From the NCBI GenBank assembly GCA_000442125.1, contig KE546968.1, positions 275,932-339,931 of the forward strand: a DNA stretch of 64,000 nucleotides. Reading direction: 5' to 3'. Of this stretch, positions 1-64,000 are shown one piece after another. Below the pieces are notes generated by a model. That model saw only the letters and a program-made list of their open reading frames with translations. It ran no database searches and had not been told where the DNA came from. Positions within the stretch are counted from its first letter, which is position 1, and each line of letters begins with the position of its first letter. A program made the translations under genes and the position numbers. This DNA comes from Opeltia flavorubescens. Taxonomy: Eukaryota > Ascomycota > Lecanoromycetes > Teloschistales > Teloschistaceae.

Positions 1-2401
1 GCGGTATTGGATTACACCTGGCTTTCGTAGGGGTTGTGGGATGTGGGTAGATTGTCGACTTTTTTTGGCTTTTTTTTGATTTTGGGGTTGTGTATGTTGG
101 ATGCCAAGCTCGCCAAGCCAAAGAGGTGAGGCTCAAAGTCTGGAAGCTGGCCTCGCGCATTGTGCGGTGCGTGGTCCATCTCTTACATTTACATGTTGCT
201 CGCAACAGCTGATGGCAGGTTCAACGAGGCGGGCATTAAAGCGACAATGGATTATTCTGATGATCGCTATCAATCACCGTCATGATTGTCAACGTCACGT
301 CGAGCACAGAACAACCGAGGAGTTCAGCCAATCCAAGCAATAGCTTGCGCATGGAGCGGCGCATAGAAGTTAAGCTCCAAAGGATCAGCAACGATTTCCA
401 CCACGCTAATTACTGTACCTCAATTATCCGCCTGCAGGAATTTGCCTGAATCGTAGAGCGGCCTGTTTCGAGACCTGGCAAGCTCATCTACAGCCAATGG
501 CGAAACACCTCGGTCCCTGAATCCCTGTTGATCCGTCAGTCTTCCAGGGTGTGGATGGAAGCCGGGCGCATGGAGGGGCTTCTGTGCTACATGACTTGGC
601 TGGCTGTGATTTGACTTGCAGACGGGACGCCTGTTCTCTGAACGACGCCGGTCCCACTGTCGTGTTCACCATTCGTTCTTCAAAGCAGCTTATGAAATCG
701 CGGTGAAGGAAGAACGCGCAACTACAGGCCAGCAAGAGCAATCTTCTAGACTGGCTCCTCAGCTTTAGCCGCAACACCAAGAAGTTTAATTGTCCGAGAT
801 CAGCACACCGAAGCGGGCGGAGGTCCGGCTAGAATGCTGCTAAAATCAGATCATCATAGCCATACAGGGAAGTTCCAGGTCAATGCAAGCCTCGCAGCGG
901 GTTAAATTGAACCGGACAGTCGGGCCAGTGCAGCTTCCAGGCATGGCAATTGCAGCTGCCCGTCACATCCTTCCTGTATTCCGTATTGAATACCGTTGGC
1001 GGAAATGGTTTCAGATGGATGTCATAAGCTTCATGTGCAAGACACCGAACGGGACCGAGGTGAAGATTCACCGCAATAGATGCAGCGACCCGTGCGAAAG
1101 ACAGTTGAAGCATTGCGCACCGACGCGATTACAACGTTCGTGGTGCATACACTAGGTAATAGCTGCGAGAGGGGTTTGTGTAAGTGTGATTGATTTCTAC
1201 ATTCGACTGTCTGTAAGCGCTGAGATATATCGGTGGTGTCACCACACCTCCTCCAAGAGAGTCAAGAGTCTGAGACTGGCATCTGCTTTATGAACCTGAG
1301 AAGGGCACGGGCGACGGTCTGTTCGGCCACACGAGCTCCGCATGCTTGCTCTCTGACCACCCTTCTGTTGTGCTTGGATGGCGAGGATGGATGCAGGGCT
1401 GACGTAAGAAACCTGGAGGTGTATTGCTTACCGTACGTACGGCTGAGTAATATTCTGGAAGCAACTGGGCTTTTCCCGTATGCTGCGACCAAGAGATATA
1501 TATATCAGCGATGCCTTCGAACAGTGAATGCACGGTTATTTCAGAAGACTTGCATCATCGCACAGCCTTTCCGCTGATGCTGCATCGTCCACAGCACTCG
1601 GTGAGATAGTGCGGTTGGTAGGGCACCCATACACTGTAACGGCCCAAAAGGACTGCATCGATCGCTTAGTGGACGAGTAGGAGCGAAGGATCTTTGAAGG
1701 AGCCTCAAATTAATCTTGATGCGATATTGAGCGAAGAGTGAAGCTTTATGACTCCGCCCTCTTTGAGTGTCGTCGCAAAGCAGTGACTCCCGTCTTGTGA
1801 TTCATCTCTTCTGGGTCAGGGGGGCATCCAGTCATACTAGGAATAAGCGGTGGGTAGTGCAGAAGAAAATCGATGGTGTATTGGATTTAAAGAGAGATTT
1901 AAAGACGGTGGGAATCACCAACTAGTGCCCAGGGAAGTGGTTCTGTTCCTAAAGAGGCGCTGGAAGCCGTGCCCCTGATTTGCCCATTCGCGCCACGCTA
2001 GCCAGGGGCCTTGATTGCACACAAGACAGCAGTACATATCCCCCAGCCATCCCTCACAATCCTCCCTTTCTCTCCTCTCTACCAAGATTACTCTTGAAAC
2101 CAGCCTCAACATTACAGCAGCAGACTACGGTCGCATTCACAAACACGTCTTGATTTGGGTCTTTTGCTAGATCCAATCACCCCAGACTCTTCAGGTCAAC
2201 AATATCCCTCAGACCGACCATATGTCGAGAGAAAGCTTCAGCATTTCCCTTTTCAGTCTCCATCGACATCCGAGACCTTCACCATATCGACCAGCTGCTT
2301 GCCTTGACGTCAGTCGTCGAAGCCCCGACCGGGGCAAAGCACCATAGCGTGCTCAATAAGAACAACAATAACCTTTCAATGTGATCTTTGTCTATACAAA
2401 T
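1..2401. other. gene-poor left edge, no supported gene
   Basis: Only short open frames are present, with no recognisable protein domain, no signal peptide and no splice-linked extension that I could find. From about 1900 onward the sequence is pyrimidine-rich and probably includes the promoter and 5' leader of the gene starting at 2402. Confidence 0.5.
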
Positions 2402-3628
2402 ATGTACCATTATTCTGTACCTCCGCCGGGGTACGTTCGATACAGCTACAATACAACACCGACCAGTTCGCCTTCGACTTCACCGTCACCGGACAATCGG
2501 TACCCATACTATGTACCCGCATACAAAATTACACCAACCACTTCGCCAGAGGCTAAGCGACATTCAAGAAAAGAAAGCTACTCCTCTCCAAGAGGTCCAG
2601 GAGGATGGCATTCCCCAGCAGGTTACCCATCGCCATCATACTACGCCACCCAACCAAATTATTGGTCGCCGCCACCGGCACACCAGGTTCATGTGAGTAA
2701 TTTTGGCCACGTCAAGGAAAAAGCACGACGCTTTTCGCAATCGGGACACAAGAGTGGCGGTGGCCACCACAAACGCCGCGCATCCGAGCAGCAATCGCAG
2801 ACACAGCGTATCATTGTTGATACGTCTGACGAAGCAGAAGATTCGCCTCCGCCGGTTTACGTCTACGTCAAGCCGCGACCGGCTGCCCATCACACACACC
2901 CCAGGCAGAAGTATGCCAAAGCTGATCCAGACTTCTTCTACAACCAGGTTCCAGTCCGTGCAGAGGACCATGACTCACAGCCGCAGCGGTCGCGTGCTCG
3001 TCGCTCGTCATCTTCAGCTAAGCCTAGACCCACACCGACCAAGCCAGCAAAGGTCATATCCCCATCGCGAGAAGCCACAGCAGCCGATGCAGCCAAAGCT
3101 GGGATACCGGCAGGCTATTCAATCAAGAACTGGGATCCTACCGAAGCACCTATCCTATTGCTAGGCAGTGTCTTCGACGCCAACTCCCTCGGCAAATGGA
3201 TCTATGACTGGACAGTCTTCCACCATGGCTCGGCCTCCCCCATGTCAGAAGTCGCAGGCGACCTATGGCTGCTCCTCATCAAACTAGCTGGCAAGATGAA
3301 ACGCGCTGACGAATGTTTACCACGCGTCCGAGCACCCGACAACCAAGAGATGGTGGAAGACTTCCTCGAAAGTGGCGACAGGCTCTGGGGTCGCTTCAAA
3401 CGCCTTTTGAAGGCGTGCGAAGAATTCATGTGGAAAGCTGCCAAGCGAGAAGGCAGCAAAGGACCCGTCAAGATGGGCAAGAACAGCGGATGCGAATTTG
3501 TGGATTCCATCTTCGGCAGGGATCGAGAGCTCGAGCACACGGAAAGTCTGATGCAGAGTATCAGGCTCTGGAACATGAGGTTCGACGCTAATTGCGAGGA
3601 TATATTGCGCAGGCCGTCGGCTGCCTAG
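2402..3628 (+). CDS. Pro/Ser/Tyr-rich fungal protein with conserved helical C-terminal domain, function unknown
   Basis: Single uninterrupted exon of 408 codons. I place the start at the ATG at 2402 (MYHYSVPPPGYVRYSYN), because the open frame upstream contains no ATG. The first about 240 residues are low complexity (Pro, Ser, Tyr, His, with basic patches such as RRASEQQSQ and RSRARRSSSS) and are likely disordered. From about residue 245 (IKNWDPTEAPILLLGSVFD) to the end lies an alpha-helical region of about 165 residues, rich in Trp, Leu and Lys. It resembles the C-terminal block of uncharacterised Pezizomycotina proteins often labelled 'vegetative cell wall protein gp1' by low-complexity similarity; that label should not be trusted. 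There is no signal peptide, so a cell-wall role is unlikely. Function not known. Confidence 0.75.
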   Translation: MYHYSVPPPGYVRYSYNTTPTSSPSTSPSPDNRYPYYVPAYKITPTTSPEAKRHSRKESYSSPRGPGGWHSPAGYPSPSYYATQPNYWSPPPAHQVHVSNFGHVKEKARRFSQSGHKSGGGHHKRRASEQQSQTQRIIVDTSDEAEDSPPPVYVYVKPRPAAHHTHPRQKYAKADPDFFYNQVPVRAEDHDSQPQRSRARRSSSSAKPRPTPTKPAKVISPSREATAADAAKAGIPAGYSIKNWDPTEAPILLLGSVFDANSLGKWIYDWTVFHHGSASPMSEVAGDLWLLLIKLAGKMKRADECLPRVRAPDNQEMVEDFLESGDRLWGRFKRLLKACEEFMWKAAKREGSKGPVKMGKNSGCEFVDSIFGRDRELEHTESLMQSIRLWNMRFDANCEDILRRPSAA

Positions 3629-5101
3629 AGATACCCGGATATACAACATATCATTGGAGGAGGAGGTTTGTGACTCACATTTGGATGAGTTATTTGGAGG
3701 ATCACTACGCCGTTATCGTTGCTTGTTTTTACTTTCTAGTCACACCAGCGAGGCGTTTTCGCATTTGTCATCGGCCGTTGGCGGATATTTACTTGCACAA
3801 GGGAGCGGCTCTGGCTCTGCGCTTTCAGCTATACAATGGAGGATCACCGTTGGGGGTGTTGGAGGATTGTCTCCATCTGCATTTTATTGGATTTGGGATT
3901 TTTTGAGTCACATCTGGCTCGGGCGCGTTGGGATATCATCGGTATTTGGGGGAAGACAAAAGTTGTTTCTCTTCCTCAGCGCTTGCGAAATCTTTTTAAT
4001 CTGTTTGCCTTTTCGCTGTTCTTACAGATACCCATATCGTTTATATAGAAAAACTATTTTTATTCCATCTAATTATCTCATCTTTCTTTCCATGTAGGAT
4101 TGTGTTTTTCCGCCTTGCCTATCGCGCTTTCCGGCTTTTACATCTTAGCAGTGACGTTTCTTGTTTTCCCGCGACTTCCTTCTCTCATCTACTCCAGTTT
4201 GCTCTTCCCCAACTATCCACCATCTACATCTTGACAGTCTACTTCTATGCCCTTGGTTAAACATTCATCTCGCCACCCGAAATGGCGTTACACTTGACCT
4301 TGCCACTTTACCTGCACTGCTTCCGGTACGGCAATCGACAAGGCGTTTTCCCTTTCCGATACCGCCGCCTCTACTTGGGAGCTCTTCACTGATATATCTT
4401 CGTTTTCTGATCTTGTCGAATACTCTTTCATGTGTGAATGTCATCCGAGACCAACTGTTGCGTACCTACTAGTACCTCTTCTCGGTAAAGCAGGTATCAC
4501 CTTCGAGGAACTCATTCTGGCAAGGATGATTTCATGATGTTTCCGCCTCTGTGTATCCTTGCAGAGGTTCGATGACTTGGCTTGGCCATGTCAGGAACTC
4601 TCCTGATACCGTATTGGATGCAAGCTAGGACTGTTGTGTCCCATGCAGGTCATGCTCTGTGGGTGATTGATGGCCGGCTTGTTTTACTGCCCGGTAAGCT
4701 CGGTGCTCCTCAATTCTATCAGAGCTTTTTGAACACAAGCTGACCACGGAAGGGACAGATATGTATGAAGGCAACAACATGCACTGAATGGGCAATCGGC
4801 AGAGCCGCAGACAACTATGATGGGCGCCTTATTCCAGGAGCAGATCCGTAGGATGAACCACTGACTAATTGGGAACGTCTTTCATGCATCCGCTCTATGA
4901 AACCACTTTTTCGATGATGGCAATAGGATGGGTTCAAGGTCACACTACAGTATCTCCTTCTAGGTCTATACAGCCCATCATCTCGATACATTGTTTATTC
5001 CGGACATCTAGAGACAAAATTCAAGCTTATGGTTGCTGACTCTTATAACATGTTCGCCATCCTCAGTCTCGTCGGCTCTTCTGTACATCTACCTTGTCTG
5101 T
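3629..5101. other. intergenic, no supported gene
   Basis: T-rich 3' flank of the preceding gene followed by sequence with only short, non-conserved open frames. I see no RNA gene or transposon remnant. Confidence 0.5.
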
Positions 5102-5689
5102 TCAGTACCACAAGCGGAACCAAGCTCTCCGTCTCCTTTGACGCCGAATCTGCAGCACCTGAACCAGCAGTCCCACGATCATGAGGACGAGAGTCAGGGC
5201 CCCGAAAACCGCCTCACCAATCTGAAACAGCGATAGGCCTTTGGCTGGGTTTGACCCGGTCGATTGCGAAGGGTTGAATGTGGAGTTTGGAGCAGGACGA
5301 CTGACAAGGTTGCGCTGGATTATGGAAGACCTTGTACTGGCGCGGTAAGTACATCAACAGAGGTAAGTGTTGTTGGTTCCCCCGACTTACTCGATTTTGT
5401 CATTGGTCAGGTCTTCCCTATTAGCTGCCACCGTAGTGCTGCGACCTTGGAGTGTATCCTCAAGATTCAGTTTTGGCTTATACCGCTTGCTCTTCTCATT
5501 TTTCTCGCAGAGGATCTTTGCATCTACTAATGTCTGGTCGAAGCAGCTACACTCAGGGGTACAGGTTGCAGGCGTAGTGCATGGAGTCAGGTGTCGTAAG
5601 TCATTGGCTTGAGTGGAGATGTCGGTGGCAAGAATCTGGCTCAAAAGCCCAAGCACGCATGTAAGAACCGTCAGGTGAAGGTGCTGCAT
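5102..5689 (-). CDS. small type I membrane protein with signal peptide and Cys cluster, function unknown
   Basis: Two exons join cleanly: 5391-5689 and 5102-5336, separated by a 54-nt intron (GTAAGT donor, ACTTACC branch region, CAG acceptor). The product is 177 residues. It begins with a signal peptide (MQHLHLTVLTCVLGLLSQ), followed by a short ectodomain with five cysteines in its first third (TPCTTPATCTPECSC plus ILCEK) and a Ser/Asn-rich stalk. About 20 hydrophobic residues (AVFGALTLVLMIVGLLVQV) precede a very basic tail (RRQRRRRAW). The topology is therefore ectodomain outside, short basic tail inside. The Cys spacing is not the eight-Cys CFEM pattern. It is divergently transcribed from the Clr5-domain gene. 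No family recognised; a surface sensor or anchor is possible but not shown. Confidence 0.7.
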
Positions 5690-5895
5690 TGTGGGCGTGC
5701 CCTAGGCCATACGAGCAGTATATTGAGTTAAGATGAGGAACAGAAACTCCAAAGACGAGAATTGTTATGAAACTTCGGCAATTCTCCGAGTGAAGAAATC
5801 GGTACAGAAGTTGAGACTGAAGAAACATAGCAGCTCGCAAGGCCACGATATATACAGACAGAGGAGACTTGCGTCGCGTACTTGTCCGATGAACT

Positions 5896-6243
5896 GGCCA
5901 CACTGACAAAAGTGTAATAGGACCGGTCTTAGGGTAATTCTTTACAGCCGTCGCCCGCCCTTGCAGCCATTGTCCATTCACACAAAAGTGTAGTAGAGCA
6001 GGCTCATGGGCGGTGTTCCATCATTATCGCGAAGCCATCATTTCGGAACTCGCTGTCTACACACTTACGAGCTCTTGTCCAATTAAACAAAAGCGTGATT
6101 CCGGCCATCGTTTGGGCAGTCCTTAGCTGCATGATCTTACCGCCTTATGGCCAATCAGTCAAAAGTGTTATTTCATCAGCCCTGCAGGCAGTGACATACG
6201 ATCTTTCTCAACTCTTTGGCCAATCAACCAAAAGTGGTATTTC
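5896..6243 (+). repeat. five degenerate copies of a CCAAT...CAAAAGTG element in a divergent promoter
   Basis: Five copies in the same orientation lie at 5896-5918, 5971-5994, 6076-6100, 6148-6174 and 6216-6243. The core is CCAATCANNCAAAAGTGNTA; the last two copies are the best preserved (GGCCAATCAGTCAAAAGTG and GGCCAATCAACCAAAAGTG). Spacing between copies is about 74, 105, 72 and 68 nt. The last two copies share similarity beyond the core (TATTTC..TCAGCC..GC..GACATA), suggesting a decayed tandem array with a period of about 70 nt. Upstream copies keep CAAAAG(T/C)G but have CCACA, CCATT or CCAATT in place of CCAAT. CCAAT is the known core of the fungal Hap2/3/5 complex site. The array ends about 90 nt before the Clr5 gene start. 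Confidence 0.7.
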
Positions 6244-6331
6244 GTTCAGCCTTGCGAATCGAGACATATAATCCTCGCCAAAATCATCCATCCAAGTTCT
6301 GCTATCTATCAACCTCTGTCTCTTCTATACA

Positions 6332-8297
6332 ATGAATCCGCCTTCTGGAGCTACCTACTCTATGCTCGCGGATAACAACCATCCAAGTTTGGCTCAGGAT
6401 GGAATCCAGACCAACCTGGATGGTATGGCTCTTGCACGACCAGTATATGAAGAACCAGCGAGAAAACGCCGCCGATACAACTCACGAAGGACCCCAGCCG
6501 AGTGGGACCAGATCAAGCCCGATATGAAGAAGCTTTACGTTGATGAGGACCGCCCTCTAGACGAAACTATGGCTGAACTACAGGCCAATTGTGGTTTCCA
6601 GGCATCGTAAGTACCTATCCAATATCCGTTACTCCAAACCGCTGTTATGTCTGAATTGTTTCAATCATCTAGGAGGGACCAATTCAAATCCAAGATTAAA
6701 CTGTGGGGATTCGACAAGAAGGTCAAGACACATGAAATGAAGCATATTATTCGCATCGACAAGAGACGCCAACCTAAAAAAACGTCTTTCACCGTTCGAA
6801 AGCAACCTGTGAGCCGGATTAAAATTGAGAGATTCCTGAAGGAACGTCTATCGTGGCCAGAACCACCTTCGAGTAAGCGAGCAGTTCTTCAATTCCATTA
6901 GTCGCTAAGATTGTTGGTAGGAACCCCCTCCGTGATCAGCTATAGGACATCTTATTCACCTGAGGGTACCCCATCCCTGACTCTCAATGCGTCGCCGCGA
7001 CTCCTGCCTTTTGAATGGTTTCTAAATTATGAAGAATATAACAAACAAAGCTCCTGATTTTTCACCTCATCCTTTGTTCAAGACACTTCAGAAGTTGCGG
7101 ATTCAAGAGAATACATGGGAGCTACGGAAATTCAAAGAGACACAATTTACGTTGCTGCGAGACGCTTACATCGCAACGAACATTCCTGATTCTAATCATT
7201 ATATTCAAAGGTGCCTTGGTTGCGTTTTGCACATTGTCGCTGACTTTTATACTAGCGCTCGACGTGCTAACAATGATAAGAACTTACCGGCTGAACCAAG
7301 TCCGCGGTGGTGGGCTTCCGAGTTTTCCAGAATCCTTCAGTCTAGAATTGAAAATATTGGGATTGCTGAGGTCAGCCATTTTCTGCATTGGTCTATAACA
7401 GCAAGGATTACTACAGCAGCCGATGTCTTTTCAGAAGTATGTTTGGAGCTGTGTCGTGCTGAGATGTCCAAACCCTGGGGGGAGATACACGCTGCATTAG
7501 GTGTGGTGGATTATCTCATTCTTAGCGGACGTTTGCCAGCGGGCGAGACAATTCTCAGAGCAATCATGAAGGAAGATTTCCAAAAGATAGCCGTGCAATT
7601 TGGGAATATCGACTATGACCTGCTCCAGGAAGATGACCCATGGAAATCCTTGTACTGGAGAAGAAGTATAACGCAGCTTATCGTCATTCGGTGGTTCCTC
7701 ACACATCCTGACCTTAGACACAATGTATTCGGCAACAATGATATCTCCGAATTCTCCTTCATAGGGAACGGAGTAGAGATCAATGATAATTACCTTTGTC
7801 TGGCCGAGGGGTGCTCTGATCACTTCGGGTTTGTCTCAGGCGCCGAGAACTTCATTGAAGAGGACAAGATAACAAGAGATCTGATTGAAGAAGTGGACAT
7901 ATCAGAAGACGCGCGTCAGTGTATGCTAGCCCTGCTAGGTCTATCTCGGTATCTACCAAGGTACGGCCCTTTCTTGAGTAACAACCTCGCCCCACAGGCT
8001 TCGGACTACAAAGAGCAAGAACAAGCGGAAAAACAGTCTGAAATGGAACCCGAAGACCAAGGCGGTTTTCTATCTACTGGACTACAGCTTGGTCAAGACC
8101 TTCCTGACAAGCAGCACGAGGAACTTGATTGGTGGATCATGGGAAGCCAGAGACCACTATTAGATGGTCATGGAGTTTCGTCAAATTTTGATCGCTGGTC
8201 CACAAGTCCTGGACCAGGAGGATACGTTCTAGAGTTGGAAAATCTCCGCTCAGGTGAAGAAGGAACGAGAAACGACAACGAATCATTGACGGGATGA
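6332..8297 (+). CDS. Clr5-domain protein (putative DNA-associated fungal protein)
   Basis: Four exons are inferred: 6332-6606, 6673-6872, 6921-6965 and 7051-8297, joining to 588 residues in one frame. Residues 50-110 form a Clr5 domain: a basic stretch (ARKRRRYNSRRT), then WDQIKPDMKKLYVDEDRPLD, and after the first intron the FKSKIKLWGFDKKVKTHEM block that ends the fold. The rest is a long helical region without a clear known domain (WSITARITTAADVFSEV, EIHAALGVVDYLILSGRL), typical of the fungal family in which Clr5 is N-terminal. The third intron (GTACCC donor, 85 nt) is the least certain join. Directly after the TGA the same frame stays open for 82 more codons to 8543, so the protein may be shortened relative to relatives. 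Role is likely nuclear, but this is inferred only from the Clr5 domain. Confidence 0.75.
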
Positions 8298-8543
8298 GCG
8301 CCTAGTCCCTTCCAAAGCAATCCTACACCTACGGGGCACCCTGGCCGACACTATTTCATGCAAGAAAATCAAGTAGGACGTATGTCAGTACAAATACAAT
8401 CCCCTTTCTGGCCATCAGCCATTCACCAGCTTGATCATCCGTCTATGTTTGTCGGATCTCAGGACCTTGAGCAACAGCCAAGTCAAGATCTCAATGAACG
8501 ACGGACTGAAATGGATATCGATCGAGATTTGAGAGTAGGCTAG
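8298..8543 (+). pseudogene. in-frame open extension beyond the Clr5 gene stop
   Basis: This stretch is in the same reading frame as the last exon of the Clr5-domain gene and is separated from it only by one TGA. It stays open for 82 codons (APSPFQSNPTPTGHPGRHYF onward), with protein-like, Gln/Asp-rich composition similar to the preceding C-terminal tail. I found no intron with length divisible by three that would remove the stop. Either the gene normally ends here and the extension is chance, or a recent nonsense change truncated a longer protein. Confidence 0.35.
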
Positions 8544-10117
8544 AGAACTGCTGTGGAGCCTTGGTCCCTGGAGGTAATCATGAAATAACAAGGCTCAAAA
8601 GGCGTTGGTACTCTTATCGACACAGCTGGCTCCTCTGTATCTTCGTCTTATTACTCATTCTATTTTCTATCCAAATACACTCATGTTGTTCTCAACGCCA
8701 AGATTTGAGCGTTCCGAATTTTCTATACCGCGTTCGAGAATTATGTTGTCTGGTCTCTCCAAGGCTGCGAGACGTGACAGGAGAGTAACACTCGAATAAT
8801 AGATACTGGATATGTGTCTACTCATTTGCGGAAGATTTAGCTATGCTATAAATATGTTATTGTTTTCTTCCTATCCGGCTTAAAATCATTCATTTAGAAA
8901 TGCGTGCACCGACTGTATAAAGATGCATTTTGAAACTTCCCGCATTTTGCAGACGAAATGAGGTGAAGAGACTGAGAAAAGCTGCAATTACTCCAGCTTA
9001 GTGGACCTTTATGAAGCTTTAGAGAGTTTTGATCTTGACACATGGTCCTGAGTGAAGCTACTTCTCAAGTCATCTTGTAGCTACACCTTAACTATCTCAA
9101 GCAAACCAAGGCAAGTATTTAGCCATTAGAACTCTGTGCGGTATGGCGTATGATTCCTCGGACATCCGCCAGCTGTTCTGCTGTCAGGACAAACTTGGTG
9201 AACTTTCCCCTATCACCGCCTTTCAGCATCGATTTTTAGCGGTAGCACCATCCGCGAAAATGCTTCTATGAAGCGTCGGTAGAAGTTCACGAATCTGGGG
9301 AAGAGCTGGCGGATGTCTGTCTTCGTTCATCCAATGTTGGTGACACTCCGTCACTTTCCTCCACAACTTCGCTGAAACGCGACTGCTGTTGTCGCTGCGT
9401 GAAGGCGGGAATTATAGTATGCCACGCTTCTCTGTCGTGACGCGTTGTTGCTGTTATGATTAGTAGACCGAAGGTGGCGTGTTTGTTGTGACGGAGCTGG
9501 CCGTATTTGAAGATATTCTTTGTGTCGTCTTTGGTGATACTTTACAATACACTCTCCTTTACTATAATATTAGGGATGCGGTTCTAATCGTTAGTGGAAG
9601 ATTAAAGAAGAAATTTGGTTGAAGATAGGAGTGAAGATGCGGAGGTGGGAAATGATATTTTAGGATTTTTTTTAGGGGTTGGAAGGTCTGTTGGTGTTGA
9701 TGACTCGTTTCTGGTTTCGATTCTTCCTCCTCTTCTATTCAAAATCTTATCTCCTGCTATGATGCCTTCAGCTACGGACCTTAAATCCTTTGGTTGCTAT
9801 GTCAATCTGGTGGAAGATGGGCTAATAGCGAGTAGTGCATTAATCAAAGCTTTTATCAAGGAATGTATAGCTGCAAGGACTAAGAGGGCTTTTATAAAGA
9901 CAGGAAGGAATGGGGATAAAATATTGTCTTATACTCGTATAGAGGGCGGGAAACGGGCTACATTATAAATAATTATCGGTAAGGAGATCTATATTTTGTT
10001 CCTATATTTACTTGATACATGACATAAATTCCAGTAAAAACTTCCAAAACCCTCCAAATGCTCCAAGTTATCAAAGTCGTTTTACCTCTTTTCCCCTGAA
10101 AGCCTGTTTTACTTAAA
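8544..10117. other. intergenic, AT-rich, with one transposon fossil
   Basis: Apart from the Ty3/Gypsy-like fragment at 9155-9320, I find no supported gene. The 117-codon open frame at 9615-9968 lacks any family signal and sits in T/A-rich sequence. Confidence 0.45.
9155..9320 (-). mobile_element. short Ty3/Gypsy-type retrotransposon fossil (reverse transcriptase/RNase H junction)
   Basis: On the minus strand this stretch reads as the end of a Ty3/Gypsy reverse transcriptase, recognisable from FVNFYRRFIEAFSRMVLPL (family pattern NFYRRFI..FS....PL), followed by a region like the start of the RNase H segment (FTKFVLTAEQLADV). It is broken and old: no LTRs, integrase or gag are visible and the match fades within 170 nt on both sides. 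An imperfect 18-nt inverted repeat (arms 9161-9178 and 9300-9317, one mismatch) brackets it. Confidence 0.5.
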
Positions 10118-10192
10118 CCCCTCTCCTCCCTCTCCCCCCCTCTCCTCCCCCTCCTCTCTCCCTCCCTCCCCTTCTTCTCTCCCCCCTCCCCC
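10118..10192 (+). repeat. 75-nt uninterrupted polypyrimidine tract
   Basis: Seventy-five consecutive C/T bases lie just downstream of the PKS stop codon (on its coding strand this is a purine tract). It is immediately followed, after CACAATCAA, by three perfect copies of CCCCTCAA at 10201-10224. Confidence 0.85.
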
Positions 10193-10200
10193 ACAATCAA

Positions 10201-10224
10201 CCCCTCAACCCCTCAACCCCTCAA
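10201..10224 (+). repeat. three perfect tandem copies of the 8-mer CCCCTCAA at the PKS stop codon
   Basis: The last codons of the PKS (FEGLRG and stop, minus strand) are written by this GAGGGGTT-type repeat, and one further copy lies past the stop. Because 8 is not a multiple of 3, a change in copy number would change the C-terminal residues. Confidence 0.85.
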
Positions 10225-13200
10225 AAACCTCCCTCGCCAATCCCCCTAGACTAAACCCCTCCCCCAGTAATTTCTGAAAACTGACCTCCAACCCAAACTC
10301 CCGGAAAATCCACGACCGGAATTCAGTCCCGATCATGCTGTCTAGGCCGAAACTCGCCAGACTCCGGCTTGCGAGTGCTTCGCTTGCCGCGCTCGTGCTT
10401 GCGGTCGCGGAATCGCTCGCACTCGACGCAGAAGTTTCGTCTGAGAGATCGAGGTTCAAAAGCCGTGCCAGACGCTGGAAGATAGATGATTGGATAGCTG
10501 CGACGGCGGCTTCAGGGGAGGAGGTTTTATGCAGTTGGCGGATGGATGAGATGGTGTTGCTGTTCGTATTGCTGTCATGACTGTGGTTGGTAGGATTAGG
10601 GGAGGAAGAAGCGGATTGCATATATTTCACAACACCCTCAAAGCGTGCATCCTCAAGCCAAAACGCATCCGTAGTCTCCCGTTGCTGGACCGAGTTGGCG
10701 AGTCGAGAGGGTTCGAAGCCGAGGATGATGGTCGCTGCTGTTGCGTCATCATCATAATCATCATTCGGACCGGATTCAAAGTTTGAACCATTGCCGATAT
10801 TTTTTGTTCGTCGGGGTTTCATCGCAGCCTCAAACCCAGCCAAGAGTTCATCTTCATGGATACCGTAGATGCCCTTTCTGAGTAAAGATTCTTCGATTTC
10901 CGGGTTGTCGGCTACGTAGCCTACGCCTAGGACCATGGGCAAGATCAAGCTAACACCAGGGAGACCTTTGCCCCTGCGATGCAGGGCGAGGGCGTCTTGG
11001 TAGGTGTTTCCCGCGGCGTAGTTGCTTTGCCCGGGGGTGCCGAGGATGCCGGACGTGGAGCTTAGGAGGACGAAGAAATCTAGTTCGAGATCGAGATGCT
11101 GGACTGCTTCGTGGAGGTTGCGTGAGCCTTTGACTTTTGGGTCGATGGTGGTGCGCCAGCTTGTGGGGTCCATGGAGTGGAAAAGACGGTCCTGATGAGT
11201 GGTAGATTACTCGTCAGCGGTTTTCATGTTCATTATTGGAGTATGGGAAATGGGGTTTTGTGTCCTTACGTTAAGGACCATAGCTGCATTAACAACGCCA
11301 CGCAGTTGTCTCTGCTGGTTGATGGTTTTCACGGCTATATTCACATCATTGCTATCAGCCACGTCGCCTTTCAAGACTGTAACTTCCACCCCGCGAGCCT
11401 CTATGCTGGAAATTAAATGTGCGGCAGCGGGACGTTCAGCGCCAGAGCGAGCCATGAAGGCGAGATGTCTGGCACCACGATCGACCATCCAAGACGTAAG
11501 ACTTCGGCCAAGACCCCCGAGACATCCTATTAGGAGGTATACTGCATCCGGGCTGAAACGTAGAGCGGGCTGTGAGGGTAGAGTCTGGAAGGCGGATTAG
11601 CGTCTTGTAAAGAGGGGATATTGATATCTGTACCTTGACGATGGGATGGTTCTCATACGAGACGACAGAGGTCCCTGAAACGATGCCGTTCGGGATTCGC
11701 GATACAACGTCGTCTACTTCGGAGATACTCGACACACACGTTGGTATTGCGGTAGAATGCATCTTATCTTTGTGCCACTGAACACACTGTCGGAGTAATC
11801 TAGTTGCTCGTTAGACGAATGCTCCGAAAAGTTCTGATGGTTGAATTTTCACCTTGCTGCCAGTTTTGGCTTTCTTTTGCAAACGTCCAACATATCAAAG
11901 CGGAGCACGTTCGCTTTGTTAGATGTCGGCAATTGGTCCAGTCCATTGGAAGAGGATTTCTCCTTGCCGATTAAGACAATCCGTGCGAACGGTGCTAGAT
12001 TCATCGCACATTCCTCGAGTAGACCGTCGAGTGTGTTTTCACTGAATATGACATCGGCCCCAAGTCCTTTAGTACATCTCTGTATCTCGTCTGCAATATT
12101 CCCGTCCTTGGAAAGTATGAGATTGTCATCGCTGAAACTAGAGTCCCGCAATTTGATATATGTGTCTTCATTTTCGGTCACGATAGTTGGTTTCGCTTTA
12201 CCAGCTTGACATACTCGCATAGCCGCGAGCCCCGCTGCTCCAGTGTTGTCAAGAATGAGAACCGTCTTAGAGAGATGTTAGTCTAAGGATTTGAGGCGTA
12301 GACATGAACACATACTTCATTTTCTTCAACATGGGCAAGCTCTTGAAGGCCATATAATGCTGTGGACAACGCCATGGGGAGCGATACCATTGTCTGACTC
12401 ATTAGACATGTCTTATAGCACCCGAAGAAGACGCTTACCTCCAATGAGTCGTTTTTCTCAATCGGACACAGCAGTATAGCAAGTGTTCTTTGAAATGTAG
12501 AGAAACCGTCAGAGGAGTATCCGACGACTCTGTCTCCAACTTTAATATGAGATACTTCTGAACCGACTGCCGTAACAATGCCTCCGACCTCGTGGCTAGA
12601 TATTGATCGAGACCCTAGTGCTGCAAGGGTAGGCGTATGCTTGAGTCTGGTCAGTCTTCAATCTGCGACAAGGATTGTTCATGCTCACAATTCCGACAGC
12701 CAAAACTTTGATTTCAGCCTGATCACTTCCTAGCGGCTGCACTGTCTCATCTTGGTCCTGAAAGTACAATTTTCCATCGTGAACCGTAGCCTTGAGCTTC
12801 GAATGGTCTCCAAGCGTGGAAGAAGCTGCCTTGTCCATAGCTGAAACACCCGTATCGATCGTCGGAGCAAGTCGACCGGTATAGATCACGCCCCTATCAA
12901 CAAGATATTCTGCCTCCAACCTACTTCCTGCTCTGACCTGTCTATCAGCGAACATCGCAATAGTCTCAGTCATTTGCTCAATAGTATTAGACGCCGTATC
13001 GAAATCCACGATCACCAAGTCAAGCGAAGCATTTTCTGACCGTAAGCATCGTGCCAGACCTGAGGTCATCGCATACTCAGGCTTTTGACCTGACAAAAGA
13101 CCTCCAGTGGTGACCCAAAGGATATGGGTGCTTGTCTGAACGAGATGCTGTAAACCTTTCAACTCGTCATCTTCAAGATCATAGCCGATGGCCCGATCAT

Positions 13201-16200
13201 TGTCTTCCAATATGATGACTTGGTCTTCAGGCCGGGCTTGCACTTCTCGTAGTAGGCTATTGCGGATTCTTCTATCGGACCAATTGTGGCCATTGAGCAA
13301 GCTGGCGGACAGTGGATTGACGTCGGTTCGCGTTACCTAGCGAAAATTAATTCATTTGTATCAAATTACTCATGACAGGATAATATGCGAACCAGCAAGG
13401 TAGATTGGCCGTCCGGGGTTGACTCTTGCTGATGCTTCTCCGGTGTTACACCATTAGTCATAGGCTCTACCCTTAACTTCTTCAGGAGTATGGTGTCTTT
13501 CTCTTTGAGATGGATTCTGCTGAAGCCGGAAGATTGCAGATCATTGAGAGTAATGTTTTCTTCAATGAAGTCAGAGCTACGATATCAAATCCGTGTTCAA
13601 CATCTCGTACCTTCACAGCATCCCATTAGCAGCAGAAATCCACCCGAGGCTAATCCACCAAAATATTGGCGTAGGTGCTCGCGCTCAAAGTTCACAGTCT
13701 GAACCTAGATTAGCTTCGCGCATCTAGATGCTCGATAGACTTACTTCTGGAACGGCGATCAGGTCATAGACTGCTTCGAGGGAGCTCTCATTTGTTTCCC
13801 TCAAGATATCAAATTCAACCATCTTGATGAAAGGATGATCTTTGAAAGTATCTTTCTTTTCCTGGAGCAGCCCTTCGGATGACATAGCAACCGTGAGATC
13901 GACTTGCACATTGCTCTTTATCAGCGCAGGCGCCAATCCGCCGTCTATATCGAGAATCTTGGTTGATACATTATTGTGGCACAGCATAGCGATGAAATCC
14001 AAGACGTCAAATTCCTCGAACGCAGTGAGTGCATCAGAAATCGGGGTCAATCCAAGATCCGGCATCCATCGCAATCGCCAATAAGGAATGTCTGGTTGGC
14101 TTCCTTGATGCTTTGGCGGAACAGCGGCTTCATATGCAACACAGTGAACTCCTTGGAGGTCCAGTATAAGTTTTCCGTCACCGGATACTAATTGCGAGTT
14201 GGCAGAAAAATGCCGATTGTCGCCATCATACACTCTTGTGTTTATCCTTGATGATTCCTCTTCGGCACGGATGCTCGCGGTCCAGAGCGTGATTGAATCG
14301 ATACCAATTGGTACAAATCCATGTGTAATACTGCTCAATTTCCCCACATATATTGATACTATGATTGATTGAAGACAACCATCAACGGTTCCCGGGTGGA
14401 TAATGTACTTTGACTCGCCTTGCGTGAGGCCAGATTCCAGCCTGATCCTTGCACTGCAGCTGGCTGCTTGGAGTTTGTGATCCATATGAATCTTGGTCAT
14501 GTTCTGGAACGTAGGACCATAATCGAATCCAACTTCGGACAAGCTTCTGTACCAAGATTTACCGCTTGCATGTAACGGAAGGATGAGGTCCGCCATCGGT
14601 ACGTGATCTAGTAATGATAAGCTTCGAGATCAATATTGAGCAGAATACTTACTCTTAGGTCTCTTGTTTATTCCGATCGTACCGGTAGCATGCTCTTTCC
14701 ACGTGCTCCCTTGTACGGGGATGGAAGATATGCTAAAGGTATACCATTGCTTTGAAGAATTTCTGGCGGAGAAGGCAGGTCCATTCCTACTACGGTGCAA
14801 AGCGAATAACGTTTCCACTCCATTGTCATTGTTCGGCACAACTAATGCGGCCTTAATAGAGACATCTCTCAATGTAAAACTGTGTATCTCTAATAAATCA
14901 TCGGAACCTATGTTAATCTGAGTGATCGCCTCTATGGCCATCGCGAAGTACCCGGCAGCCGGAAACACTACTTCGTTGCCGAGCTGTAAATGTCGTATCA
15001 GTGAGTGAACAGAAATCAATGCCTTGAGTACCTACTGTATGATCCTTGAGCCAAGGAATATCTGCTAGCCGTAGTATGTTTCGCCATTGTGGATCTCCAG
15101 GTGACAAGCCAGGGAGCATACGGCCCAGTAAGTCGTGACGAGGATGTTTGCCGCCTCGGTGTTCCCGGCTCTGTCGTGGTTCGGAATAGTATTTCTTCGA
15201 ATAATTCCATTGGTACGGGGGTAGATCGACGAGTAACGATCCAGACACATTTTCGACCTCGCCATTCGGAAGAAAACGCTCAATGCTTGTGACTGTACCA
15301 ATATCTATAGTGCTATTCCGGGCCCAGAGTTCTCCAGCAAGGTTAAGAAGTTGGTCCACGTCATTCTCTCCTCGCTTTAGCGTTGGGAAGTAAGTAAGAA
15401 CTTTATTCGCGTTTGAAGAGATCTGTCGAATTGGTCCGGAGAGTGCAGGATGAGGGCCAATCTCGACAACCATGTCCAGATCTGGCATCTTTTCTATGAG
15501 TTTAAGCATGGCCTCATTGAACAGAACCGGACTTTCGAGATTCAGTGCCCAATAGGTAGGATCAATTCCTTCGTCATCCATGAAAGACGTCGATACAGTG
15601 GATATCATACGGCAACGCCTTGGCTTCTGCGAGGCGCCAACACCACACATGTCTGCATTGATGAGCAATTTTCGATACTCAAGAGCAGCTGAGGCCATGT
15701 ATCGGGAATGGTATGCCCTTCCGCCCGTTCTAAGCACCCGAGCGAAAGTCTTCTCCGTATCGAAGCGTGCTTTGAGCTCGTCAATCGCATCTGCATCTCC
15801 ACTAAGAGTCACACTATCTGGTGAATTATGGCAGGCAACTACGACCTTGTCTTGATATCCTTCAAGATAGCGAAGTACCTCCCTTGCGCCGAGACTTACA
15901 GCCAGCATGGCTCCAGTCGCCTTGGCTGATGCTACGACTTTTCCACGATACAATGCAATTCGTATGGCATCCTGTGCTGAAAGATAGCCTGCGGTGAAAG
16001 CTGCAGCGATTTCACCTATAAACGATTATTGGTCAGATTACACAGGCAGTAAAGACGTGATACATAGGAACATACCCGACGAATGTCCGATGGTCACTTT
16101 AGGAAAGATGTTCCATCGTGCAAGTAGTTGAACGAGTCCAATTTGAACAGCCGTGCATAGCGGTTGGGCGATCTCAGCATCGTTGATATTGAAAGTGGAG

Positions 16201-18424
16201 TCGATATCTGAGAGACAACCTACGCCAAAATATGAGCATATGACGGTTGATGGCCAAGCTATTTCTTGCCTTCGATCGTCCAAGAAGGTGGGTTCGGGAG
16301 TTTGGTCAACACCTGATCGAGTTCTCGAATGGTCTTGGTATAGGATGGAAAGGCCTTGAACAGGCGCGAGCCCATCCCTTGCCACTGTGCCCCTTGGCCT
16401 GTCACATGTTTCAGCTTTGCTTACATTCGTGAATTACGATGCTGATTACCCGTGAAAACAAAACCAATAGTAGGTGAATTAGCAACCTGCTTGATATTTT
16501 GAAGTGCGTCTAGTATGTCAGTCATGATAGACTCCTGATAACATATGGTGTAAGCTCTGAATGCGAAGGTCGAGCGGCGCTCAGCCAATGTATACGCGAT
16601 ATCAAGAAGATTTGGGTGATATTTCATCTCCGAATATTTTCTGATATTTTGGATGATGGTAGTCTTATCGTGCGCAGAGAAGACCAGAAGATGAGGTTCA
16701 CCCGGCTTGCTATATATACCATTGGGAGCATTCGATTTCTCACGGGACTTGTACGCTCGGGGTGACTGGTTCCTGGTCAAATTTTCTATTATCGCATGTG
16801 CATTTGTGCCGCCATATCCAGAAGCATTGACGCTGATCCTGCTATTTTGCGACGAGGTAGGAAAAGATGTTGGTTCGGTGACAGGCTGAACGTGCCAGTC
16901 TTTCCATTGTACTACCAACAAAAAGATTAGCAGCTACATTTCTAGCTTGAACAAGAGATGAGACTCGTACCAGCAGTACTAAGGTTGACGATGCCTGCCG
17001 TCGGTGGGATGATTGCGTTCTCGATCGCCAAGATAGCCTTGATGATGGTCGATATACTGCTTGAGGCTTCGCTATGACCGATGTTCCTACGACTGTTCAA
17101 CATCGCTCTACGTAATGATACTTCAAGAAGAGCACCCACGGTTTGACCTTGAGTACGTCAGCCACATAAATCAGCGGTATCGAAATTGGAAAAGAGACTC
17201 ACACTGCCTACTAAAAGTGGTGGTCGGTTTTTCTTCTCGCCTATCATCGCCTGAGAAATGGCCTGTAGCTCTTTAGGATCTCCGGCTGGAGTTCCTGTAC
17301 CATGGCACTCCACATAGCTCGTTTTACTAGGATCGAGCCCTGCTTTTTCATATGCTGATCTTATCACGTCTACTTGCCCTTGAACGCTCGGATGGGAGAT
17401 TCCGACTCCGAAGTTTCTTCCATTGCTGTACCCTGTCAGCGATGAAATGGTCAAGCAAGCAAAACTATCGCTACTACCCACGAGTTTATTGCGGTGGAGC
17501 GAATTACTGCTCTTACAGGGTCTCCATCTCTCAAAGCTGTTGCTAATGGCTTCAAATACAATGCTCCGACACCCTCAGCCCGTGCATAGCCGTCCGCAGA
17601 CTCATCAAACGTGTGACATTGCGAAGTAGGTGATAGGACACCAAGCTTAGCGGTGTTCATATGCTGGTCAACAGTCAATATCAAGTTCGACCCACCGACA
17701 ATAGCTGCTTCGCAATCATGGCTTCTGATCGCAGAGCAGGCCATGTGAAGGGCAGTGAGCGAAGACGAGCAAGCCGTATTAATCACAGCACTGGTAGTCG
17801 TTAGCCATGAGGACTCCAAGGAAGAGATCTTTCTGACCTTGGACCATGGAAATTGAATACATGCGCAATCCTATTGGCTAGGATACCTGGATCTACGCCC
17901 GTGGCGCTATAGGTATGTCGAAAATCTGGCTCCTTGAAAGACATTTGCTGGAAATCACTCGTAAAGCTACCAATGAAGCATCCTGTAAGGGATCCTGATA
18001 CTTTTTGTAAAGCTGTGCCGCTGCTCTCTAAAGCTTCATATACAACCTCAAGCAACTTTCGTTGTTGGGGATCCATCCAAGTTGCTTCTACAGGCGTAAT
18101 ACCAAAGAATGAAGGATCAAAGTCAGCAGGATCACCTTCGAGAAAGTAACCGCCGGGGACATTGAAACTTCCTGGTCGTTCATTGTACGAATGAAAGAAC
18201 GCATCAAGATTGAAACGGCCTGGTGGAACCTTCATACTCTGTGGGCTACGAGCAGCCATCATGAGATCCCAATAATCTGAAGGAGAATCTACTTGCCCAG
18301 GAAGACGACAGGCTAGATATGAATTCAGCAGGGTAGAGGAAAAGCATTTTTTTGAAAGTAAATCAGTCATACCCATGCCAACAACAGCAATAGACTGCTC
18401 GAGGTTTCGATGCTCTCCGTCCAT
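10205..18424 (-). CDS. highly reducing type I polyketide synthase, KS-AT-DH-(remnant MT)-ER-KR-ACP
   Basis: Iterative HR-PKS encoded by many exons; start is the ATG at 18424 ([21 protein letters not shown] after removing the first intron). Domains in order: KS (about 18.37-16.9 kb) with active-site Cys in [12 protein letters not shown], His in [13 protein letters not shown] and VKPNIGHSEA; AT (about 16.4-15.5 kb) with GHSSG and YHS; DH (about 15.1-14.1 kb) with the [13 protein letters not shown] His block split by an intron and [10 protein letters not shown] Asp block; a shortened MT-like region (about 14.05-13.7 kb) in which the SAM motif reads ILDIDGG; ER (about 12.7-11.8 kb); KR (about 11.65-10.9 kb) with [10 protein letters not shown], the Ser of LLSSTSG and Tyr of [15 protein letters not shown] with FGLDSM near the end. 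No thioesterase or reductase release domain follows the ACP. The ER nucleotide loop reads [15 protein letters not shown], where active domains have GAGGVG, so ER is probably inactive. The methyltransferase is also probably dead. Confidence 0.92.
17140..17147 (-). other. 8-nt microexon inside the PKS ketosynthase
   Basis: The exon GTCAAACC is flanked by a 55-nt intron (17148-17202; GTGAGT donor, GGCTGACG branch region, CAAG acceptor) and a 53-nt intron (17087-17139; GTGGGT donor, GTAG acceptor). Only with this exon does the ketosynthase read [13 protein letters not shown], which restores the conserved Lys and the His motif. Any single-intron alternative gives a non-conserved residue series before NIGH. 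Confidence 0.8.
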
Positions 18425-20002
18425 GACTGACAGATTGATGTTCAAACCTGAAAAAAAATGACTGTCGTAGGAAGGAAGTGAAATAAATGGTAAGCAGATC
18501 GAAGCAGAGAGAGTTGATGAAAAATTTAGGGAAAAGCCAAGTATGCTTAAAAGTGTACAGATTTTTGAGCATTCATCATGGAAGTGAATGCTCAGTGCCA
18601 GTAAATGCTTTGTCGATGAGTCGACGAATATCTGCACTACAATATCTCATTCACACGAGCCACACCGCTCACTGAAGATGGAACAAGGCAAAGAGGCGCG
18701 GTGGTGGCAAATGCCTGAATTTTCGTAAGGGGGTTTTCAGCAGATGTCCATTTCCACATGCCGGCATACAAATCCTCATCCTCACTAAGATCTTCTGTGC
18801 ATGTCATCAGCCCTGAGAGGAGCGACTAGAAGAGGCCGGCCCAGATTGACGCAGATCTTTTCGAGATCCAAAGCACCGACACGTCAAAATTGAAGCCAAG
18901 GGTTGTCTGTGCCATGCAAGCAGTGAGGTTAGGGATCACATAGCCTCTCAGAATTGAAAGCCAGCAAGCGTTTCATGATGGGGCTTTTTCAAAGGATTCA
19001 TCTAAGCGCCAGGATGTGCTTCTTTGGCGTCCGGATTTTCGGATTGGTCATGCAAGAGTGGATACGTTCGTAAGTCCGCATGTACGACATGGTTGAGACT
19101 AGGGATATCCGCCCGAAATGGTTTGCCGTTGCTTCTCCCGGACGGACGGAAGGCCGGACCGCAAGTCACCCTTATTTCACAATCCTGATGGCGCAGAGGA
19201 AGAGGAGTCCCAGGCATAACGTAGTCAGACCAGCTTCGCCATATGCATGTAGATGGAGAGAGACACACTGAGACAGTATCAGCTCCTGATATTTCCACCT
19301 TGAGTACCTATCACTTGGCTGGGTTTTCAGAAGGGCTCGGCAAACTGCTCCCTGGCTTATCTGGATCGTATTCAAGGACCACAATACCTTGCCGTTCCAC
19401 AATTCCATCGATATGGAAGTTGAGGATCCCGGCCCAACCTGTCAAATTCCATTTCCATCGAATTGGTAAAAGCTCCTACCCCGGACCCCGTAGGATCCGT
19501 TCGTCGGATCAAATTCTCTCACGTCGGATGAGTGATTATGAGTCTGACAGGAGTGATCCATACCGGGAACACTATTCCTCAAGGGGTTGGTGTGAGGATT
19601 GCGCGTGAGGAAAGGATGCAATTTAAGGTTCGTTCGTAAATGTATTTGTAAAGGGCTATTCCCAATTGGGAAGGTGCGACTACCTACATTACTCTTCTAC
19701 CAAATATTATTCAGCCCACCCACAACTCATGTCGTACAGCAGTCACACGTCTGCCGAGGTGTATACCATATTGAGCTGTGCCTCGTCTTAACACAAGGAT
19801 ATCTCACATGCCAGGATCGCCAAGTATGCAGCTGCATTCAGAGGCTTGCTGCGCCATGTCTTGTCAATGTTGGTCTCCACCGACACCACGATTAATTGTA
19901 ACAACCCTCCTATTCCTCATGGATCTTTCTGTTCTGCTTCACAACATACAATGCCTAGTTGACGTTGTCTAAGGAATTACGGTCGTTCATCGTATACACA
20001 AA
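18425..20002. other. PKS upstream region, no supported gene
   Basis: No domain-bearing frame on either strand. Two direct copies of CGTCGGAT lie at 19502-19509 and 19522-19529, about 480 nt before the membrane-protein gene. This gap is where a cluster regulator might have been expected, but no Zn2Cys6, bZIP or other regulator motif is visible. Confidence 0.5.
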
Positions 20003-21132
20003 ATGTCTGCCCAGCAATCAGCTCCATTGAACAGCGAATACAACGGCTACAAGCTTACCTCCGTGGCCATCTTGTTCATTGTACTCGAAGCCATCTTCGT
20101 CGCTTCTCGCTTTTTCGCTCGACATGTGGCAAGAACACCGTGGGGTTTGGATGACTTTTTGATCCTACCGTCCCTTCTTTTCTGCTGGGGAATTGCTATA
20201 CTGTCGTTGGGTAAGTCTAGCGTGCTATCTTCAAGGACAATCTTTGACCATTGCAAAGTGATGGTGTATGCCTGCGGAGTCGGCCATCATGCGGATTATA
20301 TCCTAGCCACAGACCCAGGCACGTACACCAGTTGGGCCAAATCCGCCGTCGCCGTTGAAATCATCTATTGTACCTCGGTCGTCTTCCCTAAATTATCAAT
20401 TTTGGCCATGTATCTTCGCCTCTTTCCAGTCAAGAAAGCATATCGTTACACGATATTCATTCTCATGTTCATCATCACCACTAACGGTATTGCTGGCGTC
20501 TTGACATCTGGGCTCTCTTGCCGGCCCCTAGCGACGAGATGGAACCCTAAGCTTGGAGGTGACTGCATCAACGTCACATACTACTGGCGTTACATCAGCT
20601 TGGCGAACATCATCAGTGATGTTGTAATGCTCATCCTTCCTCTCCCCATCGTCTGGAAACTGCACGTCTCTCTGCCCCAAAAGCTGAGCTTGACCATCTT
20701 GTTCCTTACAGGAAGCTTGTGAGTAGCCACCTTGGAATCCTCCGTACACATCTCCAAGTAGACAGGGCGGGCAACTTAGAAAATTGCTAATGCACGGTTG
20801 ATTTTGATAGCGGCTTGATATCGTCTATCGTGCGCTTTGCAATTTTTTACGACAACGAAGCTTTCGTTGATGGCACATGGGCATCGGTACGACTCATGAC
20901 TTGGACATTGATCGAACCGGGAATATATTTGATCGCTGCATGTCTACCAAATCTACGACCGTTATGGCTTCACTTCCGAGAGCGGCTACCCTCGACTCGG
21001 CTGTCTCGCACGCAACTGTCAAACACAGTCCCGAAAGCTAAACAGCCCAAGTATTTCGAACTTGCGGAAAAGAACAGTGCCAATGTTGCTTCTAAATCAT
21101 CGGCATCCTCAAGAAACGATCTTGAATCATAG
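20003..21132 (+). CDS. rhodopsin-like (Pth11-related) fungal integral membrane protein
   Basis: Three exons, 20003-20210, 20259-20718 and 20811-21132, join to 329 residues. The first intron is 48 nt, a multiple of three, so the frame also reads through it; splicing restores SLVMVYACGVGHH, the usual family sequence. Seven hydrophobic segments are visible, with hallmarks of the fungal rhodopsin-like domain: RFFARHVARTPWGLDDFLI in the first loop, GVGHH, YLRLFP, CRPLATRWNP and DVVMLILPLPIVWKL. The C-terminal tail of about 60 residues is hydrophilic and Ser/Lys-rich. There is no CFEM domain. These proteins are putative GPCR-like sensors or membrane proteins of unknown ligand. It sits between the PKS and the tailoring genes, a common but unexplained position in metabolite clusters. 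It is not a Pyr4/PaxB-type terpene cyclase. Confidence 0.82.
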
Positions 21133-22383
21133 CTTCTATGAGCAGGTCCGGTGGAGGCAGCGATATCACACCACACTATACTACATCCTCCCAGCCAATT
21201 GACCATAGCGGATCGACTTGCTCGCAGGTTCACGTTGATGATGCGCCCCATCAGACATGCGTGTCATGCGACGAGCAGGTGGCAGACATTGATTGCAGAC
21301 AATGTGGCACTCTCGAGGTAATTTTACAAAGAATTTATATTTAATGATGAAGTTAACATGTGCAAGGATTTTTCTTCGCTTGGAGCTGCATTAGATTCTG
21401 GAAAAAAATTGAGATACGAGGTTGCAACCCTTGAAAGCAATGCAATGCGTGCCTGAAGATTTAAACTTACGAACTGCGGCCACCATATTACTATTGATTT
21501 TCGTATCGTGGCTGAGAGTTGTAAATCACCCATTAAAAATAACCATCCCCTTCGGATTACTCTAATCCGTTGCTGAGGGTTAAATACTTGAATGAGGGTG
21601 CTACACCAATGGACCAGAGACATAATATACCCAGCTATTTTCTACGTGCTACTGTCCAAACATTTTGTATCTCTGATAACTCCAACCTTTTGGCTTAGCA
21701 AATGCAGCCGATGCAGGAAATAATAGTAATTGATTAGCACAGTAAAGTTGCTTCAGCGAGGACCATACTTCTCAAGTCATGCTAAAAAGCGTGGCGCTGC
21801 GTCCTGTATAGCTACTTAGCTACCGCTCCCAATTACCGGTGCGCTTGAGATCCATCGTATCTTACATGTGCTGCAGGCCCGTGCCGTATCGGCTGCATTA
21901 TGAGGTCACATTGCTGTCACTCATGCTACAGCTCCGACGCACCACACCCGGATCCATGGTGGAGGCAAATTCTAGATTGCCATCCATTTGAAATTGCGGG
22001 AAATCTGCATGCAGCATCCTCGGCCGTTTCTACTGCATTTAGGGAACCATGTCAACATCGATCCTTCGACGCTGCGGCAATTTCAGGCTTAAGCTCGCCG
22101 CTGCCATGCATGTCTGCTCTTGCCGACCTGAGACAACTGTACCTAGTTCAAGGCAATACTTTCACAAAGCAAGTTTGAACGGCGAGAAAGGGCGCACTCC
22201 ATGACTGCTTGCTGAACTATGTTCAGCTCGGAACCCTCATGACACATCCTTCATAATTCCATCCCGTCTTGAAGATGGAGTTTCTTACATACCAGCCTAG
22301 AGTATCTGAGATGCCGACTCAGTTGTACTCCGATTCCCAAACTCGATGAGCTTCAGTCATCAAGAAGTGCAAAGTCCAACACC
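21133..22383. other. intergenic, no supported gene
   Basis: Only short open frames without recognisable families. The last 200 nt are presumably the promoter of the FAD monooxygenase. Confidence 0.5.
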
Positions 22384-24007
22384 ATGGCCGCATCCATACC
22401 TGAGAAACGCTTCAGAGTAATCATAGTCGGTGCCGGTATCACTGGCTTGACACTCTCACATGCTCTTACCAAAGCCGGCATAGATCACGTGGTGCTGGAG
22501 AGAGGCGATGTCGCTCCACATCATGGATCAAGTATCGGTATCCATGCGCACGGTTCCAGAGTCCTAGATCAGCTTGGATGCTTAGAGGCTGTCGAGAAAC
22601 TATGTGTTCCAATGAAGCAATTTGTCAATCGCCTACCCGACGGACGTGTTTTGACGAGTACTGATTTCTTTGATTTCATGAAAGACTGGTAAGCTCTTTA
22701 TTTTGGCCTACAATTGATTTTCCGAGAAGATTTGACGCTACGTCTAGCAATGGATATAATTTCCTCAACTTAGAACGCCGTGCTTTTCTCCAGACTATGT
22801 TTGATTGCTTGCCCGACAAGTCTGTCATCAGAACGCAGCGCCGTATCACCGAGATCATCGAGAAAGAGAGTGGAATCAAAGTGGTCCTTGCAGATGGCAC
22901 GGAGGAATACGGTGATATCGTTGTTGGCTGTGATGGTGTCAACAGCACTGTACGGCAAGCTATCTGGGCGAATGCTGAAAATACAATACCAGGCTATATC
23001 ACTTCGAAGGAAAAGCGAAGTGAGTATTCAATTCTTTGCCTCCGAAAGTCACTGACATCTAGTAGCCTTGCAAACAAGCTACACCTGTCTTTTAGGTATT
23101 GCACCGACACCTGTTGGCCTTGGTACTCGCGATATGACATGCGTTCATGGACACGCTTACTCTTTCTTATTTCTCTCGCAACCTGACCAGGTCTTCTTTT
23201 TCGTCTTCTCCAAATTGTCACGGCCTACCTCATGGCCAAACAACCAACGATGGACAGACGAAGATGCAGAAAAGGTCGCTGACGGGGTGAAAGATCATCT
23301 AGTGTCTGATTCTCTGCTCTTTGGTGAGATCTGGAGGACTCGGATACAAGGGCAGCTGGTATCTATGGAGGAAGGAATCTTTGAACAATGGCACTTTGGA
23401 AGGATGGTCTTGGCTGGAGATGCTGTACACAAGGTATTACACACTATGGACGGCTTCCATCCCTCCTCAATGGGCCAATTTATTGACGTAAAACCTGTAG
23501 GTAACGCCAAATTTTGCCTTAGGCGGGAACACCGGCATCGAAAGCGTGACCGTCCTCGCCAACGAGCTCCATCGCCTGGTACATATGACCCCGAACGGCA
23601 GACCCGACAAAGCAGCGATCACCGCAATGTTTCAAAGATATCAAATTCGGCGTCTACCTCGTGTCCGAACAGCCCATTTCGCTTCTTGGTTTATCACGCG
23701 TTTGCAAGCTTGGGACGGGATAATGATGAGATGCATGGCACAATGGATCGTACCTGTCTTTATCGGAGACAAGATGATAGCTCAGGCTTTGGGTTACCTA
23801 GTCAAGGACGCGCCTAAGCTAGACTTTATTCCGATAGAGTCGAGGAAAGGTACGATGGGGTGGAATGATGAGAAAGCCGAAGCAAGCTTAATGCAGCTGA
23901 GGTCCAAGGGCTATAGATTGTGGCGGCCTTTGGTGCTTGCTATAGCATGTGTTCTTTTCCTGGCCTGGTTGCGATGGCCGATAGGGTGTACGTTGGCCGT
24001 CTCGTAG
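22384..24007 (+). CDS. FAD-dependent monooxygenase of the PaxM type
   Basis: Four exons (22384-22688, 22748-23019, 23066-23433, 23501-24007) join to 483 residues. The dinucleotide-binding motif is VIIVGAGITGLTLSHAL near the N-terminus with the acidic end of the second strand (VVLERG). The DG motif region reads GDIVVGCDGVNSTVR, and the second FAD motif GDAVHK|VTPNFALGGNTGIE spans the last intron and confirms that splice. A C-terminal hydrophobic segment (PLVLAIACVLFLAWL) suggests membrane anchoring, as in relatives. This family (PaxM in indole diterpenes, AusM/Trt8-like in meroterpenoids) usually epoxidises prenyl double bonds. No prenyltransferase or cyclase is nearby, so here it more likely oxidises the polyketide. 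The acceptor of intron 2 is ambiguous by three bases. Confidence 0.88.
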
Positions 24008-24406
24008 GACAGGCTTCGTAATCGACATCTAGTCTGTCAAATCAGGCGCCGTATACCCTTTGCCCTCACCGTTCACTAGTGAAGTAAAATTCCATCTACA
24101 TCCCACAACAAATAACTTCACCCTTAGGTGTGCTGCATGAGTGAATATGCGGCAGGAGGACATGCAGCAGCCAAGGCAGGCATTGCTGCTGTGCCAGATG
24201 CGGGGACACCGCTTTACTGCTATAAATCCTTCATAGAATTTATCCTTCTTTGGCTCCCAAGTTCATCATCAAGGTATTCATATATCTCGCTCTCTTTCCG
24301 AGTCACGCTGATCTTTCCATAACTTCTTCCAAGTCAACAACCAAGCCAAAATACATTACGATAGTTATTTTCTTCCAAAGACCAGAACCTCAAATAATAG
24401 TTCACC

Positions 24407-26359
24407 ATGAAAGCCGTCATCATCAAGGAAACCGGTACAGCCGCATTGGCGGACATCAAGGAACAGTCCATGAGACCAGATTACATCAGAGTCAAAACGG
24501 TAGCAGTAGCATTGAATCCAAGTAACTCCCTCATTCTCATTCCTCGCCAGGGGCATCTCTACTAACATTATTCCCCCCAGCGGACTTCCAGCACACGGAC
24601 TTCGCTGGCCCTATTGGTGGCATCTTAGGTATGTCAGAATTGGCTGAACATGCAAAAAATATAGGACATTCCAATAGTTCAAGATGATGCTAACATGAAA
24701 AAAAAAATAAAAGGCTGCGATCTCTCCGGGATTGTCGAAGAAGTAGGCCCGGAATGTAAACATTCGGATGTGAAGAAAGGGGATAAAGTCTTCGCCGTTA
24801 CGCATTGTGGGAACCATGTACAGTTCACCTTCTTCTAATTTCCTCAGTCCTCATTTCCACAGTCTTTCCACACCATCCAGAACCAAAAATTCCCCTGTCC
24901 ACAGAATCCAACCAACAAGAAAAAACCAACAACATGCATTCCCCTTTCCTCCTTCCTTTTCCCACTACCCCCGAAACATTCCCATTTCCCTCCTCCTCCT
25001 CCTCCCCTGCCACTCTCTCTTCTCTCACACTGACTAACCCCCCTAACCCTCCCTAGCAAAACCTCGAAGACGGCGCTTTCGCCGAATACGCCATGGTCAA
25101 AGACGGGCACCTAGCCAAAATCCCCCCGGGCATGACTTTCGAAGATACGGCCTCGATGGGTGCGGGCGTAACCACCATCGGGCAGGCTCTGTACCATAAC
25201 CTAAAATTGCCTTGGCCAGAGGAGCCGACGAAGACGTCCTTTCCCATTTTGGTGTATGGGGGCAGTACGGCGAGTGGGACTATGGCGATGCAGTATGCGA
25301 AGCTGTGAGTCATAGTTTTTCCGAGTTCAGTCATATTTTTGTTTCTCGAGAAAGGGGGGTAAGGAGAGACGGTTGTTACTCTGGGGTCTTTTCTCCGGAG
25401 ATTCATCGTTGCCTTTCTCCTTCCTCTTGATTTTCATTTCATTTCTACACCCCGTATATTATCCCCTAAGAAACCTCGTTCATCCTCTTGATTCACACAC
25501 ACCGTTATGAGATAACTAAATTCAAGAACAAAATTACAAAACGAACCCACTTCCCCCCAGCCCTAAGAATTTTTTCTCTAACCACGGCTTACAATCATTT
25601 CATGATGTCCTCCTACTCATTCACCTTCTTTCCCCACAGATCCGGCCTCGAAGTCCTAACGACCTGCTCCCCCCACAACTCCGCCCTCGCAACCTCCTAC
25701 GGCGCCACAAAAACATTCGACTACCACTCCCCCACCTGCGGCGCCTCCATCCGCGCCCACACGCAAAACAAACTCCACCACGTCTTCGACTGCATCTCCA
25801 CCGAATCATCCTACAGAATCGACGCCGAAGCCCTAGCCCCTTCTCCCTCCGAAAATCCTCCTTCCAATACTAGCGCAAACGAAAACAAAGAACTCCACTG
25901 CCTCGGCCTCCTTCCCCCCGACCCATTCCCCACCGAGCGAGCCAAAGAGGTGAATGTGCGATGGTTATTGGCGTATACGTCTTTTGGCGAGGAATTCTTC
26001 AAGTTTGGGCAGAACTGGGAGGTGCAGAAGGAGCATTATGAGATGGGGGTTAGGTTTTGGGAATTGCATGGACGGTATTTGGCGGAGGGGAAGGTGAGGC
26101 CGCATCCGGTTGAGGTGAGGGAGGGGGGGTTGGCGAAGGTGCATGAGGGGTGAGTTCTTTCCTTTTTTCCTTTCTTTTAATGCCCCGTTACTTTTTTGGA
26201 TGATATTTGGTACTTTTCGCCTTTCTTTTTCTGTCCTCTAGGCGGACTTTTGGGGAGGGAAGGGTGGTAGTGGGAACATATGGCAGATCGCAAATCGAAA
26301 AAAAAAGTCAAGAGGCGGCAGCGAAGAAGAGAGAAGAGAAGAAGCATTCGACACATTAA
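24407..26359 (+). CDS. trans-acting enoyl reductase, LovC/ToxD-type medium-chain reductase
   Basis: Six exons (24407-24521, 24581-24628, 24714-24817, 25057-25304, 25640-26149, 26242-26359) join to 380 residues. Start MKAVIIKETGTAALADIKEQ, then NPTDFQHTDFAGPIGGILGC, DLSGIVEEVG and EDGAFAEYAMVKDG, the sequence series typical of stand-alone enoyl reductases of PKS clusters. The cofactor loop is VYGGSTASGTMAMQYAKLSG, intact in length and the usual GGSTA.G form. The catalytic zinc ligands of alcohol dehydrogenases are absent, as expected. Introns 3 (239 nt) and 4 (335 nt) are several times longer than others here. The region after YRIDAEALAPSP carries a low-complexity insertion, and the last exon ends in a Lys/Glu-rich tail, so the C-terminus is the least certain part. 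Likely partner of the PKS at 10.2-18.4 kb. Confidence 0.87.
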
Positions 26360-28347
26360 ATTGGCAAAGCATGATTTTTTCTTCTAAAAAAATCAACTAA
26401 CTCCCTAAACCTTCTCGTAAACAGGATCGATGATCTCCGACACGGACGCGTCAGTGGCACGAAATTGGTCTATCGTGTCGCCGATACACCTGGCTTGAGT
26501 TAAGTCTTTGTATGGGACAATACCAACAAATAAGTTTTCTAGAGGAATGTTAGTAGTGTAGCGTGCTAGGCAGGCTAGTAGGTAGATATTGGCATATGCA
26601 GGAGATTATGTGTCATNCTTATAGATCTGAAATTACTTAGAAGAGCATGGATTCAGCGGTCTTCTGGCATGGAGGAAAATCATAGAGCTAGGAGAAATCA
26701 ATAGGAAAGAGCAATTGTACTAGCAGTTTCATCGCTTTTCTTGTATCTTCATCGGCGGAGCCAACTCCAAAATTTCATCGAAATAAATCTGCCATTCCGC
26801 CAGTCTTAAAGATCCATATAGCCCCCTCAACAAGCAAAAACAGAGGAACTCTAATTCGAATCCATTTCCCATTTCCCGAAAAAAACGCCCTACATTTGAT
26901 CAATTAATTCTACATCTAACCTTCTTCTCCCTCCCCCTCCCCTTCCTCCTCCTCCATTCTACAAACAACAAGTTTGGAAGGCAAGCCAAAGACCCAACAC
27001 CCAAGAATCCTCAAAAATACCATTACCTCCATAACCTTATCAAAACAAACCTACTGCAAAGAACTCAATAATAAATTTTTTTTCCCATCTTCAGGCCGGG
27101 AGAAAGGCGGATATTTTGTGTTTTTTTGCAATACCAGTCGTATCAAGAACGATAGTTGGCTCATTTTCCTCAAAATACGTATAGAGATTTTATACGTGAA
27201 GCGTTGGTGGAAAAGTCCTCTTGAAGAGACAGACGCCTTGATGATTTCTTATGTAGTGAAAATATGTTTTTGCTGTACTTGATTCCATGCTAGAGTAATG
27301 TCGTGGATAAGGTGATGATAATAATAATGATGATGATTATTAACTCGCGTGGGAATGCTTAGAGAGGGAATAGGGGCAGATTTGGTACTATTGAACTGTT
27401 CTCGTTCCTACATTAAGGACTTTGTGATGAATATCTCGTTCGAAAAATGGGAGGGAGGGCGTAGTAACGATCTGCTGTGAGGATGATCGTGGCGCCGAGT
27501 TAATTAGCTAGATAATCTGAGTCAGTAGTTGTACATTCGTAGGAAACCGATCTGGGCTGTAGGGGCTTGATATATTTATATACGGAGTATATATACACTA
27601 GTACATTGAATATGTACCGATTGTATTTGCCTCCTCTATATGAGAGAACCGAAGGAGTGCGAAACTTAACCACCGTTATCACTTCCCTGCAATTCTTAAA
27701 ACTTCATGAATCTATTCTTTTTTCCCTCTGTTTTTTCTTTCAGTCAATATTTCCCCCTCGATCTAGAACGCGATACCCAGCTTTCTCATAAACAAAGGGG
27801 TTTTCCCCAGTTGCCACATGCAGGTATAGATAACTACGGGCTGTGGATTGATACCAAGGGGTTGGATAATGGATTTTTCCAAGGGGTGTGATATAGTTTA
27901 TTATTTGGGGAGGGGATGGGGAGGAGGGGGGTTGATGGATTATTATGGTGGTGTGTGGTGGTTGTGATTGTGATTGAGTTCAAGTGTAGGGGGGTGTGCT
28001 CTGCGTTGGATATCCCTGGTAGATTGTTATTATCGCCTATAAGTAATGTGTGGTCCGTCGACGTCACGAATTGAATGAATGATATAGTTGAGCTTCTCAT
28101 AACGGAAGACAGCCAAAATTGGGCCAAATTAGGAGTCAGGACCGCATTTGGACGGTGGAAATGTATCAAATGATTAAGGGTACATACAGAGCAACTTTTT
28201 GTGAGCCAAAAAAAATCATTCAAAGAGTTCCGTATTGCGCACCTTCTATAAGAGTAGAGTCCGCATCCAATTCGGGTGTTGAATTCTAATTCCCAACCAT
28301 AGAGGCCATATCCCCGAAGAGAACTCGCACAGGAAAAAGAAAAAAAT
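26360..28347. other. AT-rich intergenic region, no supported gene
   Basis: Contains short low-complexity runs, including a GAT/AAT microsatellite at about 27313-27342 and pyrimidine runs near 26925-26955, and one ambiguous base at 26617. The long open frame on the minus strand near 27.8-28.6 kb is an out-of-frame shadow of the GH76 gene 3' end. Confidence 0.5.
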
Positions 28348-29838
28348 TCACTGCAGAATCCACCGCTGCTGGCCCTCCCCATTCCACCCAAACTGCACCA
28401 ACTTCGCCCCATTGTCCTTACTGGACGCACCATCCAAAGCTTTCTGACTCGCTTGGTTCCAAATCTTATACCCCCCCTCCTCATCATCCAGCCTCTTAAT
28501 CCCCCACCGCTGATTTCCCCCCCTATGCGAAAACCACTGCTCAATCCCCAAACCATCATCGTCTTTCCCACCAGGACAATCCAGCGCTTGCCAAGTAGCC
28601 AAATTAACGATATTCCACGACTTATCTGAATTCTGTGTCAGGAGCCAGCGCTGATTGAGGCTGGTGTTGGCACCCCATTGTATAACTGGTTTTCCGTTGC
28701 CGAAGGTGCCGGCGCTGTCGATTGTCATTCCCGTCTTCTGGTTTTTAATAACGTGGATGCCTCCGATTTCGCTGGGGGGAGAAGCAGGCGTGTACTGCAA
28801 CCAAGCAACCGCACTGACGAATTTATTCGCTGTCAAAGAGTTATCATCAGTAGGGGTAGGTTGATCCCAAGCATTCCACGTAATGCCCAGATCCGGTCTA
28901 AGGTTCTTCAATATCGAATTCGCGTTTTGTAACATCCATAGGTAATAAATATCCCATAGTCGATTAGCTTGGACAAAGTGTCCCACACCGCGAGCCATCT
29001 CGTCGGCCCAGGTATTCAGGTAGTTGGCGCCGTTGCTGAAGATGCCATTCACAGTCAAATGATCCTTACCGAAATCAATGGCCTTTTTCGCATCATCGTA
29101 ATAATCTTGATCGCCCGTGATTTCGAAAAGCAGGTTCGCGTAGTCCAGGAAAGTGCCCTGATTATATGCTGCTGTTCCCGTGTCGACTTTTCCATTCTGG
29201 TCCACTCCGGTGTTGATCTGCCCCGTTTCGGGATTGAAAAGATGTGTTTTTACCCAGGCGTAGATTTGTATGGCTCTTTGCTTATAACCTTCATCATGTG
29301 TGGTTTGGTAGAGAATAGCGGCGACCTTTCCTAGGCTGTCGTTCGCTAGAGCTTCTTTGGTCGCCTGCCTAGGAGGGTTCTCCTTAGCAGTATACTCAGG
29401 ATTCTCTTCCCAGATACCGCCATCGTTGTGTTGAGTTTCCCAACCACGACCAAAAGCGTAATCGAAGCCGTATCTCGTCGCGTCTAGAAATGACTGGGTA
29501 CCTGTGATCTGGTAGCCGCGGACGAGCGCAAGCGTGAACCATCCGATATCATCATTCCAACCGTCCCAGCTCCAGGGCGTAGGATTATATTTTAGCCACG
29601 TCGTCAATAGATCGTTCACCAAGGTCTTCTTGTCGGGATCGCCGGTCCGCTCGTAAGCGTCCTCCGCGCCGAGAATGTCGAGGGAGCCTCCCCAAGTTCC
29701 ATCTTTGTCTGATTTATCGAGCGCTGACTTGTAGAAGACGTCACCACCATCTCTTATTAAGAGGGCGTTGTTGAAGGCATTGAACATTGCCTCTGCGTCA
29801 CCTTGTCCTAAGGCAGCTGCCGCGACTGGAGTCGCCAT
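28348..29838 (-). CDS. GH76 family protein with C-terminal ricin B-type lectin domain
   Basis: Single exon; I choose the ATG at 29838 (MATPVAAAALGQGDAEAMF, 496 residues), with another in-frame ATG at 29877. Residues about 15-340 form a GH76 alpha/alpha-barrel: WGGSLDILGAEDAYERTG, the catalytic Asp pair in WDGWNDDIGWFTLALVRGYQ, GGIWEENPEYTAKE, TAAYNQGTFLDYA and a final helical part. Family members hydrolyse or transglycosylate alpha-1,6-mannan. From about residue 360 follows a ricin B beta-trefoil with three QxW-type repeats (NQRWLLTQ, NQRWGIKR, QQRWILQ) that presumably binds sugar. No signal peptide is evident at either start, which is odd for this family; an unrecognised upstream exon or non-classical localisation is possible. 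The coding strand becomes strongly G-rich near the 3' end. Confidence 0.87.
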   Translation of the reverse strand: MATPVAAAALGQGDAEAMFNAFNNALLIRDGGDVFYKSALDKSDKDGTWGGSLDILGAEDAYERTGDPDKKTLVNDLLTTWLKYNPTPWSWDGWNDDIGWFTLALVRGYQITGTQSFLDATRYGFDYAFGRGWETQHNDGGIWEENPEYTAKENPPRQATKEALANDSLGKVAAILYQTTHDEGYKQRAIQIYAWVKTHLFNPETGQINTGVDQNGKVDTGTAAYNQGTFLDYANLLFEITGDQDYYDDAKKAIDFGKDHLTVNGIFSNGANYLNTWADEMARGVGHFVQANRLWDIYYLWMLQNANSILKNLRPDLGITWNAWDQPTPTDDNSLTANKFVSAVAWLQYTPASPPSEIGGIHVIKNQKTGMTIDSAGTFGNGKPVIQWGANTSLNQRWLLTQNSDKSWNIVNLATWQALDCPGGKDDDGLGIEQWFSHRGGNQRWGIKRLDDEEGGYKIWNQASQKALDGASSKDNGAKLVQFGWNGEGQQRWILQ

Positions 29839-30845
29839 GGTAACTTCTGTATGCGTACTGGTTGTGAAATGATGCAAAGACTTGTGCTTGGATCTTGATA
29901 GAGATAGAGACGCGTAGATTACTGAACAAAGATCGGAGTATAGAAAATCCGACGAAAACGAGAAACGAGAAAAGTGCTAGAGCTTATATTTTACCAACGG
30001 TACCCACCGGTTGCGTAAAAAGGATGGAGGATCATGTCGCATGTTCAAGTCATTGCGTGACGCTTTAGCAGGACGTCGATTGCGCCATCTTCCATTACGA
30101 ATTATCAAAGAGACAAAAAACTGAGGCAAAGGAAGAACTTTCAACATGTCGCATGCTTCGATCAGGTGTCTCGTGGCTTGTTGCCCTTATAGGATTGCGA
30201 TTGCGCCCCTAATGAATCCTCTATGGCGATTCCATCCTGCCTCAGAATAGAATCTAACAATTCTCTGCTTCGGATCAAGTTTCATATGATGCAGCGATCT
30301 TAAGCCGATAATTCCATTGACTTCGTACGTATGATACATACCAAGAATGCGCTTACTGTCTGGCCAAATGGTCATGCCCAAGTTCGCACCCACGTCCACC
30401 AATGGCATTATTATTGAAGCGACTGAGCCTGAGAACAACAGATACACAGAAAATGGAATTGTCGGATTCGCAGAAAGAAAGAGATATGAGAAAAGAACAA
30501 CACTAGTTAATCCTTGCATAGTGATGATCGTGAGCAACCTACTTCGGAGGTCGTCGTTGCTTCGTCGTAAAGGATCGCCTTGTGATTGCACATATGTTCC
30601 TCCTATGGCTTAGCCGGACGATGAGCATCTCGAGTGTCAACTGGTGAACGCAGTGACAAGGAGCATGTGCTCTCCTGTTCAACTTGTCTGCCGGCTGACG
30701 CCACGCTTTGCGATCTTTAAGTATTCACTTATGTACTGCTGTCTGGGTCAACGTGCATTTTTGAGCTCATCTTCAAGGTCCTCTGCCTTGAACGGATATT
30801 TTCATGAGATTGCTTCAAGTCCGTCATTAATTTCTTACAGCTAAA
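29839..30845. other. intergenic with a possible membrane-protein relic
   Basis: Upstream region shared by the GH76 and SGNH genes, which are divergently transcribed. It contains the low-confidence open stretch described at 30187-30600. Confidence 0.4.
30187..30600 (-). pseudogene. possible relic of a multi-spanning membrane protein
   Basis: An open minus-strand frame of about 138 codons has two or three hydrophobic segments (LLTIITMQGLTSVVLFSYLF and VYLLFSGSVASIIMPLV) but no ATG at its beginning. Upstream on the same strand, near 30700-30800, another frame has protein-like composition (DLEDELKNAR, YISEYLKIAKRGVSRRQ) but is interrupted by a stop and I could not link it by a plausible intron. 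It may be a decayed gene or chance; no family is recognised. Confidence 0.3.
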
Positions 30846-32514
30846 ATGTTTATTCTTTTCGTCATCTGCTTCCTACCTTTCTTTGCTAGCGGGTTAGTGA
30901 TAAGAGCCACGATGCCAAAGCTGCGAATCATGCCTTTAGGAAGTACGAGCTAGCCAAGCTTACCATTACATACTTTTGTTAATGCGAGGTGCAGATTCCA
31001 TAACGGCAGGTTTTCCAGGGGATCCATCCTTACCAGGAAGGCCTTACAACGGCTATCGGAAGCACCTTTCGGAACTTCTCGCCGGAGATGGCCACATCGC
31101 TGATTTCATCGGATCTCATCGAGATGGTGATTTTGCGAATAACCGGCACGAGGGGGAATCAGGGGCGAAAATCAGCAAGATATCTTCAAATGCAGACAAA
31201 AGCCTGCCGGAGCGACCGAATGTTGTGCTCCTCCACGCAGGTACTAATGATGTTGGTGCCACGCCAGATGCACCTCAACAGCTAGCCAACTTGGTCGATA
31301 AGATTCTTTCACAGTGTCCTGACGCCACGGTCCTGGTAGCAACAATCATACATCGAGGAGATGCAGATATCGATGCCAAGACAGTCGACTATAACAACGA
31401 GGTACGCAAGGTCGTAGACGCCCGACAAGGACAGCACGTCTATCTTGTAGACCAGTATTCTGCCATCTTGTCTGGTGATCTAATCGATCGTATACATCCA
31501 ACTCCAGCTGGGTATGACAAGATGGCTGAGGTCTGGAGAACGGCAATTCACCAAGTAATCGGTCTGGGATGGATCCAAGATCCAGTAGCGGGTACCCAAG
31601 GTCCAGGGACGAAACAGATCTGTACTGATACCCTGTTCTGGAATCCTTTCGGCGAGTTGCTCAGCGGAGGAGGGTTGGGCGCGGACCTCGACCAATCCGG
31701 TGCCCATGCAGTGACGTTCGCGGACCTTAACGGGGATGGCCGAGACGACTTCATCTGGATTGGTCCTAACGGCGAAGCCACCGCCTACGTCAACGGAGGG
31801 CCTGCCGCTGACGGTACTTGGATATGGTACCCCCAGCCTTCGAACATAGCTGGTGGAGTCGGCGGCAAAAGGGGCGAAATCCAGTTTGCAGATCTCAACG
31901 ATGACGGCCGCGCGGAATATCTCTGGGTCCACCCAGATGGTTCCGTCGACGTGTGGCTTAACCAACAACAGTCTACCGAGACGGCATCGAAGCTGGCAAT
32001 CAACTGGCTTCCCCAGACCCGAAGTGCCGGTGGCATTGGACGTGATGGAGCTGGAGTAAGATTTTCAGATCTGAACGGGGATGGACGGGCCGAGTATATC
32101 TATGTACAGGATGACGGTAGTCTCATCGTCTACTTGAATACAGGTAGCCAAGATAATGGACCCAACGCGGGGGTCATCAACTGGTCACTTCAGACGCAGA
32201 CCTCTGCTAGGATTGCAGCCAGTCGCAACGAAGTCGTCTTTGCTGACATTAACGGTGATGGCGGAAGCGATTACTTGAGGGTGTCAAGGACAGACGGAAG
32301 TGTCATCGAGTCCATGAATGGAGGTGGACAGGATACTGGACCGAACGCCGCCGTCATCAACTGGATTCCTCTCTCGGGTCTTGTCACAAGTGGAGGCGGT
32401 ACCAATGGACGTGGGACGATGTTTGCTGATATCAACGGCGATGGGAGAGCCGACTTCTTGGATGTCAACCCGAATACCTCCGCGGTCAACATGTGGCTTA
32501 ATGGGTGCTCTTGA
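30846..32514 (+). CDS. secreted SGNH/GDSL hydrolase fused to FG-GAP/VCBS repeats
   Basis: Two exons (30846-30942 and 30995-32514) join to 538 residues. The first exon supplies a signal peptide (MFILFVICFLPFFASGLV) and the start of catalytic block I; splicing creates RIMPLG-NSITAGFPG with the nucleophile Ser. Block III is LLHAGTNDVGA and block V is DRIHPTPAGYDKM, giving Ser-Asp-His. Residues about 240-538 contain five repeats of the form FADLNGDGRDDFIWI, each with the calcium-binding DxNxDGxxD loop, predicted to fold as part of a beta-propeller or lectin-like platform. One repeat has NGDGGSDY. Likely an extracellular esterase or acetylesterase acting on polysaccharide; the substrate cannot be read from sequence. 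It neighbours GH76 in divergent orientation. Confidence 0.88.
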
Positions 32515-33446
32515 GGCAGTTTCTTTTGGCATGATAGAAATATGGGGAAAGATCTGGAAAATAGAGTTTGATGTTTCCGATGGACCGACGTCTTTTCCTG
32601 GTTCAAGGCTGTGTGTTACTTGATTTTCGATGATCAATTCGAACCCTTGATATACCCTGTCTACACTATTAGTTCAGACGTCAGGTTGACCAAAGTAAAG
32701 TGATTGCAAGATCGCCTTCGTGCATAACTAAGCATTATATAACTTAACTGTTCCTAGTAGTATCCACAACGCGTTTCACGGATATGCTCCTACATTCGGA
32801 AAACTCGAGAAGCTCCATTGCACTTGAATGAATGGATCGTAATGTTTCCTCACATAGGCTGCAAAATTGATGGTTGGCTCGTAGATGGAACACTAATTCA
32901 CCATTTGAACGTATGATGTATGAGCTGGTCCTGGAGTAAAAGAATGTAAAATTGATTGAAGGTTGATGTAACAAACCCGGAAGCACTTCCTAAAAATCTA
33001 GCGCTCCCTCGCGTAAAACTGCCGTCCTGTCCGCCACGGGAGTACTTCCGCCTTCTCCCACGATGCCATCCCAAGCTAATAAACACCGGGCAGAAAATCT
33101 TCCTCAGGATGGCAAGGGTAATGCATGATCACGTCGAATCAAATTCTAGACCCTCCCACTGCATGAAGAATCTACCGACGTCACCTCCTCAATTGATAAT
33201 TCCGTGCTTGCCTCGATGAATCTACTTCCAAGTGCAAGACCGGATGAAAATTCTGCAACGATGACTGGCAAAATACAGACGTCACTAGCTGATAGTGCCG
33301 GCACGATGATGGAGACGATGACGATAGGTACATTGTTGTACCTCTTATTTCCTGTACTGGAGAGATGTGGGTTGAATTGTAAATAAATATCTTGCTTCTA
33401 TACCACTTGTTGTTGTCGGGTTGTTTTTCACTGTACAATCTTCAAA
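32515..33446. other. intergenic, no supported gene
   Basis: 3' flank of the SGNH gene and promoter of the dehydrogenase gene. Short frames only. Confidence 0.5.
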
Positions 33447-34709
33447 ATGGGTTATNCAGATACTTTCGAAGGCTTTATGGTAGAGTCGCAAGAAAATTGG
33501 AAAGAGTTCAAGAAGCAGGAGGTAGCAACCTTCTGCTGATTTGTTGATTTTCCCTGCTTTTGCTGACCTTTACTCGAAGTTTAAACCAAAGAAATTCCAA
33601 GAACGAGACATTGACATCGAGATTGAGTGCTGCGGCGTCTGCGGCTCAGACGTACATACCATCAATGGCGGCTGGGGAGACGCACCGATGCCGTTGTGCG
33701 TCGGCCATGAAGTCATCGGCAAAGCCGTGAAGGTTGGCGAAAAGGTGACGACAGTCAAGGTCGGAGACCGCGTCGGCGTCGGCGCACAGATCTGGTCTTG
33801 CCTCGAATGCAAACCCTGCAAGACAGACAATGAGAACTATTGCCCCGACAAAGTTGGTATGTTCCTGTTTTCGCTGAGCCAGGGACAATGATCTTGATGA
33901 CTCTGCTCTCAGACACGTATGGCGCGCCCTATCCCGAGGAGGCTGGAGGGGTCATTGCCCAAGGCGGTTATGCGAGCCATATCCGAGCTCATGAATACTT
34001 CACCTTCAAGATCCCGGAGAACATTCCATCCGAGGAGGCAGCACCGATGATGTGCGCCGGTCTCACGACTTACAGCCCGTTGCTTAGGGCTGGTGTTGGC
34101 CCGGGAAAGAAGGTCGCTATTGTGGGAGTGTGAGTTGACCTTTTCATTTCGGCCTTGATCTAAGACATACTGATAGAGTCATACAGAGGCGGCCTCGGAC
34201 ACTACGCAATCCTTTGGGCTTCAGCAATGGGTGCTGAGGTCTATGTTCTCTCCCACAGCCCTGACAAAGAGGATGACGCAAAGAAATTGGGTGCCAAAGA
34301 ATACATCAGTACCGTAGACAAGGATTGGGCCAAACCATGGGCCTTCACTTTCGACTTCATGCTTAACACCGCAGACGCGACGCATAAGTTTGATCTTCCC
34401 GCATATATGTCCACGTTAAATATCAACGGGGAGATGCATCATGTCGGTCTTCCAGACAAGCCCCTTCCTCAGATCAGTGCACAAATGTTCGCTCCTAATG
34501 GCTGCAAAATGGGTGGAAGTCATATTGGATCTCGGCCTGAGATGATCAAGATGTTGAAATTGGCGAGTGAGAAAGAATTGAAGCCAATTATACAGAAGAT
34601 TCCAATTTCGGAAGCTGGATGCAAGAAAGCTGTGACTGGGGTAGCAGAAAATACCGTGAGATATCGGTATACGCTGGTTGATTTCGACAAGGCATTCCCG
34701 AGAAAGTAA
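33447..34709 (+). CDS. zinc-dependent cinnamyl-alcohol-type dehydrogenase (Adh6/Adh7 class)
   Basis: Four exons (33447-33521, 33580-33856, 33913-34129, 34187-34709) join to 363 residues. First exon: MGY(N)DTFEGFMVESQENWKEF, with an unresolved base in codon 4 (NCA, probably Pro). Catalytic zinc ligands are in CCGVCGSDVHT and VGHEVIG; the structural zinc block is CLECKPCKTDNENYC; the cofactor loop is VGVGGLGHYAI, formed across intron 3. This is the NADP-dependent CAD/Adh6 family, which reduces aromatic and aliphatic aldehydes. Length and motif order are normal. It is not obviously part of the PKS cluster, being separated from it by the two carbohydrate-active genes. Confidence 0.9.
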
Positions 34710-34802
34710 GGTAGACACTGTGGTATATATTTTGCAGAGGCTTATAGCCACGGTAAAAACGAATAGTTCCTATTGCATAATCTCAGGAACATGGTACCGA
34801 GA

Positions 34803-36636
34803 TCAAGGTTGTCGACGAAAGAACTCCAAGTCCTTTTCGAGCGGTATAATTACATCGTCGTACACCGCCCTCCGAAAGGCATTGTCTCCGAAATCCAGTA
34901 CCTTCACTTTGCTTCCAAAGTCGCTGAATATGCATGCTTTTGTCGCACAGATATAGTTTTCACTCTCTTCACCAGCCAATTGCTCTACAAGCTTGCTTGC
35001 AAGCATGTAATCCTTGAACGGTAAAGATGACTCATTGCTCTCATAGCTTTCCAATGGTTTACCAAGGGAAAGCTCGAGAAGCAGTACGCCTAATCGAAAG
35101 ATGCTTTGATTCCTAATCGGGCTCCATTCTGACATGGAAGAGGCTTGATTTGCAGGTAACCCGTTGGGGTCAACAAATGAGCTGGATACAAAGGGGCTAT
35201 CGACAGTACCATGAGGGAAGAGGATATTTTGGGCATTGTAATCACTCTGAAGCCATGGCGTTGTACACAGTTGAAGAGAGTTGGATGCTAAGATTACCGC
35301 GAGCTGTAACCGGGTCTGTTTTGTCAAGCGAGGAGTGTTCAGAGAACTAGAGGTAGGAGCTAATGATGGCATGGCCACAGGTATAGTTTGATTGCGGTGG
35401 TATTCTTCTAATAAGTCACGTAAATTCGTTGCACCAACGTTAGTATTTGCACAACGGGAAATACTGAATACTTCGTACAAGCTGTGTTCGTCCTGTATTG
35501 TGCCTAGACAATCGTTCCTGGCTTGGTTGTCGGTGCATCGAAGAACCGCGCACAGGTCACTGACATCTCTTGCTTTCAGCTCCGACGTCGTTTGTCCTTG
35601 GATTACTCTCTTTTTGGAAATGGATATATTAGCCGCCGGCATTGCAGGCGCAATGGCGAAAGCTACACTTTTCTTCGTAGTCTTGAGTTGCTGGAGCGGT
35701 GCATAGAAAGTGCTAATAGTTTCGGAGATATGCGCTGTTTCGACTGTTGGTTGATAGTGCATATCATGTTGTGTGGATTTTTGAGTAGTTTTGATATCCG
35801 TTTCATGCCGGGTCATCTGCGAAACATGAGAAGCCGCGCTGACCAAGGGAAATGTGACACGGAAGCACGGAGCCTGGTCCCAATCTCTTCGTTCGAGTCG
35901 AAGCTCTGCGCGATGTGTAACGCTGCAAGTGCACGACAATCGGGATCGCAATGCGTTATGGAGACGAGCTGCATGGTCCCGGATCTGTTGGAACGACTTG
36001 TGACCCCGACGGTGCGATCTTGGGGTTTCAAGAAGTAAGCTATCTCTTGTCAGTTGATGTAGAAAATCAATATCCCTCGCGATCTGTGTAATGAGATCTT
36101 CATGCTCTTTACGCCGTAAACATGTCGTGAATTTCGCCCAGCATCGTTTGTGTGTCCTTCTGTCGGTCCATTGTGGTCGACCTTCGCTGTCAAGACCAAC
36201 ACGACCTGTCAAGTCTCTCAGTGTATTTGATATCTTATTTAGTATCCGCAGAAAGGCTGTATATGAACCCTGTAGACGAATTTTCAATTGGCGGGCAAGA
36301 TGCTCCTCACTCCAAATGGTGGACGTCGGATCATCCAGTAGTTGGAGCAGATCCTCATCTGACAGAGTAAGGTCGGTCAATAAGGTTTCGCAAGTAGATT
36401 TGAGACGTATCCGTTGTGTATCGAGATCATTCGCAAGCTCTTGAATCAAGGACTTNTACCGTACGAAGTCTTTGAGAGGCTTGAGGCCTTCATTGTAGTG
36501 TTCTAGGGCTGAACCACAAACGTCATGAGTTTCTGAATCTCGACACGGAACCTGTTCATCGCAATGTTGACGCACCGTTGATTGCCAAAGGGAGAGCAGC
36601 AAGAACCAGGCCAGCTGATTCAATGCCAGTGACCAT
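34803..36636 (-). CDS. DUF7580-type fungal protein, divergent partner of the NLR gene
   Basis: Two exons, 36576-36636 and 34803-36508, give 588 residues. The true start is the ATG at 36636: MVTGIESAGLVLAALPLAIN joins after a 67-nt intron to ALEHYNEGLKPLKDFVR, the typical opening of this family; longer upstream frames are not coding. One unresolved base falls in the codon after FVR. The N-terminal third is helical (ELANDLDTQRIRLKSTCETL). The middle is low complexity. The C-terminal part (TPWLQSDYNAQNILF, RLGVLLLELSLGKPLESYE, ATKACIFSDFGSK) resembles the degenerate kinase-like end of DUF7580 proteins, with no catalytic Asp/Lys set visible. Function unknown. Families of this type often sit beside NLR-like genes. 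The intergenic space to the NLR gene is 492 nt. Confidence 0.8.
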
Positions 36637-37128
36637 GTCAAAACTTTACGGAAATGCTGTTGACTGGTGTCCAGATGCCAAGGCGTCGTGTCAGCAAATC
36701 GGCTAGTCTGTATGCGGTAAGTAATCAGTCCCGTCGCTGGGCTCTGGCTGTAAGCCAAGTCTTCGAAGATGTTGAGAAACCTGCAAACCATCAGTTTCTT
36801 TGCGTGAACGCAGAGAGTGTGAGAAGTATGCGTCTTGTGCCAGTGGATATTTCTACGAGGGTAGCATGGCACGCCTAGTCGTATCTAGTCAAGGTAGCCG
36901 CTGGCAGCTGCTAGTTGGTTGTTACTCCCTTCTGATAGGCTTTAGCTACAGCCTGAGGCAAGGTTGCAACCACACTATATGCAGTCTATCCCGGCAGATC
37001 TTCAGATCGCCGACTCACGAGTGAGCATTCATGGTACCCAGCTAGATTCCCGAATACAGCCAAACATGCCATAATCGGAGTCCAATTTTCTAGTGGTCAC
37101 CAAATGGATGTCAAAATACTAGAGTGCT
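36637..37128. promoter_or_regulatory. shared upstream region of the DUF7580 and NLR genes
   Basis: The two genes start on opposite strands 492 nt apart, so this short space must hold both promoters. I see no repeated element or clear TATA box in it. Confidence 0.45.
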
Positions 37129-40100
37129 ATGGATCATTCGGTCCGTATCTGGCATGATAAATGTTATGATGCCTTCGGGGCTTTGTTAAACGCAGCATCA
37201 TCAACAGGTCGTTATGCTGACCAATTGCCTCACCATGTTCTTGTTGATCTTTTCGGCCATTTCAATGTCTGGGCTGGCAATATTGGAGCCGGCCAAGATG
37301 GACGAGCGTCCTTAGATTACCGCCTGCGAGAAGCACAGTATATCAAAGAAGCCGTTATCCGAACCTTGAAGCATCTGTCTGAAGCAATCCAAGATGGTCA
37401 GTTATTTACTAACCTATTCTTCTGCACACGCTTCTAACTCCGCTAGCAAACTCAATTGTCACAGGTACTCGAGTACCGTTTGATGAAGTACCATCGGATT
37501 CTGAGAGCTCCGCAAGCTCTAGCTCTGATGACCTTAAGCATGACAAAAGCGATGGATTGAGTCTCGACACCGAAGGTGCAGATCAAAGCCTTCCAAATAC
37601 CGAATTATCGCAAGTTCAGCATGCAATATCTTCATTCATCAGGAACCTGTTTCAGATTTCTATCATCGTGCGCAAAAAACCTGCGCCTCATGATAGGTTG
37701 ATTAAAGCAGCTAAGATTGACACTTCTTTTTACGAGTTCTTCGATATACGGCACGTTCAGGAAAAGTACCCGCTCGCTGATCAGGACTTGGTGAGAAGAT
37801 TGGGGATTGCAATCTCGAAACGTCGGAAGTACTTTAAATACCGAGAACAGCACCGCCAGAAGCTTTCAGCTTCCCAAAGTAATCTTCAGATAAAAGATCC
37901 TGTGGCCAGCAAATCTACTATACTGGATGACCAATCCAAGTCGCAGATCGCAAAATCTCAAAAAGGTCAGGCCACAGGCGAAGAAACTTTAAGCTTACGG
38001 CAATCTACCACCGTAAAGGAATCAACCACAGCTTCTACTTTTGTCCCGTTGCCGAGCCAGACTCCTCTCAATCTAGGAATAAACGAGCAGCAGTCCGATA
38101 CTGCTACACAAACAACGTATGAGTCCACAACATCACTAGCACAGGATCGCTTCAGAACTCCAGATCTATATAGAGTATCCAAGGGCGCTCGAGAATTTGA
38201 ATGTCCGTACTGCTATACCATCATTCGCCTTCGATCCGACGAGCAGAAGAAACAAGAAAGGGAATGGAAGAAGCATGTGCTAAGGGATCTACAACCGTAT
38301 ATTTGTACATTTATTGACTGTCCTAATGGTAACACTCCGTACGAACGGCGTGCAGAGTGGATACGTCATGAAGTCCGTTACCACCGGAGGGAATGGTATT
38401 GTAATGCGACAGGGCATGAGATATACAAGATCCGAACCGAGTTTGAAGCACATATGGTCAATCAGCATAAGGGTTCTTTTGCTATGGACCAGTTGAAGAG
38501 TGTGATTGACATGTTGGAAAGACCAGCCATTTCGTCGCGCTTCTCTTGCCCTCTTTGCTGTGACGACCGATACGAAGACCTCAATGTTGAACAGCTGGAA
38601 AAACATCTTGGATATCACCTGGAAGTCACTGCTTCCTTTGCGCTCCCATCTATCACTGGCGGTACTCATGCCTCTGATGATTCAGTCGCAGCCCAAGATG
38701 CGAGACACGATGACCATGACAGCAGTTGGAGTGATCTGGACATTGATAGAGACACGCCACACGTGGACATTGATCTCGACGAAGAAGAGGGGACAGTTAA
38801 TGATATCATGGCTTCAAGCCTTCATGACCTAGATGTTTTCAAGTCGCAATATGGACAACGATTGGTATCGCGACGATTCGCAGATCATTGTAGGCAATCT
38901 TGGTTGAAGACCGCTCCAGAATTGTTATTGGGCTCTGTTAAAGATGGGCCTTGGTATGAAATGAGATCTGATGAAGTATATGCGCTGATATCTGCGTGGA
39001 ATGTGTCGCTATCATCTCTCTCCAAGCCTGGGTACGAAGACGGCACTAGTGTGGCCATGATCGAGTTGCTTGATGATGTCTCTGACTTCTCGATGCTTCA
39101 AGAGAGCTCGGCAGACCGTGCTGGGATCATTGAATTGCGGCGTTATTATATGAAAATTTTCGTCGATTTCATGGTTACGGAGATCGTCTCGCAAGGAGAA
39201 CAGGTTGGAGATATGTTCGACGGCCTTCAACAACTACAGACTCAACTGTCAATTTCAATGCTTCCCGAAGCTGCGGTCGACTCTGATCAAGATTGGGGTT
39301 TCATGCATACTCAGCAATCGCCTCCCAAAGCTTTCGTTGAAGCTGAGGCACAGGAGGAACGCGACTCTGTGGAAGAATTCTGTCACTGGCTCTGGCCGAT
39401 CGATCAATACTTGTCACTTTCGGCTACTGAGATTTGTCCCGGCACTTGCAATTGGTTAGAGGAAACTAGCGAGTACAAACAATTCAAAGATGGGGCAATT
39501 AGGGTCTTGCTTTTGCAGGGATATCGTAAGTAACGTCAAACACCCAGCTATTGCCTCCATCCGGCCTAACATCCAGTAGCTGGTATCGGCAAAACGACTT
39601 TATTGTGAGCATGCTGCGCCCAAGTATATGCTACCACTGATTACCAACAGCGCTAACACCATTCGAGAACTCAAACTCGAAGCCGACTTAGACGATTCAC
39701 TAGGTCTGGCTTACTACTTCCTGGGTTGTGGATCGGACAGTCCACTTGAGATCTTTCGGACCCTCGTATGTCAGCTCGTCAACCAAGCCAGAAGTGTGCC
39801 ATCAAAGCTGCAAGCAGTCTTTCGGGACTCTCCCGACTCCTCGCATTTACTGTCGCGGACTCGTTTGGAGGAAATGCTTGAGGAAGCTATGCCACTATTC
39901 AAAAAGACCATATTTGCCATTGATGCACTGGACCAAATAGACGTATCGTTAATTCAAGTCATTTCTCGATTTGTTCGGAGAATGTCGAATTGTGGTGTTG
40001 AAGTTCAGTTAATTGCATTTAGTCGAACTAACATGGCTATCGAGGACGCATTCTGGGATCCAACTTTTGTTTCAAACGGGGAAGAAAGGAGCCGCTGGAT

Positions 40101-41928
40101 GAATACCTTCAAGAAGCTTCACATAGATCCTCAGATGACGGCCAAAGATATCAGAATCTACGCCATGTCATCAATTAGTCGCAAAAGAATGCTGTTGGCA
40201 GACAGAGTATTTCAACAGATTGTTCTGGATTCGGAAGGACTGTAAGGCTTCCTCGGTCTTCGTTGTCTACAGCTCAGTACTGACGTGGTCTTAAGTTTCA
40301 TTGTCGCAGCTTCTCGAATCCACATGATTGAGTCGTGCGAATCTGAACGCGAAATGATGGAGGCATTTTCGAAAGGCCCTCACCCTGCCGATGCTGCATG
40401 GCGCGAAACACTCCTGCGCATTATGGCGAAAGCAGATAACGAGGATATCAAGCGCATCCACTCGATATTGGAGATGCTCTGTGTATGCGAGAGGAACATG
40501 AACGCCGAGGAGATCCATGGCAATCTACGTCATGGCTCAATTGCTGCTCAGGATAAGTACGATGTCTGGCGACACAATGTCTCTGCCCTTTGCGAACTGG
40601 CCGTACGAACAAGCGGGGACAGGGATGATAGATTTGGACTCATCCATGGATCAATCAAGAGATTTCTCCAATCTGGATCTCTCCACCCGGCAATACTTGA
40701 GCGCGTGGCCGTAGATCCAATTCAAGCACAGCGCGTCATAACTCAGCGATGTCTTGCGGAGCTTTTAAAGTTTCGAAACGCTGATTTGTATAGAAGCAAG
40801 TATGGCTGGACTGCCTACGCAGGCGCCTACTGGCACAGTCATGCAAAGAAGCTACTCATCACTGGACACAGTAGCCATGACGTTACAATCTGGAGGGACT
40901 GTACACAGCTACTCCGCGCCGATACAGCATCATTTGCCCATTGGATCTACATGACTCGTCAGAGAGGTCATTATGACCAAGACGAGCGCGGAGACTTTGG
41001 AAAGAAGGATACATACCCCTCACCACTGTATTACGCTGCTTTACTTGGTCTTCTTCCTTCAGCCCAAATGTTGATCGAAAATGGAGAGGATGTCAACGTC
41101 AAAGGCGGCAAATATCAATTTCCAATCCTTGCGGCAGTGGAAAGCGGAGAAAGTGATATAGTGCGTCTGCTACTGAAAAGAGGAGCTGATGGTAACTCTC
41201 GGAATGAAGACGGTGAGCCAGCCTTAATCAGAGCTATCCAGCGCGAGGACAAAGAAATAGTCCATGTTTTAGTAGCAGCTGGTGTTGACTTGAACATTCG
41301 CAATGAATATGGTGAGACTGCAGCTCACCTGGCGGCAATACATGAATCAGATGACTGTTTACAAATCCTTCAGGAAGGTGGAGCCAACTTGGATCTTTCC
41401 AATTCTGTTGGCCGAACCCCACTTCATTTCGCCGTTGATCACGAAAGGCTCCATAACACAATGGTTTTGCTCAATGCCGGTGCAGACCTCGAGGCAATAG
41501 ATCAAGAAGGTTTCACGCCCTTGCTCAATGCTGCTTGGGGGGGCTTCAAAGATATGTTGGAGGTGCTGCTACAGCTCGGGGCTTCTGTGAATGCAACAGC
41601 GAAGAATGGTGAAACTCCCCTTCACTTTGCAGCTCGAGAAGATACTGCCGTAATGGTCAGACTTCTTCTGAGCCACGGTGCTGACCCTTCTATGCGTGAT
41701 GGGGACGGGGACCTTCCGGAAGATCAAGCACCAGAACCTGAAATCAAGCGATTGCTACAGGAATCGAGAATATCAGTGGAACAAACAGCAGAAGAGGTCA
41801 AACCAGGGGAACTCACACCACGACGACAGATGAGTAGAATGCTGGACGAATTCGAAAAGGCCGATAAGGAAATACAAAAGTCGGGGAAAGCGCCTAAAGC
41901 TACAGACGAAGACGCAGCGATACTTTAG
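37129..41928 (+). CDS. NLR-like protein: fungal N-terminal domain, C2H2-type fingers, NACHT-type NTPase, ankyrin repeats
   Basis: Five exons (37129-37396, 37465-39525, 39577-39604, 39651-40241, 40296-41928) join to 1526 residues. The N-terminus (CYDAFGALLNAA, FGHFNVWAGNIGAGQDGRAS, LDYRLREAQYIKEA) is the domain common in fungal C2H2 proteins. Around residues 335-490 are Cys/His clusters (FECPYCYTII, CTFIDCPNGN, FSCPLCCDDRYEDL). The NTPase P-loop LAGIGKTTL is encoded by the 28-nt third exon; Walker B-like ETIFAIDALDQID-type sequence (KKTIFAIDALDQID) follows. Residues about 1210-1465 form seven or eight ankyrin repeats (e.g. GRTPLHFAVDHERLHNTMVL). The pattern matches STAND/NLR proteins used by fungi in non-self recognition. 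No frameshift is seen. The cell-death effector could be the divergent DUF7580 neighbour, but this is inference. Confidence 0.85.
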
Positions 41929-43730
41929 ATTGAGAATCTCTCTCTTTACCCCTTTCAGTCGATCTGTAGCATCGTGACGCAAGAGTCTGACTAGCTCCCC
42001 GAAACTGGTGGAAAGCATCAGGTCAATCATAGGAAGAACTTCTATCCGTTACAAGACTGGCAAACATTTCATCGATCATCATACGAATCCTATCGATCTA
42101 TCATACTAGAGTTTATAGCTTGTACGATGCATGTAAGATGATGTCGAAGACGCACTTCATATATCGATATGCAAACGAAAGACTCGTCAACGTTATTGAG
42201 TCCGTCCTACAAAATCTTGCTACGCTCAAATCAAAAGGCGGGTGGCTTGCAACAGTTCTTTCGGTGACCTTATTCTGGAATTTTGGAGACTCAAATCAAC
42301 CAATCCCAAGCATCGTTCTTACTTTTCTTTTCATCTCGACAAGATTCAAAAACAAGAAACACCATGAACTATCTCAACCCTCTTTTCCACCAACATAAAA
42401 AGTGCTTACATTCCGAATATATCTATCAGCCTTCTCCACTCTCTTCAACCTCTCCTACTTTGAGACAGAAACGTAATTCTCATCCTACTCAATCCCAGAC
42501 ATGAATCTATGTAGCTCTCTCCTCTACAGGCCCCCCACATATCCTTGCAAAATCTATAATCTTATTTCGATTCTCCAGTTCCTTATTTCCCACGTCGTCT
42601 TTCCAAATCCCGAGAAACCCTTTCACCAACTCCAATCACCCTAGCAAGGAACCGATCCCATGACCACTCCCTCACCTCGCTTCTCCACAGTCTTTATCAA
42701 TTCCCATGGCCAGCAACACCCTCCACGCCCTCAATATCCACATCCAGCGTTCCTCTCCCACACCCCCCTTCCCAAACCCAAATCTCTCCATCAATCTCCC
42801 TCATCCCCTTACTTACAAGACCTCTCTCAAGAAAACCCTGCATGTAAAATCCCAAAGCCCTAATAAATATCTTCTATACCTAAGGCAGGAACCAGGTTTC
42901 ATATCCATGTACAGCGCGACAGTAATCAAAATCACCAATCATCAAACCAAAGCACAGAACCAAAGCAAAGAACAGAAAAAACATAATATCAATCCAACAA
43001 AAAAACCTACCACACCTAACATATCCACACTCCACCCATTTCTCAAAACCGAGGTATCGACATCCCCAAACCGTAGTATCGATATCAGACCAAGCCATGT
43101 CAATGCCATGGCAATGAACATAATTCAAGGAATATAGCCCTAAAAGGATTAGTAGATGGCTGAATCTCGGCCATCAACCACCCTTTTCCTCCCATTTCGC
43201 TATCTCCTATGCAGTGTCAAAAGGGAGGGGGTGTTACTTAAAGAGTACTCTGTAATCTTCGCCTTAATCAAATTTTATAGATTTATTGAGGCAGCTTGTA
43301 TAGCTCACGTGAAGTCTCAGGATTGGAGTCTATACTCTACAATGTAATCTTACCATTTCATAATTCATGCTACCGACCGGCCGACTCTTTCCATCTTCAT
43401 CATAACCGTAGAATCATGTCTTTGACCCACCTAAACAGCCATATCAATCCACTGACCCACAAAAAGTACTGAAAACTCCAGCCATCACCCTCCAACCTCT
43501 CCCAGACTTGCGATAAGCCCCACTATAATCGATTGTGAGGCAGAATGTACAGTGAACGAAAGTCTAAAATTCATTCTATGCTCTACAGCCTACCATTTCG
43601 TAATTCATGTCACCGTCTCTTTCCATTTCTATCATAATCATAAACTCATCTCTCTAACCCATCGCTCATAAAGCATGCACAACCATCATGATTTCCCCTC
43701 CCCCTAGCCTGTATGCATCATCAAAACCCC
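41929..43730. other. intergenic, low-complexity C/A-rich, with a duplicated segment
   Basis: Short frames here are Pro/His-rich products of C/A-rich sequence and not supported as genes. Near its right end is an imperfect direct duplication described separately. Confidence 0.5.
43331..43661 (+). repeat. imperfect direct duplication, copies about 43331-43429 and 43578-43661
   Basis: Both copies share in the same order CTCTACA, TACCATTTC(A/G)TAATTCATG, TACCG or CACCG, CTCTTTCCAT, CATAA and a CTNACCCA end. The first copy has an extra ACCGGCCG. They may be old duplicated 3' flank of the gene at 43731. Confidence 0.6.
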
Positions 43731-46274
43731 TTACCTCCCACCCTCCAACCCCCTCAAAACCTCCCCCGCCAACCCCCTCACAACCTCACTCCCCCCCTCC
43801 TGCTTAATCCTCTCAAAAACACCCACCCCATCCCTCCCCCTAACCTTCTCCCTAACCTCCCTCCCCACACCCCCCTCCACCCCAATCGCACCCCCCACAC
43901 AAACACACCCCCTATGCACCACCCCCAAATCCCCATCCTCACAAAGCCCCATCAAAATCTCCACCCCCCTCTCCCTCTTCAAAACACTCTTGACCGGGTG
44001 CTCAAAGCCCATAAGCGCCGCCAACGCACCCCCAGCCGCCCTCCTCGTAGCCAAGTCCTCCACATCCGCCAGCGCGAGGATGATATGCATTCTTCTGTCC
44101 GCAGCCGGGGTGTCGGTGGCGAAGAGTTCGATACCAGAGGGTGAAGACATGAAATTGCATACCAGCTCCGTGGCAGCGCGTTGGATCATGTTGTTATTGC
44201 TGAGGAGGAGATCTTCGATTGTGGGGAAGCCTTGACGGATGATGAGGTCTGTTGTATCACTTGAGGGCGTAGAGGCAAGATTCGTTAATGCGAGAAGTGC
44301 TTCGAAGCTAGCGAGGAGGTTGCGGGGTCCTTCTGAGATATCGGAGTTGGAGTCTGTGAGGAGGGAAAGGATGGGTCTGATGGTAGACGTTAGGGGTGGG
44401 GAGCCAGAGGCGGGGAAGACAAGGGTGGGATCATTTGAGATGAGGATACGGGCGAGAGCGTGGGGGGCGGTGTAGCGGGCTTGTTTGTCGATGTCTGATG
44501 TTCCTGCGATGGCGGTGTATCGGAGCAAGAGAAACCTAGCTCCTCCTTGCTGGGCGATTGTTCCTCGGAGGGATTGAGTCCGCGTAAGGCAGAGCATGAT
44601 GTTGATGACTACGGCGGTTGATGCTGGTGATAGACAACTGGCAGTCGCTACGAAAGCGGACACTGCGCCAGCATCAACAATGGCTTTGCAACGTCTTGTC
44701 ACGGCAGCGTCTTGCTCAAGAGGATCGGGCTCAGCTGCGGATTTCGAAGCATTGGCGTATGCTTTGAGCTGATTCATGCGTTTTTGCTCCTCTGATAGCA
44801 CGGGCAGGTATCGACTCAGGTGATCGATTACTGTCAGGACTCCGAAGACCAAAGTTGGCCCAGAGCTACTGGCTTTCAGGAGATCCATCAATCTCGCCAA
44901 GAATAAACGGTCGTTAACAAGGGCTTCTTTTACCTTTGGTTGGATAGATGAATACGCAAGACCCTCGATCGAACTCTGTTTCTGGGCTTCGTTCGGATCA
45001 GCAAGCAGCTTCTTAAACATAGGCACCAAATCATCGACAGTAATCTTTTGCAACTGATCTTTGCCGCCAGCGCTTTTCACAGGCGCTGGCTGCTGGAGAA
45101 GTTTTGCCAAAATCACAGCTGCGAGCGCAGGCCTATCATCTTTGGCAGTGCTCATGACGTTGCGTAACCATTCCACGACATACTTTGCAATGGCATCTCG
45201 ACAAGCATTGTCGATACACGCAGCGCTGAGCATATTCAAAGCCGCATGTTCCACCTTGTCGGATCTATTTCTCTTCTCTAGTAAGGGGATCAAGGATGGA
45301 ACAAAGCCTTCCGTTAGGAAAAGGGCAGCCGCTTGATCAGGGACAATCGGGAAGACTGCAGCAGCAACGGAGAAAGCCAGCACAAGGTCTTCACTGTGGC
45401 CTTTCGCAATGCGGCTAGGAATAAACTTGGACAAAAAGCTTTGACCTTTAGCCCCAGACAGCTCCAGGTATTTCGCTGTAGCTAGAGTAGCTTGACTTCT
45501 GACCTCTGAAGGTTGTCGGTAATCCAGCGAACAAAGAATAGCGTCAAAGGTCTCTTCATCGATGATAGGGTGTAACTTCCCAGCATCCGCTGCGAGAAGT
45601 CTTGCAATGCCCTTTAAAGCCCTTCCGTCGAAATCGTGGCCTACCTCCAGGAGCTTTGCGAGAAAGAGCTGGAAGACATCCTCTTCACATTTCTCCCGAT
45701 CCGACTGTTTGGACCATGCAGACGGGGTCAAGGCGATATCAGCAATGCTATTCGCTGATCGATCCCCAATGCCGTATATTTCCATAAATGTAGCCGTAGA
45801 GCCATCCAGCAGCCGCTTGGCGAAGGCTCTTTTTGCGGCCAGGGATTCCCGGAGGAGCCCAGCAACAATCTCATCTTGTATGTCCTGAGGCTCAATGTGG
45901 GTATCCTTGATGACCAATTCCAAACATTCCTGTGCAATGTTTCCGGGAACTTCCCCTGATCGATCGAGATAATTTAAAGCCTCCTTGCCCGCCTGCTCAT
46001 CGTGGTCAAGGACAAATCTTCCGCATAGTTTCTGGAGGATGTGGACTGAATCTTCAGATTGGATCTTTAGGAACGCAGCTTTGACTTTGGGATGGTCCGG
46101 AGCAAGGGATGCGGCTTCTCGAAGAGCTCGAGAGCCATCCTGCCGACCCAGTCAGCGACTGCGGCATGCCGTGGGTTCGATAGGATGGTGGACCTCAGCT
46201 CGACCTGATGCAACGAGTTCAACCGCTCGGGCTGCAAGGCTGATTGCTCGACTCTCATGCTCTTTTGTGGACAT
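43731..46274 (-). CDS. she4: UNC-45/Cro1/She4 family myosin chaperone
   Basis: Two exons, 46194-46274 and 43731-46139, join to 829 residues. The 81-nt first exon (MSTKEHESRAISLAARAVEL) runs in frame into DGSRALREAASLAPDHPKVK across a 54-nt intron with an atypical GTCCAC donor. The N-terminal 110 residues look TPR-like and end in YLDRSGEVPGNIAQECLELV. The remainder is armadillo-type helical repeats including the UCS region (EEQKRMNQLKAYANASK, DAAVTRRCKAIVDAGAV, VINIMLCLTRTQSLRGTIAQ, AGGALAALMGFEHPVK), which binds myosin heads. Expected role: folding and assembly of myosins in actin-based transport and cytokinesis. The coding strand is C-rich from about 44.5 to 44.0 kb, then turns strongly G-rich in the last 250 nt. 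It is divergent from Tfb4 with 288 nt between starts. Confidence 0.9.
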
Positions 46275-46562
46275 TTGCAAGAAGTTGAATTGGTGTTGTA
46301 TTCATGTAAGCGGAGCAGTGACATTGCTTGGAGGTAAGTCATCATACAGATGCATAACTAAATTTGTGCACCTGCAGCGTATGCATAAATGACATCAACC
46401 TCCACCGAATGAGTGAATGTTCACCACCATGTTTCGCAAACATCTTGAATGATTTGAGCGCACGCCGGGTGGTTAGCAGCGATGCTTCAGTGCCAGTGTT
46501 AAGCTTCATGGGTGACTTGAGCCCTATGAATTTCTTCTGATCTTCACTCCGCAACCACCAAC

Positions 46563-47760
46563 ATGGACAACCTGGATGGCTCTGACCACTACAGCAAGAC
46601 AACAGACGGTCAGTTTCTCTTACTCACTTCAAACTCCACAGCTAGTACCTAACTTCTCCCCTGATACCAGAACCACCCGCCTCCCTCCTCACCATAATCC
46701 TCGACACCCACCCCTCCGCCTGGGCCCTCCTCTCGCCCACCCTTCCCTTCTCAAAAGCCCTCGCCATCCTCCTAATCTTCATAAACGCCCACTTAGCCTG
46801 CAACAACAGCAACCGCGTCTGCGTAATCGCCGCCCACCCCCACCGCGCCGACTTCCTCTACCCCTCCCCCTCCCCCGAAAAGGACCAAAAAAACGGCTCA
46901 TCAAGAAACCCCTCCGCAAACGGCACCACCACCACCGCCTCAGAAGCAAACTACTACCGTCCATTCCGAGAAGTCCAATCCACCCTCCTCCGCTCCCTAA
47001 CGAACCTCCTCTCCGCCACCGCCCCCTCGCCCGCAAACACCCCCTCAGTCTCCCTCTCCGGCGCCCTAACCCTCGCCTTAACGTACACAAACGCCCTCCT
47101 CGCCTCCTCTTCCACCTCAAAACCCACCCCCTCAAACCAAGAAGCCAGCAACCCAAGCGCCCTCTCCCAAACCACATCCCTAACATCCCGAATCCTAATC
47201 CTCTCCGTCTCCGGCACCCTCTCCTCCCAATACATACCCCTCACAAACACAATATTCGCCTGCCAGCGGCTCTCAATACCAATAGACGTCGCGAAACTCA
47301 CCGGCGACGCCGTATTCCTCGAGCAAGCAAGTGACGCAACCCGAGGGATATATCTACAAATCGAAAACCCAAGGGGATTATTACAATACTTGATGATGGC
47401 ATTTCTGCCAGATCAGGTGAGCAGGCGGTATTTGATGAGCCCGGGCAAGACGGGGGTGGATTTCCGAGCGGCGTGTTTCTGTCATCGGAAAGTGGTGGAT
47501 TTGGGGTTCGTGTGTAGTGTTTGCTTGAGCAGTGAGTTGGGGAGCTATACTCCATCTACAAGATGGGGTTTACTGACATGCTTGTACTAGTATTCTGTGC
47601 CCCTCCCGATGATGCTACCTGTCTGACCTGCGGAACTCGGTTGAAACTAGGTAATTACGGCCAAAAACCAATCGTAGTCGCCCGGAGGAAGAAGAAACGG
47701 AGGAACAGAATAGACGGTACAGGAGAGACTGGGAGTGGCGCAGCAACTCCTGTCCGCTAA
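46563..47760 (+). CDS. tfb4: TFIIH core subunit Tfb4 (p34)
   Basis: Three exons (46563-46608, 46671-47531, 47591-47760) join to 358 residues. MDNLDGSDHYSKTTDEPPAS leads into the von Willebrand-like fold (LLTIILDTHPSAWALLSP, AILLIFINAHLACNNSNRVC, RILILSVSGTLSSQYIPL, IPIDVAKL). The C-terminal zinc region reads CFCHRKVVDLGFVCSVCLS joined to IFCAPPDDATCLTCGTRL, eight Cys/His ligands spanning intron 2. The Lys/Arg-rich tail is usual for fungi. Role: structural subunit of TFIIH in transcription initiation and nucleotide excision repair, pairing with Ssl1. Third positions are almost all C from 46.67 to about 47.35 kb and then switch to G/T, a striking within-gene change. Confidence 0.93.
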
Positions 47761-47973
47761 ATCAAATTACGAACATCCTGAATTCACGTATCCTTTACAA
47801 ATATTGACTGGAAGTCAATTCATTAGGATAATGTATAAAATCTAGGAATTTTCTAGGAATGAACTTCGCCGTGATGTTGTGTCTCTCTGCCTCTCAATGG
47901 AATGGACCATGCCACCGTTCCACCATAGCCGAAGCCCAACACCCTCACCACAGTAGCCAAGCCAAAGCACAGC

Positions 47974-50326
47974 TCAAGAATCAAGGTCAGAGCGCTGAGA
48001 CCTCAAAGCCATACCAGCAATCTCTTCCTCTATTTCTTCATCCTCATCATCAACGCCATAGACTTCCCGCATCTTCGCCTCATAGACCGCCTTGTAAGAA
48101 ATATTAGACTGATCCTCTTCAGCATCAGGATCAGGAGTCAAACCGGTTGGAAGAACCCGTTTTCTCTTCTGTCGTTTGGCTGGTTGTTCAGGTGACGAGG
48201 ACATTTCCGCTGCTGCCGCTGGCCACCCCGAATGGTGACCTGGTGGCCACGATGTGACACGCCGATATTTGATCGACCGACCACCAGAAGCCACTTTGCC
48301 GCTTTCCTTACTACGCGACATCACCGACCTTGGTTTGCTTTCCTCGGATGACATGGATGCCATGGCCTGCTACTAAGTCAAAACGTGTCTCACCAAAACG
48401 TGATATTCACCCTGTAGACTCTCAGCTCGCTCGCAAGGGAACACTTACGAAAGAATCAGTGTTGTGCGCAAAATAAAGCCACACGCCATCGTTTGTCTTC
48501 TTCACCCCCAGAACGCCAATTGCACCGGTAGAGGAGCTGTGCCTCACGCTCGGATGGCCTGATCAACCGTTAGCATGATATCCTAAAGACATGGATTCCT
48601 CGGAATACCCATGAAATCTCTTTCAACAAAGCTCTTCACCGCTGCATCATCATCTGTCGATTCAGATCCACCTTGCCTACTCTTTCTCGTGCTGTTATAG
48701 AGACGATTTGCACAGACATTCGCAGCCATTGTAGTCGCCATGTGTTCCCCAGTCCCGCTGGTGACAGTAGCAACACTTGTCCGATCTGCATCGTCATCGT
48801 CAACAGGAACAACAGCCGTGCCAATGCCAACCAGTGCAGCGGGACCGATCCGTCCTCTGTGCTTCATTCCAATCCCTCCCGATGATGAACCAGCCGCAAT
48901 ATTGCCTAAGCAATCGACAGCGATGGCTCCCACAGTATCCGTGATATCATCATTCAAGCCAACTGAATTGATTGCTGCCGGGTCGCTACCACCGAAGAAG
49001 GGTCGACGGGCTTGTTCAGGGAGATGCGATTGCAGAATAGGACTCCTCTCCAGTACCGGTGATGGGACAGCAGCAAGCGTGAACTGATTGCTCCCATCCG
49101 TGTGTGAGGCCTTGTCCGTAATTGCACCGTTTGCCGCAAATGCTGACGGAGCTGGCCTCGACATTGGTGGGTCGTTGTCTACAAAATAGCCTTCGTCTTC
49201 ACCACTGAACGCTTGGCCCGGCTCCCCATCGTTAGGTTGCCACTGGCCTGCCCACTTGACATGAGGCGTTGGGGTGTTTGCAGCATCCATGCACATTCGT
49301 TCGTTGGGCGGGGTGGCAGCGTGATCAATACCTACGCGACGTCAAACTTTGGCGGCGGAGAGAAACAGAAAAGAGACTGACCTTCTGAATATTTTGGTTT
49401 CGGCGTATTCGGGTATGGTGACACTGTTACAGTCCTCGACGAGTGATACTGGCCTTCATGGGTATGATATTGTGGCAGCTCGCTCGAATGCGGATCCCTT
49501 GGGAAATTTGCCTGAGGTGAGGAGGGTTCGAAAGGCTCATCGCTTTCATCCTCTTTATTGTCGGCTGCCTTCAAGTCTTGTCTCCATTTCAACCAGCGAG
49601 ACCGAGCGCTGTCAGAAATCAAGAAATCGTGAGGCAGAATGGGGAGTTGGAGTGTTTCAGCAAAATCTGTAGCACCAGGTCCAGCCAGAAGGTTTGGGGG
49701 AACGCGACGCAGTGACATAGGTTTGGTAGAATAATCCAAGATGAGGCGAGCCAGATGGATGGGATGCTGTATTTCTGCTCATTCTCATTACTTCACGTAA
49801 GATTGGACTGAAGTAGTACGGTCACTTACGTGTCACTGCACCCACAGCTCCACTTCGTCCATAATGGTCCACAAGTGTAGCATCGCATTCCACAGTACCG
49901 TCCAATGACAAGTTGCTACCATATCCGGCGTTCGTAATTTCTTTCTCCTCGAGGACCATAATGGCCATCTCTACCGCGTCGACAGCCCCACCTCCTTCAC
50001 TGAGTAGACTCATTGCAGCTTTTGCAGCACTAGATACTGAAATTAGCATAACAGCCATGCAGAACCTCAGCCGATGGAGAGTGGTATGGCTGCATAAGAT
50101 AGATTGGTGAGACGTACTCTTCACAAGCTTCAAGATGGATTCTCTCATTTTGGATACTGTGGTACCCGGCGCCAGCGTGGACAAATATACTGCAGACATC
50201 TCCACCAAGGCGCCGTCGGTGAGTGTGCGTAGGCCCAGACTCCAGCTCCGCCGGACCGTCGACATCGAGAGCCGCCAGATTGTCGGTTTTGAGAGGGTGT
50301 TGAAGTCGCGAGTACCAATGTGCCAC
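47974..50326 (-). CDS. threonine aspartase 1-like Ntn hydrolase (asparaginase type 2 family)
   Basis: At least six exons on the minus strand. Order: CSIFVHAGAGYHSIQNERIH; AAKAAMSLLSEGGGAVDAVE and ITNAGYGSNLSLDGTVECDA; a long variable linker; then NDDITDTVGAIAVDCLGNIA with the Thr nucleophile (DTVGAI, autocleavage before Thr), AAGSSSGGIGMKHRGRIG and GTGEHMATTMAA; then GVWLYFAHNTDSF; and an acidic/basic C-terminal tail (KRQKRKRVLPTGL) that could be nuclear targeting. These match taspase-like fungal proteins, autoprocessing proteases of the N-terminal nucleophile superfamily. The first coding exon is uncertain: the conserved frame is open from about 50398 but has no ATG before FVHAGAG, so a further 5' exon or an unusual start must exist. 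Confidence 0.82.
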
Positions 50327-50399
50327 TGCTAGTCGGACGCGTCTGTAGAGCTCGACAATTTTTGTAAGAGCAGATTTCGTAAAGGCCAGGGCAATGGTC

Positions 50400-51506
50400 T
50401 AGCTGTTGACTTCGTGTGGATATTCGTCTCAGGGTGAGTGAAGAGGCAATCATCGACAGCGGACGACTTTGACTCAAACTTTTCGAATCATGTGACGGTA
50501 TAAGACGAGACTGGAAGGCAAGGTGCTTGCGTATCCGGAAACTCCCTTCCTTGCTCGGAAAAGTTGAATGGAAGAGAGGACGTCGAAGATAGATGTGCTT
50601 TATTGACACAAGGTTGAGAAGAGATGATCTTTGGTCTGAGCGACCAGGCCATCCGGTGGCAGATGTGAGGATTTGCTAGTAGGGGCAATTGATCATTTGT
50701 GTCATGGTGTAAACACGAGTTTGGAATGAGAGGATGGCGGCAAAGCCCCAGGATTTTGTTGTTTAGAGGGCAACACTAAGATTTAAACTTACTGTTGCCC
50801 GATGTATGAAAGTGATGATAATAATGATGAATGATGAGATCAACAGGTGGTAGGATGGGATTATAAGAATCAAGATAATAGAGCAGTATGGTCTTTCTAC
50901 AACATCACTTCCAAATTTTCTAGTCTCATTTCTTAGTCACGTGGCTGCAATCAGATTTACCATTGCTCTTTCCCATTGGAGATGCGAAATGTCGTGTAGT
51001 CATGTTCGATGTATCGAGAACCCGTCATCAGGTTAATGAATCTTCAATCAATGCGAGCTAAGCTACCAGGACCTTTCCGCCCCGTTAAGGGACGACCATT
51101 CCCATCTGATTTGAAATCTCTGAGGCCAGCGTATTGGTAAATTAGACTTTCATGAAGTTGGTCAACCGATGGATTGGCTGGAGTGTAGTAGCCAAAAGAA
51201 ACTGCGATGAAAACAAAAGTGTAGTCGTGGGAATACAAGCAAGATAAGGCGACATTGGTCTAACCATCCGCGAAGAGTTCCGAGTCAGCAAGAAGTTGAA
51301 CTCGACCCTCCCGTCCTTATCAGTCCAACTTCTGCACTACACCATGGCAATCGGAAATAATCTCTCTACACCTTGGAATTGCTAGTGGCAGTGCGATACA
51401 TACGTCGTTCGTCGAGGAGGAATGGTTGCGGAATGACAATGAAATACTATCTATTCTCTACAGCCGAGTCTAATATGATGAAGTGTAAACTCCTCTTTAT
51501 GATTCT
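50400..51506. other. intergenic, no supported gene
   Basis: Probably contains the missing 5' exon or leader of the taspase-like gene near its left end and the 3' flank of the DUF866 gene. The 64-codon minus-strand frame at 51044-51238 has no recognised family. Confidence 0.4.
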
Positions 51507-52187
51507 TCAAGCGCGTTTAATTTCCCATTTCACATCCTTGATACTGACCTCTTCGCCGGACTTTTCGTCATAATCAAACCATTCTCCCTCCTGTAGATCA
51601 ATAGCGGAAAATCTTGTGGACGAGTCAACCCCCTTTGCCATCCACTCGCCCTGCGTTCCCGTATCAGCAATTACCTAGCAATTACCATTACTAAAATTCT
51701 TACATCTGCTCGGAATTCCGTGAACTCTAGGCCTCGACAATCGATCTCTATGACNGTCTGTTTGGTGGGAGGAGATGCTTGCGTGTACGCTTTCGGGGCA
51801 TCCTTGATACTGGCAGTAGACTCTCGCTGTTCCATATGTCAGGACTGATCAGCATCTTATGACTTCCATGCTCTGACTTTACAGGCCTTGCATCGCCAGA
51901 CAAAATTTGCCTCGCCTTTGCTACCTGAGATGTCGGTTGACTCCTGCGGGTGTTCAGAAAAACATTCCATGGCCGCGACTCAATTACCCACGAAACGACT
52001 TATAGAAACCCAGTTGAGGTGCGTTTCTCGGCATGATGTACACTGGACTTTGAATGTATAGAAGAAGGGCTCCTCTGCTGTGTCTAGTGGGAGCAGCTCG
52101 GTGACTCTGTAAATCTTAGTCGTTATCACCTACAAAATAAACCCTACCCTACCCAGCCAGATCTGCTATGAGTGTGAGTGCCAACAT
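51507..52187 (-). CDS. DUF866/UPF0587 CXXC zinc-binding protein (C1orf123/YCR090C family)
   Basis: Five small exons, easily missed: 52153-52187, 51992-52106, 51878-51943, 51704-51826 and 51507-51650, joining to exactly 160 residues, the usual family length. It opens MLALTLIADLAGVTELLPLD, then EEPFFYTFKVQCTSCRETHL with the first CxxC, SGSKGEANFVWRCKACKRES with the second CxxC, IEIDCRGLEFTEFRAD, FSAIDLQEGEWFDYDEKSGE and ends in EIKRA. The two CxxC pairs bind zinc in the human homologue. Introns are 46, 48, 51 and 53 nt. An unresolved base (51755) falls in the codon before VIEID. Cellular role is poorly known. Divergent from the PPR gene. Confidence 0.9.
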
Positions 52188-52410
52188 GAAGATTTATGCC
52201 TTTGTGTTCCTACATCATTTTGATAATATTGAGGAGTGGAACGCTCTTCCACTTGTACTCGAGAAGGGTGGCCGCCGAGGCTTAGAGTATTGCCTTGCCA
52301 AGACTTCAGAAGACGGCGCTAATGTGACTTCGTGAATGGCGGTCCGCCGCGCTCTTCATCTTGACCACCTTGACAAGCTGGATCATGGGGTTGGCCGGCA
52401 TCTGATTCTT

Positions 52411-54951
52411 ATGCCAAAATTCTGGACTCGAATCGCAAGGACTTATATCATCCGATTCCCGCAGGTCCAGAAATGCTCCTTCCGTTCGTCTTCAACAGCA
52501 CTCATTGCGCGGAGGCCTACCATAGCTCCTGTCAAGCGTCGCTTGGGGCTCGATGAAGTGTGCGCGGCCTTGTTCTCAACCATCGCATTTGCTTCAGCAG
52601 TAGCGGATGGTAATAGAAAACGTGCTCGACAAGACGAATGGGTCAGGGTGATAAAAGATGCTGAAAACGATCTAAAGACCTTGAAGGCAGACCAAGAACG
52701 GCGCATCTCCAACCTTGCCAGACCACCAGAGCGTTTCCACCCACAATCGATCTCACAATGCGTCGATACAAATATATCAGAACCGCAGACATGGCAAGAA
52801 GTTTTTACAAGGGCCGAGGGAGAAATACGAGAGCGGAGAGCGCTAGGCTTCGAAGGCTGGCGCGGAATGCCTCTCAACGTACTGAGGGATGCTTCTAGCA
52901 GTCAGGTACAGGAATTTCAAAAGCGATATCACAATTACTTCTGGAGATTTGAAAGCCCTCCTGGACCAGAGGTTTGGAACACCGTCACATGGCCTTTATA
53001 CATCAAGAAAACCAGGACGATTGAATGGTCAATTGCATTATTGACACTGCAAATGATGTCGCACGCGCCAGAACCTCAGGGAGTTTTCTCATATGATTGC
53101 CCAGCGGAAATGAGCGAATACCTATCTAAGGTCTTCCGACCCAAATCAGCTACACCCCATTCATGGATAATGGAAATACGAAATCAGTTAGCAAGGCTTT
53201 CGCAGACCAGAGAAAGCGATGAATTTTACCGCCAATATCCATCACCGAATTTCCCAAGATATGACATAGACCAGGTGGAGTATCCTAATGGCGCCGATGC
53301 ACTCAACGCTAAATTACAAGCTCTAATTGCGACCAATACCATGAATCAGCGGGAAATCAAGAAGCTACTCCCCCAAATCTGTTACCACCTTCTCACATCA
53401 ACTGCGCCACCCAATATCCACACGTATAATCTCTTGCTGTCCCAATTCGTCAGCCATGAAATGGAGTACTTGGTAGAATATTTGCTGGAATCCATAGAAA
53501 CTACGCTCATGCGGGTCAACGAGGTCACGATCGTGGAAACACTACGGTATTATCTACGCACGGGTCAAGCCATTCCCTTTGATTGTTATGTGCAAAGAAT
53601 GAATGGATACGACCGAGGATTGAAAGAAGTTTTCAATGTCAAGATTCCAGAACTTTTCAATCATAAATACCGCATCTGCGTCCTTGGAAATCATAGGAAT
53701 GGGAAAGGGGATGATAAGTATTTTGATTTCAAAGATTATCGCAAAGCTGAGACGCTTGCTTTGAGCCGAGGAAGTCACTTGAAGATATATGAAAAGCCAC
53801 GATGCAACCTGGCAGTTCATCAAGTCCTAATCCAGGGCGCTCTGACTTTTCATGGGATGTCAGAAGCTATGAAATTTTATGAAACCATGACCAACGATGG
53901 ATGGGAGCCTGATCAGGAGATTCTCCTAGATATCCTACGACAATCCTGGATTGACGGTGATTGGGATGCTGGTACCGCCACCTGGACACGTCTTCAACGC
54001 TGTCCTGGTTTTTCTGACGAACGTGCCTATGTTTACATGCTGCGGCTCTGTGAAAGGACTAGGAAGTACGAATTCCTTCGGGAGCTTCTGGAACACGGCC
54101 TTGCACGGGGTATCCTACCCCCGACTGTCTATGAGATCGGCTGGCATTTATCTTCTAGATATGAATCTCTAGCGGAGGCAATAAACGTTTGGACGCTTGA
54201 GCAAGGCCTTGAAGATCTCGTGCGAAAGCAGCAAGAAGCGGATGAAGACTCGATCGTCGACTCGGAGCTCTTTAAGCTCATTATAAAAGCGATTGAGATG
54301 TCTATACCATTCCCGAGCTCTAATACGATTGCCCTGCTGGATAACGCCCGCTTTCTTTCGTCAGGGAATCATGAGCTAATAAGATTGGACAAATCACTAC
54401 GGAATTCTGAAATGCGGATTTTAAGTTTAATCCGTGAGCTCAAAGACATTCAGCTCGACACCAAAGGATCAAAGATCGAACTTCAGCTTGAGGAAGCTTC
54501 CTCTGCGATTGTTCAATATATGGAAGATTTGGGAGCCTCGCTTCTCTCGATGTGCTTGCAGAGTTTGGGAGAGTGCCTGAACATCATCTCTACTAGCATT
54601 ATGCAGCTCTATGCTGCTTTCCAAAATCGAAAGTCCTACATGCATCTCACCCGACTGAATTATCGATACGAGATTCTTGAAACACAAATGAAGATTATGC
54701 GAAAGGATGCGTCTTCATTCATGAATCATCTTCTGAAACCATCGGTTCGAGCCCTGGAGAGGCAGGAATCACAAACACATTCGGACGTCACGACTATGAC
54801 AGTGACGAGCGTCATTAGGCGAGTAAATATACCACGGCCAATCCGCAAAGTTGTTGTCGAGCAAGAGCCCAGAGTGAGGTACACGTGTAGCGACTTTGAA
54901 CCCTCTGCTTTCAGCCCGTTCAAATCTTTATCGCTTTCTCAACGTTGTTAG
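52411..54951 (+). CDS. mitochondrial pentatricopeptide-repeat-type protein
   Basis: Single long exon; the frame is open from 52336, with a possible earlier ATG there. I prefer the ATG at 52411 because MPKFWTRIARTYIIRFPQVQ and the following Arg/Ser-rich stretch look like a mitochondrial presequence, giving 846 residues. The body is helical repeats of PPR character: PNIHTYNLLLSQFVSHEMEY, VHQVLIQGALTFHGMSEAMK, FYETMTNDGWEPDQEILLDI, ERAYVYMLRLCERTRKYEFL and LLEHGLARGILPPTVYEIGW. Such proteins bind organellar RNA and act in mitochondrial transcript maturation or translation. I cannot assign a specific orthologue. The C-terminal about 200 residues are helical without PPR consensus. Confidence 0.82.
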   Translation: MPKFWTRIARTYIIRFPQVQKCSFRSSSTALIARRPTIAPVKRRLGLDEVCAALFSTIAFASAVADGNRKRARQDEWVRVIKDAENDLKTLKADQERRISNLARPPERFHPQSISQCVDTNISEPQTWQEVFTRAEGEIRERRALGFEGWRGMPLNVLRDASSSQVQEFQKRYHNYFWRFESPPGPEVWNTVTWPLYIKKTRTIEWSIALLTLQMMSHAPEPQGVFSYDCPAEMSEYLSKVFRPKSATPHSWIMEIRNQLARLSQTRESDEFYRQYPSPNFPRYDIDQVEYPNGADALNAKLQALIATNTMNQREIKKLLPQICYHLLTSTAPPNIHTYNLLLSQFVSHEMEYLVEYLLESIETTLMRVNEVTIVETLRYYLRTGQAIPFDCYVQRMNGYDRGLKEVFNVKIPELFNHKYRICVLGNHRNGKGDDKYFDFKDYRKAETLALSRGSHLKIYEKPRCNLAVHQVLIQGALTFHGMSEAMKFYETMTNDGWEPDQEILLDILRQSWIDGDWDAGTATWTRLQRCPGFSDERAYVYMLRLCERTRKYEFLRELLEHGLARGILPPTVYEIGWHLSSRYESLAEAINVWTLEQGLEDLVRKQQEADEDSIVDSELFKLIIKAIEMSIPFPSSNTIALLDNARFLSSGNHELIRLDKSLRNSEMRILSLIRELKDIQLDTKGSKIELQLEEASSAIVQYMEDLGASLLSMCLQSLGECLNIISTSIMQLYAAFQNRKSYMHLTRLNYRYEILETQMKIMRKDASSFMNHLLKPSVRALERQESQTHSDVTTMTVTSVIRRVNIPRPIRKVVVEQEPRVRYTCSDFEPSAFSPFKSLSLSQRC

Positions 54952-55906
54952 ACTGTACGTTTCAAGAAAGCTTGGATGTATATGGCCATCAAAGGCCATG
55001 CTTTTAAGCCACAGAGACGACAATGTTATCCTCGATGTTCTGGTGTGTGCCTAGCCATGTCATAGGTCAGACATTCTCCAGGGCTTGGCGCGGATGGGGT
55101 CATTGGAGGTCACAAGTCGAGCTCATATACTGCAGGACGAAATGACTTCTTTCCGGGATTTGAGCGACAGTTGGTACGTTGAGAGCATGTAGATATTGCT
55201 GGCACCGGTTGGAAGGGTCTAGAGATATCGGCCGTCTCGTTGTGACGAGAATGGTCTCAGGTGGAAAGAGACTTCGAGCGCATCAAGTTCGAACGGGTCA
55301 AGGATTCTTTCAGAGACAGGATTCCAGTCAAATATGAGGAGGGTATTTGATGCTGTAGCCCAGAACAAAAGACTGAGCGGATCCCGACATATTATGTATA
55401 TATCTCCCCTTCTGGCTGTAACTCGAAGCAGTATCTGAGATTCAGTAAATAGTTTCAAACATTTCAAGGCCCCATGGGACGGCCTGAGTCCTCGAACCTG
55501 TACATACTACCCAAATTCATCTTGAAAATTGTATGTTGTGTCTGACTTTTTCTTCAAAGTCGTGGTATTGAATTGGCCTGAACCGATAGGTCGATAGGAA
55601 GGCAGTCATAGTCGATGCCAAGGGATTGGAGATTTGTGAAAGAAAATTGCTAGAAAAGGCTTAGTGCAACGGTAAATCTCGGATTTAAAGCTTCATAGCC
55701 ATTGCATCCTCTGGGTCACCTTTCGAATGCCTGTCGCGGAAGAACGAATGCTCTCAGATCTATCTATATTTATTTGAAATATCTCGTCAGATAAGTCCTA
55801 GGAACAGGCTTTCAATATTAGTGCAAAAAGGTTATGAGAACGACGAGCAGTACGATCTTCTTTCAAAAATAAGTAATCTCCGGAAGTCTCTACGATTTAG
55901 CAAAAG
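54952..55906. other. intergenic, no supported gene
   Basis: 3' flank of the PPR gene and promoter of the Rtp1 gene. The 82-codon minus-strand frame at 55219-55467 has no recognised family. Confidence 0.5.
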
Positions 55907-58658
55907 ATGTCTGTAGACGTAATCGCTACTGTCGGTGAGCTCGCCTTCTCCCCTTCTGTCGAGGGTGAGATACAGCAGCGATCCGCTCAAAAATTTAAGA
56001 GTCTAATGGAGAGGTAAGTGAGTCTGCAAAATATTTCCTTAATNCCCGCCTCTATCTGATTGTCTTCTTTGGAGCTGTTGCTGACCTATCGTCAGCATGT
56101 CGGCTATGGACTTGTTTCCACAACTAACATCATTGCTTCATCCATCATGTCCTGACTGGTTTCGAGCTCCTATTTCTTCTCATCTCTCTCTCCTTCCGCT
56201 CAGGCCAGGCGGCGTTCGACAGACGATCGACTTCATTGCAGGATCCACATCAAACAGTTCCAGTACGCTTGGCGGAGTATCCAATCAAACGAGCCCATCG
56301 GCTCAACCAAATATATCATTTGACGCTCTAGCACGGGCTACAAAGTTGTTGTCCTCTGTGCCTAGTACTATGACCACCGAGACCTGGACCGAAGCTTTAG
56401 CACCTCAATTGCTAGACATGCTTGATGACAAAGCGCTTGACGACAAGCGTATCGCTTCCTATGTCATTAATAATGGATTTCTCAGCAAGAGACGGCTCGG
56501 ATCACCTGGTACCACAGGCTGGAGACTATTTGTTGAGCCCATCATTGATTCAATCAACCCCAAAAATGGAAGTTCCTCCGTACAAGAAGAAGCGTTGAGG
56601 ACCGCAGTCAGTAGGCTAACAGTGCTTGTACATCTTCACTCCAATCCGGGAGTCGCGAAACGCATTCTCAGTCCTATCATACTCCCACTATGGGGCCTAT
56701 ACGGCTACGCACTTGATACTCGTAAAAGTAGCTGGGTTGATCAAATCCATCAGATCATTAGCACACACATGAAGTTATCTGCGTCGGAGTCACCACTCAT
56801 ACTATTGGTTGAAAACCTTCTGTGGGATGGTAAAGAGTTCTGGACCTATGGACCTGGTTCGAAGGGTGGGATTGAAATCAGACAGCGTGAAGGTGCAACG
56901 GAGTTCCCGCATGATGTGGACACAATAGTAGAGTCAATCAGCAACCGCGTCAACCAGTTCTCGAGCTTGCTCAGGTCGGCTGTCCTGACAGATAGCCAGC
57001 TAGCCGGGATCTTTACTCATACCAGTAAACGCTGGCTTCTTGGATCTCAATCTGCTCTGCGTCACCAACGATTAGAGAACTCAGGTGATGTTTCCGGAAG
57101 TCCAATGGAAGCACTCGTAAGTGCAAAATTAACTCAGAAATTACTGGAAGATTACAAGGACAGGATCGTATCCAGCATTGAAGGTATTATCAAGCTTGTA
57201 GAACTGATCTTATCAGCCTTCGTCACAGAGCGTCGAGGATCAGATAAATTACGTGATAAAGCCACTCAGCCATCTTTAGCTAGCTTAGGTGAGATCGCCA
57301 TGCTAAGCAGTGAGACTGGTGGCGATGAAGCAGAGTCTCAGGAGACAGTCTCAGCTGCTCTCGGTCTTCTTTCGGCTATGATAGCTTCATCAGAAAGCTC
57401 ACTAAACAACATCGATACCGACCTTCTCCAAAATATCCAAGACTCCCTAGACTACATCGCTCAAATCCATTCTCCATCCGATAGCTCCATGAGCTTGACT
57501 GCCTCCAACGTCCTCATGCTTCTACAACTTCACTCAGCAGCTCCTGACCCTTCAAAGAGTAATATAGATCAAAAGGCCACCGACACCCTAGCAGAAGAGA
57601 AAAGCAGATACCAAAAAGCTCTCAAATTCCTCTCCGATGACCTAGCTCCAGTACGAGTTCAAGGCCTCTCCGCCCTCACAGATTTCATCTCCAAAGCTTC
57701 ACCTCTTCTCAATGTCCCCTCAACAGTCATCCTCCTTCTATCACTACTCCAGGACGAAGACGAATACGTCTACCTTTCCGCCATCAAAGCGCTCGAGCTC
57801 CTCGCTTCCAATCATCCCAAAACCGTCATTAAATTGCTCGTAGAGAAATACGCAGACCCTCATGAAGAATCAATACTGGATATCCGTATCAAAGTCGGCG
57901 AAGCGCTTAACAAAACAATAGAACACCTCGGCGGACTCTTCACTGAAGAACCTGCGAAGTTAGTCAGCGAAAGCATGATCTCTGTAGCCAGTAGACGAGG
58001 CGATAGGACTAAAACTATGCACAAAAGGGAGAGAGCAAGTCGAAAAGTGGAGAAAGTAAGAAAGGAAGCGGAAGAGGCTTGGGATGGCGAAGTCCCGAAT
58101 GAAGAAGATGACGATGATGAGGAAACGCAAATAAACGCGCACATCGCAAAAGTAGTAGAAGGATGGGCGGACACAGGCCGCGAAGAAGATATCCGCCTCC
58201 GAACATCCGCATTATCGATCCTCAGCATAGCCATCGAAACCAACATCGCCGGTGTAGGAGCGACACTGACATCTACGGCTATAGACTGCGTGCTCGCTAT
58301 CCTCAAACTAGAAAAGAGTGAGGACAGAGCGATTTTAAGAAGGGCAGCTGTCCTGGTCATCATGAGTGTTGTGAGAGCGATTAATGCTGCGGCAGCCCGT
58401 GGGCAGAGATTGGAATTCGGCTTTGCGGGAGAGAATTTGAGGGAGGTTGTTACTGTGTTAAGGTATGTGGATGTTACGGAGAAGGATGAGATTGTGAAGG
58501 GGCATGTTAGGGCTGTGGTGGAGAGTTTGGAGGCGTGGAGGCAGAAGTCGGTGATTGGAGCGTTGGGGGAGAGAGAGGATGGCGGTGTGGGGTTTGGGAT
58601 CGATATTTTGAGGCTTGGAGATGGGGCAAGGAGAGTCAGGATTGAGGAGGTGGATTGA
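55907..58658 (+). CDS. rtp1: Rtp1/Tango6-like HEAT-repeat protein (RNA polymerase II nuclear import/assembly)
   Basis: Two exons, 55907-56013 and 56096-58658, give 889 residues; the first exon encodes MSVDVIATVGELAFSPSVEG and joins in frame to SMSAMDLFPQLTSLL. The protein is almost entirely helical repeats. Two C-terminal blocks are characteristic: ALKFLSDDLAPVRVQGLSAL..DEDEYVYLSAIKALELL (the RTP1_C1-type HEAT region) and, after an acidic linker (NEEDDDDEETQ), TSALSILSIAIETNIAG..ILRRAAVLVIMSVVRAI (RTP1_C2-type). In yeast this factor assists assembly or import of RNA polymerase II; metazoan Tango6 is the relative. One unresolved base lies in the intron (56044). The last 220 nt of the coding strand are strongly G/T-rich. 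Confidence 0.88.
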
Positions 58659-58950
58659 GCTCAAGGAGATTTATAAAGCTGCTGCTCTTTTGAGTGCGTG
58701 GAGGAGCATTCTTCCTTTCTTCCGTGTCAAGAAAAGCTACAGGGTGAAAAATCCTTAGAAAGAAGTAAGTTCGAGGTTCGAACATTCGCAATTTCATAAC
58801 ATACTCTTAGCAAAAAATGATCGAACGCATCATATACTCTCCCATTTCTAATTACATACGCATTAAGGGAGCAGGAAAGGGTGATGCACATGAGGGAAGT
58901 AGTAGAGCGAAAGACTTCATAATTGATAATAAGACATTCGACCAAAATGA

Positions 58951-59049
58951 GGGGAAATGGCCGAGTGGTTATGGCGCTGTGTTTAGGCAACTTCTCGATT
59001 TGCAAATCCGCAGTTCTCACGAGCGTGGGTTCGAATCCCACTTTCCTCA
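58951..59049 (+). tRNA. tRNA-Leu (anticodon UAG) with a 20-nt intron
   Basis: Acceptor strand GGGGAAA pairs with TTTCCTC (one G-T), discriminator A at 59049. D arm GCC/GGC with loop GAGTGGTTAT; anticodon stem CTGTG/CGCAG; loop TT-TAG-G with anticodon TAG at 58984-58986; intron 58988-59007 after position 37; long variable arm with CTC/GAG; T arm GTGGG-TTCGAAT-CCCAC. The intron position is the canonical one (between 37 and 38). A TTTT run at 59050-59053 can end Pol III transcription. The tRNA lies 195 nt upstream of the start of Sen54, a subunit of the enzyme that removes such introns. Confidence 0.9.
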
Positions 59050-59243
59050 TTTTGTCCTCTTCCCCAACACTACCCATCGGTGTCTACTCTTGAAAAAAAA
59101 GTCTTGTTACTTTTTTTATTTGAAAATGTGTATCGGATAAGATAAGCGGATCGTGTAAGCTTTTTGCGGGCTTGGCGCTCCCATGCGACTTTAATATTTC
59201 GGTATTCTGCTTCCTCCTCCACCCTCCCCTATCCCCATCCACA

Positions 59244-60724
59244 ATGTCGACCCCCACACCCCTCAAAGACGACCTTCCCTCCCGCCCCTCCTCCCCCACA
59301 TCCTCCTCAACAACATCCTCCGACTCCCCCCTTGATTTCCGACACCTAGCCCCCTCCTCCGCCCTCCCTCGTCGCGGGATGAAAGATTTCGAAGCCCACG
59401 GCACAAACGCGCAGGTTTCGCAGCTGGAAGGATCGAGACAAGCGATGCATGAAGCGTTGAGTGTGGGGAGGGTACATGGAGGGAAGGGGGGGTTGGTTGG
59501 GTATTTTGGTTTGTTTGATGATTGGGTGGGGGGGGAGGAGGATGGAGTTAGTGATGGTGATGATGAGGTAGATAAGGTAGATGGGGAGGAGGGGGAGAAA
59601 GAGAGGAATGAAAAGGGGAAGAGAGAGTGGAAAAGACCGGTTATGGTTGAGAAGCCTACGGGACAGCATATACGCACCATGGGAAAAGCGGGAAAAGGCG
59701 GAGGATTATGGCTCTTGCCAGAAGAAGTCATCTATCTTGTTGAGAGGGGGAGTTTGGATGTTAAATACCGCGCTCCTTCATCATCACCTAAAGAGCAAGG
59801 AGAGGAAGAAGAAGGAGAGAAGGGCCCACAGGAGTGGAACGACGTGAGCATGAGTCTACAGGCTTGCTATGCTTGGTTTGTGGGGATGGATGGGTTGAGT
59901 CTGGAGAGGTATAGTGTTTATGCGGGGTTGAGACGGAGTGGGTATATTGTGCTTAGGGCGCCTGGGTGGTATGATGAGGATCATCATCAAGAAAAAGATG
60001 AGAAGGGAGGTGGTAACGTTGTTGGGTGTCAGGGACAGTTACAGGGACAGAAAGATCAGGAGTGGAGTATTTGGCAATGGATACACAAAAGATTTCTTGA
60101 GCGCAAGCTTCGAGATCCTCTACCTCTGGGCCCGTTGGTTGGACCAGGGTTATATCGAAGTTACAGTACGCTTTTCGCTCTGATATTCCGATCGTTATCT
60201 TCTGCAAGTGCTTATAAGAGGTAGGTGACATCTATCGCCTTCTCAACCTAATACCCTACCACGATCCATCCCAATTTGCCACCACTACCACCACTCCTCC
60301 CTTCCCATCATCCCCAAATCCATCCTCAAAACCCGTCCTACGAGTGCACTTCCACATCTACCAACCCACCCCAAACTTCCGGAAAACCGCCCCAGGCCCC
60401 CCAGACTTCCATCTCACCGTCCTCTCCGCTCGCGAAGACAATTTCCCTACTCTTTCTCAACTTGACAATCTCCTGAAAAGCGTACCTTACACCCCACCCC
60501 CGATAACAGAAATGAGAAGCTACCAGCGCCTGAAACACGGGTATAGGAATGTGGTGCTAGCAATCGTGGATCAAGGCATTGTGAGCTACATGCGAGTAGC
60601 AGACTCAGGGTTCGGGCTGGAAAAGATGTATAACCGTGGTGCAGGGAGATCAGGACAAGGGAAGAGAGGAGGAGGCGGTGGTGGGAGAGGCGGAAGTGGT
60701 GGTAAAAGAGGACGGGGAAGATAA
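59244..60724 (+). CDS. sen54: tRNA-splicing endonuclease subunit Sen54
   Basis: Two exons (59244-60159 and 60225-60724) join to 471 residues; the splice gives GPGLYRS-DIYRLLNLIPYHD. I choose the ATG at 59244 (MSTPTPLKDDLPSRPSSPTS). The N-terminal Sen54 domain is clear: LPRRGMKDFEAHGTNAQVSQ, SRQAMHEALSVGRVHG, and GLWLLPEEVIYLVERGSLDV, followed by SMSLQACYAWFVG and LERYSVYAGLRRSGYIVLRA. The C-terminal part (VLRVHFHIYQPTPNF, IVDQGIVSYMRVADSGFGLE) is the endonuclease-like fold without catalytic triad, as in this structural subunit. It ends in a Gly/Arg-rich RGG-like tail. Composition swings from C-rich to G-rich in both exons. Confidence 0.92.
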
Positions 60725-61145
60725 CTTTTTTGATGTCATAACTGTATCCCCCTGGAATAAACTCGGTTTCTGTGGGGGCGGTGAAGGGAAACGGAGTGAA
60801 TATTGGGGATTTGGTGTGTGTTTGATCTGCCATCATCTATAGACGTTCGACCTATGGGGGAGGCTGAGGAGGAACGCATATGCTCAGATGGTTTTATGAA
60901 GTCGAGATTGACGTTCACGGACCGAATGGTCGGGATGGCAATGGTAAATGGGAGGTCCTTGTAACTGCAATCGATTGCTCCTGGGTATTCCTATCCTTGC
61001 GCTTCCACATGCCTTTCATAAGTCATCATTGAGCTACCATTATTCTCCTGAAAACGCCCGCCGTGCATCTTCTCCCCAACTCCTTTCATTGCTCAGGATT
61101 ATGGTCGTTCATACTACGGAAGCCATAGGTCAGCATACATTCATA
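60725..61145. other. intergenic between convergent Sen54 and elongin C genes
   Basis: No supported gene; holds the 3' flanks of both genes. Confidence 0.5.
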
Positions 61146-61684
61146 TCAAATATGCCCATGTTCATTTGAGATCCAAGCCGGCGAAGTCAGATGCTCCCAC
61201 TCACCATCGAAGAAGTCTGCCGCCACAAGCAATTCCAAAACCAAAGCAGGTGGCAGCTCCATATCCGGCACGTGTTTCGCATCCTTATGCTTCAGGTTGT
61301 AATACAGATACTCGGAGAGTTTTTCCATCACCATACCACTACCACGTGGAACGTTTGTCAGCACAGCAACCTTTCGCTTTCCACGAGGTCCTCATGTTAA
61401 CGGAAATCATACTTGAATTGCTCCGTTCTGCATCGTCCCGATACAGCTTCCGAGAACATACCTAAAAGGAACGGTCAATTCAGCAGGATTCTATTCTTCG
61501 AGGTCATAAAGTGGAGGATCTGAAAAGTATATGGTCAAAGAGTGGGGAATGAGGTGAACATACTTGTAGGATCTAACATTTTCCGAATTGTGCCTGAGAC
61601 ATTGGCGGCGTCGCGCTTGACGATGAATTCGAAGCCGTCGCTTGAGATGAGGGTGATGTATTCGGAGAGTTCCTGGTCGGACAT
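61146..61684 (-). CDS. elc1: elongin C
   Basis: Three exons (61564-61684, 61413-61461, 61146-61338), 120 residues as drawn. MSDQELSEYITLISSDGFEF leads to IVKRDAANVSGTIRKMLDPT, then SMFSEAVSGRCRTEQF, NGMVMEKLSEYLYYNLKHKD and VPDMELPPALVLELLVAADF. This is the Skp1/BTB-type fold of elongin C, adaptor of cullin-RING ubiquitin ligases and the elongin complex. The conserved family ends soon after ADFFDG; exactly there a GTGAGT donor is present, so the last 18 residues drawn here may instead be intron and the true C-terminus a residue or two from a downstream exon. Exon 2 is only 49 nt. Confidence 0.9.
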
Positions 61685-62178
61685 GGTAGAGGATGAGGTG
61701 TTGTATTGAAGTGGTGAGGGGGAAAAGCTTTAATGAAGTTCGTAAAGCGGAGCGGGGCGGAGCGGAAATCATTCCTTCACAAGCTTTAGGGTCACATGAT
61801 TTCATTTACTTCACGACCTGAATCCATCAAGCCAAACAATTTTCAGACCATAGCTTTTAAGAATCTCGCAAAAGCAGTCAGTTTGCCTATCCAACCAAGG
61901 ATGTGAGATTCAATTCTCTAGTCCTTCCAGATCATCCCGTGCAACTTACTATGTCCTTTCCAAACCAACTCAGACTTCATGAAAACATCCGTATTAGCAC
62001 AACCGCAGCTTTATGGACATCTTTCGGCTTTTTCTCAATCTGATAGTCTATGATTGAAACCATTAGATTTTTGTCATAGGATGCTACAAGCTTGGATTCT
62101 TACACACACAGATTTTCTCATTGAAAAACAATGAGATGCAATTGATTTCTATGGTAGGAAAGGATTTTGATATCAATC
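61685..62178. promoter_or_regulatory. shared upstream region of elongin C and CENP-S/Mhf1 genes
   Basis: The two genes diverge across 494 nt. No clear motif seen. Confidence 0.4.
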
Positions 62179-62664
62179 ATGTCCGGAAACGAGGACGAAG
62201 CTCTTGAAGAGGTAAGAGCACAAGGAGCATTTTCCCAAGCGAAATAAGCCATAGCTGACGCCTCGAAAGCGCCTAAAAGCTGCACTATGGTTCTCAATTG
62301 GAAAGATAGTCGATGAAGAAACGTTAAAACTTGGTGTCAACGCGACGCCGCAATTCATTGGAGCGCTGACAGAAATGCTGTGGGCTCAGATAGGTAAGTG
62401 ATACTACCATATCAAGCAAGCAGTAGATTGACCACTGTGCTAGAGAACGTGAGTGAGGATATCCAAGCCTTTGCCAAGTAAGTCTCATAGATGTTTCTGG
62501 AAAATAAACTGATGGAGATTGCATCTAGGCATGCCGGCCACGAGACAATATCTGCTGAGGACGTCATGCTGCTTGCCAGACGAAACGAGGGCTTGGAGAC
62601 TATTCTACGTAAATATCTCGACCAACGATTGGCAGCTAGAGGACAACCTCCTAAGCCAAAATGA
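62179..62664 (+). CDS. mhf1: CENP-S/Mhf1 histone-fold protein
   Basis: Four small exons (62179-62211, 62270-62393, 62444-62477, 62529-62664) join to 108 residues. MSGNEDEALEE is followed by RLKAALWFSIGKIVDEETLK, LGVNATPQFIGALTEMLWAQ, IENVSEDIQAFAK and HAGHETISAEDVMLLARRNE, then a short basic tail ending in QPPKPK. This is the histone fold of CENP-S, which pairs with CENP-X in the Fanconi-linked MHF complex at stalled forks and at the kinetochore. Exon 3 is 34 nt; all introns are 50-58 nt with consensus ends. Confidence 0.93.
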
Positions 62665-63085
62665 AATCTTCCTGTGGTTCTCTGTACAGAGCAATAACGA
62701 CTTGATGTGAGTGATTTACGACTTGAGCAGAAAGGTAGCTTAGCTCTGTGTACTGTTGCAGCTATAGCGGCTCTAGACTCAGACCATGAGACTTTTCAAG
62801 GACGCCAAACGATCAAGGGATACAGATTCTACTATTTTGGCTCCACTGCGCATGATACACATCTTCATTTAGCGTCACCTAATGGGCATACGCTGAAACA
62901 TTCAGAGGAAAAATGCCCCAAAACCTCAATATCGTACAGCAGCTGCGATCCCGTCTTGTCAAGTTCTCCACGACATAGATAAGTCCAAAGATTGACCGAG
63001 AGCCAAGATGAGTGAGGAACCTCAGCTTCAACAATATGCATGCCACAAAACTCAACGCACAGCCTCTGCTTTGGACAATCTTACT
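62665..63085. other. intergenic, no supported gene
   Basis: Convergent 3' flanks of CENP-S/Mhf1 and the dehydrogenase. The 91-codon frame at 62707-62982 shows no family. Confidence 0.45.
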
Positions 63086-64000
63086 CTAAGGACTTACCTT
63101 GACAAGAACTTTTACGTTCTTGTCCTTTTCCTCAATAAGTGCCCGAAAGCCTTTTTCTTTCACCTCGTCCATTCCGATGACGCCTGTGATCATCGACTCT
63201 GGTTGCAAGTAACCTACCACGGTCTTATTAGCTTGTCTACCGATACAATCTCGTCTCGACTTGCCTGACGCGATGGCATCAAGGACCTCCTTGAAATCGC
63301 CCTCAACGTACGTGGTAACACCAACATACTTCCGCTCCCGAAAGATCAGATCGTTCATCTGTAGCTGGGCTGGCTTCTCCCAGACTGCAATGTTCACAAG
63401 AGTTCCTTGAGCGCGGATAGCTTTGAGCGCCTGATTAAGACCGGCTTGTACTCCGGCAGCATCGAATGCTACGTCTGCACCAACGCCTCCGCAGATCTCC
63501 CGTACCCTCGCAACGATATCGTCCTTTGTCGGATCTAATACATGATGGGCACCGAACTTCTTAGCAAAGTCTTTCCGCCCCGGGGCCACTTCAGATGCAA
63601 TGATTGTTTCGACTCCTTTCGCTTTTAGACACTGAATGACCGCCAATCCGATGGGGCCGGCACCAAGCACTAAGACTTTATCGCCTTTCTTCATGGGGCT
63701 GATCTTGACTGAGTGCCACGCTACAGCGATAGGTTCAACCAATGCTGGAATTTGTCAGCAGGCATACCTCGGAATGAGCAAGAGAGCTAGCTACCTCCGG
63801 CCTCCATTGAAACTGATTCGGGTATCTTATACGCGGCAGTTCTTGGTACAACAACATGCTCGGAGAGTCCACCGCCCCAACCTATCCATTCATCCTTCAG
63901 CTCTTTCCAAGGGATATTGCAGAAAACCTACCGCTTATGCCTACGAATCCATTATTGTCACAGCAATTGATGAGACCGTCTCGGCAAGCGCCACAAGTTC
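63086..64000 (-). CDS. butanediol/sorbitol-type zinc dehydrogenase, partial (5' end beyond window)
   Basis: The C-terminal three quarters of a medium-chain dehydrogenase on the minus strand; the N-terminus lies beyond base 64000. Visible exons encode CGACRDGLINCCDNNGFVGI (end of the structural zinc lobe), GWGGGLSEHVVVPRTAAYKI, MEAG-ALVEPIAVAWHSVKIS (splice across an intron near 63742-63795), the cofactor loop VLVLGAGPIGLAVIQCLKAK, and GADVAFDAAGVQAGLNQALK. This is the Bdh1-like (R,R)-butanediol dehydrogenase group, NAD(H)-linked with a catalytic zinc. As drawn it ends in VLVKVSP; a GTAAGT donor overlaps those last codons, so another short exon is possible. Confidence 0.85.

Follow-up and report, generated by a model that had tools for sequence, protein, structure and literature searches.

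A polyketide locus in Opeltia flavorubescens that is probably of the LovB/LovC kind

The 64,000-nucleotide stretch of Opeltia flavorubescens DNA analyzed here, referred to as the window (contig KE546968.1, positions 275,932 to 339,931), holds a locus that is probably a small, uncharacterized LovB/LovC-type gene cluster for polyketide synthesis. A LovB/LovC-type division of labor between a polyketide synthase (PKS) with a predicted inactive enoyl reductase (ER) domain and a separate LovC-like reductase was the best reading of the data.

Results

By its sequence, the PKS is a fungal highly reducing PKS (HR-PKS). The spliced model, on the minus strand (10205..18424, running from 18424 to 10205), has 21 exons and encodes a nonhybrid protein of 2386 aa, for which the order KS-AT-DH-MT0-psiKR-ER0-KR-ACP was deduced from the gene model and Pfam. 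A single chain of the KS-AT-DH-(MT)-ER-KR-ACP type was present, with KS, AT, DH, KR, and ACP motifs. Pfam matched the KS (16993..18397), with the active site INTACSSSL at 17783-17757; the AT (15339..16462), with GHSSGE; the DH (14117..15137); and the KR (10934..11545), all on the minus strand. The DH has its His in WLKDHT, and the KR retains the GGLG loop and the Ser/Tyr/Asn pattern. The ACP (10208..10489, minus strand), with FGLDSM, was read from the sequence and had no listed Pfam match. The psiKR gave a weak Pfam match (sdrA-like, 2.2e-08), while the ER gave only a weak ADH_N match barely above the cutoff, with ADH_zinc_N below it. No methyltransferase, condensation, or thioesterase family appeared in the Pfam listing for the PKS, and an NCBIfam search listed 12 families with none above the cutoff. 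The chain terminates at the ACP with no TE or C domain in the gene model or Pfam, which ruled out a PKS-NRPS or a LovB-type C terminus and agrees with the earlier note's description of a PKS not fused to an NRPS or condensation domain.

In the KS tree, the window KS grouped with L036, L050, L008, L039, psoA, and the long-branch L038, and this group was split from nine other KSs of the same genome at 98/99. Both L036 and L050 contain a DH.

All four gene models of the locus (PKS, rhodopsin-domain protein, FAD monooxygenase, and reductase) were open. Frameshift-broken genes were ruled out, as introns accounted for all frame changes in the models. The 20 introns of the PKS comprise 19 GT-AG introns and one predicted GC-AG intron within the AT domain (16269-16220), the latter being required because the AT frame otherwise hits a TAG. 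The reliance on this rare splice type, together with the degeneration of both the MT and the ER, could indicate a nonproducing relic in which decay has begun. This was considered improbable, since the model has 21 exons with conserved KS, AT, DH, KR, and ACP active-site motifs and no other stop, and the GC3 of ER0 (0.461) resembles that of the AT (0.464) and the DH (0.466).

The methyltransferase remnant (13396..14092, minus strand) gave no Pfam MT match and reads ILDIDGG, while the motif E-I/V-G-A/G-G-T-G was present in six of the seven other own-genome PKS loci showing this place. The motif was also degenerate in one other own-genome PKS, L036. The methyltransferase had earlier been described as reduced to about 110 residues; the reduction was upheld, but the remnant spans about 200 residues (aa 1249-1450).

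The ER0 domain (11643..12769, minus strand) could be aligned along its length with other ERs, its fold being predicted from the sequence alignment, and most of it also matched structurally solved ERs of bacterial PKSs (CurK, E 1.5e-19). Two stretches were located in it, one of 11 residues within 12694-12613 (across an intron) and one of 14 residues at 12259-12218, where the ER stretch quoted in the earlier note was also found. In the alignment with ERs of the same genome, HTPT replaces NFxD and GAAG replaces the GGxG nucleotide loop. An alignment with HR-PKS ERs had been proposed as a check on the ER, and the other ERs were found to keep N[FW]xD in 5/5 cases showing the position (C9, C11, C15, C18, and C21) and GGxG in 4/4 cases showing the loop (C9, C11, C15, and C18), while the window ER loses both. 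A lysine common to the four other own-genome ERs showing that part was likewise missing. Identity between the window ER and the others was 21-32%, compared to 45-53% among C9, C11, and C15, within a set that was retrieved with the degenerate ER as the query and that further ERs may have escaped. The PKS therefore has a still recognizable ER that has lost both the nucleotide loop and NFxD, and this motif loss predicts an inactive ER (ER0). The degeneracy claimed previously was thus confirmed for the loop, while the loss of NFxD had been missed.

An ER that remains active with an unusual nucleotide loop would also be consistent with the alignment to bacterial PKS ERs. In the available part of one study, moreover, mutagenesis gave no strong support for N1573, D1576, and K1771 controlling protonation stereochemistry (PMC5369529). 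As NFxD, GGxG, and the shared lysine were lost jointly, however, an active ER was held to be highly unlikely.

The separate reductase (24407..26503, plus strand) lies about 6 kb from the PKS on the opposite strand, and its open model has 6 exons and encodes 367 aa, with YGGSTASG at 25255-25278. The distance and the GGSTASG loop had been given correctly before, but the gene end was placed 144 bp short and the last exon (26425-26503) was omitted. In a PDB search, LovC matched the reductase at E 1.8e-49 and the next non-LovC protein at 7e-11. By blastp, in which LovC was represented by two printed segments of sequence, the reductase scored 179 bits against LovC and at most 112 bits against nine own-genome relatives; the best match of LovC in the compared set was the window reductase (runner-up, 128), so that the two were reciprocal best matches within that set. 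Both extension loops described for LovC in the available part of PMC11943018, xL1 and xL2, were found in the reductase when the alignment was read by eye. xL2 was short or absent in 8/9 own-genome relatives, also by eye, while xL1 occurs in several of them and does not discriminate. The reductase tree did not settle the branching order among the reductase, LovC, L020, and L023. Being closer to LovC than to other MDRs and having xL1 and xL2, the reductase is predicted to be a LovC-type trans-ER.

Residues K54, T139, and G282 of LovC have a reported effect on enoyl reduction. The reductase has Q, T, and A at these positions, so that T139 alone is retained; the Q lies in NPTDFQ, which is split by an intron between 24515 and 24591 (plus strand). 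The GXXTXXA motif has G as its last residue. The three residues, which may not be universal among trans-ERs, were not taken as strictly defining, and the full set was not found here.

The interface was also compared. The loop through which LovC docks to LovB (T271-M274) has two residues fewer in the reductase, and of E747-D748-E749-S750 in LovB, only E749 is identical in the window AT. The AT stretch facing LovC matched LovB at 25/45 positions and psoA at 24/45; being equally near both, it was discarded as support for docking. Adjacency alone was deemed weak evidence, since about 5.5 kb also separates another MDR reductase of this genome from a PKS that retains its ER motifs.

The GC3 of the reductase was 0.658 and that of the PKS 0.485. 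The other open frames of the window ranged from 0.45 to 0.68, omitting the GH76 row (0.424, length not divisible by three), and with this spread no conclusion was drawn on a foreign origin of the reductase.

Two further genes, both on the plus strand, complete the locus. The first encodes a membrane protein with a fungal rhodopsin domain (PF20684; 20003..21132, 3 exons, 329 aa) and the second an FAD-dependent monooxygenase (FMO) of the FAD_binding_3 family (PF01494; 22384..24007, 4 exons, 473 aa). The earlier note called a gene of the cluster PaxM-type; the assignment reached here for the monooxygenase is the FAD_binding_3 family. Among 20 flanking frames submitted to Pfam, none was recognized as a TE, a dedicated regulator, or a transporter. 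Situated between the PKS and the reductase, the FMO carries one C-terminal hydrophobic segment. This placement and segment, together with the replacement of LovC K54 in the reductase, raise the possibility that the product of the PKS is a fully unsaturated polyene whose synthesis requires no ER, that the FMO epoxidizes the polyene, and that the LovC-like gene is an unrelated neighbor. The aurovertin, citreoviridin, asteltoxin, and deoxyverrucosidin clusters likewise have an HR-PKS beside an FMO, the PKS being listed as KS-AT-DH-cMT-KR-ACP with no ER in the part of PMC12312803 available. That same part, however, gives these clusters a C-methyltransferase in the PKS, an O-methyltransferase, and in three cases an epoxide hydrolase, none of which was recognized by Pfam in the locus or the 20 flanking frames, and describes no trans-ER. 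As the reductase is also the own-genome gene nearest LovC in the compared set, this explanation was regarded as possible but not likely.

Discussion

The LovB/LovC system resembles the locus in having a dead PKS ER and a separate MDR reductase with xL1 and xL2, and the best PDB matches were LovC for the reductase and LovB for the AT. In the available description, LovB has a CON domain at its end and domains that, apart from the ER, are active; the window PKS has neither a CON domain nor the MT motif. The window ER0 retains matches to ERs of other PKSs, whereas with the ER0-KR query LovB was matched over the KR only. In the reductase, K54, G282, and the docking loop are altered relative to LovC.

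The earlier note considered the combination uncommon, which was not borne out by two published systems that, as far as the available text describes them, pair an HR-PKS without an NRPS with a trans-ER, as in the locus. In the fusarielin system (FSL1/FSL5; PMC6274466), the ER of the PKS is inactive and deletion of the trans-ER abolished the product. A methyltransferase is listed for FSL1, and fusarielins are methylated five times, whereas the window PKS has an MT remnant; the fusarielin cluster as described also differs from the locus in including a thioesterase, an epimerase, a P450, and a transcription factor. In the four-gene fusamarin cluster (FMN1/FMN2; PMC10947347), the product requires the trans-ER and the C-Met was judged nonfunctional, a silent C-methyltransferase being a further likeness to the locus; the same paper describes loss of C-Met activity in HR-PKSs as not uncommon. 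The remaining two fusamarin genes are given as a trans-thioesterase and a transcription factor, unlike the FMO and rhodopsin-domain genes of the window.

The points counted for the LovB/LovC-type division of labor were the ER motif loss, the LovC kinship, the loops, the open models, and the fusarielin and fusamarin precedents, both backed by deletion phenotypes. Those counted against it were the K54 and G282 changes, the short loop, the AT interface, the unsettled tree, the MDR near a PKS with an intact ER, and the lack of a recognized TE, regulator, or transporter. The analogy drawn in the earlier note thus fits because of the ER loss, the kinship of the reductase to LovC, and their adjacency, but, with K54 and G282 replaced and a shorter docking loop, it is not proven. 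The PKS and separate reductase are probably one more uncharacterized example of well-known pairs.

Under the LovB/LovC-type division of labor, the dead ER would be kept as a dimer scaffold of the PKS, as described for LovB. The separate reductase would dock onto the PKS (onto the AT domain in LovB/LovC) and reduce the enoyl-ACP in selected rounds, so that the resulting polyene chain would be unbranched and partly reduced. The FMO may next oxidize this chain, and release could be either spontaneous, with a pyrone as one possible form, or carried out by an enzyme encoded elsewhere.

It is also conceivable, though rather unlikely, that the ER died independently of LovB and that the PKS recruited a LovC-like reductase working without Lys54 and Gly282 and docking via a different, shortened loop. 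If so, this would be a second route to building the same split enzyme. If the pair works, the locus would add a further uncharacterized HR-PKS/trans-ER cluster, with a product that is probably unmethylated and partly reduced, and would test to what extent the interface and active site of LovB-LovC are required. It would leave the overall view of split enoyl reduction in fungi unchanged.

Gene models and flanking genes

The genome compared comprised 34.4 Mb in 23 contigs, with the window on contig C4. Four gene models were built from intron boundaries and frame continuity, and all were open: the PKS (18424-10205, minus strand; 21 exons, 2386 residues), a fungal rhodopsin-domain membrane protein (20003-21132, plus), an FAD monooxygenase (22384-24007, plus) and a medium-chain reductase (24407-26503, plus). 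The reductase reported in the earlier note is present, but the extent given there was too short, a sixth exon (26425-26503) lying beyond its end. Its last three introns (24818-26424, plus) are long (239, 335 and 275 bp); those of the other three gene models measure 40 to 92 bp. The PKS has 20 introns, among them a candidate GC-AG intron (16269-16220, minus, AT domain), and unless this one is spliced out the AT frame has a TAG.

The flanks held 36 open frames of at least 140 aa, and 18 of these plus two shorter ones were put to Pfam. Seven of the 20 had no Pfam family. The others included a GH76 glycoside hydrolase joined to a lectin domain of the ricin type (28351-29976, minus), a GDSL lipase fused to FG-GAP repeats (30940-32511, plus), ankyrin repeats, DUF7580, UNC45, Tfb4, RTP1, Sen54, asparaginase, zinc dehydrogenases and a Clr5 start; these seem to have housekeeping roles or no connection with the cluster. 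Among the 20 frames, Pfam recognized neither a thioesterase nor a transporter or dedicated regulator, although spliced genes in short frames may escape.

Domains of the PKS

Pfam matched KS (8.1e-73), AT (1.9e-53), KR (4.6e-61) and DH, and weakly psiKR (2.2e-08); methyltransferase (MT), thioesterase and condensation families were not listed for this protein. The KS, AT, DH, KR and ACP motifs, read by eye, were intact. The stretch of about 200 residues between DH and psiKR contains ILDIDGG; at the MT motif place, E-I/V-G-A/G-G-T-G was found in six of the seven other own-genome PKS loci showing it. The loss is not unique even within this genome, since the seventh, another HR-PKS (L036, C8:48000-57999), which keeps NFR in its ER, reads EISSWAD.

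Over the window ER the MDR matches were weak (ADH_N 3.2e-05, barely above the cut-off; ADH_zinc_N 4.9e-04, under it). The domain was aligned with the ERs of other own-genome PKSs and CurK; its identity to the others was 21-32%. N-F/W-x-D is kept in all five other own-genome ERs showing the position and is HTPT in the window ER. The GGxG nucleotide loop is kept in all four that show it (GAAG in the window ER), and the same four have a Lys past the loop (SEEK, SQVK, TEMK, TSDK), presumably facing NADPH, which the window ER lacks. Two further PKS loci (L034 and L036) were left out of these counts, as NFR stands at the open-frame end with no loop visible; the four include L029 (C18:32372-36331), whose ER match contains three stops (one TAG, two TAA) and which may be spliced or decaying. 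In PMC5369529, N1573 and D1576 (vertebrate FAS numbering) are named as conserved, and mutagenesis reportedly did not strongly support a role in stereocontrol. These two are probably the N and D of NFxD.

The nearest PDB matches of the window ER were bacterial PKS ERs (CurK, 1.5e-19), and LovB was absent among the best 60 of 120; with the window ER-KR as query, the LovB match spanned KR only. The comparison hints that the window ER may be less eroded than that of LovB and may have been lost independently.

The reductase and its possible partnership with the PKS

The best PDB match of the reductase was LovC at 1.8e-49, and the first protein other than LovC followed at 7e-11. When the reductase was compared with LovC (two printed segments) and nine own-genome relatives, it and LovC were reciprocal best at 179 bits; with the remaining members the reductase scored no more than 112 bits and LovC no more than 128. 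In the tree, five relatives separated at 83/83, and branching among the reductase, LovC, L020 and L023 was not resolved. The reductase has both LovC extension loops, xL1 and xL2, as described in PMC11943018; xL1 is common to several relatives, and xL2 is, by eye, short or absent in eight of the nine. The same source names K54, T139 and G282 as affecting enoyl reduction. By alignment, the reductase retains T139, has Gln in place of K54 and Ala in place of G282, and carries Gly as the last residue of the GXXTXXA motif. As the Lys position itself varies among the relatives showing it, its loss here calls for caution but does not prove the enzyme inactive.

The structure paper PMC7870829 places LovC on the MAT domain of LovB, and altering LovC T271-M274 or LovB E747-S750 disrupts the complex. 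The reductase loop aligned to T271-M274 is two residues shorter, and the E747-S750 positions are D-T-E-K in the window PKS (one identical) and K-K-E-N in the C15 PKS. Over LovB 712-756 (45 of the 63 residues modelled there), the window PKS is 25/45 identical to LovB and 24/45 to psoA, so that this comparison does not discriminate. Adjacency is partly telling: an MDR gene near a PKS does not by itself indicate partnership, because L013, an MDR reductase without xL2, lies about 5.5 kb (estimated from open frames) from the C15 HR-PKS (L031), whose ER motifs are intact.

In the main rival explanation, the chain would remain fully unsaturated and be oxidized by the FAD monooxygenase, for which PMC12312803 gives a precedent in the aurovertin family. 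Most likely the locus comprises an HR-PKS paired with a trans-ER, plus one or two additional genes. Such a combination had been called uncommon, a view not borne out by published systems. FSL1/FSL5 (fusarielin; PMC6274466) and FMN1/FMN2 (fusamarin; PMC10947347) are likewise HR-PKS and trans-ER without NRPS, with deletion phenotypes; the latter source, which tabulates twelve trans-ERs, judges the fusamarin C-Met non-functional, comparable to the lost MT motif here, and such loss "not uncommon". The observation thus stands, but it is not out of the ordinary.
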